Shown here: positions 1 through 40,884 of the stretch, in pieces
How the letters are laid out: the number at the start of each line of letters is the position of its first letter
How positions within the stretch are numbered: the stretch's first letter is position 1
DNA from: Candidatus Methanomethylicaceae archaeon
Lineage (GTDB): Archaea; Thermoproteota; Methanomethylicia; Methanomethylicales; Methanomethylicaceae
Length of the DNA: 40,884 nucleotides
Direction of reading: 5' to 3'
Assembly (NCBI GenBank): GCA_025057955.1
Contig: JANXER010000011.1
Location: 1 to 40,884 of the forward strand
Made by a program: the position numbers and the translations under genes
Notes under the pieces: model-generated
What the model was told of the DNA's origin: nothing
The model's input: only the letters and a program-made list of their open reading frames with translations
Database searches by the model: none

Positions 1-38
1 ATAAAGTTTTTATTGTTGCTATCTCGAATAAGGTATTA

Positions 39-116
39 GGGCCCGTGGCGCAGTATGGATAGCGCGTCGGCCTCCTAAGTCGATGGTCGTGGGTTCAAAT
101 CCCACCGGGCCCGCCA
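39..116 (+). tRNA. tRNA-Arg (CCT)
   Basis: The acceptor arms GGGCCCG and CGGGCCC pair perfectly. The anticodon stem TCGGC/GTCGA encloses the loop CTCCTAA, which gives anticodon CCT. The T arm carries GTTCAAATC. The discriminator is G113 and CCA is encoded at 114-116. No intron is seen. The gene reads arginine AGG codons. Confidence 0.96.
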
Positions 117-120
117 TAAC

Positions 121-127
121 TTTTTTT
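121..127 (+). terminator. T-tract terminator behind tRNA-Arg
   Basis: Seven T residues follow the encoded CCA after a 4-base spacer. Archaeal RNA polymerase typically stops on such T-runs without needing a hairpin. That it works here is inference from position. Confidence 0.5.
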
Positions 128-445
128 GATGTATTCGTTAAAAAGGTTAACAAAAAGATGTATCTTTAGCAGAATGCAAAAATGTACCATTTAGTAAATT
201 TTTTAATGAACGAGCCTTCAAAATATGTAGAATGGATATCCTCAGGTCCAAGGATATTTTTGACATAGCCTTAAATTGCAATTTCTTAATGAAATAAAAA
301 TGGGGAAATTTTTGACGCTGGAAAAACTACTTCTGATCATTAACTTCCCGAGGAATTAGATATATTATCGACTAATGGTAAGATAATGAATTTTTCCATT
401 TCAAGGAGGACTTCTAGTTATTGATTTTTGCCTTATGGTTACATG

Positions 446-481
446 GTTTGAAATAATATCGATGTTTGAAATAATATCGAT
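446..481. repeat. 18-bp perfect tandem repeat, two copies
   Basis: The unit GTTTGAAATAATATCGAT occurs twice head to tail, at 446-463 and 464-481, with no mismatch. It lies in the gene-poor stretch. Replication slippage is the simplest origin. Confidence 0.9.
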
Positions 482-524
482 TCCCTCTGAACAAGTCCCC
501 CTCATAGAATAATCCAAATAATGC

Positions 525-558
525 CACTTTGAAGAATCTTCTTTAATACTTCAAAGTG
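525..558. repeat. 10-bp inverted repeat (possible hairpin)
   Basis: CACTTTGAAG at 525-534 is the exact reverse complement of CTTCAAAGTG at 549-558, with a 14-base spacer. No gene is nearby on either side, so a role cannot be assigned. Confidence 0.8.
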
Positions 559-1019
559 TCTGAGACGCTTATTTTCTACTTTACAACAACCCCCTATTTA
601 CCAAATCTTTTCACCAACATAAGGAACAAATTCGAAAATAATAATCATTGATTCCCAAATATGGGAGTTATAAGTTCCTTTAAATTATTTTGTAATAAAT
701 CACACAAGAATGGCAATTATTATAATCATTGGCCCAAAATGGATTTGTTAGAGCGATCAATCAATAGTAATAAAATCCCTCCTTATTTACATCTCCTTCG
801 AAAGAACTCAATGAGACTAATCATATGGCTTTCATCCTTTAAACCCTCTAAAGCCACTTATCTCATGGGTTTAAATTAATGCTATAAATTGAGTAATTCT
901 AAATTACTCTTCAATTATTCTGAGGCCTTGAATTATCTTAAGATATAATCTAGAAAATCTTTAATTAACCAATTCTACAACATTAAATTAAAATACATCT
1001 TTCTTATCATTGTTAAATA

Positions 1020-1406
1020 ATGTCTTTTGAAGAAGTAGAAGTAATTAAACGAAGAGCAGAGGCATTCCTAAAAAATGCAAAGTATTTGCTTGAAATTGGC
1101 GAATGGGATTTATCGATTTTTAATCTTGAGCAATATTGTCAATTGATTCTAAAGTATAAGCTTCTGATTAAGACTGGATCATATCCTAGAACACATTCTT
1201 TAAGACGTCTAATAAGAGAGTTATCAAAGATAAGTCCTAAATTAGAATCTTTAATAAAGGATGAGGATAAATTACACTATATTGCTAGATTGGAAGAGGC
1301 TTATTTAACTTCAAGATATATTCCCTATGTTTATGAAGAATTTGAAGCTCGAAGTCTTTTAAAGTTCGTTATAGAGATATTTAAGCCATTAGTGGATGAG
1401 GTTTGA
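1020..1406 (+). CDS. HEPN-domain protein, likely toxin of a HEPN-MNT pair
   Basis: This is a 128-residue, almost all-helical protein with the layout of HEPN toxins: an N-terminal helix rich in K, R and E, a long central helix pair, and a conserved segment near residues 96-105 (TSRYIPYVYE). That segment takes the place of the R-x(4-6)-H RNase motif seen in many HEPN proteins. Arg99 is present but the His is replaced by Tyr, as in HEPN proteins partnered with MNT. It ends inside the start of a nucleotidyltransferase gene, the usual order for such pairs. In characterised HepT/MntA pairs the HEPN protein is an RNase silenced by AMP transfer from its partner. That mechanism is inferred here from family and context. 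Confidence 0.8.
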   Translation: MSFEEVEVIKRRAEAFLKNAKYLLEIGEWDLSIFNLEQYCQLILKYKLLIKTGSYPRTHSLRRLIRELSKISPKLESLIKDEDKLHYIARLEEAYLTSRYIPYVYEEFEARSLLKFVIEIFKPLVDEV

Positions 1407-1693
1407 TGAAGAGAGATTATCTTGAAATAGCTAAGAAGGTAAAGGAAATAGTTCTCAGCATAGATCCTAATGCGAGAATATATATATTTGGCTCAGTGGT
1501 TAGAGGCACTTCTACAGCTGCAAGCGATATTGACATATTAATAGTTACAAAAATTATAGATCAAAAGTATGAAATCATGGTTAATGTATATAAGAACGTT
1601 GATGAAAATGTAGAATTACACGTAGTAACCGAGGAAGATCTCGAAAGATGGTATAAAAGATTCATACCTAATGAGGAGCTTATAGAAGTTTGA
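1406..1693 (+). CDS. MNT-type minimal nucleotidyltransferase (antitoxin)
   Basis: This is a 95-residue nucleotidyltransferase of the pol-beta fold. Gly29-Ser30, ten residues, then Asp41-x-Asp43 (sequence GSVVRGTSTAASDID) form the metal-binding active site GS-x10-DxD. The start chosen is ATG at 1406, which shares one base with the stop codon of the HEPN gene and has GAGGT three bases upstream. A TTG at 1403 would add one residue. Translational coupling to the HEPN gene is evident. The expected role is to neutralise the HEPN partner, by analogy with MntA, which AMPylates HepT. The catalytic residues look intact. A gene-poor tail of about 70 bp separates it from the copper ATPase. Confidence 0.85.
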   Translation: MKRDYLEIAKKVKEIVLSIDPNARIYIFGSVVRGTSTAASDIDILIVTKIIDQKYEIMVNVYKNVDENVELHVVTEEDLERWYKRFIPNEELIEV

Positions 1694-1762
1694 GATTTTA
1701 TTAACTATTATAATAGTCTAAACGTTTAATAGCTTTGAAATAATTGACTTATATGGAAAAAA

Positions 1763-3916
1763 ATGAAGGAACAGAAGATCATCCTTGAGATTGATAACAT
1801 GGAATGTGCCAGCTGTGCAGTGGCATTGGAGAGAGGCTTATCTAGAATGAGAGGTGTAATTAGAGCTTCTGTTAGTTTTGCATCAAGGAGAGCCATAATT
1901 TTATTCAATCCAAATGAGATAAGTAAGAATGAAATAAAGAGAGCAATCGAAAGAGCAGGATATAGAGCTCGTTATGTGGAAGAAAGTATTTTAGATGAGG
2001 AAGAAGAGCTCATAAGAAAGCGCCTAATTATATTTATCATAGGCTTAACACTTACAATACCTACTGTTATAATTGAAATGTTCTTTTACTCTCATGAGTA
2101 TAACTTTCTTCTATTCCTTCTTGCCACACCCGTACAAGCATTACTGGGCTATAAATTCTATAGAGGGGCTTGGTTCTCTTTAAGGAATAAATTAGCAAAC
2201 ATGGATTTGCTTGTAGCACTTAGCACTTCTGTGGCTTATGTCTACTCTACATTTGCAACTTTTCTTTTAAAAGGACATGTATTTTATGAAGCATCTACTA
2301 CTGTTCTAACAACAATTTATCTTGGTAGCTTGCTAGAAGATATCACTAGAAAGAAGGCGGGAGAAGCGATAAGGAAGCTTATTTCATTAAGACCAAAGAA
2401 GGCTACATTAATCAAAGAGGGCAAAGAATTGGAAATTCCATTAGAGGAAGTCAACCCAGGAGATATACTATTGGTAAAGCCTGGAGAGAGTATACCTGTT
2501 GATGGGGAAGTTTTAGAAGGATATTCTAGTGTTGATGAATCTATGATTACTGGTGAGAGTTTACCTGTGGACAAAAAGGTAGGAGATAAAGTGATTGCTG
2601 GCACTGTAAATAAATTTGGTTTATTGAAGATAAAAGCGGAGAGAATTGGAAGAGATACTCTACTTTCACAAATAGTTAGCCTTATTGAAGAAGCCCTTCT
2701 AACCAAAGCCCCCATTCAGAGAATTGCTGATAGAGTGGTTGGCTATTTTGTTCCTGTGGTTGTTCTAATATCTCTATTAACTTTCTTAACATGGTATTTT
2801 ATCTTGGGGTCAGAATTCTTATTTGCATTGATAACTAGTGTATCTGTTCTAGTGATAGCCTGTCCCTGTGCTCTTGGTTTAGCAACACCAACAGCTCTAA
2901 TGGTAGCTATGGGAGTAGGAGCAAGGCTTGGCATTTTAATAAGGGATGCTGGTAAATTGGAAATCCTTTGCAAAGCCAACTCCATTGTTCTTGATAAAAC
3001 TGGAACGCTGACCAAAGGAGAACTGGAAGTGGTTAAAATAATTAATGAAGATTGTTTGGAATGGGCAGCCATTGCTGAGAAGCATTCTGAACATCCCATA
3101 GCTAAAGCTATAGTTAAAGCTGCTGAGAGAAGAGGGCTTAATATTAAAGATCCGGAGAAATTTGAAGTATTACCAGGAAGAGGGGTAATAGCAGAGCTTG
3201 AAGGAAATAGAATTTTGGTTGGAAATTTAATGCTAATCAATGATTACAATGTAGAAATTGTAAATTTGAAGAATGATATTATTTCATTACAAGAGAGTGG
3301 AATTACTGTAGTAATAGTTGCTTTGAATGGAAGAGTAATAGGAGCATTAGGGGTTACTGATGTACTAAGAGATAACTCCAAGGATTTTGTGAAAAAATTG
3401 AAGGAGCTTGGCCTTGAAGTGATTATGATTACTGGAGATAATAAAAAAGTGGCAAGACATGTGGCTAAGGAGCTTGGAATTGAAACAGTATTAGCAGAAG
3501 TATTGCCACAGGATAAAGTGAAGGAAATTAGGAGCTTACAGGAAAATGGAAGAATAGTCATCATGGTAGGAGATGGAATAAATGATGCTCCAGCTCTAAC
3601 TCAAAGCAATATAGGAATAGCCATAGGTTCAGGAACTGATATAGCTAAGTCCGTTGGAGATATAGTACTTATAAAGGATGATCTGATGAATGTAGTCTCG
3701 GCTATAAAGCTGAGCAGAAAGACTGTTGGAAAAATTAAACAGAACTTATTCTGGGCTTTTATATACAATATATCTGCTATTCCAATAGCCGCAGGTTTGC
3801 TCTATCCATTTATGGGAATTCTAATTACCCCTACAATTTCCGCTATAGCAATGGTGTTGAGCGACATATCTGTTGTGGGAAATTCAATATTACTAGGTCT
3901 ATTCTTTGAGCGATAG
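1763..3916 (+). CDS. copA: Cu(+)-exporting P1B-type ATPase
   Basis: This 717-residue heavy-metal ATPase is full length. An N-terminal HMA domain (residues 1-72) carries the metal-binding Cys15-Ala-Ser-Cys18. Next come the actuator motif TGES (263-266), the membrane metal site Cys367-Pro-Cys369, the phosphorylated Asp411 in [10 protein letters not shown], the nucleotide-binding His444-Pro445, and the hinge GDGINDAP (603-610). The pair Tyr668-Asn669 in the seventh membrane helix is the Cu(+) signature of P1B-1 pumps. In the eighth helix the usual MxxSS reads MVLSD (697-701), so one serine ligand position is Asp. The likely role is ATP-driven export of cytoplasmic copper. No metal regulator or chaperone gene is adjacent. 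The next gene starts 35 bases downstream. Confidence 0.93.
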
Positions 3917-3951
3917 CAATATTATTATGAAAGTGATTGTTAGTATTTCTC

Positions 3952-4335
3952 ATGGAGAAAAAATTTGCAACTGCTATAAATTGTATGGATGGCAGAGTTC
4001 AAATTCCAGTAATAGATTGGATGAAGAAGAAATATTTTGTGGAATATATAGATATGATAACTGAGCCTGGACCAGTTAGAATTTTATCTGAGGGAAATGA
4101 TATTTCAAGGCTAAATTCTATAAGAGATAGACTGGAGATCTCGATTAAGAAACATGCATCCAATATTGTAGCAATAGTGGCTCATTATGATTGTGCAGGT
4201 AATCCCGTGGAAAAGGAAACACAACTCACTCAGCTTAAGTCTGCGATTGATAGAGTGAAATCATGGAATATGAATGTTAAAGTTTTAGGACTTTGGGTGA
4301 ATGAGCATTGGAATGTTGAGGAAATTGACAAATAG
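3952..4335 (+). CDS. Small beta-carbonic-anhydrase-like zinc protein
   Basis: This 127-residue protein carries both halves of the beta-carbonic anhydrase zinc site: Cys11-x-Asp13-x-Arg15 (CMDGR) near the N-terminus and His78-x-x-Cys81 (HYDC) in the middle. In beta enzymes Cys, His and Cys bind zinc and the Asp-Arg pair gates it. At this length it lacks the long helical extensions of classical enzymes and matches a compact archaeal and bacterial carbonic-anhydrase-like family whose activity is largely untested. ATG at 3952 is chosen because it opens directly on conserved sequence. A TTG at 3937 would add five hydrophobic residues. It follows the copper ATPase gene by 35 bp and could be co-transcribed, but no functional link is evident. 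Confidence 0.7.
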   Translation: MEKKFATAINCMDGRVQIPVIDWMKKKYFVEYIDMITEPGPVRILSEGNDISRLNSIRDRLEISIKKHASNIVAIVAHYDCAGNPVEKETQLTQLKSAIDRVKSWNMNVKVLGLWVNEHWNVEEIDK

Positions 4336-4397
4336 GCTGAAGTATTTAGAGACGCCAAAAATTATTATAGATTTAGTTTATGAGATTTTTTGATTAT

Positions 4398-4430
4398 AAT
4401 ATTTAAAAAATTTTAAATATTTAATATATA
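4398..4430 (+). promoter_or_regulatory. TATA-box region for the pilin-leader gene
   Basis: An AT-rich block with TTTTAAATA centred near 4415 lies about 27 bases before the ATG at 4443, the spacing of an archaeal TATA box on a leaderless transcript. The block also forms a 10-bp inverted repeat (4398-4407 and 4412-4421, spacer 4). The promoter call is inference from spacing. Confidence 0.5.
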
Positions 4431-4442
4431 AGAATCTTTCAC

Positions 4443-5849
4443 ATGAAGGGAATAGCTCCATTAATTTCAACAATTTTACTTATAATAATTACAATTTCAG
4501 GTGCAACCATTACCTATACTTTCACAAGCGATTTTATTGGAAGTAATTTATTTTCTCCTTCAATGATAATGCCCCTTATAATTGTGGAATCTGTGGAATT
4601 GAAAAACTATGGTGTTGCAAGTATAAATGTGAGAAATTTGGGCACAACTACGTCGATTATAGATAAAGTGTATATGATATCGATATTAGATGGATCTATA
4701 GTAGGAGATTACTCTCCTAGATACTTAGAAATCTCTCCAGGACAGCTTACAAAAATCAATATAGAGCCATCATCATTGATAGCCTCAAAGGATGGAAATT
4801 ATTATTTAAAAGTAGTAACTAAAGAGGGATGGATTGGATTCTCTAAGGCCTTCTTTCTAAAGGGATTAGATTTTGGAGAATGGGTGGAATACTCTGGAAA
4901 TCCAGTTCTAGATCCATATATTAGGGCTTATTATCCATGTGTAATTTACGATGTAAATGGATTTCATGGGCATGGTGTAAGTGCAAAGTATAAGATGTGG
5001 TTTAATTCATATTACTCTAATAGATATAGTATATGGTTTGCTTTTTCTAATGATGGCATAACATGGAACCTTCACAACTCTCCAGTATCTGGTCTATCCG
5101 ATAATTCAGGCCATCCATGGGTTTTGTACTTTTCAGAGGGCTTCCCTGGAAGCAATAGTGGAAATAACCCTAATGGTACAACTATGTACTATAGAATATG
5201 GTACTGGGATGCCAATAAACTATATACAGTTGAAGCCATAAGATATGCAGAATCACCAGATGGAATAAATTGGTATAACGATCAACCGGTAAAAAATGGC
5301 TTAATTCCTATTATAACTGGCTCATCCTCAGATTGGAATAAGGGCTCTTATGGTCCAGCCTGTGTGCTTTATAATCCTTCAGCCTCTAATAGTGGTACTG
5401 ATTGGAAATTTAGGATGTACTATGATGGTACACCTGGGCATAATGAGAGCATTGGAGTGGGCTTCTCTAGTGATGGTATAACTTGGATTGGCTATGATAA
5501 AAATGGAGATGGAAAAGCTGATCCTGTATTAACTGGAAGTAGCTTCGGCTGGGATGCCAATTATGTCTATCCTTGCACAGTTCTTAAGCTTGGATCAAAA
5601 TATTATATGTTTTTCAGTGGGGGTGTAAGTGGCACAAACGAAGGAATAGGTTATGCCATCTCTGATGATGGTCTAACTTGGACTAAGGATCCAAAAAATC
5701 CCATATTTCACAAGAACGATGGAGTTTCATGGAGAAATGCAAGAACTTATACTCCTGCAGTGGTAAAAGCGGAGGATGGTCTTAGAATGTATTTCACAGG
5801 TGTTGACTCAATGGGTAATTATGCCATAGGTTATGCTATGCTAAAATAA
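4443..5849 (+). CDS. Pilin-leader surface protein with five-bladed beta-propeller (glycosidase-like)
   Basis: This 468-residue protein is probably exported. The N-terminus MKGIAPLISTILLIIITI matches class III (archaeal pilin/archaellin) leaders, with a short basic head, KGIAPLIST and a hydrophobic helix. Residues 45-145 look like a beta-sandwich stalk. From about residue 147 the sequence repeats a blade pattern of the type I-x-Y/F-A-x-S-x-DG-I/L-T/N-W at least four times (SNDGITW, SPDGINW, SSDGITW, SDDGLTW), as in five-bladed propellers of the GH43/GH32/GH130 type. A calcium-binding loop DKNGDGKAD sits between blades. Family members hydrolyse or bind glycans, but no catalytic triad could be assigned by eye, so the enzyme or lectin role is open. 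A pilin anchor on a propeller is unusual. A second gene of this architecture begins at 39393. Confidence 0.75.
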   Translation: MKGIAPLISTILLIIITISGATITYTFTSDFIGSNLFSPSMIMPLIIVESVELKNYGVASINVRNLGTTTSIIDKVYMISILDGSIVGDYSPRYLEISPGQLTKINIEPSSLIASKDGNYYLKVVTKEGWIGFSKAFFLKGLDFGEWVEYSGNPVLDPYIRAYYPCVIYDVNGFHGHGVSAKYKMWFNSYYSNRYSIWFAFSNDGITWNLHNSPVSGLSDNSGHPWVLYFSEGFPGSNSGNNPNGTTMYYRIWYWDANKLYTVEAIRYAESPDGINWYNDQPVKNGLIPIITGSSSDWNKGSYGPACVLYNPSASNSGTDWKFRMYYDGTPGHNESIGVGFSSDGITWIGYDKNGDGKADPVLTGSSFGWDANYVYPCTVLKLGSKYYMFFSGGVSGTNEGIGYAISDDGLTWTKDPKNPIFHKNDGVSWRNARTYTPAVVKAEDGLRMYFTGVDSMGNYAIGYAMLK

Positions 5850-5870
5850 TTAGCAATAGCTTGAAAATTT

Positions 5871-6118
5871 TCATTTTAAATATTTCATTTTAAATACATC
5901 AAATTTTTTAAATACAATATAAGCCACTATAGCAAGCTGTGCGCCTTCTAGAATATAATCTCAATATTACTTGGAAATATTATTTCATCTCAATTTAGCA
6001 GTATGAATCGAGGCTTTTATCTCATCATCCAATAGTGCTCTTTTCTTAAACCCTTCTCCTTCAATTCAAAAAGCTTCTTCCTTGTCTTCTCATAGAAGCC
6101 GTTATCATTTAAATATTC
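5871..6118 (-). pseudogene. Unidentified frameshifted coding remnants
   Basis: From 6118 downward one frame reads EYLNDNGFYEKTRKKLFELK and continues to GL. It then shifts frame to KRALLDDEIKASIHTAKLR and stops at 5985. A second piece at 5954-5871 reads ILEGAQLAIVAYIVFKKFDV and ends at a stop. The composition is protein-like and the pieces lie in the same strand and order, so a decayed gene is likely. I do not recognise the family. Confidence 0.45.
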
Positions 6119-6229
6119 TTACAAAAAATTTTAAGCAAATGCCCACTTATATAGTAATTCTCTTAAATAGATAGGGTTTAATTAGCAAAGTAAATTAAGC
6201 TAATAGAAACGGTTTATTTTTTTTAGCAT

Positions 6230-6569
6230 TCAAGAAGTTTTAGGCAAATCTTTGAATTGGCTGAAATGCTTTTGATCGAATAGAGCTGTGCTCCTCTGTC
6301 TATCACTACAGCAGCTATCATAGCGTCAGCTCCTCACTGGTACTCTTTAGGTCAGCAAATAGTTGAACATCCCTTTTGGTATATTCGATTACTGGTAGAA
6401 GAAAAATTTCCCTTATGGATTTTGCAAATTTCTTAAGGCCATATAGAATTTCATGGAGGTTAATGACTTGTAGCAATTTTCTCTCCTTTTTCAATTAGAA
6501 GCCTTAGAGCCTCATCACCCTTAGCGGAACGTCTATAAGGATCTCCATAACCACATCTGTATCTATCAT
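6230..6569 (-). pseudogene. VapC-type PIN-domain toxin, frameshifted
   Basis: ATG at 6569 opens MIDTDVVMEIL, the usual PIN start with a catalytic Asp. The frame then shifts to KGDEALRLLIEKGEKIATSH, again to LHEILYGLKKFAKSIREIF with LLPVIEYTKRDVQLFADL, and again to DAMIAAVVIDRGAQLY and FDQKHFSQFKDL. These pieces match the order of VapC: the N-terminal acidic residue, the middle helix with E, then the DAMIAA and FD-x-KHF motifs. At least three frameshifts and a short deletion make a functional toxin impossible. It lies directly behind a broken vapB. Confidence 0.75.
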
Positions 6570-6645
6570 GCTTTGGCTCAGCTCTTTTAGCATAAATTTC
6601 ATTAAGTAATTTCTCCTATCACTAAATACAACCTCTAAGCCTCTT

Positions 6646-6793
6646 TTAAATCCCAAGCAAATCTAGTCCAGCACCCTCAATAAGCTTCTCGAAGAGCTCA
6701 CAAGCTTTCATCTTTAACCTCTAATAATTTTCTATACAAATCGTTCCTTATTGTAATTGTTTTTGGCAACCCGAATACCTTAAGTTTAAACAT
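6646..6793 (-). pseudogene. VapB-type antitoxin, frameshifted
   Basis: ATG at 6793 opens MFKLKVFGLPKTITIRNDLY, continues RKLLEVKDESL and hits TGA. The next frame continues ELFEKLIEGAGLDLLGI before a stop at 6646. This is the archaeal VapB pattern: the KTITI-x-x-D-x-Y-x-KL strand-helix unit followed by S-x-LFEKLIE. One frameshift has split it. It preceded vapC in the usual antitoxin-toxin order. A 28-bp palindrome covers its start codon and may be the old autoregulatory operator. Confidence 0.75.
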
Positions 6794-6807
6794 ATGTTTA
6801 AACTTAA
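6780..6807. repeat. 28-bp perfect palindrome over the vapB start
   Basis: The core TTTAAACATATGTTTAAA extends outward so that 6780-6807 equals its own reverse complement with no spacer or mismatch. The CAT of the dead vapB start (6791-6793) is in its left half. It lies about 40 bp upstream of the TATA box of the symporter operon. A dimeric regulator site is the likely origin, either for the lost VapBC complex or for the operon. Confidence 0.9.
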
Positions 6808-6832
6808 TTATAATTATCAATAATTATAATTA
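6805..6832. repeat. 12-bp inverted repeat with TCAA spacer
   Basis: Arms at 6805-6816 and 6821-6832 (core AATTATAATTA / TAATTATAATT) are perfect reverse complements around TCAA. The element sits between the 28-bp palindrome and the TATA box of the symporter operon. It is pure AT apart from the spacer, so part of the match may be chance. Confidence 0.6.
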
Positions 6833-6840
6833 TTAGTAAC

Positions 6841-6849
6841 TTTTATATA
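6841..6849 (+). promoter_or_regulatory. TATA box of the symporter operon
   Basis: TTTTATATA is centred about 30 bases before the ATG at 6875, and no Shine-Dalgarno site precedes that ATG. This fits a leaderless or nearly leaderless archaeal transcript for the five-gene operon 6875-12589. The function is inferred from sequence and spacing. Confidence 0.65.
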
Positions 6850-6874
6850 CTAGTTATAGCATAATACTTTGTTC

Positions 6875-7261
6875 ATGTCAAAATTTCCTTATCTAAAGTC
6901 AAATCTAATCTATATCTATAAAAAATTAGATTATATATTTGTAAAAAGAGAGAAGGTAAAATACAATTTACAAGAAAAAAATGAATCAACTCCTTCCGAA
7001 GGCAGTGATGAGAAACTTAGAAAATATTGGAATAAACTAAAAAAGATAACTATTATTTGGATGCTTGCTTGGCTTTTTCCTGCAGTCATTATACATCTAA
7101 TGAGTCCTATAACTTCCTCAATAAAAATACTTAATGGAATTCCACTTCATTGGTTCAATACTTCTCTTCTATCTATATTGATTGGAATAGCTCTGATATT
7201 TTGCTATGCATTTGTGATGGATAGAGTGGATAGAATCTTCAAAAAGGAGGAGGGAGCATGA
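6875..7261 (+). CDS. Small subunit of a sodium:solute symporter (DUF4212-like)
   Basis: This 128-residue membrane protein has a polar head of about 50 residues and then the family body: KLRKYWNKLKKITIIWMLAW leading into a first membrane helix, a G-x-PLHWF turn, and a second helix ending YAFVMDRVDRIFKKE. This is the layout of the two-helix partner (DUF4212) found beside SSS symporters of the acetate-permease-like subfamily. The N-terminal polar extension is longer than I expect for the family. ATG at 6875 is chosen over a TTG at 6869 because it fits the TATA spacing. The stop overlaps the symporter start by four bases (ATGA), so the two are translationally coupled and probably form one transporter. 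Confidence 0.85.
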   Translation: MSKFPYLKSNLIYIYKKLDYIFVKREKVKYNLQEKNESTPSEGSDEKLRKYWNKLKKITIIWMLAWLFPAVIIHLMSPITSSIKILNGIPLHWFNTSLLSILIGIALIFCYAFVMDRVDRIFKKEEGA

Positions 7262-9009
7262 AATTCTTTGGAAAAGCCATGATTTTATTTTTAGGAGCCT
7301 ATATTTCATTAATTGCTATTCTTGCTTTAATTGAAAATATATTCTTAGCCTCAGCAGTAGCTCTCTTTGGCTCTCTATTCATTTATTTATTTATTGCCTT
7401 TGTTATGAGGACAAAAGATGTTAGTGAATTTTATGTTGCAGGAAGGAGTATAGGATCGATACCGATTGGAGCATCCATTGCCTCAAATTGGATGAGTGGA
7501 GCATCCTTTGTTTCCATGGCTGGAGTTATAGCTTTATTAGGATTTGATGGTTTGCCCTACATAATAGGATGGACTCTAGGGTATTGCATTGCTGCATTTA
7601 TGATCGCTCCATTTATAAGAAAATCCGCTACTTACACTATTCCTGAATTCATTGAAACCAGAGCTTGTTACTGGCCAATTGCTAGACTTGTTGCAGTCTT
7701 TATACTATTCATAATATCCTTTACCTATTTAATAGCGCAATTAGTGACAACAGGAATAATAGTGGGGAGGTTTTTAGGCCTTCCTGCGATCCTTGGAACA
7801 ATTATCTCTTCCATAATAGTAATAGCATTTGCAGGTAGTGGAGGATGGAAGTCTATCGTTTGGGTCAATGTTGCACAATATTTTATACTAATAGTTGCTT
7901 ATTGGTGTGTTTTCATAGCAGCAGCATATGTTGCTGGAATATTTAATCCATGGCCACATATAGGATATGGAGGAATTTTAACCACTCTTGAATTAAAGGA
8001 AATTCAATTTGGCTTAAGAACACTCACTGAGCCCTTCTTGAGAGTATTAGGTGGTGGAATGGGTGAACTTAATTGGATATTCTCAGCATTATGTTTAATG
8101 CTAGGAACAGTAGGTTTACCTCATGTATTATCACAGTTTTATCTAGTTAAAGATGTTAGAACAGCAAGATATGGCGTAGCATGGGGTCTTACGTTTATAG
8201 GATTATTGTATATAACTGCTCCAGTTTATGCAATACTTGCAAGATATGCCTTCTCACAAACATGGGGAATGGCAATAAAGGATGTATTCAATTTAGCATG
8301 GGTTCAGAAATGGCTTCCAACCGGATTAATAAAATTATCAGATGTAAATAGAGATGGAATTCTTCAACCTCCTGAGATGTCATTTCATAATGATATTGTT
8401 GTTATAGGAATGCCAGATATGTTTGGACTTCCATGGTATTTCACACCAATAATTGCAATTGGTGGTCTTGCAGCTGCTTTAAGCACAGCTAATGGTTTAA
8501 TAATGGTAATGGCAATTGGTGCTACAAGGGATATATACAAGAAATTCATAAACCCAAATGCCTCTGAGAGAAAGGAAATTTGGATTGGAAGAGCAATGCT
8601 CATAGTTCTCTCGGTTATATCTAGCATTTTTGGAGCAAGAGCTCTTGATGATCCAACCTTTTCAACATATGTTGCGCTTCTCGTGGGTTGGGCATTTGTC
8701 TTTGCTGCTGCTTCCTTCACACCAATAATAATTCTGGGAATATTTTGGAAAGATCTCAATAAATATGGAATGGTTATGGGAATGATTAGTGGATTAGCCA
8801 TAGCTCTACCATATGTAGTTGGCGTTGGTTTATATGGCATGCCTCCCATTACAATATTTGGAAGCAAAATTGGAACAATTGCATGGGGAACTTTAGCATT
8901 TCTCATTAATCTCATAGTAACCATAGTGGTCTCATTAGCTACAGGAGGGAAAAAGGCAAATACTAAAGAGGTGCTTAGATTTGTAGATGAGCTCAAGACC
9001 CCAGAATAA
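7258..9009 (+). CDS. Sodium:solute symporter, acetate/monocarboxylate-type (SSS family)
   Basis: This 583-residue, multi-helix symporter has the SSS core. GRSIGSIPIGASIASNWMSG (about 62-81) is the first broken helix, and GGLAAALSTANGL (402-414) is the sodium-site helix with Ser409 and Thr410. It belongs with the subfamily that travels with a DUF4212 small subunit. Members are usually annotated as carboxylate (acetate-like) symporters, but substrate cannot be read from sequence. Residues 362-373 (DVNRDGILQPPE) form a perfect EF-hand-type calcium loop between membrane helices. The coupled small subunit precedes it, and the CBS/DUF294 regulators follow without a gap, suggesting that transport is regulated by them. 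Confidence 0.88.
   Translation: MKFFGKAMILFLGAYISLIAILALIENIFLASAVALFGSLFIYLFIAFVMRTKDVSEFYVAGRSIGSIPIGASIASNWMSGASFVSMAGVIALLGFDGLPYIIGWTLGYCIAAFMIAPFIRKSATYTIPEFIETRACYWPIARLVAVFILFIISFTYLIAQLVTTGIIVGRFLGLPAILGTIISSIIVIAFAGSGGWKSIVWVNVAQYFILIVAYWCVFIAAAYVAGIFNPWPHIGYGGILTTLELKEIQFGLRTLTEPFLRVLGGGMGELNWIFSALCLMLGTVGLPHVLSQFYLVKDVRTARYGVAWGLTFIGLLYITAPVYAILARYAFSQTWGMAIKDVFNLAWVQKWLPTGLIKLSDVNRDGILQPPEMSFHNDIVVIGMPDMFGLPWYFTPIIAIGGLAAALSTANGLIMVMAIGATRDIYKKFINPNASERKEIWIGRAMLIVLSVISSIFGARALDDPTFSTYVALLVGWAFVFAAASFTPIIILGIFWKDLNKYGMVMGMISGLAIALPYVVGVGLYGMPPITIFGSKIGTIAWGTLAFLINLIVTIVVSLATGGKKANTKEVLRFVDELKTPE
8341..8376 (+). other. EF-hand-like calcium loop in the symporter
   Basis: These codons specify residues 362-373. 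Asp, Asn, Asp and Glu are at positions 1, 3, 5 and 12 and Gly is at position 6 of the canonical 12-residue calcium-binding loop. Calcium binding is inferred. Confidence 0.6.
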
Positions 9010-10368
9010 GTGGTGAAGATGTTTTTTGAGAATAATATGAATAAAACTCTTAACAAAATAATAAGGCGTAAATTAGTTTGGATTAATCCAGAAGCCTCAA
9101 TAAAAGATGCTGCAGAATTGATGCAAAAGGAGGAAGTATCTTCAGTAGTTATAATGAAGGATGATGTGCCAATAGGTATCATTACTGATTCAGATCTTCG
9201 AAGAGTAGTTGCTGAAGGATGGAATTTTTCTACTAAACTTTATGATTTTTTAGAACATAAGCCAAGAAAGTTCCCAAATCTTATAACTGCTGATATAAAT
9301 GAAAATCAATATAATGTGCTCTCTAGAATGCTTGAACATAGAATTAAACATACTATTGTTATGGATTCTGGAAGACCTATTGGTGTGGCAACAATAGGCG
9401 ATCTTGCATATGGTTTAACTCCATTTCATATACATTATATAATTAAGCTAAGAAAAGCTAAGAGTCTGGAGGAGATTAAACAAATTATTTCTGAATTCAA
9501 AGCCGATCTCATAAAGAATGTTATGGAATTTTCAAAATCTGAAGTGAAGAGTTTCAAATATTTCTTTGAATCTATTAGTAGTGTAATTGATAACGCCATA
9601 AAAGTTATCGCTGAGTTAAGAAGCATTCCATCAAAAAATTTTGTATATGTATTAACAGGAAGTTGGGGCAGAAAGGAACAATTTCTTCTTACTGATAGAG
9701 ATACTTTTGCTATTTATAAAGAAAATCAAATCAATACTATTGAGTTTATTAATGATTTTGAAGATTGCTTAGATGAAATTGGTTTTCCTCCTTGTCAGCA
9801 TGGATATACTGCTCGAAATTTTACATTTGAATTCAATGATTTAATTAAGCTTATAGATGATTGGGGAAGCGATCCAAATAAATTTGTAGTAAATCTTTCC
9901 CTTATTGCAGATGCAAGAGCTATAATTGGTGAAGGTGAATTACTTGAAAAAATTAAGGAAAAATTAATAAATAAACTCTATAAAAATAGACTCTTCATTT
10001 TACAATCTCTTTCTTATCGCCCCCCCGAATCCTTCTTCGGATTGCCTAAGAGCTTTAATTTAAAATCTAAATTGATTGCTCCATTAGAATATCCAATTAG
10101 AGCTTTGGCAATTACAAACAAAATTCTAGCTACTTCTACAATGGATAGAATTTCCCTCTTAAAAGAAGAAAATTTAATCTCAGAGGATCTCTATCAATCC
10201 CTTATTCAAGCATACAATATAGCTATACGCTTTAAGATATTGATACAAACAAAATCTAAAAATCAAATTGAAACATCCTCTCTTACATATACTGAAAGAG
10301 AGCTTCTAAAAAATGCAATAAGAACAATAAAATTCTTTCACAAGTATATTGAAAGAAGCTTCGTTTAG
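9010..10368 (+). CDS. CBS-pair / DUF294 nucleotidyltransferase, catalytic form
   Basis: This 452-residue soluble protein has two CBS domains at about 15-135, which usually bind adenine nucleotides, then a GlnD-like DUF294 nucleotidyltransferase domain and a helical C-terminal DUF294_C part (about 320-450). The active-site motif is intact: Gly217-Ser-Trp-Gly-Arg221 with Asp229 and Asp231 in TDRD. Bacterial relatives beside SSS symporters usually carry an N-terminal cyclic-nucleotide domain, which is missing here and found in the next gene instead. The start is uncertain: GTG 9010, GTG 9013 or ATG 9019 are all possible directly after the symporter stop. It probably modifies or senses a partner according to nucleotide state, but the target is unknown. 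Confidence 0.85.
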   Translation: MVKMFFENNMNKTLNKIIRRKLVWINPEASIKDAAELMQKEEVSSVVIMKDDVPIGIITDSDLRRVVAEGWNFSTKLYDFLEHKPRKFPNLITADINENQYNVLSRMLEHRIKHTIVMDSGRPIGVATIGDLAYGLTPFHIHYIIKLRKAKSLEEIKQIISEFKADLIKNVMEFSKSEVKSFKYFFESISSVIDNAIKVIAELRSIPSKNFVYVLTGSWGRKEQFLLTDRDTFAIYKENQINTIEFINDFEDCLDEIGFPPCQHGYTARNFTFEFNDLIKLIDDWGSDPNKFVVNLSLIADARAIIGEGELLEKIKEKLINKLYKNRLFILQSLSYRPPESFFGLPKSFNLKSKLIAPLEYPIRALAITNKILATSTMDRISLLKEENLISEDLYQSLIQAYNIAIRFKILIQTKSKNQIETSSLTYTERELLKNAIRTIKFFHKYIERSFV

Positions 10369-10379
10369 TGATGTAAGAT

Positions 10380-11984
10380 ATGTTCCCTCCAATACAATAT
10401 TTATCTAAGATAAAGCCTTTTTCTTTTCTTTCAGACTCAGAGCTTACGGAATTGATTGAAAGTATGGAAATATCGCTATATAGAAAGGATGAAATAATAT
10501 TTAAGCCAAAAGAGGAAATTAGTAAATTTTATTTTATAAGGGAGGGAAAAGTTGGGCTTTTTTATGGATCCGAACTCATGTGGATTGTGGAAAAAGATGA
10601 AATAATTGAAACAACTTTCTCTACAACTGCAATAGAATTTACAGCAAAAGCATTAGAGGACTCAATAATTTTTGAATTTGAAATTGCAATATTGAAAAAA
10701 ATACTTCAAAAGAATGTGCTTTTCAAGGAATTTTTAGAAAAATTAATTTCTGGAAAGTTTCTATCTCTTCTCAAATTAACTCGTATGGATATTATAGACA
10801 TCTATGAGCGTCCAATAGGCATGATGATTAGTAGAGCTCCCATTTTTTGCTTTAAGGGAAAAACAATTAAGGAAGTAATTGAACTTATGAATGAGAATGA
10901 TGTAGGAAGCATTGTGGTTGTCGATCCCGAAAATAAACCAATAGGAATAGTAACTCATTCAGATTTATTAAAAATCATAGGAAGGGGAATAGCACTTACA
11001 GAATCAGTTGAAAAAGCCATGTCCTATCCAGTTATAAAAGTAAATTTCAATGCCCCCATTTTAGAGGCCTATCTCAAGTTTTTATCATATGGTATAAATC
11101 ATTTAGTTGTAGTTGATAATGAGAGATTAGCAGGAGTAATTTCAATTAAGGACTTGATTTATAACATTGAACCTCCTGGCCATTTCTTAAAACTCAAAAA
11201 AGAAGTTTTAAAATCTAAAAGTTTAGAGGAAATTAAGAAGCTTTCTCAACAAGTAAATCTTTTGATAAAGAATGCCTTGGAATATGGTTTTAGCTATCCA
11301 GCTATTTCACGATTGATTTCAACAATTTTTGATACTATTCTTAAAAAAATTTTTACAACACTTGAAGTAGACTCAAATACAACCATTATAACAACTGGAA
11401 TCTATGGAAGAAGAGAAATAGATTTCCCTTTGAAAATTAATTTATTAATTATTAATGAAGAGGAGGATAAAAGGCTTTCAAATATCCTTTTTGACTTAAA
11501 TATTCAATTTGAATATTGTAAGAGCATTAATCAATTCTTGGATAATTTACAAAATATTAAACTTCTTAATTTGCTTGATGCTCGTTATATATTTGGTAAT
11601 CGCATTAATTATGTAAAATTCAAGGATCATGTTAAGGAAATGGTAAGACAAAAGCCCCATCTAATCAAGATTTTTATCGATAAAGATTTTGAAGAGTTAG
11701 AGGATGTATCAGAGATGATTTCAAATATAACCAAGGTGCTTTCATATATTCATGGTGATATATCTGCTAGACCTATATGGGAGAGATTAGATTTTCTTAA
11801 ATCTCGTAATATTATTGATGGAGAGTTAGCGAATGATTTGATAGAGGGCTATATAACCCTTAGAACCATTGAACTAAGTGCTAAGATAAACAATGAAAAG
11901 CCATCAATAGATAGAATTGTCTATAAGAAGATTGTGAAAAGAGCAATGGAGTATAAATCATGTATAAGAAAAATGATAGGCTAG
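10380..11984 (+). CDS. cNMP-like / CBS-pair / DUF294 protein with inactive nucleotidyltransferase
   Basis: This 534-residue paralogue of the preceding protein has an extra N-terminal cyclic-nucleotide-binding-like domain (about 10-130), CBS domains (145-262) and a DUF294-like region (270-534). Lined up with the neighbour's GSWGRKE...TDRD, the site reads G340-I-Y-G-R-R-E...L-K-I-N, so both catalytic aspartates are replaced (Lys352 and Asn354) and the Ser is Ile341. Transferase activity is therefore unlikely. The cyclic-nucleotide domain also lacks a clear phosphate-binding Gly-Glu...Arg cassette. It lies 11 bases behind its paralogue, which suggests a regulatory pseudoenzyme partner, perhaps a heterodimer. 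That is inference. Confidence 0.82.
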   Translation: MFPPIQYLSKIKPFSFLSDSELTELIESMEISLYRKDEIIFKPKEEISKFYFIREGKVGLFYGSELMWIVEKDEIIETTFSTTAIEFTAKALEDSIIFEFEIAILKKILQKNVLFKEFLEKLISGKFLSLLKLTRMDIIDIYERPIGMMISRAPIFCFKGKTIKEVIELMNENDVGSIVVVDPENKPIGIVTHSDLLKIIGRGIALTESVEKAMSYPVIKVNFNAPILEAYLKFLSYGINHLVVVDNERLAGVISIKDLIYNIEPPGHFLKLKKEVLKSKSLEEIKKLSQQVNLLIKNALEYGFSYPAISRLISTIFDTILKKIFTTLEVDSNTTIITTGIYGRREIDFPLKINLLIINEEEDKRLSNILFDLNIQFEYCKSINQFLDNLQNIKLLNLLDARYIFGNRINYVKFKDHVKEMVRQKPHLIKIFIDKDFEELEDVSEMISNITKVLSYIHGDISARPIWERLDFLKSRNIIDGELANDLIEGYITLRTIELSAKINNEKPSIDRIVYKKIVKRAMEYKSCIRKMIG

Positions 11985-12589
11985 AGAGAAATATTGAATC
12001 TGATATTGAAAAAGCAGAGTTTTCAGTAATAGATTTAGAGACTACTGGCCTTGATGTAAAGAGAGATGATATTATATCCATTGCTATAATTCCTATGACG
12101 GGTTTAAAAATCCATTTTAAGAAATACTACTATACTCTTATTAGACCGAGTAAATTTAGTGAAAAATCTATAAAAATTCATGGTATATGTCCCGGTGATT
12201 TAAATCAAGCACCTAGGTTTGAGGAGATCTATGAAAAGATAATGGAGATGTTAAATAATAAAATTATAGTTGGTTTTAATGTAGATTTTGATATTGCTTT
12301 TTTAAGGGAGAAATTTAAGAAAATCGAAAAGAAAATTGACTTAAATTATGTAGATATAAAAAAAATTGAAAGTTGGATTCTAATAAGAAGGGGAACACCT
12401 AAGCCAATTATAGAGCTCTCAGATCTCATTAGTAGATATGGAATAGAGGAAGGGGCACAGCACAATGCTTTAGTTGATGCCTATACTATCGCAAGGATTT
12501 TTCAAAATCAATTGAAAACTCTTTTGACATTTAATATTAAATTGAATGATCTATTAAAATTAGGCAGGAAAAATGATTTTTTTAATTAA
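11960..12589 (+). CDS. DnaQ-like 3'-5' exonuclease (DEDDh family)
   Basis: This 209-residue protein has the three exonuclease motifs: Asp25-Leu-Glu27 in DLETTGLD, GFNVDFDIAFL with Asp111, and His168-x4-Asp173 in QHNALVDAY, which makes it DEDDh type. It overlaps the 3' end of the preceding gene by 25 bases and no later start exists before the first motif, so translation is coupled. A polymerase III epsilon-like exonuclease is a recurrent neighbour of symporter/DUF294 loci in bacteria, as I recall, so its role may be in nucleotide or RNA turnover linked to signalling rather than replication proofreading. The substrate is unknown. Confidence 0.88.
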   Translation: MYKKNDRLERNIESDIEKAEFSVIDLETTGLDVKRDDIISIAIIPMTGLKIHFKKYYYTLIRPSKFSEKSIKIHGICPGDLNQAPRFEEIYEKIMEMLNNKIIVGFNVDFDIAFLREKFKKIEKKIDLNYVDIKKIESWILIRRGTPKPIIELSDLISRYGIEEGAQHNALVDAYTIARIFQNQLKTLLTFNIKLNDLLKLGRKNDFFN

Positions 12590-12601
12590 ATTAAAATATT
12601 T

Positions 12602-13801
12602 TTACACTCGATTTTGAGCAACCCTACAGCCTGTTTCTCTGCATAACATCCCAGCAATAGTGGTTAACAAGTAGAATAAGCCAACTATGAATAGGGTATA
12701 ATAGAATGGGATCAAAGTTATCATATAACCTACCATGGGAACAAAAACGATCTGTCCAATAAAACCAAACATCACAATAATGGATGTAGCAAAGGGAATT
12801 TTCCTATGTGAAATTTCCGCTATTTCCATGGGAATGGTAGTTATAGAAAAGGTTGCAAAAGATGCAAACCAGCCCACTCCAGTCATAAATATAAATAATT
12901 GTATTGTATCTGTGGTGTTAATTAAACCGATGAAACTTATGAAGGTTAATATGCCAGATACTATTATGAATGGTCTTCTTAATCCAATTCTATCAGATAT
13001 AAAACCTCCAACAGGGCTTGATATTATGCCAATTAAGTTGTAAAATCCCATTATTGTTGAGGCAATAAATATTGGAAATCCTTTCATTTCAAGATAAGTA
13101 GGAAGCCAAGATGACATTGACGATCCTACGCCCATAAGACTAAACATTACTATACCCAAAAGCCATATCTCCTTTATTTTTATAAGCTCTCCAAAGCTGA
13201 ATTTATCCCTCTTCATATCTCTTTTCATCTCAACTTTAGGCCCTTTGCCAAAAAGAATCCATAATATCATCAAGAAAATTCCCATGGTTGCGTAAACTAT
13301 ATGTGGCTCCCTCCAAACAGGTGGAGGGAATAGAACTGGGGTTAAAAAGAAATGCATCATAAGTCCAACTGACATGCTAGAGTTTAGAAAAGCGTTTATT
13401 TTTCCATAGTCCTTTGAAGTAAACCAAGTCATAATGATAGGCATGGTTGCCGGGATAAACCAAGTTATTCCCATCCCTAATATGAATCTACCAATTAGAG
13501 CTATACCAAAGTTGGGGGCATTACCAATTAGAAATCCACCTAATGTGGTTAGAACTATAGCAAATAACACTGTATTTTTTGCTCCAAACTTATCTACAAC
13601 TAATCCAGTTAACATAATGAATATAAGACAGGCTATCATTGTTGAAGAAATTAAAAATCCCACCTCAGTTGAAGTTATTGATAATTCTCTCATTATATTC
13701 TTAATATAAATAGATGGAACAAGTATAACCAGACCACCATACATTCTTATCAAAAATATTAAAGTTGCAACAACAAATCTGTATAATTTCTCACCATTCA
13801 T
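12602..13801 (-). CDS. Major facilitator superfamily transporter
   Basis: This 399-residue, 12-helix transporter has the MFS signature between helices 2 and 3 (GLVVDKFGAKNTV) and its echo between helices 8 and 9 (GGFISDRIGLRRPF). The second-half sequence and even spacing of helices suggest a full-length carrier of the anion/nitrate/cyanate-like MFS type, but substrate cannot be named. It converges on the exonuclease gene with a 12-base gap and stands alone on the minus strand. About 110 bp of AT-rich sequence separate its start from tRNA-Ala. Confidence 0.88.
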   Translation of the reverse strand: MNGEKLYRFVVATLIFLIRMYGGLVILVPSIYIKNIMRELSITSTEVGFLISSTMIACLIFIMLTGLVVDKFGAKNTVLFAIVLTTLGGFLIGNAPNFGIALIGRFILGMGITWFIPATMPIIMTWFTSKDYGKINAFLNSSMSVGLMMHFFLTPVLFPPPVWREPHIVYATMGIFLMILWILFGKGPKVEMKRDMKRDKFSFGELIKIKEIWLLGIVMFSLMGVGSSMSSWLPTYLEMKGFPIFIASTIMGFYNLIGIISSPVGGFISDRIGLRRPFIIVSGILTFISFIGLINTTDTIQLFIFMTGVGWFASFATFSITTIPMEIAEISHRKIPFATSIIVMFGFIGQIVFVPMVGYMITLIPFYYTLFIVGLFYLLTTIAGMLCRETGCRVAQNRV

Positions 13802-13911
13802 TTTCCTCTAAAATTTCAATTTTAAGTGCTAATGGTATTTATATTCCTTTGGGGTTAAATGTTGAAAAATTTATTAATTTTAATATTTTTACATAATTTT
13901 ATTATTGAGTT

Positions 13912-13986
13912 TGGTGGACCGGGTGGGATTTGAACCCACGACCCCCTGCGTGCAAGGCAGGTGATCTGCCGCTAATCTACCGGCCC
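13912..13986 (-). tRNA. tRNA-Ala (TGC)
   Basis: The acceptor stem GGGCCGG/CCGGTCC contains the G3:U70 wobble pair that marks alanine tRNAs. The anticodon loop CTTGCAC gives TGC. The discriminator is A and CCA is encoded (13912-13914 on this strand's 3' end). Its 5' end overlaps the last 15 bases of the upstream nucleotidyltransferase gene on the same strand. Confidence 0.96.
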
Positions 13987-14340
13987 TATTTGCTTAAGTG
14001 AATCTGAACTTTTATCCTTTTTGCGAATTAAAATAATTTTTCCCTTTTCCATAGCCTCTTGAACCACTAAACTTTTGGATTTTAACCTTTCAAACTCCTC
14101 CTCAGTAAAGCCAAAGGCCTCAAGCAATATCTTATGCTTCCAATACTTTTGTAAAATAAGCATTCTTCTTTCGAAGGGCATTCCTTTAAAATCCTCTGAT
14201 ATTATAATTAAGTCTATATCGCTATCCCTTAATCTTTCACCACTTAAAGAAGATCCAAATAGTATGGCAAACTTTACATTTATAGGCAAACTCCTCAGAT
14301 AGCGTCTTATCTCTCTTTCAATATAAGCTCTTGAGAGCAT
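13972..14340 (-). CDS. MNT-type nucleotidyltransferase (antitoxin), second pair
   Basis: This 122-residue nucleotidyltransferase has Gly29-Ser30, ten residues, then Asp41-x-Asp43 (GSSLSGERLRDSDID), the same geometry as the first MNT in this window. ATG at 14340 is preferred, and a longer frame begins at 14370. Either start overlaps the upstream HEPN gene. The last five codons and the stop lie within the D-arm side of tRNA-Ala, so the original C-terminus may have been replaced by read-through into the tRNA. It is expected to silence the HEPN partner by nucleotide transfer, as inferred from family. Confidence 0.84.
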   Translation of the reverse strand: MLSRAYIEREIRRYLRSLPINVKFAILFGSSLSGERLRDSDIDLIIISEDFKGMPFERRMLILQKYWKHKILLEAFGFTEEEFERLKSKSLVVQEAMEKGKIILIRKKDKSSDSLKQIGPVD

Positions 14341-14708
14341 TGGAAAACCCTCTTGGTTTTCATGAGGCAATCTAATGCAAAATTTTTAGTTATTATTTCT
14401 CCAGGCAGACCCATTGCAATATCTGGATATCTAGTTATGAAATAATATGGAGAGATTAAAGCGAGAAAATCCTTGAGCTCTTCTTCTAAATTGAGCTCCT
14501 TCTCTAATGGTTTATACAATGATAGAATTTTATGAGTTTTTATAGGCCTTTTTTTCAAAACCTTCAACCATAAACCCTTAAAGAGCTTCTCCAAGGCTTG
14601 CTGACAATTAAATGCCACATCTTCATAGAAGCCAAGCTCAAAATATTTTTCTGCTTTGATTAAACTTCTCTTGGCATCCTCAATCCACCAATCTACTTCC
14701 TCTCTCAT
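14307..14708 (-). CDS. HEPN-domain protein, likely toxin of the second HEPN-MNT pair
   Basis: This 133-residue helical protein begins MREEVDWWIEDAKRSLIKAE, the typical HEPN first helix. It has the conserved CQQALEKLFKGLWL helix and the FITRYPD segment with Arg-Tyr-Pro-Asp at the site that carries the RNase motif in HEPN toxins. ATG at 14708 is chosen because it opens on family sequence and has GAGG nine bases upstream. A TTG at 14750 would add 14 residues. It overlaps the MNT gene behind it. The two pairs in this window are only distantly alike, so they are not a recent duplication. Confidence 0.83.
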   Translation of the reverse strand: MREEVDWWIEDAKRSLIKAEKYFELGFYEDVAFNCQQALEKLFKGLWLKVLKKRPIKTHKILSLYKPLEKELNLEEELKDFLALISPYYFITRYPDIAMGLPGEIITKNFALDCLMKTKRVFQCSQELILKER

Positions 14709-14764
14709 CAAGCTAATCCTCTTTGGCTTTACCTTTATTAAATTTTCCAAAGTGAATGTTGATG

Positions 14765-15493
14765 TTATGTGATTGATTGTGAATATGTTTCATGAAATAT
14801 TCTCTTGCTTCTTGAGTCCATTATTGGCTTACTAAGTTTTTCAATTACTTCTACAATCTCTGAAAGTATCGATCCAGGTATGGCTACATACATCTCCTCC
14901 CTTTTAATATCAGTTGCACTTCTTGAGCCGAAACAACCAAGGCCAATTTGGATTTCATTTCTTAAAAAGGAAGCTACGGTTAGTCCAGAGCAAACACTAG
15001 CCTCAGTTTGAAGCTCAATTTTTAAATGTTTTCCATCTTTATAGCTCCATGCATGACAAATCCACATGGCTTGTTCTGGAAGCAATCTAATTAAAACTAA
15101 ATCAGGATCAAGCTTCGCATTTTCGAGTTGATAAACCAATATATATGCTACAGATCCAGGCATCATTTTTATATTTGATCCAAGACATCTTGCAGCGGCC
15201 TCTGGCTTTTCAAAAAGTCCTAAGGCAAAATGGGCCTCTCCTCTAATTACTTTTTCCTTTATGGGTGCACCAAAGGAAGCTGGCCCAGGACCACATGCCA
15301 TTTCTAATGGAGAGAGGGCGATATTCTTACCCCTCATAGCTTCCATAAAAGCTTGACAGAAGCGCATTTTTCTCTTTGGAATTTCAAAACCTTCTGGTAG
15401 CTGCTGTCCTTGCCATATGAATTTTACAGCTATAGGAGGATTTTCCAATCCTAATATATCCTTCAATTTTCTTGCCATATCAGAGTAATTCAT
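14765..15493 (-). CDS. DUF169 family protein
   Basis: This 242-residue protein has the features of the DUF169 family: an N-terminal helix followed by PPIAVKF, a CQAFMEAMRG segment, the central LALSPLE-type block with CGPGPASFG, and a late C-x-GLTVASF and GCFGSR region. Several cysteines (about 46, 67, 102, 145, 168, 187) are conserved-looking. The function is unknown; the family occurs in anaerobes and archaea. The start has AGGAGGT six bases upstream, and that site is formed by the last codons of homoserine dehydrogenase. The two genes are four bases apart and form an operon, but no metabolic link is known to me. Confidence 0.85.
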   Translation of the reverse strand: MNYSDMARKLKDILGLENPPIAVKFIWQGQQLPEGFEIPKRKMRFCQAFMEAMRGKNIALSPLEMACGPGPASFGAPIKEKVIRGEAHFALGLFEKPEAAARCLGSNIKMMPGSVAYILVYQLENAKLDPDLVLIRLLPEQAMWICHAWSYKDGKHLKIELQTEASVCSGLTVASFLRNEIQIGLGCFGSRSATDIKREEMYVAIPGSILSEIVEVIEKLSKPIMDSRSKRIFHETYSQSIT

Positions 15494-15497
15494 AATG

Positions 15498-16529
15498 CTA
15501 CCTCCTATTCATGGCTATATTAATCATATCAGATAAAATTGCATAACCAGTGGCTCTTCTTCCTGCACCCGGCCCTATTACAGTAATTTCTCCAAGGCAA
15601 TCAGTTTTGAAATTTATTGCATTCATTACGCCCATAATATTTGCTAATGGATCAGTTAATGAAAGCTTTATTGGTTTAACCTCAGCTATGAGCTTTCCCT
15701 CAATTTTTTCTGCCCTTGCTATTAACTTTATTCTTTTGCCTTTACTAAGGCTCTCCTTCACATCTTCCAAAGTTATTGAGGATATTCCTCTCCTAGGAAT
15801 TTCTTTTGGTTTTAAATCTAAATCAAATATTACATTACATAATATTGCAAGCTTTGCTACAGCATCAAGCCCTTCAACATCCATAGTGGGATCAGCCTCA
15901 GCATATCCAAGCCTCTGAGCCTCTCTGAGCGCCTCCTCATAGCTCATTCCTCTCTCCATCTCAGAAAGTATGAAATTTGTTGTACCATTCAAGATTCCTC
16001 TTATGGATTCAATATAACAACCAGCAAGAGGTCCTTCGATTAGATTAAATGAAGGAGTTCCACTCATTACTGTTCCTTTAAATTTGAAGAATGCTCCTCT
16101 TTTTTTAGCGAGCTCTTTGAGCTCTCTATAATATAGTGCCACTGGGCCTTTATTAGTGGTTATTACATCCTTTCCTAGATTCAATGCCTCCTTTACATGG
16201 GAATATCCCGGCTCTCCATTTTCCAAGTTAGTCCAAGTCACTTCTACTAATAAATTTGAACTAGATTCCCTTATAACTTCTAATGAGGATAATCCTCTTT
16301 TTTCAACTGAAAGGTTTTCTAAGCTTCTTCCAGTATCTGCGAGTCTAAGCGCTTCCTTAGCATCTATACCCTTGCTATTTATAATCGATCCTAATTTTAA
16401 ATCAGATATGGCAGTTATTCGCCATTCTATTCCATAGTATTCCTTCAATAGAGCTTTTTTCTCAATTAGAAGCTCTACAAAACCTCTGCCCACGGTTCCA
16501 AAGCCTATTAAAGCTATATCGAATTGCAT
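15498..16529 (-). CDS. hom: Homoserine dehydrogenase
   Basis: This 343-residue NAD(P)-dependent dehydrogenase makes homoserine from aspartate semialdehyde for threonine and methionine synthesis. The Rossmann motif GFGTVGRG begins at residue 9. TTNKGPVA holds the conserved lysine near the nicotinamide site, GILNGTTNFIL is the family signature, and YAEADPTMDVEGLDAVAKLA carries the catalytic Glu, Asp and Lys. There is no C-terminal ACT domain, as in short archaeal forms. No aspartokinase is in the window. The gene diverges from the ferredoxin gene across 54 bp and leads a two-gene operon. Confidence 0.94.
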   Translation of the reverse strand: MQFDIALIGFGTVGRGFVELLIEKKALLKEYYGIEWRITAISDLKLGSIINSKGIDAKEALRLADTGRSLENLSVEKRGLSSLEVIRESSSNLLVEVTWTNLENGEPGYSHVKEALNLGKDVITTNKGPVALYYRELKELAKKRGAFFKFKGTVMSGTPSFNLIEGPLAGCYIESIRGILNGTTNFILSEMERGMSYEEALREAQRLGYAEADPTMDVEGLDAVAKLAILCNVIFDLDLKPKEIPRRGISSITLEDVKESLSKGKRIKLIARAEKIEGKLIAEVKPIKLSLTDPLANIMGVMNAINFKTDCLGEITVIGPGAGRRATGYAILSDMINIAMNRR

Positions 16530-16583
16530 ATCATAAATTTCAATTGGTAAGTTATATTACTTTCTAATCTCTAAAAATATTGT

Positions 16584-16988
16584 ATGGCAAAAAGAATAGC
16601 AGTTGTTGATGTAGATTTATGTGTTGGATGTCAATCTTGTATGTTTGCATGTAATAGGCGTTTTGGTGAAGCAGGAATTGCTAGAACGGCTATATTTGTT
16701 CAATCTGCTGGAGGATTTGAGAGAGGCTTTATTGTTAAAGTTTGTAGAGCATGTAAAGATCCTCCATGTGCCAAAGTTTGCCCCACAAAAGCCATAATGG
16801 AAAGAGTTGGAGGAGGGGTAAGGCTGGATTATAAAAAGTGTATAGCATGTGGTAATTGTATTCTAAGCTGTCCAATAGGTGCAATTTTTTGGGATGAAAT
16901 AATTAAAAAGCCTACTGTATGCACTTATTGTGGCTATTGTGTAAACTATTGTCCATATGGAGTAATAAGATTGGAGGAGTTGAAATGA
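16584..16988 (+). CDS. Four-cluster [4Fe-4S] ferredoxin-like subunit for the AOR enzyme
   Basis: This 134-residue protein has sixteen cysteines arranged for four [4Fe-4S] clusters: C13xxC16xxC19xxxC23, then CRACKDPPCAKVCP, CIACGNCILSCP and CTYCGYCVNYCP. It is built like the electron-transfer subunits that accompany some aldehyde oxidoreductase enzymes (WOR5-type, YdhY-like) and ferredoxin-domain hydrogenase subunits. Its stop overlaps the start of the AOR gene by four bases. It probably takes electrons from the tungsten enzyme and passes them to a soluble or membrane acceptor. An AT-rich TTATATTAC about 28 bases upstream fits a leaderless start at 16584. Confidence 0.88.
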   Translation: MAKRIAVVDVDLCVGCQSCMFACNRRFGEAGIARTAIFVQSAGGFERGFIVKVCRACKDPPCAKVCPTKAIMERVGGGVRLDYKKCIACGNCILSCPIGAIFWDEIIKKPTVCTYCGYCVNYCPYGVIRLEELK

Positions 16989-18736
16989 TATCAAATGTAC
17001 TTCATATAGATTTGAGCAATAAGAGATTTTGGATTGAAGAAAGAAGCGATCTCTTCAAGGAATGGCTTGGAGGTATTGGAGCTGGCATAAGATTACTTCA
17101 TGAGGATTGTCCAAAGAACATAGATCCTCTATCCCCTGAAAATCCCATAATATTCTGCATAGGTCCATTCAATGGAATTTACCCCTTAGCCTCCAAGACC
17201 GTGGCTGTATTCAAGTCTCCACTTACAAAGAATCTTGGAGAAAGCCATGCGGGAGGAAGATGTGGAGTAGCAATGAGAATGGCTGGCTATGGTGGAATAG
17301 TAATAAAAGGAGCTAGTGAAAAGCCCATCTATCTTGTAATAAACGAAGATGGAGTTAAATTTAGAGATGCCTCGGCCCTTTGGGGAATGAATAGTAGTTC
17401 CACTGTTGGAAGAATTATAAGAGAAAGAGAAGCAGGAGCAGGAGTAAGAGCAATAATGAGGATAGGAAGAGCGGGGGAAAAGCTAATTCCATACGCTTGC
17501 GTAATTACTGAGACTTTCAGACATTTTGGAAGACTAGGATTAGGAGCTGTTTTTGGATCAAAGAAGTTAAAGGCAATATTAATACATGGAAGAAGTAGCA
17601 TTAGGCTGAGTGATCCTAGACTTTATAGAAATACTTATGATGAAATATTCAATGCAGTAATAAAAAGCGGAGCTATGAAAAAGTATCATGATATTGGAAC
17701 TTCTTTAAACGTTCTACCGCTTAATATTTCCTCATCCCTTCCCTCTAGGAATCTTCAGGCTGCTAAGTTTGAGGGCGCTGAGCTTCTATCTGGGGAGAAT
17801 TTAGCTGAAAAGTTCCTTGGAAGAAGAGCTGCTTGTGCTCATTGTCCAGTTAGTTGCATTCATATAGCAGCTCTTAGAATTCCCTATGAGAATGAGCCAT
17901 ATTTCTATAAGACTAAAATGATCGCTTATGATTATGAGCCAATATATTCGCTGGGTTGTATGCTTGGGATAAGGAATCCCGAGGGGTTTCTAAAGCTTGT
18001 TGACATCGTGGATGAGCTTGGGCTTGATGCTATAAGCACTGGCGTAATTTTAGCATGGGCAACTGAATGTATGGAAAGAGGAATAATTGAAACCAAGGAT
18101 GCTGATAATCTTGTATTGAAGTGGGGTGATTATGAAACTTACATTAAAGCCATCAAGAAAATTGTTAATCTTGAGAATGAATTCTATGAGGCTCTTGCCA
18201 ATGGAGTAGAGCATGCCTCTTCACTATATGGTGGAAGGGAGTTTGCTCTTGCTTATGGAGGCAATGAAATGCCAGGCTATCATTGCGGTCTTGCTACACA
18301 CATTGGCTTTGCCGTAGGCATGAGACATAGTCATTTGGATAATGCTGGCTATGACTTGGATCAAAAGATAAATGCTGAGAAGAAATTCATTAGCATAGAG
18401 GAAATTGCTAAAGCATTATTTGAAGAGGAAAGCTGGAGGCAGATTCTATCAAGCCTTGTAGTTTGTTTCTTTTCCAGAAAAGTATACACTCCTGAAATGA
18501 TAAGTCGATGTTTCTCAGCCATGGGCATTAAGGTGGAACCATCAGAATTGAAAATCAAAGGAATGAAGATATTAAAGGAGAAATATAAATTTAAAATAAG
18601 AGAAGGATTCTCCTTTGATAATGTTAGAATACCAAAGAGGGTATTAGAAATACCTACTCCTCAAGGATTATTAAGGGAAGAGGATATTAGAAGAGGAATT
18701 TCAGAGTATAAAAAATTGATAGAGGCGGAACTTTGA
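16985..18736 (+). CDS. Tungsten-type aldehyde:ferredoxin oxidoreductase family protein
   Basis: This 583-residue oxidoreductase of the AOR family contains GxGIGAGIRLL-like N-terminal sequence, GRLGLGAVFGSKKLKAI (183-198) that contacts the pterin, the cluster ligands Cys284-x2-Cys287-x3-Cys291, and the late Cys494 in VVCFF that completes the [4Fe-4S] site. ATG at 16985 is chosen because GGAGG lies seven bases upstream and it overlaps the ferredoxin stop (ATGA). A longer frame from 16919 is spurious. AOR enzymes hold a bis-pterin tungsten or molybdenum cofactor and oxidise aldehydes to acids. The substrate here is unknown. Coupling to a four-cluster partner and to glycan enzymes suggests sugar-derived aldehydes, as inference. 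Confidence 0.92.
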   Translation: MISNVLHIDLSNKRFWIEERSDLFKEWLGGIGAGIRLLHEDCPKNIDPLSPENPIIFCIGPFNGIYPLASKTVAVFKSPLTKNLGESHAGGRCGVAMRMAGYGGIVIKGASEKPIYLVINEDGVKFRDASALWGMNSSSTVGRIIREREAGAGVRAIMRIGRAGEKLIPYACVITETFRHFGRLGLGAVFGSKKLKAILIHGRSSIRLSDPRLYRNTYDEIFNAVIKSGAMKKYHDIGTSLNVLPLNISSSLPSRNLQAAKFEGAELLSGENLAEKFLGRRAACAHCPVSCIHIAALRIPYENEPYFYKTKMIAYDYEPIYSLGCMLGIRNPEGFLKLVDIVDELGLDAISTGVILAWATECMERGIIETKDADNLVLKWGDYETYIKAIKKIVNLENEFYEALANGVEHASSLYGGREFALAYGGNEMPGYHCGLATHIGFAVGMRHSHLDNAGYDLDQKINAEKKFISIEEIAKALFEEESWRQILSSLVVCFFSRKVYTPEMISRCFSAMGIKVEPSELKIKGMKILKEKYKFKIREGFSFDNVRIPKRVLEIPTPQGLLREEDIRRGISEYKKLIEAEL

Positions 18737-20235
18737 AAAAAATAATATTTTTCTTCGAAATGCATCAGCCAAGGAGGATGAAAAGGAGTTTTGGAATGTT
18801 TAATAGTATGAACTATTTCGATGATGAGTTGAATAAAGATATATTCCAAAGAGCGGCTAATAGATGCTATATTCCAACTTTGAAAATTTTTCTAGAAGCT
18901 TCAAAAAAATATGGATTCAAATTCTCTCTTGGAACATCAGGGGTCTTTTTGGAACAATGTAGTTGGTGGGAACCAAGGATTATTGAGCTATTAAAGGAAC
19001 TTGTGGATAAGGGAGCTTGTGAACTTATCGCTGAAACTTATTATCATTCCTTAGCCTCATTAATAAGTGTGGATGAATTCAAAACTCAAGTGAATTTACA
19101 TAGGAAAATCCTTAATGAAATATTTGGAGTAAGACCAGAGGTTGCAGAGAATACTGAATTCATTTATAATAATGAAATTGCAAAGCTATTTAAAGAGCTT
19201 GGATTTAAAATTGTTCTAACAGAGGGAACTGAAAAAGTTCTAGGTTGGCGATCTCCAAACTACTTATATAAAGCAAAGGGGACTGATATTCTACTTTTAA
19301 TGAGAAACTATAGGCTATCCGATGATATTGGATTTAGATTTACTTGTAAAGATTGGATATGCTGGCCTCTTACTGCAGAGAAATATGCAAACTGGCTTAA
19401 ATCCTCACCAGGAGATTTAATATTTATTGCAATGGATTTTGAGACTTTCGGAGAACATCATTGGCCAGATAGTGGAATACATGACTTCATAAGAACTCTT
19501 CCTAAATATTTAAAGGATTTCAATCTTGAGGTTACAACACCATCCGAAGTTAACTCAAATCTTAATGCTGTGGATGAAATAGATGTTAGAGAAACTATAT
19601 CTTGGGCAGATTCTGAAAGAGATCTCTCTGCATGGGTTGGAAATGAAATGCAGAAGTATTGCTTTGAAGTAATAAAATATATGGAGCCAATGGTTAAAAG
19701 CTCAAGCAATGAACTTCTTAAAATATGGAGGTATTTCACCACAAGCGATTACTTTCATTATATGAGCACTAAGGGAGGAGGAGAAGGAGCTGTGCATTCT
19801 TATTTCAGTCACTTCAATAGTCCTATTGAAGCATTTATTGCTTTTACTTCCATACTTTTCGACTTCAGATATAGAGTTTATGAATCCATGGGGAGAAAGC
19901 TTTTATATTATAAAATGCTTTTTGGGCAGATTCCAGAAAGCCATGCCTTTCATTTTTACTCTGGTTTTGCTAAACCTCTTGGCATAAAAGCAAGAAACTT
20001 AAAAGAGCTATATGAAGCTCTTAGTAAAGTGGATGAACAAACAATTCTCTTTCATATAAATAGAGGAGATCTTAGTAGATGGATAAGAGAAGTCCTCGGC
20101 TATAAGGAGCTAGCAGATAAACTAAATACATTAAGCAAAAATAATGTGAAGGATAAAATTTTGAAAATTATTGAAGAGAGTTTAGATAAAATCGAAGGGC
20201 TTCTTTATGAAGGATCTAATATTGAAAAAATTTAA
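18733..20235 (+). CDS. GH57 alpha-amylase-like glycoside hydrolase
   Basis: This 500-residue cytoplasmic enzyme (no signal peptide) is of glycoside hydrolase family 57, close in layout to archaeal alpha-amylase-like proteins such as MJ1611. The family motifs are His11-Gln12-Pro13, the nucleophile-region Glu142 in ENTEFIY, the acid/base-region Asp235 in MDFETFGEHHW, and a late SWADSERDLSAWVGNEMQ block. Both catalytic residues appear present, so it is likely active on alpha-glucans. The start is TTG at 18733, overlapping the AOR stop by four bases. The next gene overlaps its end by 29 bases. It probably degrades or remodels stored glycogen-like polymer. Confidence 0.9.
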   Translation: MKKIIFFFEMHQPRRMKRSFGMFNSMNYFDDELNKDIFQRAANRCYIPTLKIFLEASKKYGFKFSLGTSGVFLEQCSWWEPRIIELLKELVDKGACELIAETYYHSLASLISVDEFKTQVNLHRKILNEIFGVRPEVAENTEFIYNNEIAKLFKELGFKIVLTEGTEKVLGWRSPNYLYKAKGTDILLLMRNYRLSDDIGFRFTCKDWICWPLTAEKYANWLKSSPGDLIFIAMDFETFGEHHWPDSGIHDFIRTLPKYLKDFNLEVTTPSEVNSNLNAVDEIDVRETISWADSERDLSAWVGNEMQKYCFEVIKYMEPMVKSSSNELLKIWRYFTTSDYFHYMSTKGGGEGAVHSYFSHFNSPIEAFIAFTSILFDFRYRVYESMGRKLLYYKMLFGQIPESHAFHFYSGFAKPLGIKARNLKELYEALSKVDEQTILFHINRGDLSRWIREVLGYKELADKLNTLSKNNVKDKILKIIEESLDKIEGLLYEGSNIEKI

Positions 20236-21193
20236 TGAATCTTCAAGATTTTTGAATCCTATAAAAGAGTTTATGGAGGATGAGCAAGAAATAGAGATAA
20301 GAGTTGATCCAGTTATTGGAATTATTTCAAGAATAAATATGAATAGAGTATTACGACCAAAACAAAAAATTGATGAACTTAAATATTCATGTGACTATTG
20401 TCCATTCTGTCCTGATAATATTGAGAGGGACACGCCCAAGTTTACAAGGGAGTATTTCGAGGAGGGAAGAATAAAAGTAGGAGGGGCTATGGTATTCCCA
20501 AATCTTTTTCCCTTAGCTGAGCTTCATGGTGTTTGTGTATTTACGCCAAAGCATAAATTAAACATAATTGAAATTGATGAAAATGAAATATTTGATGGAC
20601 TTAGGGCTTCTATGGAATTCTTCTTAATTGGAAGAAGGAAGAATCTTCTATATCACTTTCTTGGATGGAACCACCTTTCATCTGCAGGTGCTTCCATATT
20701 ACATCCACATTTTCAACTCATATGCTCAAGGGTTGGACTTAATTATGAAAGAATAATTTTTGAGGCCTCTGAGAGATATTGGAAGGAGAAAGGTAAAAGT
20801 TATTGGAGGGAGTTAATGAAAGATGAGGAAAGATACATAGGAGAGAGTGAAGGAATAACGTGGATAGCTCCATGGGCTCCCATGGGGAACTTCGAAGTTA
20901 TTGGTATAAGCACCGAGGGTATAAGTTCTATAATGAGAAGTAATGCTCTAAGAGGAATAGCAAGTGGAATTGTTAAAATTTTGAAAGCATTTTGGAGCTT
21001 GGGGATAAGATCAATCAATATGGGAGTATTCTCCTATCCAGAGCAGAAGGAATGGTTTAGCTTTCATATAAGGATTATCGCTAGATCGGATAGTCCAAAT
21101 GATAGAGGATTCTTAGAAATTTTCTGTGGAGAGATTGGAGTATTGGCTCCACCTGAAATCTATTCGAAATATATAAGGAATTTTTTTAAATGA
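20207..21193 (+). CDS. galT: Galactose-1-phosphate uridylyltransferase (GalT-like, HIT superfamily)
   Basis: This 328-residue nucleotide-sugar transferase has the histidine triad His166-Pro-His168-Phe-Gln170 in a GASxxHPHFQ context and a zinc-ligand-like Cys62-x2-Cys65-x2-Cys68 near the N-terminus, both GalT features. GalT exchanges UMP between UDP-glucose and galactose-1-phosphate, and some relatives instead act as ADP- or UDP-sugar phosphorylases. The start ATG 20207 overlaps GH57. A TTG at 20222 would reduce the overlap. It is the last gene of the ferredoxin/AOR/GH57 operon, which suggests supply of nucleotide sugar or recovery of sugar phosphates from polymer breakdown. Confidence 0.85.
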   Translation: MKDLILKKFNESSRFLNPIKEFMEDEQEIEIRVDPVIGIISRINMNRVLRPKQKIDELKYSCDYCPFCPDNIERDTPKFTREYFEEGRIKVGGAMVFPNLFPLAELHGVCVFTPKHKLNIIEIDENEIFDGLRASMEFFLIGRRKNLLYHFLGWNHLSSAGASILHPHFQLICSRVGLNYERIIFEASERYWKEKGKSYWRELMKDEERYIGESEGITWIAPWAPMGNFEVIGISTEGISSIMRSNALRGIASGIVKILKAFWSLGIRSINMGVFSYPEQKEWFSFHIRIIARSDSPNDRGFLEIFCGEIGVLAPPEIYSKYIRNFFK

Positions 21194-21282
21194 TGGAAAT
21201 TTCATGTAAAATTACAATTGATGTTTTAAGGCTGATGTTATAGCTCCTTCTTAGGTTGTAATGAAAGCATATTAGATTTTGA

Positions 21283-22395
21283 CTATTTTACTTCCATAAA
21301 CTTCTCCATACTATAGTCGAGAACAACTCTGACTCCATGTTTATGAAATTCTTCATCAAGACTAGGATCGCCAGTGTCCACCCTCAAAAATTTAATATTA
21401 TTCATTTTACTCTTTGTAGCAATTACAGTTATATTATCTAAGCCTATTTTACGAATTACTTTTGGACTTATCTGCTGATTTCCTCTTCCAAAGATGAATC
21501 CTTGTCCACCTATGGGAGTGACTATGATGTGCGCCTTCCTACCATTAATGGTATTCAATAATTGTCCCTCATTTACATCCTTTAATATATTTTTTTTATT
21601 TAAGAATACATCAACACCAAGCAAGGTCTTATCTTCATCTAAAATATCTGCTATGGCTTTCGTCGTAGTTCCAGGCCCAATTATGTATATGGTATCTGAA
21701 TCCATTTTTTCGATTATATAGACTGCTATGGCAGCAAGATTTCTTAAATCGTTCTCCATTGTGGGTAGTTTAGTACATTGAATCAATAAAGGCTCATGGG
21801 GAACAAGCAAATATCCATAAAGCTTAGCTGATAATCTTCCATCTCTGAAGGCTTCTTCATCAACATCCATTACTTCAGCTTCCCTTAATGGTAAACCATT
21901 CGAAATAAATTTGGCGACGATGTTTGCGGCGGAAATTGGATTTGATGCAAATACTGCACTATGCATTTTTACTCCACTTGGTACTCCCAAAACTGGAATT
22001 TCAAGTCCAATAGCGTTTAATATATCGCGAGCAGTTCCATCCCCCCCACAAAAAACTAAAAGCTCTGCATCCATTTTCTTAATAGTCCGTGCTATACATA
22101 TTGTATCTTCAGCACTTGTGTATTCCTTTCTCTCACCAATGACTATATGTTTAAATCCAAACTTCCTTACCAAGCTCTCTCCCATACTTCCAAATCCAAC
22201 AATTAGCTCAATTTCATCTTTAAATGAATTAAGATGAGATAGAAAAATTTCAGCCCTTCTTGGGGATATTGGTTTAGCTCCAAGCTCTATTGCCTTTTTG
22301 AGAATTTCAATGCCATCCGTACCCTTAAGCCCTACGCTCCCTCCCATTCCAGCTATGGGATTCACTATTAGCCCTATCCTATGCAATTTAAGCAC
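21283..22395 (-). CDS. ATP-NAD/AcoX-family kinase
   Basis: This 370-residue kinase-fold protein begins [19 protein letters not shown] and has the phosphate-binding Gly117-Gly-Asp-Gly-Thr121 (CGGDGTARD) of the NAD/diacylglycerol kinase superfamily. A late [19 protein letters not shown] block belongs to the COG3199 (AcoX-like) branch. Such proteins are often annotated as ATP-NAD kinases but differ from classic NadK, and the true substrate is unclear. The start overlaps the TrpB2 stop by eight bases, so it is co-translated with it. Confidence 0.85.
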
Positions 22396-23788
22396 CTATA
22401 TACTTCCTTTTGACTTCTTCAAGCCAGGGATAGAGTTTCTTAAGTTTTTCCATAGCCTCCTTTACCTTCTCAGCAGGATACTCATAAGGCAAAAGCTTTC
22501 CAGATAGAAAGTCTGAATATGCTTGCATATCAAAATATCCATGTCCACATAAGTTAAATAATATAACTTTATCTTCTCCACTTTCCTTACATTTCAATGC
22601 CTCATCTATAACGGCTTTTATGGCATGTGCTGGCTCTGGTGCTGGAATGATCCCCTCTGTTTGAATAAATAGCCTTGCTGCCTCAAAAACTTCAACTTGA
22701 TTATAAGCCACAGTTTTTACATCACCTGTATAGTTTAGAAGACATAATGTTGGCGCTTTACCATGATAGCGCAATCCACCAGCATGTATGGGCGGAGGTA
22801 TAAAATCATGACCAAGGGTGTACATTGGAACGAGTGGTGTTATTCTTGCAGTATCTCCATGATCATATGTATATTCTCCTTTGGTAATTGATGGACATGC
22901 AGTAGGTTCCACGGCCAATATTTCAAGTTCCTTAGGTGCTTTTTTAGATACTTTATCATAATAGAATGGCCAGAATAGTCCAGAAAAGCTGCTTCCTCCT
23001 CCGATACATCCTATTACTATATCAGGATAATCTTCAACCATTTCCATTTGTTTTTTCGCCTCAAGCCCTACTACTGTTTGGTGCATTAGAACATGATTAA
23101 ATACACTGCCTATAGCATAGTTCGTATCCTCATTAACTAGAGCATCTTCAACAGCTTCACTTATTGCAATTCCTAAGCTTCCTGGATTTTCGGGATCTTC
23201 CTTCAAAATTTTTCTTCCAGCTTCTGTTTTATCACTTGGGCTTGGATATACATTAGCTCCAAAACATTCCATCATAATTCTTCTATAGGGTTTTTGATTG
23301 TAGCTTACTTTCACCATATATATAGTGGACTTTAGACCAAATACCATGCATCCAAAGGCAAGAGCTGATCCCCATTGTCCTGCGCCAGTTTCAGTAGCAA
23401 GCCTTGCAATACCTTCCTTCATATTATAATAAGCCTGAGCAACTGCTGTATTGGGCTTATGACTTCCAGTTGGACTTACACCCTCATATTTGTAATATAT
23501 TCTAGCTGGTGTACGAAGCGCTTTTTCAAGCCTTATGGCTCTTATTAGAGGAGTGGGCCTCCAAATTTTATAAACTTCAAGTACTTCCTCTGGTATATCT
23601 ATCCATCTATTTTGACTAAACTCTTGAATAAGAATTTCCTTAGGGAAAATCTTTGGAGCAATTCCTCCTCCAGGCTCTCTTGTTTGAGGATCTATAAATG
23701 GAGGAAGAGGTCTTGGTAAATCTGGGAGAATATTATACCATTTCTTTGGAACTTCTTCCTCTTCCAACATTATTTTTTTCAGAGCCAT
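22388..23788 (-). CDS. trpB: TrpB2-type tryptophan synthase beta chain
   Basis: This 466-residue PLP enzyme has the TrpB2 layout. It has a long N-terminus rich in proline ([11 protein letters not shown]) and the cofactor lysine Lys111 in GSHKPNTA. The sequence [11 protein letters not shown] binds the PLP phosphate, and a C-terminal [10 protein letters not shown] segment follows. TrpB2 forms convert indole and serine to tryptophan without needing a tight TrpA partner. No trpA or other trp gene is in the window. A TATA-like site lies about 65-73 bases upstream. The gene leads a two-gene operon with the AcoX-like kinase. Confidence 0.94.
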
Positions 23789-23843
23789 TTTAATCCCCTT
23801 TGTGGCTAAAATGTACTAGCATGAAATATTTAAGACTTCTCTG

Positions 23844-23861
23844 TACATATATGTATATAAA
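23844..23861 (-). promoter_or_regulatory. Promoter region of the TrpB2 operon
   Basis: On the minus strand TTTATATAC (23853-23861) is a TATA-like box about 65 bases before the TrpB2 start. It overlaps a perfect 12-bp palindrome TACATATATGTA (23844-23855), which could be an operator. GGGG near 23800 lies just before the start codon and could serve as ribosome binding site. All functional claims are inference. Confidence 0.45.
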
Positions 23862-23899
23862 GAAATTTAATAATAATATAAATATTTTAGTAAAATAGG

Positions 23900-23973
23900 T
23901 GCCCGAGGCCGGACTTGAACCGGCGACATTCCGGTCTTCAGCCGGACGCTCTCCCAGGCTGAGCTACTCGGGC
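23900..23973 (-). tRNA. tRNA-Phe (GAA)
   Basis: The acceptor GCCCGAG/CTCGGGC pairs perfectly. The anticodon stem TCCGG/CCGGA encloses CTGAAGA, giving GAA. The discriminator is A. CCA is not encoded: the next three bases are CCT. Confidence 0.96.
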
Positions 23974-24156
23974 CTCAAAAATTTTAGAGATATTGAGCTT
24001 AATAAATTTTTATAGAAAATGTTTTTTAGTTCCATACATTCAATAATATAGGGGCAATGATCGATCAGAGTTAATATGATTGTTAGATGATTTGAAGGCA
24101 TTTATGATAGCCCCAATAAACCTTTTAAACATCTTTTTACACAATTTCATAGGATT

Positions 24157-24231
24157 GCGGCCGTAGTCTAGCCTGGTCTAGGACGTTAGCCTGCCACGCT
24201 AAGGACCCGGGTTCAAATCCCGGCGGCCGCA
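24157..24231 (+). tRNA. tRNA-Gly (GCC)
   Basis: The acceptor GCGGCCG/CGGCCGC and the anticodon stem TTAGC/GCTAA with loop CTGCCAC give GCC. The discriminator is A. CCA is not encoded (TCA follows). It is transcribed away from tRNA-Phe, 183 bp apart. Confidence 0.96.
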
Positions 24232-24335
24232 TCAATCATTCTTTTGATAAATAAAAGAGAAATATTATTAGATTAAACTTTTATAAATAAATTGAGAGAA
24301 AGAAATAATTCTATTAATTTTTAATACTTTAATAA

Positions 24336-24368
24336 TTTTAATAATTTAATAAAATTAAATTATTAAAA
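24336..24368. repeat. Perfect 15-bp AT-only inverted repeat, 3-base loop
   Basis: TTTTAATAATTTAAT at 24336-24350 and its exact reverse complement at 24354-24368 flank AAA. It could extrude as a cruciform or form an RNA hairpin ending in U or A residues. It lies 105 bp behind tRNA-Gly. Confidence 0.85.
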
Positions 24369-24482
24369 GTAATAGCTTATTTAATGTATTTATTTTTTAT
24401 ATAAATTAAGTAAATTGATAAAAAAATACAAATTTTTTATAATGACTTTATTTCTTTTTCTTCTTTTCTTTTTTCTCTTCAG

Positions 24483-24541
24483 GCTTTTGGCCAGTTTGGG
24501 TCGACAAGGGTGTTTCGCCTCTTGGGGCTGAGCCCCGAAAT
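24483..24541 (+). other. GC-rich hairpin block, possible structured RNA
   Basis: In an otherwise very AT-rich intergenic region this block is GC-rich and can form GGGGC-TGA-GCCCC (24516-24537 region), extended by TTTCG...CGAAA, preceded by a weaker AAGGG/CCTCTT hairpin. A structured RNA, an RNA processing site or the decayed end of a minus-strand gene are all possible. The strand is uncertain. Confidence 0.3.
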
Positions 24542-24628
24542 TTTAATTCAAAGAATTATAGATATATTTTTTACTTTTTGATTCACATCCGTTAAGTTTA
24601 AAATTATATCCAGCGAATTTTTGATATT

Positions 24629-24634
24629 GGAGGG
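24629..24634 (+). promoter_or_regulatory. Shine-Dalgarno site fixing a CTG start
   Basis: GGAGGG lies six bases before CTG at 24641, ideal spacing. No ATG, GTG or TTG lies in frame between the upstream stop TAA (24599-24601) and TTG 24677, which has no such site. Confidence 0.6.
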
Positions 24635-24640
24635 TTAAAA

Positions 24641-25048
24641 CTGAGAAAGAGTACTATAGAACTTCTAAAGAAATACTTGAAAGGCATGGTTGAAGTGCAT
24701 CTTCTTGATGGTCAAATAATTCGAGGTAAATTAATTCAAGTTGATGAAGATACTAATAATATATTCTTAGAGGAATGTACTGATCTAGAAGGAAGAAGCT
24801 CTCCTGCTACTATAATAATGGGATCATCCATTTCACATATAAATGTTGTATCTCCTCCTTCTAGTGAAACACTTGAAGACAAAATTTTCAGAATCCTAAT
24901 AAATAATAGTGAACTAACAATAAATGAAATAGCAAAAATGCTTAATATTAAGCCAAGTAGTGTAAGATCAGCCATATTAAGGCTAAAAAAGAAGGGATTG
25001 ATACCTAGTAGCGAATGCCAAAAGCTAAATAATGAGAAAAGTAAATAA
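24641..25048 (+). CDS. LSm (Sm-like) protein fused to a winged helix-turn-helix
   Basis: This protein of 135 residues starts at CTG 24641. Residues 1-65 form an Sm fold: an N-terminal helix (STIELLKKYLKG), Sm1 (VEVHLLDGQIIRGKLIQVDE with NNIFLEEC) and a diverged Sm2 (IIMGSSISHINVV). Residues 80-125 form a winged helix: EDKIFRILINNSELTINEIA, then KMLNIKPSSVRSAILRLKKK. Starting at TTG 24677 would remove most of the first Sm helix, so CTG with GGAGGG upstream is preferred. Archaeal Sm proteins form RNA-binding rings. A linked DNA-binding-type domain suggests a link to transcription or sequence-specific recruitment, as inference. Confidence 0.78.
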   Translation: MRKSTIELLKKYLKGMVEVHLLDGQIIRGKLIQVDEDTNNIFLEECTDLEGRSSPATIIMGSSISHINVVSPPSSETLEDKIFRILINNSELTINEIAKMLNIKPSSVRSAILRLKKKGLIPSSECQKLNNEKSK

Positions 25049-25129
25049 GTTAAATTTAAAATATAGCTTAATAGCGATGAAGAAAAAGTCCCAAGGACTA
25101 TTTGGATGAATTAGATCTTGAGTGCTGAG

Positions 25130-25549
25130 CTATTTTCTCTTTAAAGCTATTATAATTCCCTTAATCAAGTCTAATAGTATAGGAATAAATATCATAAACA
25201 TAAGAAATTTAAAATCTATGATTATTATGAAATAATATGGATAATTTATAGTTAGATAGATTTGTCCTCCATTAAGAGCTACATAGATATAGAGGATCCA
25301 TAGTATACTTGAAATAATAATTGTTAATCCATAAGCCTTAGTTTTTTTAAGCACTACTGATAGAGCTATTGAAACCGCTAGAATGACACCAATTATTGGT
25401 AGAATTGAGCTTATGAACTGAGAGATGGATAAATATTTATCTAAGTAATTTATCAAAACCTCTTTAAGGCGAAGGGGAATATAACTTAGGAGTATTAATA
25501 ATACTATGAAAGTTATTATTCCTGCAATTATTCTTCTCTTTGAAATCAT
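25130..25549 (-). CDS. Four-helix membrane protein, unknown
   Basis: This 139-residue hydrophobic protein has about four predicted membrane helices (near residues 8-26, 42-66, 73-95 and 102-133) and a basic C-terminal KRK. I recognise no family. Its start overlaps the stop of the preceding gene by four bases (ATGA), so the two are co-translated. It may be the membrane partner of that gene's large exterior protein. Confidence 0.75.
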   Translation of the reverse strand: MISKRRIIAGIITFIVLLILLSYIPLRLKEVLINYLDKYLSISQFISSILPIIGVILAVSIALSVVLKKTKAYGLTIIISSILWILYIYVALNGGQIYLTINYPYYFIIIIDFKFLMFMIFIPILLDLIKGIIIALKRK

Positions 25550-26694
25550 AAAATCTCCCCCTCAATTGTTCCATAAGGAGTCTCCATAATAAGTATTAAT
25601 CTCAATTTTGTCTCTATATTTTTTAAATGTCCAGTCATATTTAGTGAGCAGAATTCTTTTGGCTGTACATTGAATCTTGTATCATATAATTCTCCAATAA
25701 TATTGCCTCCTTGATCTAAAAATTTACCTTTTATAGTGCCGTTTATCGGAATTGGAGCATAATTTATGAAAGATAGAGGAATTACTATTGAAGAATGAGT
25801 TAAGTTATGTGGAGTCAAAATGGCTTTTCCAATAGTTGGACTACCTATGATTGGAGGCCAATTAACAATCTGTGTATGATTTATTGAAATTCCTGGAAGA
25901 TTTATTGAAATTGTATAATTTCTTGAGGTTCCTTCAATCAAATATTTTAGGTTTTTAATCCATGGATTTTCAATGTGTAAATCAATGGAAGTATTATAAT
26001 AAATACTTGGAGCTACATTTATAATCCTTTCCCCATAACCAATTATTCTTCCATCATCATATACAAATATGGAGAGTTTACCAAAGATTGAAAATGGAGA
26101 AGTATTTCTAAAAGATATTGGCATTTTAATTAAAATATGAGTGGAATTGAAAATCGAAATAGTAGGCTCTCCCATTCTAAAATCTTCATAGGGCATTTCC
26201 CATGGAATTGACATGTTAGTTGATATAATTGTACTTAAAAAAGGTTGAATCATAATATTTATTGTAGCTAAAACTTGAACACCCTTAGTTAATAAATCAG
26301 TTTTCAATAAAAATTTCAATGGAAAAATGCCAGAGGCTCCAGTTGGTATTGTTGATTTTTCCATAATAGTGGTATTTAGATAGATTAAATTTGTAACAAT
26401 ATCTATTGGTAAAAATCCTCTATTTTCTAAATATATTGGAACAGTTATTTCTAAATATGATTGATTAATATTATAAGAAGGATTATGAACTCTTATCGTT
26501 AAAAATGTATTAAATATTCCATAAATTAATAGAAAAATTAATATAACCACTAGAAAAATTGATAATATTTTAAATACTTTTATAGCTTTTAAAATTTTTG
26601 AAATAAATATCCCCTTTTTTATATTATTTTTCTCCTTTTTAAATTTTTTCAAAATTATGCAGATTTTCAAGAAAACAGATTGGGGATTATTCAA
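25546..26694 (-). CDS. Membrane-anchored exterior protein with three LEA14/WHy-like repeats
   Basis: This 382-residue protein has a basic N-terminus, one membrane helix (about 40-65) and a large exterior part with many N-x-S/T sites. The exterior part holds three beta-sandwich-like units, each with a core of the type I-x-VPIxLxN-x-x-x-PI/F-x-I (about 71-165, 170-265 and 280-380), as in LEA14/WHy domains. It starts at TTG 26694 without a clear ribosome binding site, so the N-terminus is uncertain. It is coupled to the four-helix protein downstream. The function is unknown; a cell-surface scaffold is plausible. Confidence 0.7.
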   Translation of the reverse strand: MNNPQSVFLKICIILKKFKKEKNNIKKGIFISKILKAIKVFKILSIFLVVILIFLLIYGIFNTFLTIRVHNPSYNINQSYLEITVPIYLENRGFLPIDIVTNLIYLNTTIMEKSTIPTGASGIFPLKFLLKTDLLTKGVQVLATINIMIQPFLSTIISTNMSIPWEMPYEDFRMGEPTISIFNSTHILIKMPISFRNTSPFSIFGKLSIFVYDDGRIIGYGERIINVAPSIYYNTSIDLHIENPWIKNLKYLIEGTSRNYTISINLPGISINHTQIVNWPPIIGSPTIGKAILTPHNLTHSSIVIPLSFINYAPIPINGTIKGKFLDQGGNIIGELYDTRFNVQPKEFCSLNMTGHLKNIETKLRLILIMETPYGTIEGEIL

Positions 26695-26759
26695 TTTTAT
26701 ACTTATGAATGAGAAAATGTTATATGGAGAATAATCAAGTTATTTATTGAGGTGAAAAA

Positions 26760-27035
26760 GTGAATAGAGATCAAGCATTAGGGGGAATCCTTTTAATTGT
26801 TGGAGTTTTGGGAATAATAATATATGGCTGGCTAGTTTTCTTCTCAGCTTGGCAGATGTTAGTTATTCAATTGACTGCCTTCATAGCCATAGCAGCTGTA
26901 TTAGCGATTGTTGCATGGATTGGATATACTTTAGCGACAACTCCACCTCCAAAGCCCATAGAGGAAATTGAAAAAGAGATTGAGAAAGAACTAGCTGAGG
27001 TTCAAAAGGAGGAAACTAAGGACAAAACTAGCTAA
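26760..27035 (+). CDS. Small two-helix membrane protein with charged tail
   Basis: This 91-residue protein has two membrane helices (about 8-28 and 32-58), then PPPKPIEEIEKEIEKEL, an acidic and basic helical tail. The start is GTG 26760 with GAGGTGA four bases upstream. I recall similar short proteins as conserved in Thermoproteota, sometimes labelled transcriptional regulators without basis. It converges on the rhomboid gene with a four-base gap and diverges from the LEA14-like operon. The function is unknown. Confidence 0.78.
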   Translation: MNRDQALGGILLIVGVLGIIIYGWLVFFSAWQMLVIQLTAFIAIAAVLAIVAWIGYTLATTPPPKPIEEIEKEIEKELAEVQKEETKDKTS

Positions 27036-27039
27036 TTTT

Positions 27040-28404
27040 TTATTCTCCTATTATGGCGAGCCTTCTATCCATTAAATTAACCACTATTAGGGATAAGAAC
27101 GTAAATAATAAGGATAACACTCCTGTATATCTAATTATCATTGCTAAATCGAACTCTTGAGTTGAGAGACTGAACTCATAATCCATAGGCTCTCCTAAAG
27201 ATACTTGATATACTCCTTGATAAACGAATATTTTTATGCTATATGTTGAAATTTTTCCTTCTCCATAAGATATAAATCCATCCTTGCCATAAGTAGCTTT
27301 AAAGTAATCTATTGTTGTATTAACCTTTATTATGGTAGAATATTGATCTACACTTATTTTAATGGGAAGTTCAGAACTTGAATTTCTTATTTCAATGCTT
27401 CCAGCACCATAAAGTAGGCCTCCATAGTAAAGTCTATTGAAGAGTATCCTTGTTGTGGTATATCTTATATTAGAAATTTGCTCTTCTATCTTATTTGGTT
27501 GAAATCCAACATAATCATTACATATTGTTGATCCACAGCGATAACTTACGGTAATTGTCTTCATTTGACCTTGATCAATTGGAAAGGCAGAAATGTATAA
27601 ACTTATTGCCAAAAGAATCATAATAAGTAGAGATAGTACTATTTTCACAGTTCTTCCAAGTCCTCTTGTTCCCACTGAATAATACCTAATGTATGAAAAA
27701 ATGCTTCTAAGTAGCCTTAATTGAACGATTCTTTCCTCATTCCTCAAAAATGATAATACAGCAATTCCCATTACAAATCCACCAGCATGTGCAAATACTG
27801 CAACCCCTCCAGCAGCATGAAGAAAACCATATATTATTTGTACAGCAAACCAGAATAGGATGTAATATGCCGCCTTAATCCAGAAAAACCATGGAAAAAA
27901 GAATATAGGAATTATCATTAGTAGGGAAGTTCCTGGATAGAAAATTAAGTAAGCCCCCATTACTCCACTAATGGCTCCAGATGCACCTATGGCTGGAATG
28001 GCATATGCCATTGGTCCTTCTAGGAAAGAGAAGGCTGCATGAAATATAGATGCTGCTATTCCAGATAATATATACATAATTAAAAATCTTCTTCCTCCAA
28101 GGGCCTCTTCAACAGCTCTACCAAATACATAGAGAAAATACATATTGAAGAATATGTGGAATAAATTAGCGTGTAAGAACATGGAAGAGAAAATTCTATA
28201 CCATTGATCTGGCAATAGAATTGAAGTTGGCACAAATGCACCAATACTGACCCAATAATCTCCAATTGAAAGAAATCCATTTTCAATCGAAGATATAATA
28301 TAAACTATTACATTGGAGATTATTAATGCTAATGTAACTTTTGGTCTTGATGGACGGTATGTTCTCATCTCAGGTATGGGAAATCCTATTGCTCTAAAAT
28401 TCAT
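27040..28404 (-). CDS. Rhomboid-family intramembrane serine protease with extra exterior domain
   Basis: This 454-residue protein has a rhomboid core of six helices in the first 220 residues. Catalytic Ser142 is in GASGAISG, His206 is in FAHAGG, and WYRIFSSMFLHANLFHIFFN forms the L1-helix 2 region. After a further membrane helix (about 245-265) comes an exterior domain of about 150 residues with two cysteines (RCGSTICND) and then a last membrane helix. ATG at 28404 is chosen because GAGGG lies six bases upstream; a TTG at 28419 would add five residues. It is the last gene of the glycosyltransferase operon. Rhomboids cut membrane proteins; a target in the sugar pathway is not known. Confidence 0.88.
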   Translation of the reverse strand: MNFRAIGFPIPEMRTYRPSRPKVTLALIISNVIVYIISSIENGFLSIGDYWVSIGAFVPTSILLPDQWYRIFSSMFLHANLFHIFFNMYFLYVFGRAVEEALGGRRFLIMYILSGIAASIFHAAFSFLEGPMAYAIPAIGASGAISGVMGAYLIFYPGTSLLMIIPIFFFPWFFWIKAAYYILFWFAVQIIYGFLHAAGGVAVFAHAGGFVMGIAVLSFLRNEERIVQLRLLRSIFSYIRYYSVGTRGLGRTVKIVLSLLIMILLAISLYISAFPIDQGQMKTITVSYRCGSTICNDYVGFQPNKIEEQISNIRYTTTRILFNRLYYGGLLYGAGSIEIRNSSSELPIKISVDQYSTIIKVNTTIDYFKATYGKDGFISYGEGKISTYSIKIFVYQGVYQVSLGEPMDYEFSLSTQEFDLAMIIRYTGVLSLLFTFLSLIVVNLMDRRLAIIGE

Positions 28405-29338
28405 TATATTCCCTCGCAAAAATCATAGCTCCAATTAATGGAGCATTTTCTCCTAATTTTGAAGGAACAATATCTGGAGGGGTATTGAAAGATAATTCTT
28501 TAATGTAAAATCTTAGTGGATTGATTATCATATCAATATTATTTATAACTACACTACCTCCCATCGAGATAATACTTGGATCATATAAATTAATAAGATT
28601 TGCCAAACCTATTCCATTTAATCTATTTGCTTCTTTCACCACATAATATGCAAATTCATCTCCAATTCTTGCATATTCAAATACTTCTCTACTAGTAAAG
28701 TTTCCAGATAGAACTTTGTTCAGAAATTCTGTTCTAATTTCGAAACTTTTAGCAAGAAAACTACAATAATTCAGAAGCCCATTTCCAGATGTATATGCCT
28801 CCCAATGTCCTCTTCCACCACATCTACATACTAAAGTACCATGGATGTCTATTATCATATGTCCAAATTCATGAGCATTTCCTTCCTTACCTATTAATAA
28901 ATGTTCATCCACAATTATCCCTCCTCCTATGCCACTTCCAATATTTACATAGACGAAGTTATCATGATTTACTCCAGATCCTATTTTCCATTCTGCTAGA
29001 GCAGCAGCAACACCATCATTAATTAGCTTAATTGGTTTTTTCAATTTTTCCTCAAGAGGGGATAAGGATAGATTTCTTAAGGAGGAATTTGGAGAAAAAA
29101 CAATGAGCATTTTATTTAAATCTAATTTTCCTGCAGCTGCAAATCCAATTTCAATAACTTCATTAATTCTATCTCCGGCAAACTTCCTTATTATTTTTTC
29201 AAGAGAGTCTATGATGGAGGGCGATTCTAGCAATTCTTTCATCTTTATATATGCTTTATTAATAATCTTATAATCTAGGTTTGCTATAGCAATCCTTAAC
29301 CAAGTTCCTCCCATATCAATACCAATGATGTAATTCAA
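28394..29338 (-). CDS. ROK-family sugar kinase (glucokinase-like)
   Basis: This ROK kinase has about 314 residues. The phosphate-binding motif IGIDMGGTWLR opens the protein, INDGVAAALAEW precedes the sugar site, and EFGHMIIDIHG with CRCGGRGHWEAY forms the zinc-linked ROK signature. The archaeal HWE replaces the bacterial CLE in the cysteine motif. Such enzymes phosphorylate glucose with ATP. TTG at 29338 is preferred because GAGGGT lies six bases before it and it follows the glycosyltransferase stop by two bases. A GTG at 29359 would overlap that gene. The operon context suggests that glucose released from polymer is phosphorylated here. Confidence 0.88.
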   Translation of the reverse strand: MNYIIGIDMGGTWLRIAIANLDYKIINKAYIKMKELLESPSIIDSLEKIIRKFAGDRINEVIEIGFAAAGKLDLNKMLIVFSPNSSLRNLSLSPLEEKLKKPIKLINDGVAAALAEWKIGSGVNHDNFVYVNIGSGIGGGIIVDEHLLIGKEGNAHEFGHMIIDIHGTLVCRCGGRGHWEAYTSGNGLLNYCSFLAKSFEIRTEFLNKVLSGNFTSREVFEYARIGDEFAYYVVKEANRLNGIGLANLINLYDPSIISMGGSVVINNIDMIINPLRFYIKELSFNTPPDIVPSKLGENAPLIGAMIFAREYNEF

Positions 29339-29340
29339 TT

Positions 29341-30504
29341 CTAAACCCTCGGCTTCCACTGTCCAGTTTCATATTCTTCTAATACTTGCTGATATACATT
29401 AATTGTTTTCTCAGCAATTCCATCCCATGTGAAATTTTTCATTCTTTCTTTGGCATTATTTACTATTCTATAGTAAAGCTCTTTGTCATCGAGCAATCTT
29501 TTTATGGCATTGGCCAATCCTATAGGAGATCCCGAAGGAAATTTGATGCCATTATATCCATCTTCTATAATCTCATTTAATCCTCCTACAGCAGAAACTA
29601 TGACTGGCACCCCTGATCCCATGGCCTCTAAAGCAACTATTCCAAAGGGCTCATAAAGGCTTGGAAATACTGCTAAATAAGCCATTTTATAGAGTGCATG
29701 TAGAACTTCATCTGATACATGGCCCAAGAAATAGACTTTTTCCGCAATTCCCATTCTTTTACTCATCTCTATTAAATGTGGCTTCATTGGTCCATCTCCA
29801 ACAAATAAGAACTTCAAATCATTTCTATTCAAAATCCTTATGGCCTCAAGCAATATATGAGGTCCTTTTTCATATACCATTCTTCCAATATATAATACAA
29901 TTTTTTCATCATCTCTAGCATAATCCCTGCGATTTAGATTTGCTGGAGGGGGCAGAGGCTCAAATCCATTAGGAATCTTAACAATTTTGTTCAAAGGACA
30001 CGAAAAAAATTTCGAGATTTCATCCTTCATATATTCACTACAGCATATCACCCGCCAAGACTCATAACAAAGAAGCCATTCTATTTCATGTATATGGCGC
30101 TCATAGTCATCCTTTAGTATTCCCCCCCTTCTACCTAATTCTGTGGAATGTATTGTGGAAATAAGAGGTTTTCTAGATATATGTTTCATTACAATTCCCG
30201 CTGGAGCAGTTAGCCAATCATGTACATGAATTAAATCAAAGTTAATTATTGCTTTTTTAATCATTAAAAAATTCATTCCATGAATCCATGATATGAAATC
30301 TGGTGATCTGAATATATAGGGGTTAACTCTAATTACTTTTAAACCATCAATGACTTCTTCGCTCTTAGAAGATCCATCAGTGAAGGTAATAACTTCTACT
30401 TTTATGCCTTTTGAAGCAAGAGCCTTGGAAAGATTATAAACATGTCTTCCTAATCCTCCTACAATATGTGGAGGAAATTCCCAGCTCAGCATTAGTATCT
30501 TCAT
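29341..30504 (-). CDS. GT4 glycosyltransferase, glycogen-synthase-like
   Basis: This 387-residue GT-B enzyme is complete. The N-terminal part has WEFPPHIVGGLGRHV (8-22), the donor or acceptor loop, and HVHDWLTAPAG (93-103). The C-terminal part has IGRMVYEKGP and the E-x7-E motif Glu285...Glu293 (EPFGIVALE) that binds the nucleotide sugar. It resembles archaeal alpha-glucan synthases and may use UDP- or ADP-glucose. It overlaps the upstream truncated glycosyltransferase by four bases. A 52-bp segment is identical in the GT4 gene at 33215-34465. Confidence 0.87.
   Translation of the reverse strand: MKILMLSWEFPPHIVGGLGRHVYNLSKALASKGIKVEVITFTDGSSKSEEVIDGLKVIRVNPYIFRSPDFISWIHGMNFLMIKKAIINFDLIHVHDWLTAPAGIVMKHISRKPLISTIHSTELGRRGGILKDDYERHIHEIEWLLCYESWRVICCSEYMKDEISKFFSCPLNKIVKIPNGFEPLPPPANLNRRDYARDDEKIVLYIGRMVYEKGPHILLEAIRILNRNDLKFLFVGDGPMKPHLIEMSKRMGIAEKVYFLGHVSDEVLHALYKMAYLAVFPSLYEPFGIVALEAMGSGVPVIVSAVGGLNEIIEDGYNGIKFPSGSPIGLANAIKRLLDDKELYYRIVNNAKERMKNFTWDGIAEKTINVYQQVLEEYETGQWKPRV
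29627..29678 (-). repeat. 52-bp segment identical to 33495-33546
   Basis: Both copies encode LAVFPSLYEPFGIVALE, including the E-x7-E active-site motif, with no silent difference in 17 codons. The flanking bases diverge at once, except for seven further matches beyond a single mismatch on one side. Gene conversion between the two GT4 genes is the simplest cause. Confidence 0.9.
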
Positions 30505-31088
30505 TGAAGCATTCTCCTGTATACATTGATTATTTCTTCAGCATTTCTAGCTAAGAATATTTTGTTATTATTAATCTCATAATCTCTTACTAAATGCATT
30601 CTCATATCATAATTTTCAACAATTATGATATCTGCCTTTTCAAAACATTTTTTTTCCAAATCAAATATCCCCATATTAAGAAGTGTGGAAATTGATCCAG
30701 CTCTTTTTACTTCTGTGGAATAAACTGATATAACTAGAGGGGATTTGAAAAAGTGCGATAAATAAAGTGCAGAAATTGAAGAAATCCAATCATGGGAATG
30801 GATTAATGATACTCCACCATGATCATGGATTGCATTAGAAGCCCCTCTTGTTAAATCAATGCTAAGCATATATGCAAAGGAGAGAATATGAGGAGCAATT
30901 CGAGCATATGGACCAACCTTGTAAATCGTTACCCCTTCAGAACTATATTTTTCATCGAAATCCCCTCTTATTACTAGTATCAATGGGTACTTTTGAGCAA
31001 GCTTAGGTATGAGCTTATGAAGAAAATTTGAAAGAGCACCTACCACAAATGGTGGATACTCCCAAGTGATATGAAGAATTGGTTTCAT
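30501..31088 (-). CDS. Glycosyltransferase stub: N-terminal GT-B domain only
   Basis: This 195-residue protein aligns with the first half of the adjacent GT4 enzyme: ITWEYPPFVVGALSNFL at the N-terminus and IHSHDWISSISALYLS in the middle, with STEVKRAG matching STELGRRG. The catalytic C-terminal domain with E-x7-E is absent. The last residues NAEEIINVYRRMLQ resemble the final helix of complete GT4 proteins (AEKTINVYQQVLEE), so the C domain appears to have been excised internally. It is in the operon with a four-base overlap to the complete enzyme. It could be an acceptor-binding partner or a dying copy; its open frame and coupling favour use. Confidence 0.8.
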   Translation of the reverse strand: MKPILHITWEYPPFVVGALSNFLHKLIPKLAQKYPLILVIRGDFDEKYSSEGVTIYKVGPYARIAPHILSFAYMLSIDLTRGASNAIHDHGGVSLIHSHDWISSISALYLSHFFKSPLVISVYSTEVKRAGSISTLLNMGIFDLEKKCFEKADIIIVENYDMRMHLVRDYEINNNKIFLARNAEEIINVYRRMLQ

Positions 31089-31100
31089 TGAATCACCAAA

Positions 31101-31343
31101 CTATGTATATATGCTTCTGACAACGGAAATGCCTAGACTATTTAAATAATATGCTCCTTCGCATTCACATATATATCCTTGAGCAAGAAGCTCTCTTATT
31201 GCAAAACATAGCTCATTTTCATTTAAGCAACATATTTTTCTTAGTTCATCTATTCTTTTGGCTGATTTAGCATTTATGGCTGAGATATTATGTAGTATGA
31301 TTAATACTCGCATAGATGGCGCAATTTCATATATATTATGCAA
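31101..31343 (-). CDS. Small winged-helix-like protein, possible operon regulator
   Basis: This 80-residue protein has a helix-turn-helix pattern (RIDELRKICCLNENELCFAI then RELLAQGYICE and a short wing ending in YYLNSLG). TTG at 31343 has GGTGG four bases upstream. An ATG at 31313 would remove ten residues. It is the first gene of the glycosyltransferase operon and diverges from the debranching enzyme gene across 45-57 bp, a place where a regulator could control both. The DNA-binding role is inferred from fold and location. Confidence 0.68.
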   Translation of the reverse strand: MHNIYEIAPSMRVLIILHNISAINAKSAKRIDELRKICCLNENELCFAIRELLAQGYICECEGAYYLNSLGISVVRSIYT

Positions 31344-31400
31344 AATTCCACCAAAATACTATTTTATACAATTTAAAAAAAATAATTTTTGGTGAGAGTA

Positions 31401-33245
31401 TTGTATTATGAAGTTCAAGCAGTGGAGGATGAGGATTGGGATTATGCAAGAAATAAGCAAATTGTTTTAAAGTCTGCATTAGGAGAATGGTCATCTTCGG
31501 TATTTTCATCTGAGGTTTTTGTAAATGGTGAGAGATTTATTGGCCCAAATAGGGACTATCCATTTCAAGGGCTTATAACTTTCTATGATGGAAAGATTTT
31601 AAAATTGATTGATGGAATCTTCTTCTCTTTGGATAGAGGATTAGGTGAAAAAGTACTTGTTGGATCGTATGATGTAAGATATATCTATCCTAATTTAGAG
31701 GTAACATTTGGCTTTAATGAAGAATGTTTTAGAATATCATTCAATAAAGAGAATTGTAGAATCTTACTACTTTTCGAAGATTATATGCGCTATAACATCA
31801 TGAATGATTGGATTGTAGTAAATTTAAATAATTTAAATTTTAATTTTGGACCATTTGATCATATTGAAAAGGTGAATTATCATACTGAATGGATATATAA
31901 ACTAGGCTGCGGCTTCAGATATAGAGATTGTGATGGAAGTATAAGGTTTATTAGAGAGAGAAGAAATTTATTTGCTCCATTCATATGTACATTGAGAGGA
32001 AATTTATTAAAAATATACATAAATAATCTGCGAGATCCTTGGAACATAAGAGAAAGTAATTGGATAAATAAGCTCATTTTTTTCAATGAAGTTGTTGGTG
32101 AATTAATTAAATATCGACTTTCCACCTTAAGATGTTTTGGTTTAAATATAGATGGTATATGGTTTCCTGAAGCAGGTTGTTGGTGGTTTAGAAGCCCATG
32201 GATAAGAGATGCCTTAGAAGGCATATTAAGCAATTTCCAAATATATACGAGAATATTTGGATGGGAGGATAAAGTAAGGAGATTAACAATATTTCTATTA
32301 GAGCTTCTAAAGAGAAATAAAGGATTACCAAATTTTTTAGGTGGAATTGAGGAATCAGCTGATTCCCCTCCTTTATTGCTCTATCTCTCCTCTAAGCTAG
32401 GAATTAATGCTGATAAATTAGCTTTAGAAATATTAAAGGAGATGGAAAAAAGAGAGATATCAGAAAATGGCAAACCAATTTTAAAGGATGGACTTATAGC
32501 TTGTATTCCATATCAATCTTGGACAGATTCTAGGATTGATGGAAGAGCATATAGAATTCCTGAAGGATGGAAAGATTGGAATCTTCCAAAATATCTTCTA
32601 CCAGAGGTGAATGGATATTGGATTATGGCATTGAGAACCCTTTATAAAGCTACTGGCAATAAGAATATAAAAGAAATCTTAGAGGAAATGGAATTGGAAT
32701 TCAGAAGGAAATTTTGGAATGGAGATTTTATTTCAGATATAATTGATATGGAAAATAATTTAAAATCAAACGAAATTACTTCCATGGGCCTTGTTGGATT
32801 ATCATCTACAATACATTTATTCAATGAGGAGGAATTAATATTAGCCTTTAAAAATTTAAAACCATTAATGGTTTATAGAACTATGAAGATTTTAGGCAAT
32901 CAAACATTACCATTCGGCATAGCTATAACTCAAAAGATTTCTCCCTATTTTGGGGATGAAGAATATCATAAATCTACAATATGGCCAAGGGATATTCCAT
33001 ATTTAATAAAATTCTTAGAAATAATTAATAGAGAAGAAGATATAAATGGAATATTACTCAATAGCTTGGATCATATGGTTTCTGAAGGAGCATTATTTTA
33101 TATTAATGAAATTTTTGGTCATGCTGTTGGAAAAAATCCCTCTCCAAAGGGCATAAATATGAATCCAATACCATTGAAGAATCCAGCACAATATTGGAGC
33201 CATTGGTGTGATCCTTATCTTGGAAGGTTTATGAGGGAGAGATAG
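31401..33245 (+). CDS. Glycogen debranching enzyme, amylo-alpha-1,6-glucosidase type (GH133-like)
   Basis: This protein of about 614 residues has an N-terminal beta domain (1-240) carrying substrate-binding features and an (alpha/alpha)6 barrel (250-614). The barrel has AGCWWFRSPWIRDALEGILS, SWTDSRIDGRAYRIP, PEVNGYWIMALR and YHKSTIWPRDIPYLI, the pattern of archaeal and bacterial amylo-alpha-1,6-glucosidases (GDE_C). Such enzymes remove branch points of glycogen. TTG at 31401 is preferred because GGTGAG lies four bases before it; a TTG at 31389 or GTG at 31392 would be longer. The 3' end overlaps the convergent GT4 gene by 31 bases. Confidence 0.88.
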   Translation: MYYEVQAVEDEDWDYARNKQIVLKSALGEWSSSVFSSEVFVNGERFIGPNRDYPFQGLITFYDGKILKLIDGIFFSLDRGLGEKVLVGSYDVRYIYPNLEVTFGFNEECFRISFNKENCRILLLFEDYMRYNIMNDWIVVNLNNLNFNFGPFDHIEKVNYHTEWIYKLGCGFRYRDCDGSIRFIRERRNLFAPFICTLRGNLLKIYINNLRDPWNIRESNWINKLIFFNEVVGELIKYRLSTLRCFGLNIDGIWFPEAGCWWFRSPWIRDALEGILSNFQIYTRIFGWEDKVRRLTIFLLELLKRNKGLPNFLGGIEESADSPPLLLYLSSKLGINADKLALEILKEMEKREISENGKPILKDGLIACIPYQSWTDSRIDGRAYRIPEGWKDWNLPKYLLPEVNGYWIMALRTLYKATGNKNIKEILEEMELEFRRKFWNGDFISDIIDMENNLKSNEITSMGLVGLSSTIHLFNEEELILAFKNLKPLMVYRTMKILGNQTLPFGIAITQKISPYFGDEEYHKSTIWPRDIPYLIKFLEIINREEDINGILLNSLDHMVSEGALFYINEIFGHAVGKNPSPKGINMNPIPLKNPAQYWSHWCDPYLGRFMRER

Positions 33246-34465
33246 ATTTCTTCTATCCTCTTGGCTATTTTCTCCCATGTGAACTCAGAGAGCACTCTTT
33301 TTCTTCCATTTTCACCCAATCTACGCATATGACTTTCATCCCTTAATATCATTTTTATTGCCATAGCAATATCATATGGATCGTATGGATTAATGTGATA
33401 ACCTGTCTGATCTGGCCCTGCAGATACTACGGATTCCCTCATTCCACTTACTCCTCTTGCACCAACTACCACGGGCTTCTTCATTGACATAGCTTCTAAA
33501 GCAACTATTCCAAAGGGCTCATAAAGGCTTGGAAATACTGCTAAATCACAAGCAGCATAATGAGCTATTCTCTCCTCTTCAGGCAACATATTAAAATTGA
33601 AAATAATTCTATTCGATATTCCCAATCTCTCACTAAGCCTCATTAGTTCTCCTTCCATTTCGCCCTTTCCAACAATTACTAGCTTTACGTTTGGAAACTC
33701 AGAAATAACATGAGGCATGGCAAGTACTAGCTTATCTGGTCCTTTAACTCCAGTCAATCTACCTATGAACAATATCATCTTTTCATTATCAGATATGCCA
33801 TATTTGGTCCTAATTTCTCTTATTTTTTCTCTTGAAACTCTGTCTTGAGAGTATTTATTTGGATCAACTCCATTCCATACTACTTCTATTTTTTCAGTTG
33901 GAAATCCAAGTGCTATGAGCTCATCTTTCATGGCATAGGATACTGTAATTATTTTATCAGCATATGTGGCTGTTTTATGTTCTAAGCTATCTATCAATGG
34001 AGAGCCATCTCCTAAGCTTCTTCCCTTTTCCGTGGAATGTATGTGAAAAACCATTGGAATTTTCAGTGCTTTCTTCAATATAATTCCTGCCATTGCTGAT
34101 AGCCAATCATGAACAGATAGAATATCAAAGCTCTTTTTTTCATTAGGTATTAAATCATTAACGATTTTCGTGCTTACAAGCACATTATATAACCAAAGAT
34201 CTGCAAAAAATCTCATGCCAGGCCCCCATCTTCTTATTTCCTCTGCTACAACATCTGGAAAAATTTCCGATATATCCAAGATTTTCGGTCTATGTACTTC
34301 CACACCACCAATGAGTTCCCTCGTCTTCAAACTTCCATCATTAAGTGTAAAAACAAATATATTATGCTCCATTTTTACTAAATGTCTAGTAAGCTCATAC
34401 ACATAAGTTCCTAGACCACCGATAATTCTCGGCGGAAATTCCCAAGCAAGAATACATATGTTCAT
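33215..34465 (-). CDS. GT4 glycogen/alpha-glucan synthase
   Basis: This 416-residue complete GT-B enzyme has WEFPPRIIGGLGTYVYEL (8-25), SVHDWLSAMAGIIL (117-130), FIGRLTGVKGPDK, and E-x7-E with Glu316 and Glu324 (EPFGIVALE). The N-terminal motifs and length match archaeal glycogen synthases. It is the reverse neighbour of the debranching enzyme and overlaps its end, so the two are a synthesis/degradation couple. The gene may be the fourth of the TlpA-CcdA-thioredoxin transcript, as only 53 bp separate it from the thioredoxin stop. It shares 52 identical bases with the other GT4 gene. Confidence 0.9.
   Translation of the reverse strand: MNICILAWEFPPRIIGGLGTYVYELTRHLVKMEHNIFVFTLNDGSLKTRELIGGVEVHRPKILDISEIFPDVVAEEIRRWGPGMRFFADLWLYNVLVSTKIVNDLIPNEKKSFDILSVHDWLSAMAGIILKKALKIPMVFHIHSTEKGRSLGDGSPLIDSLEHKTATYADKIITVSYAMKDELIALGFPTEKIEVVWNGVDPNKYSQDRVSREKIREIRTKYGISDNEKMILFIGRLTGVKGPDKLVLAMPHVISEFPNVKLVIVGKGEMEGELMRLSERLGISNRIIFNFNMLPEEERIAHYAACDLAVFPSLYEPFGIVALEAMSMKKPVVVGARGVSGMRESVVSAGPDQTGYHINPYDPYDIAMAIKMILRDESHMRRLGENGRKRVLSEFTWEKIAKRIEEIYLSLINLPR
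33495..33546 (-). repeat. 52-bp segment identical to 29627-29678
   Basis: This is the second copy of the shared segment, encoding residues 308-324 of this GT4 enzyme. The match is continuous, in the same orientation and in the same reading frame. Confidence 0.9.
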
Positions 34466-34518
34466 GAATAATAGTTCTATTTAGGGATTTTTAAATTAAA
34501 TGGTATTAGAAAAATCAA

Positions 34519-34890
34519 TTACATATAGGATATTTTACTGCTCTTCTCTAAACATGAATGATGTTTATTTAGCATATCATTAACAATGTTCTCCAGTTCT
34601 CCTTCTGACATGAAGCCTATGAGGTACATTATTGGCCTACCATTGCAGAAAAACATCAATGTAGGAGTTGACATAATCCCCAACCCCTCAGCTAATTCTC
34701 TATTACCATCAGATTCGAATATGTTCATTCTAACAAACTTAACTTTTCCTTCGAATTTCTTTGAAACTCTTTCAAATATTGGAGTAAAAATTCGACACCA
34801 TGGACACAGTTCTTGCCAAAAATATACAAGCGTCAAAATTTTTGATTTTAAAACCTCTTCATTCCAACTTTCCCAATTTACTGATATCAT
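34519..34890 (-). CDS. Thioredoxin-like protein (CPWC)
   Basis: This 123-residue thioredoxin fold has the redox site Cys29-Pro-Trp-Cys32 and the cis-proline in STPTLMFF. The C-terminal tail includes one further cysteine. There is no signal peptide, so it is probably cytoplasmic. It is the last of three redox genes and would supply electrons to CcdA. CPWC differs from the usual CGPC by an extra aromatic and lost glycine, as in some archaeal glutaredoxin/thioredoxin proteins. Confidence 0.88.
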   Translation of the reverse strand: MISVNWESWNEEVLKSKILTLVYFWQELCPWCRIFTPIFERVSKKFEGKVKFVRMNIFESDGNRELAEGLGIMSTPTLMFFCNGRPIMYLIGFMSEGELENIVNDMLNKHHSCLEKSSKISYM

Positions 34891-34922
34891 AAATTTAATC
34901 TATCTTTTTATAAATTTAACAT

Positions 34923-35552
34923 TTACCCATAAAGTGAATAATAAATTAAGTACACTCCAATTATAAATAGCACCATAGCACTCATTCTTTGAATTAACCT
35001 TAGAGATTTCATCAACTTTTTTATAATAAGAGTTTTAGCTTTTGATACTAAAATGGTAGCTATAATTATTGGAATTCCCATTCCTATTGCATAGATTAAG
35101 AAGGCTAGAATTCCATAGATAAATCCAGAGGCAAATGCATAGAATACTATTGAAAGAAATATTGGAGCTGAACAACTTGAGGATACAAGACCATATATCA
35201 TGCCATATATAAATGTTCCAAAAATATCCTTTTTTCTTTGAATTTTCAAATCCCCTAGAGGCAATGAGATCTTAACTTCAAAAACTATTAGGAAGCTCAT
35301 AATAATTATAGCAATACCTGCGATGAGTGGCATATAGGGCATATATGGAGATAATGCCGCGCCTACCATAGATAAAGCAACCCCTATGATTGAGAAGAAT
35401 ATTATTAAACCGAGGATACAAGCAATGGCACTAGGAATAGCTCCTAAACCTAGGCTCATATAAAAAGCTATATAGCCAGGTAGAAGTGGAAAACTACATG
35501 GTGAGAGGGAAGAAAGCATTCCAGCAATGAGTACTAAAATAAAATCGATCAT
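34923..35552 (-). CDS. ccdA: CcdA-type membrane thiol:disulfide transporter
   Basis: This 209-residue, six-helix membrane protein has the paired membrane cysteines of CcdA: Cys19 in SLSPCSFPLLPGY and Cys127 in SSSCSAPIFLS. CcdA moves reducing equivalents from cytoplasmic thioredoxin to exterior thioredoxin-like proteins. Its start follows the TlpA-like stop by two bases and the thioredoxin gene starts 32 bases downstream, so the likely donor and acceptor are encoded on either side. Confidence 0.92.
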   Translation of the reverse strand: MIDFILVLIAGMLSSLSPCSFPLLPGYIAFYMSLGLGAIPSAIACILGLIIFFSIIGVALSMVGAALSPYMPYMPLIAGIAIIIMSFLIVFEVKISLPLGDLKIQRKKDIFGTFIYGMIYGLVSSSCSAPIFLSIVFYAFASGFIYGILAFLIYAIGMGIPIIIATILVSKAKTLIIKKLMKSLRLIQRMSAMVLFIIGVYLIYYSLYG

Positions 35553-35554
35553 TT

Positions 35555-36046
35555 TTATCTCAACAATTTATTAATTTCTTGAATTATTATGGTCGATGAT
35601 GTTATTCCTAAGTGCTCAAATCTTATATTTCCCTCTTTGTCTATGATTACAATTTTAGGAATTGCAGTAACCTTATAGGCGATGGTGAGATTTACTGTAT
35701 CCCTCGCCCAAATCCAAGTTGCATTTGGATATCTTTTAATGAAATCCCTTAATACATCATCACTATCGCGTAGAGGATCTACACTAATGGATATTATGGC
35801 TATTGAATCCCTATATTTTTCCCATACTTCTATTAAATATGGTATTTGTTGTCTGCATAGTACACACTGTGTGGCCATAAACTCCAATATTACTATTTTA
35901 CCTTTGAAGTTACTGAGTCGAAAATAATTTCCATTTATATCCACTAATTGAAAATCTGAAGCTTTTGAAGAGCTTAATATATACCATCCAGTCACAATTA
36001 TAATAAATATTGTAATCATTGATGGAAATAGCCATCTTTTTTTCAT
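35555..36046 (-). CDS. TlpA/ResA-like membrane-anchored thioredoxin
   Basis: This 163-residue protein has one N-terminal membrane anchor (KKRWLFPSMITIFIIIVTGW) and an exterior thioredoxin domain of the AhpC/TSA-Redoxin type. Cys61-Val-Leu-Cys64 is the redox pair and AIPKIVIID holds the cis-proline. ATG at 36046 is preferred: it opens directly on the basic-hydrophobic anchor and lies about 26 bases after a TTTTTAA TATA-like box. An ATG at 36097 would add 17 residues before the anchor. It is expected to receive electrons from CcdA and reduce exterior disulfides. The target is unknown. Confidence 0.86.
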   Translation of the reverse strand: MKKRWLFPSMITIFIIIVTGWYILSSSKASDFQLVDINGNYFRLSNFKGKIVILEFMATQCVLCRQQIPYLIEVWEKYRDSIAIISISVDPLRDSDDVLRDFIKRYPNATWIWARDTVNLTIAYKVTAIPKIVIIDKEGNIRFEHLGITSSTIIIQEINKLLR

Positions 36047-36219
36047 AAAATATCTAGATGAATGAGTACTTAAAAATATAATGTGCCCTACAGCCATATT
36101 AAATAAAAATTATTAAAACTTTGTATTCAAATTCTCAAGCATTCAAGATTTCAAAATTTGAGCTTTTTACATAAAGGAGAAATTACATAAAGAGTTTGAT
36201 GTGAAGGTTTACTGATTAG

Positions 36220-36304
36220 TGCGGGGGGTGGGATTTGAACCCACGAAGGCCTACGCCACAAGGTCCTAAGCCTTGCGCCTTTGACCTGACTTGGCGACCC
36301 CCGC
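36220..36304 (-). tRNA. tRNA-Leu (TAG)
   Basis: This is a class II tRNA of 85 bases with a long variable arm. The acceptor GCGGGGG/CCCCCGC pairs fully. The anticodon stem CAAGG/CCTTG encloses CTTAGGA, giving TAG. The discriminator is A. CCA is not encoded and no intron is seen. Confidence 0.96.
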
Positions 36305-36340
36305 ACCCAAAAAATTGAACGTATAGGGTTTTATTAAACT

Positions 36341-36775
36341 TTAAGTATTATTTTCAACCTCGTCCTTTATTATTTCATAGCTCCACTTAATTTCAGAAAT
36401 TGAAGAGAGCATAGCTGCTATTGGGCATAGCTTAGACATGGCTAAATTAACAACTTTATCCACAACATCATCATCTAAATTCCCCTTCAGCCTAAACTTA
36501 ACATATATTTTATTCAAAATTTTTGGATGTTCTTCTTTAGAAGTACCCTCAAGTTCAGCCTCATAATATACTAGATTTTGATTTCTTGCCTTTAGCATGA
36601 TTACTATCTCTAAACCTACACATCCTCCTAAAGCCATCAAAAATAACTCCATTGGAGTAATTCCAGTTCCAGTTCCTCCATATCTTTTATGAGCTTCCAT
36701 TAATACTTCATGGCCTAAACTATCTCTTCCTATTAATTTTAAATCACCATTCCATATCACTGTTGCTCTAGGCAT
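36341..36775 (-). CDS. OsmC-family peroxide/thiol protein
   Basis: This 144-residue OsmC-like protein has the two family cysteines: Cys52 in LGGCVGLEI and Cys117 in LCPIAAM. GTGITPMELFLMALGGC is the typical central helix entry. OsmC and Ohr proteins reduce organic peroxides through these cysteines, and YhfA-like members have unknown roles. It is transcribed away from tRNA-Leu's side on its own, 28 bases behind an unrecognised gene that may precede it in one transcript. Confidence 0.9.
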   Translation of the reverse strand: MPRATVIWNGDLKLIGRDSLGHEVLMEAHKRYGGTGTGITPMELFLMALGGCVGLEIVIMLKARNQNLVYYEAELEGTSKEEHPKILNKIYVKFRLKGNLDDDVVDKVVNLAMSKLCPIAAMLSSISEIKWSYEIIKDEVENNT

Positions 36776-36803
36776 AGGTAGGATAATTCAATTAGGTAGT
36801 ATT

Positions 36804-37157
36804 TTAATCTTTTTTCAAATTTATTGGTATTTGATCTTTTAGCTTAAATATATTTATGGGTGGACTAAATCTCTCATCATATTTGAAGAAACCTTCCTTT
36901 CCAATTAATATACTCTTAATTTCTTCAAGTGTAGCCTTTTTACAGAAGGAGTCTATTCCACCATGAAGATCGGTATAATCGTCATAAAGATATGGCCTTT
37001 TTGCCTCCTTGACGTCAATGATTCTTGCTCTTCCACTTTTTCCCTGGTTCTCTAAAACCTCCAGCAAAAGCTTTATCTCTCCACCAATGTATGATTTTCT
37101 CCACATTATATATTCGAAGGTTATAATTTCATGGAATATTTCCTCCTTTATGACCAT
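36804..37157 (-). CDS. Unrecognised small protein
   Basis: This 117-residue soluble protein begins MVIKEEIFHEIITFEYIMWR and contains GGEIKLLLEVLE, two lysine-rich stretches and an aromatic region. The start ATG 37157 has GGTGA about five bases upstream, which supports translation. I recognise no family. It lies upstream of the OsmC gene on the same strand, 28 bases away, so it is likely in one operon with it. A 36-bp block just upstream is repeated before the MetV gene. Confidence 0.65.
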   Translation of the reverse strand: MVIKEEIFHEIITFEYIMWRKSYIGGEIKLLLEVLENQGKSGRARIIDVKEAKRPYLYDDYTDLHGGIDSFCKKATLEEIKSILIGKEGFFKYDERFSPPINIFKLKDQIPINLKKD

Positions 37158-37165
37158 TTTATCAC

Positions 37166-37201
37166 CACGATAATTATAAATTAGACTTTTAAATTTACTT
37201 T
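37166..37201. repeat. 36-bp near-identical repeat, copy 1
   Basis: It matches 37756-37791 except for two adjacent mismatched bases (AG versus GA). Both copies lie directly upstream of a gene, but the genes point in opposite directions relative to the repeat. Confidence 0.85.
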
Positions 37202-37490
37202 ATGGATTTATTGATGGTGAAGAAGCAAAGTCATTTTCATCTTCGATAATGCTTTCTCATTCCAAATTTAGCGTTCTTGTTTATAAAGAACCATATCAAT
37301 AGAGACTATATAAATGCCTCTTTGGATAGAAAGGAAATTTTAATAATCCTCAGTAATAAATTAAGTGCTTAGCTTTTTTGCTTTTCATTTGACGTAAGCA
37401 ATTCTTCCAGAATTCTTTGTATGCTCTCATCAAATAATTTAATCTTAAATAAAAAAATAAAATCCTGATTTTTTTTATAAACAAAAAAGC

Positions 37491-37499
37491 TTTTTTAAG
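37491..37499 (+). promoter_or_regulatory. TATA-like box of the 59-residue gene
   Basis: TTTTTTAAG is centred about 23 bases before the ATG at 37518, and no Shine-Dalgarno site precedes it, which fits a leaderless transcript. Confidence 0.5.
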
Positions 37500-37517
37500 A
37501 GCTAACTTATAATAGCT

Positions 37518-37697
37518 ATGGAGGAGAAAGTTTTGAGTGATAAGAAGAAAGAGGAAAAAGGTAAAGCAGAAGCTACTGCTGAGAAGACGGGAGAGATCGT
37601 TGGTAAAGGGTTGAAGAAAGGATTTGAAATAACAAAGAGTCTTGGAAAAGGATTGGCTAAGGGAATAAAAAGCGAAAAAGAAAAGGAAGAGGAATAG
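37518..37697 (+). CDS. 59-residue charged helical protein
   Basis: The protein is MEEKVLSDKKKEEKGKAEAT, then an amphipathic central part with GEIVGKGLKKGFEITKSLGK and GLAKGIK, ending in a KE-rich tail. Almost half the residues are Lys or Glu and there is no cysteine or membrane helix. GxGLxKG repeats give an amphipathic helix with glycine spacing. Coding potential is supported by reading in the first frame after a leaderless-type promoter and by the absence of a stop over the charged composition. A 72-codon minus-strand frame over it is a shadow. I do not recognise a family. Confidence 0.68.
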   Translation: MEEKVLSDKKKEEKGKAEATAEKTGEIVGKGLKKGFEITKSLGKGLAKGIKSEKEKEEE

Positions 37698-37755
37698 CTA
37701 AAAGGATAGCAATAATACATTGCACATTCAGTAGTTTCATGGATTTTTTCCCTTT

Positions 37756-37791
37756 CACGATAATTATAAATTGAACTTTTAAATTTACTTT
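37756..37791. repeat. 36-bp near-identical repeat, copy 2
   Basis: This copy lies 15 bases before the MetV start and contains TTTTAAATT at a TATA-like distance of about 25 bases. It differs from copy 1 by two adjacent bases. Confidence 0.85.
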
Positions 37792-37805
37792 GTAGGTCGA
37801 TTAAA

Positions 37806-38435
37806 TTGATAATAACGAAGCAAAAGCCTAATCTATTGAAGTATGTAGAGAATTACGATAGAATTTTCATAATTGGCTGTGGGGAATGTGCTACTGTTTG
37901 TAAAACAGGAGGAGAGGAGCAAGTTGAAGCTCTTTCCAAAATCTTAGGAGATAGAGTTATAGGAAAAATAGTGATTGAAAGTCCTTGTAATGTTAAGTTT
38001 TTGAAGAAGGATTTAAAACCCTCTTTGTATGAAGGGGCTAAAGCTATATTAGCTCTTTGCTGTGGCATTGGAGCACAGACAATTGCTGAATTTACAAATA
38101 AAGAAATCATAGCTGGATTGGATACGCTATTCATGGGAGAAGTTGGAATGAAGGGAAAATTCTATGAGAAATGTAGAGCTTGTGGTTTATGTATTTTATA
38201 TGAAACTGGTGGAATTTGTCCAATTTCAAGATGTGCAAAAAAGCTTCTAAATGGCCCTTGTGGTGGAATGGTAGATGAAAAATGTGAGGTTAGTAATTAC
38301 TCAAAGGATTGTGCTTGGGTATTAATATATAAAAGGTTAAAAAAACTTGGAAGAGAAAGTGAGCTTGAAAAAATAAGAGAAGCTCGTGATTGGTCAACTA
38401 TATCTCAACCAGGAGAAATAACATTGGGCGATTAA
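37806..38435 (+). CDS. metV: MetV-like zinc/iron-sulfur subunit of methylenetetrahydrofolate reductase
   Basis: This 209-residue protein has the cysteine arrangement of MetV: Cys25-x2-Cys28-x3-Cys32 (CGECATVC), then a central CNVKF and CCGIGAQ segment, and CRACGLC with CPISRC and GPCGG toward the end. MetV pairs with MetF and binds an iron-sulfur cluster and zinc, linking the flavin site to other electron donors. The start is TTG 37806. The MetF start follows by one base, so the two are co-translated. Confidence 0.88.
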   Translation: MIITKQKPNLLKYVENYDRIFIIGCGECATVCKTGGEEQVEALSKILGDRVIGKIVIESPCNVKFLKKDLKPSLYEGAKAILALCCGIGAQTIAEFTNKEIIAGLDTLFMGEVGMKGKFYEKCRACGLCILYETGGICPISRCAKKLLNGPCGGMVDEKCEVSNYSKDCAWVLIYKRLKKLGRESELEKIREARDWSTISQPGEITLGD

Positions 38436-38436
38436 C

Positions 38437-39351
38437 ATGAAAAGAATATTCAGTGATTTTATGAGGGCTCTTAATAACAACTCTTTCGTCTTCACTAGTG
38501 AAATAGAACCAAAGAAGACCGTTAATGTAGAAGGCATTGTAAATATAGCTAAAAAATTGAAAAATTATGTTATAGCATGTAATATTACTGATAATCCAAG
38601 AGCTCATGCTTATATGAATAGCATAATTGCTTCTTATATAATTCAGAAAGAGGCTGGAATGGAAACAATATGCCATATGACGGTAAGAGATAGAAATAGA
38701 TTAGCATTAATCTCTGATATATTAGGGGCATATGTGCTTGGAATAAGGAACATCTTAGCTATAACAGGAGATCATACAACAATGGGTGATAATCCTAGTG
38801 CTCTTCCAGTTTATGATTTAGATTCTACACAATTCATTAAAATGGTGAGAAGGATGATTGACGAAGGGGTGGATTTAGCTGGCAATAAGATTAATGGAGA
38901 GATAAAAATGCATATTGGAGCTGTGGGTAATCCAAATGCCAATCCATTGGAGCCAGAGATTTATAAAGTTAGAAGAAAGATTATGGCTGGCGCAGAGTTT
39001 ATACAAACGCAAATAGTGTTCGATTTAGACAAAGCTAAGAGATTTATAGAAGAAATAAATGCTCCTCCTCCCTATGTACTAATTGGAATTTTTCCCTGTA
39101 ACTCATATAAAATGGCAGATTTCATTGATAAGAAAATCCCTGGTATATCTGTTCCAGCAGAATATAAAGAGGAGCTTAGAAGAGCTGAGGGCTTTAAAGA
39201 TAAAATAAATGAGGTTAATATAGAATACTTCTCTGAAATGATAAAGGAATTGAGAAAAACTACAAGGGCCTCCGGCGTTCATATAATGACAATAAAATAT
39301 GAAGATATAGTTTGTAAAATAATAGAGAATGTTAAGTCTATAATGAATTAA
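38437..39351 (+). CDS. metF: Methylenetetrahydrofolate reductase (MetF)
   Basis: This 304-residue TIM-barrel flavoenzyme begins with FTSEIEPKKTVNVEG (22-36), where Glu is the conserved active-site residue. HMTVRDRNR and ITGDHTTMGDNP are the folate and flavin contact segments, and QTQIVFD lies near the C-terminal half. It converts methylene-tetrahydrofolate to methyl form, or the reverse, in one-carbon or Wood-Ljungdahl metabolism. In archaea with tetrahydromethanopterin the unrelated Mer does this, so a folate-type MetF is notable. MetV precedes it and is its likely partner. Confidence 0.92.
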   Translation: MKRIFSDFMRALNNNSFVFTSEIEPKKTVNVEGIVNIAKKLKNYVIACNITDNPRAHAYMNSIIASYIIQKEAGMETICHMTVRDRNRLALISDILGAYVLGIRNILAITGDHTTMGDNPSALPVYDLDSTQFIKMVRRMIDEGVDLAGNKINGEIKMHIGAVGNPNANPLEPEIYKVRRKIMAGAEFIQTQIVFDLDKAKRFIEEINAPPPYVLIGIFPCNSYKMADFIDKKIPGISVPAEYKEELRRAEGFKDKINEVNIEYFSEMIKELRKTTRASGVHIMTIKYEDIVCKIIENVKSIMN

Positions 39352-39392
39352 CCTTCGATAAAGTTAAATTTAATTCTTGATTAAGATCTACT

Positions 39393-40884
39393 ATGATGAA
39401 TAGTAAAGGAATATCGCCAATAATTGCCTCAATCTTACTTATCATGATAGTAATATCATCAGCCTCTGTGGTTTATAATATTGCAGGATCTTTAACAATT
39501 CTTCCTCCTGCAGATACTTCTGTGTATTTGGAGGATTTGAAAATTGTAAATGTTGGCGCTGAAGGAAATTACATCTACATCTATGCAATAAATAGAGGAG
39601 GGGTTGATGTTATTGTAGATGCTGTTTATGTAGAATCTCCATCTGGTGGAGTGTTGGCATACCATCCAGTTTATTATAATGTATCAGCAGGTGGAACTGT
39701 AAAAATAACCATACCTAAAGGTAACTTAGATATATCTAATCCACTTAAGTTTAAATTAGCAAGCAAAAAGGGGACACTTACAACATCTTTAGAAATTGTT
39801 AAAGGTGTTGCAACTCCTTATCTGCCATCTTTATTTACCTTCTATCCAACGACAGCCAATATAATAAAAGGAAGCCACATTGAAGGCACTCTGCCGAACT
39901 CTGTTATGTATATAGACAACTCCTATTATACAATCAGATCTGAGGCTCATACTAATAATCCAGCTTATCATCCCACTGGCTATATAGTTAATCAAGGTTC
40001 CTATGTTAATGGATCGGTGCTATTGCTTCAATCTGAGGATCAACAATCCATGTATTTCCTAAGCTCTCCCTCGGGATACGTGGAGAGAATTTATAATGCC
40101 TCTCAATTCATTATATTGAATGGCTCTCTTATAAGTGGATCTATTGAAGATACATATGCATGGGATGTCTCAAGAATGACTTTTTCCTCACAGACTTCTG
40201 TTGAATATCCCATATCGAACATGAACTTCACTCATAATGCTTCTGGTTGGCATGCTCGAGTTACAGAAATAGCACCTTCTATATCACCTTCAACTGTAAC
40301 TAGAAAAGCCTCTGGATTAGTATCTGCGAATCAACGAGCAGTGGCTAGAACTGATGATCCTAATAAATCTATTCATGTAGTATATAGTAATGGCACCTAT
40401 CTAGGATATTCCATAAGTGTAAATGATGGAAGGTACTTTGTAGATCATTGGTTTGTTAGCACAGGAGCAGGATATGAACCAGGACGTTATCCAAGCATAA
40501 CCTCAGATGTTAATAACAACATCCATATGGCCTATGAGAATACTCCTTCTCCTACAGCAATCTATTATTTAACCTTCTATTATAATAAATCATATGGCGG
40601 TAATCCTAGAACTTCAACTTTACATCAAAATGTTACTTCCACCACAACATGGGCAACACACTTTATTGCAATGGGAGAAAGTCTATCGCAAGTAGAGCTT
40701 TACATAAGAAATGCTAGTGCCTCTGCAGCTAATCTTACTGTTGAGATAAGATGGTTACTTGCTGATGGAACTCCTGACTTGAGTCCAGTTGGACTCGTAG
40801 CCTCAGCGGTATTAACAAGCGTTCCAAGAACATTCTCATGGGTGAGCGTAAATATAAATGCTGAACTTAAAAAAGGATATCATT
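39393..40884 (+). CDS. Pilin-leader surface protein, 3' end beyond the window
   Basis: At least 497 codons are open to the window edge. The N-terminus MNSKGISPIIASILLIMIVI has the class III pilin/archaellin-type leader. Residues 40-130 form a beta-sandwich stalk as in the gene at 4443. The ectodomain has many N-x-S/T sites and, from about residue 310, propeller-like repeats (SIHVVYSNG...YLGYSISVNDG...YPSITSDVNNNIHMAYEN) in the style of sialidase/BNR proteins. A TTAAATTTAA box about 26 bases before the ATG suggests a leaderless transcript. ATG 39396 is also possible. Confidence 0.72.
   Translation, partial: MMNSKGISPIIASILLIMIVISSASVVYNIAGSLTILPPADTSVYLEDLKIVNVGAEGNYIYIYAINRGGVDVIVDAVYVESPSGGVLAYHPVYYNVSAGGTVKITIPKGNLDISNPLKFKLASKKGTLTTSLEIVKGVATPYLPSLFTFYPTTANIIKGSHIEGTLPNSVMYIDNSYYTIRSEAHTNNPAYHPTGYIVNQGSYVNGSVLLLQSEDQQSMYFLSSPSGYVERIYNASQFIILNGSLISGSIEDTYAWDVSRMTFSSQTSVEYPISNMNFTHNASGWHARVTEIAPSISPSTVTRKASGLVSANQRAVARTDDPNKSIHVVYSNGTYLGYSISVNDGRYFVDHWFVSTGAGYEPGRYPSITSDVNNNIHMAYENTPSPTAIYYLTFYYNKSYGGNPRTSTLHQNVTSTTTWATHFIAMGESLSQVELYIRNASASAANLTVEIRWLLADGTPDLSPVGLVASAVLTSVPRTFSWVSVNINAELKKGYH

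Follow-up and report, generated by a model that had tools for sequence, protein, structure and literature searches.

Two adjacent genes of an archaeal transporter cassette, A and B, form a real and conserved two-gene version, apparently undescribed, of the DUF294 regulator linked to symporters. A carries an intact nucleotidyltransferase active site, while B, as modelled, is a nucleotidyltransferase fold minus the catalytic residues. The co-inheritance of A with a dead B in two unrelated archaeal groups suggests an uncharacterised control of carbon-source uptake that pairs an enzyme with a pseudoenzyme. The genes were analysed in a stretch of 40,884 nucleotides (the window) from a 1.2 Mb archaeal MAG, and the adjacent positions that a preliminary description of this DNA had given for them were confirmed (Table 1). 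The cassette genes abut or overlap, except that 11 bases separate A from B. The symporter ORF overlaps that of the small subunit by 4 bases, the GTG start of A lies directly after the symporter stop codon (an in-frame ATG is present at 9019), and the longest ORF of the exonuclease shares 25 bases with the end of B. The DUF4212 ORF opens at TTG and its real start is probably further in. Judged by its context, the symporter is acetate/monocarboxylate-like, with acetate as its probable substrate. The catalytic residues of the exonuclease (D-E, D and H-D) are intact in 16/16 relatives. A sigma-70 promoter and terminator scan, whose model leaves archaeal promoters uncovered, returned nothing above chance.

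Table 1 Genes of the cassette in the window
Gene or product	Position	Strand	Support
DUF4212 / symporter small subunit	6869..7261	+	PF13937 58.7 bits; TIGR03647 above cut-off
SSS-family sodium:solute symporter, VC_2705 type	7258..9009	+	TIGR03648 479 bits (cut-off 320.75)
Gene A: CBS-CBS-DUF294 nucleotidyltransferase-DUF294_C	9010..10368	+	Pfam; catalytic D229 and D231 of TDRD intact
Gene B: cNMP-like-CBS-CBS-dead nucleotidyltransferase-helical C-terminal domain	10380..11984	+	Pfam, motif table, GlnE-like model
DnaQ-type DEDDh 3'-5' exonuclease	11960..12589	+	RNase_T 97 bits

Several other genes of the window were recorded. Two overlapping ORFs of HEPN-MNT type, coding for HEPN (PF05168) and a small nucleotidyltransferase (PF01909), occupy 13972-14750 (-), and another HEPN gene lies far from it at 1020-1406 (+). 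Tandem MetV-like (DUF5981) and MetF-like (MTHFR) genes at 37806-39351 (+) represent a bacterial-looking methylene-tetrahydrofolate reductase pair in an archaeal MAG with methanogen-related relatives. A 468-aa protein (4443-5849, +) has a type IV pilin-like N-terminus, no Pfam match and repeats that by eye resemble glycoside-hydrolase propellers.

Pfam scans of A detected two CBS domains (66.8 bits), DUF294 (PF03445, 52.7 bits; cut-off 21) and DUF294_C (PF10335, 66.8 bits; cut-off 22.5), with no cNMP domain. The protein carries an intact GSWGR.EQ..TDRD motif. For motif counts, 19 A and 17 B proteins were aligned with 22 single-gene proteins. The GS..R.EQ...[TS]D.D active site was present in 19/19 A proteins and the aspartate pair was kept in all 19 A as well as in 22/22 single-gene relatives. 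The Thr/Asp positions of the CBS domains that are characteristic of adenylate-binding pairs were conserved in 18-19 of the 19 A proteins. The intact site and missing cyclic-nucleotide domain originally ascribed to the first protein were thus confirmed, and the intact site is a general property of A. In Pfam scans neither A nor B matched an HD or ACT domain, and each chain has a single nucleotidyltransferase-type domain.

The cyclic-nucleotide-like domain ascribed to the second protein was likewise recovered in B, where cNMP_binding (PF00027) scored 30.7 bits (cut-off 27.5) in the window and 35-56 bits for three further B proteins; two CBS domains were also detected by Pfam (84.4 bits). A DUF294 match was absent from the window's B at E<=1, DUF294_C reached just 14.5 bits, below its cut-off, and residues 308-426 gave a weak GlnD match. 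The best PF03445 score among three other scanned B proteins was 18.9 bits against the cut-off of 21, and in genome searches the B of G019 and G437 came near or just over that cut-off solely when neighbouring frame pieces were added. The HMM searches that the preliminary description had proposed for CBS, DUF294 and DUF294_C therefore returned all three in A, whereas only CBS exceeded its cut-off in B.

Alignment of the two window proteins sets B GIYGRREIDFPLKINLL against A GSWGRKEQFLLTDRDTF, with TDRD changed to LKIN (Asp to Lys and Asp to Asn). This replacement had been read correctly from the window, but as a double loss it describes only the majority of B proteins. The first Asp is gone in 17/17, its column holding V, K, Q, R, S, T, E or M, while the second is gone in 13/17 and retained in 4. 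The Gln of EQ is absent from all 17 and the Ser of GS from 14, and the C-x-HGYT (HGY) motif is deleted in every one. Conserved in B are G340/G343/R344/E346 and D400/R402/G406 (window B numbering), the CBS Thr/Asp positions (15-17 of 17, one of them being occupied by Ser or Thr) and P350, present in 17/17 where A has Leu/Lys and single-gene proteins mostly Ala/Val/Lys. The proposed split into a catalytic protein and a dead partner is consequently a conserved one, with 19/19 A intact and 17/17 B devoid of the first Asp. The 16 other loci rule out a freak of one MAG.

The loss of Asp throughout the B clade, with retention in A and single-gene relatives, argues that neither chance nor decay is responsible. 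B is under purifying selection: its dN/dS in close pairs is 0.05-0.21, similar to that of A, and no stop codons occur across 17 copies. These values contradict the idea of a functionless B, decaying or redundant and beside A by chance, to which we give almost no credence; such a paralogue would fit the lost catalytic residues and an evolutionary rate about 1.26 times that of A, but not the persistence of one B clade across two phyla and many rearrangements. The nucleotidyltransferase superfamily requires the aspartate pair for metal binding, and because this dependence is established, the B sequences would be those of a true pseudoenzyme.

Structural models agree with this assignment of fold. 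AlphaFold models from six-sequence alignments gave pLDDT values of 75.5 (A) and 71.5 (B), the cNMP domain of B being modelled poorly (mostly 26-44). Both models contain a nucleotidyltransferase fold followed by a helical substrate-binding domain, as in GlnD/GlnE, and both match two GlnE adenylyltransferase structures in Foldseek (1v4a, E about 2e-8 for A as well as B; 3k7d, E 1e-7 for A and 7e-7 for B). The top structural match of A is the DrrA AMP-transferase 6yx5 (TM 0.48 by query); the TM-scores are moderate throughout, about 0.4-0.5, on models of pLDDT 71-75. GlnE possesses two related nucleotidyltransferase domains with opposite reactions, one of them removing AMP. B might accordingly still be an enzyme, either through other acidic residues or through a reverse or hydrolytic reaction like that of the AMP-removing GlnE domain, and it does retain the G..GR.E core together with D400/R402/G406 and has both GlnE domains among its structural matches. 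The column of the first Asp, however, contains no consistent acidic substitute, unlike a conserved alternative site, and the HGY region has been deleted. We consider remaining activity in B improbable.

The distribution of B was determined by whole-genome profile searches; an earlier five-sequence pattern scan had caught only 5 true B loci, and its hits L056-L058 were rejected as other CBS proteins. Of the 17 genomes in which an A/B pair was found, 5 are Methanomethyliaceae, the family of the window, and 12 belong to the Archaeoglobus class, that is, the class of Archaeoglobus sp. UBA234, in which profile searches detected B in 12/59 genomes. B was not found elsewhere among the sampled 398 Thermoproteota and 295 other-phylum genomes, the remaining hits being single-gene proteins or A. 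Every B has an A no more than two genes away (17/17). No B with intact catalytic residues and no B without A was encountered, in keeping with the preliminary description, although the reverse dependence fails once, since A occurs without B in G408, where the profile search finds no B in the genome. A is also without B in G014, on a contig that ends inside A. Many Archaeoglobus-class genomes hold a separate, intact single-gene DUF294 protein in addition. DUF294-like ORFs of about 350 aa were seen in other Halobacteriota, outside SSS loci (L137/L138).

Gene order provides further evidence of association. The order (acs)-DUF4212-SSS-A-B-DnaQ is found on one strand in Methanomethyliaceae and in four Archaeoglobus-class loci, and eight further loci of the Archaeoglobus class carry SSS-A and B-DnaQ on opposite strands, tail to tail. 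Whatever the strand arrangement, A stands directly behind SSS or, in three loci, after a DUF1646 transporter gene, and B stands directly upstream of DnaQ in 16/16 loci with DnaQ on the contig, including the opposite-strand loci. The coupling to a symporter and an exonuclease noted originally in the window is thereby upheld, A following DUF4212/SSS and B preceding DnaQ. In many archaeal loci, and likewise in bacterial single-gene operons, acs adjoins the cassette. One locus (L136, 5696-11374) reads acs-DUF4212-SSS-A, with neither B nor DnaQ; its A is closest to that of Archaeoglobus sp. UBA234, and B and DnaQ therefore look lost together.

A different history emerged from the one first proposed, in which the genes were a duplicated single regulator and were expected to appear as sisters in a tree. 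A maximum-likelihood tree was built for the CBS-nucleotidyltransferase-C region that the proteins share (56 rows). In it, B formed one clade (100/100), sister to the Archaeoglobus-class single-gene DUF294 proteins (100/98), and a tree of the CBS pair only placed B identically (99/96). Fifteen of the 18 A proteins formed one clade beside Thermoproteota single-gene proteins. Forcing A (15 rows) and B into one clade lost 92 log-likelihood units (p-AU 6.8e-6), and the tree and AU test together rule out a simple tandem duplication of one regulator. Judged from these sequences, B is related by descent to DUF294 proteins; given the long branches in the tree, the exact sister groups need caution. The A and symporter of Methanomethyliaceae are nested within Archaeoglobus-class sequences, and the position of B is compatible with this. 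Such nesting suggests transfer of the whole cassette, which the Methanomethyliaceae probably acquired in this way. The Thermoproteota single-gene proteins L079-L085 have a shortened N-terminal cNMP-like region, missed by Pfam where scanned (L085), which is a possible intermediate towards the cNMP-less A.

The A proteins of L133-L135 occupy their own branch and have a TDQDN-like motif, as do single-gene proteins; the separate branch implies that the role of A may be filled more than once, or replaced. Directly upstream of this divergent A type lies the DUF1646 gene (L133 9108-10214, L134 2847-3938, L135 4398-5492; CitMHS-like in the two copies scanned), and in one of the three loci an extra isochorismatase-like gene intervenes between SSS and A. 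The position of DUF1646 indicates that a second transporter may be under the same module. The L134 symporter (1023-2777) differs in type from those of L133/L135 (70% vs 40% identity to the window's). Since A and B of L134 match those of L133/L135, this transporter swap fits an A-B unit able to change its transporter.

The pairwise evolutionary distances of A track those of B with a correlation of 0.86-0.87, above the values for A-DnaQ and A-SSS. Partial correlations, with the other two genes held, were 0.72 for A-B, 0.71 for B-DnaQ and 0.46 for A-SSS, the rest ranging from -0.24 to 0.01, and point to a chain SSS-A-B-DnaQ; distance correlations include common descent and gene linkage and large distances saturate, so the values give support for contact rather than proof. 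We propose, with confidence that stands about midway between doubt and conviction, that A and B belong obligately together as the two subunits of a single module regulating a sodium:carboxylate symporter, probably one for acetate, with A a GlnE-type protein nucleotidyltransferase and B a pseudoenzyme adaptor to the exonuclease. The module reading is opposed by the four B that keep the second Asp, by the acs of the window's genome, which lies away from the cassette (at G000:C14; 78% identity to the G010 copy), and by G408, in which A is without B and DnaQ and may therefore work alone. A competing explanation, which we regard as possible but rather doubtful, is that B is a pseudoenzyme adaptor of DnaQ only, has no contact with A and neighbours it since both control one transporter. 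B and DnaQ are adjacent wherever both are present, sit together opposite the strand of A in 8 loci and share the 0.71 partial correlation, all of which this explanation would account for; yet the A-B partial correlation is equally strong, and in the genomes searched B was never found without A while A, DnaQ and SSS occur without B elsewhere.

If A and B do form one module, the CBS pair of A would read adenylate nucleotides and hence energy state, and A would modify a component of uptake or activation with a nucleotide, AMP being the most likely, the candidate targets being the symporter, the DUF4212 small subunit or acetyl-CoA synthetase. B would serve as a non-catalytic, allosteric adaptor coupling A to the neighbouring DEDDh exonuclease, and the latter, as a phosphodiesterase, could remove the modification or destroy the nucleotide signal. 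We infer the A-B heteromer, protein AMPylation, its target, adenylate sensing and the eraser role of the exonuclease. The conserved CBS Thr/Asp positions, the GlnE-like fold and the context of acs and an acetate symporter make energy-dependent nucleotidylation of a pathway component the most likely activity of A. The fully specified scheme, a writer-adaptor-eraser system in which A modifies the symporter or an acetate-activation component, B allosterically controls A and brings in the exonuclease, which then takes the nucleotide off, is put forward tentatively, as one that is more likely wrong than right. Nucleic acids and nucleotides are the usual substrates of DEDDh exonucleases, and A could instead make or modify an RNA or a small nucleotide signal that the exonuclease degrades, with no protein being modified. 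The usual substrates of the exonuclease and its recurrence as a partner in both bacteria and archaea would suit such a signal, but the closest structural relatives of A, GlnE and DrrA, modify proteins and no RNA-binding domain was found in A by Pfam; we think this alternative somewhat unlikely.

Were the writer-adaptor-eraser scheme true, it would represent control of carboxylate uptake by protein nucleotidylation with a dedicated pseudoenzyme, in a module built from two separate DUF294 lineages and not by tandem duplication. A pseudo-nucleotidyltransferase would then join the known kinds of pseudoenzyme, and the way in which methanogen-related and Archaeoglobus-class archaea regulate carbon uptake post-translationally would become easier to approach. 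Because the catalytic part and a dead partner bearing the sensor are now separate proteins, both kept in two phyla, the domain roles can be tested apart. The literature searched yielded no functional study of a DUF294 protein, or of DUF4212 with symporter, acetate or CBS, and in the portions of the literature consulted mentions of DUF294 concerned HEPN/GlnR comparative genomics or the unrelated DUF2946. To call the pair an undescribed archaeal module, as was done at the outset, is reasonable for the split itself, but the core operon is widely known in bacteria by annotation, and in bacteria and archaea alike DUF294 proteins adjoin acetate-type symporters, acetyl-CoA synthetase and a DnaQ-like exonuclease.

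Bacterial operons with a single-gene cNMP-CBS2-DUF294-DUF294_C protein resemble the archaeal cassette in neighbours, in domain set and order and in an adjacent acs. The plasmid-borne examples of Paracoccus denitrificans (PDEN_RS22665-22695, acs-DUF4212-SSS-DUF294-(two genes)-exonuclease) and Microvirga ossetica (BB934_RS41255-41235, acs-DUF485-ActP-DUF294-exonuclease) bear out the earlier statement that bacteria keep these domains in one protein. That protein has an intact site, whereas in the archaeal pair A has the active site and B the full cNMP-like domain and a dead site. The presence of the same operon in bacteria with one intact DUF294 protein makes the archaeal pair a variant of an old and widespread operon. 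Among archaea, the Thermoproteota single-gene proteins (L079-L085) lie in SSS-DUF294-DnaQ(-acs) loci, are nearest to A and have an intact aspartate pair; those of the Archaeoglobus class (L104-L124) are nearest to B, yet their aspartate pair is also intact, and the one examined, L124, adjoins a different SSS.

The DrrA AMP-transferase domain, the best structural match of A, is a protein adenylyltransferase. DrrA is a secreted bacterial effector without CBS domains or transporter context, unlike A. AcuB, a Bacillus CBS-ACT protein of acetoin/acetate metabolism, matches B in its CBS part (Foldseek) and is an adenylate-binding CBS protein tied to acetyl-CoA metabolism, as B may be; unlike B it has no nucleotidyltransferase, and its partner is an acetyltransferase. 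The likeness of A and B to GlnD/GlnE is a structural match and consists in the same type of nucleotidyltransferase with a helical C-terminal domain, and DUF294_C has been grouped with GlnD/GlnE (PMC3710099). GlnD has HD and ACT domains, whereas A and B have neither and would sense by CBS and the cNMP-like domain. GlnE holds two such domains with divided roles in one chain; in A and B these are separate genes, one unit of which is dead.
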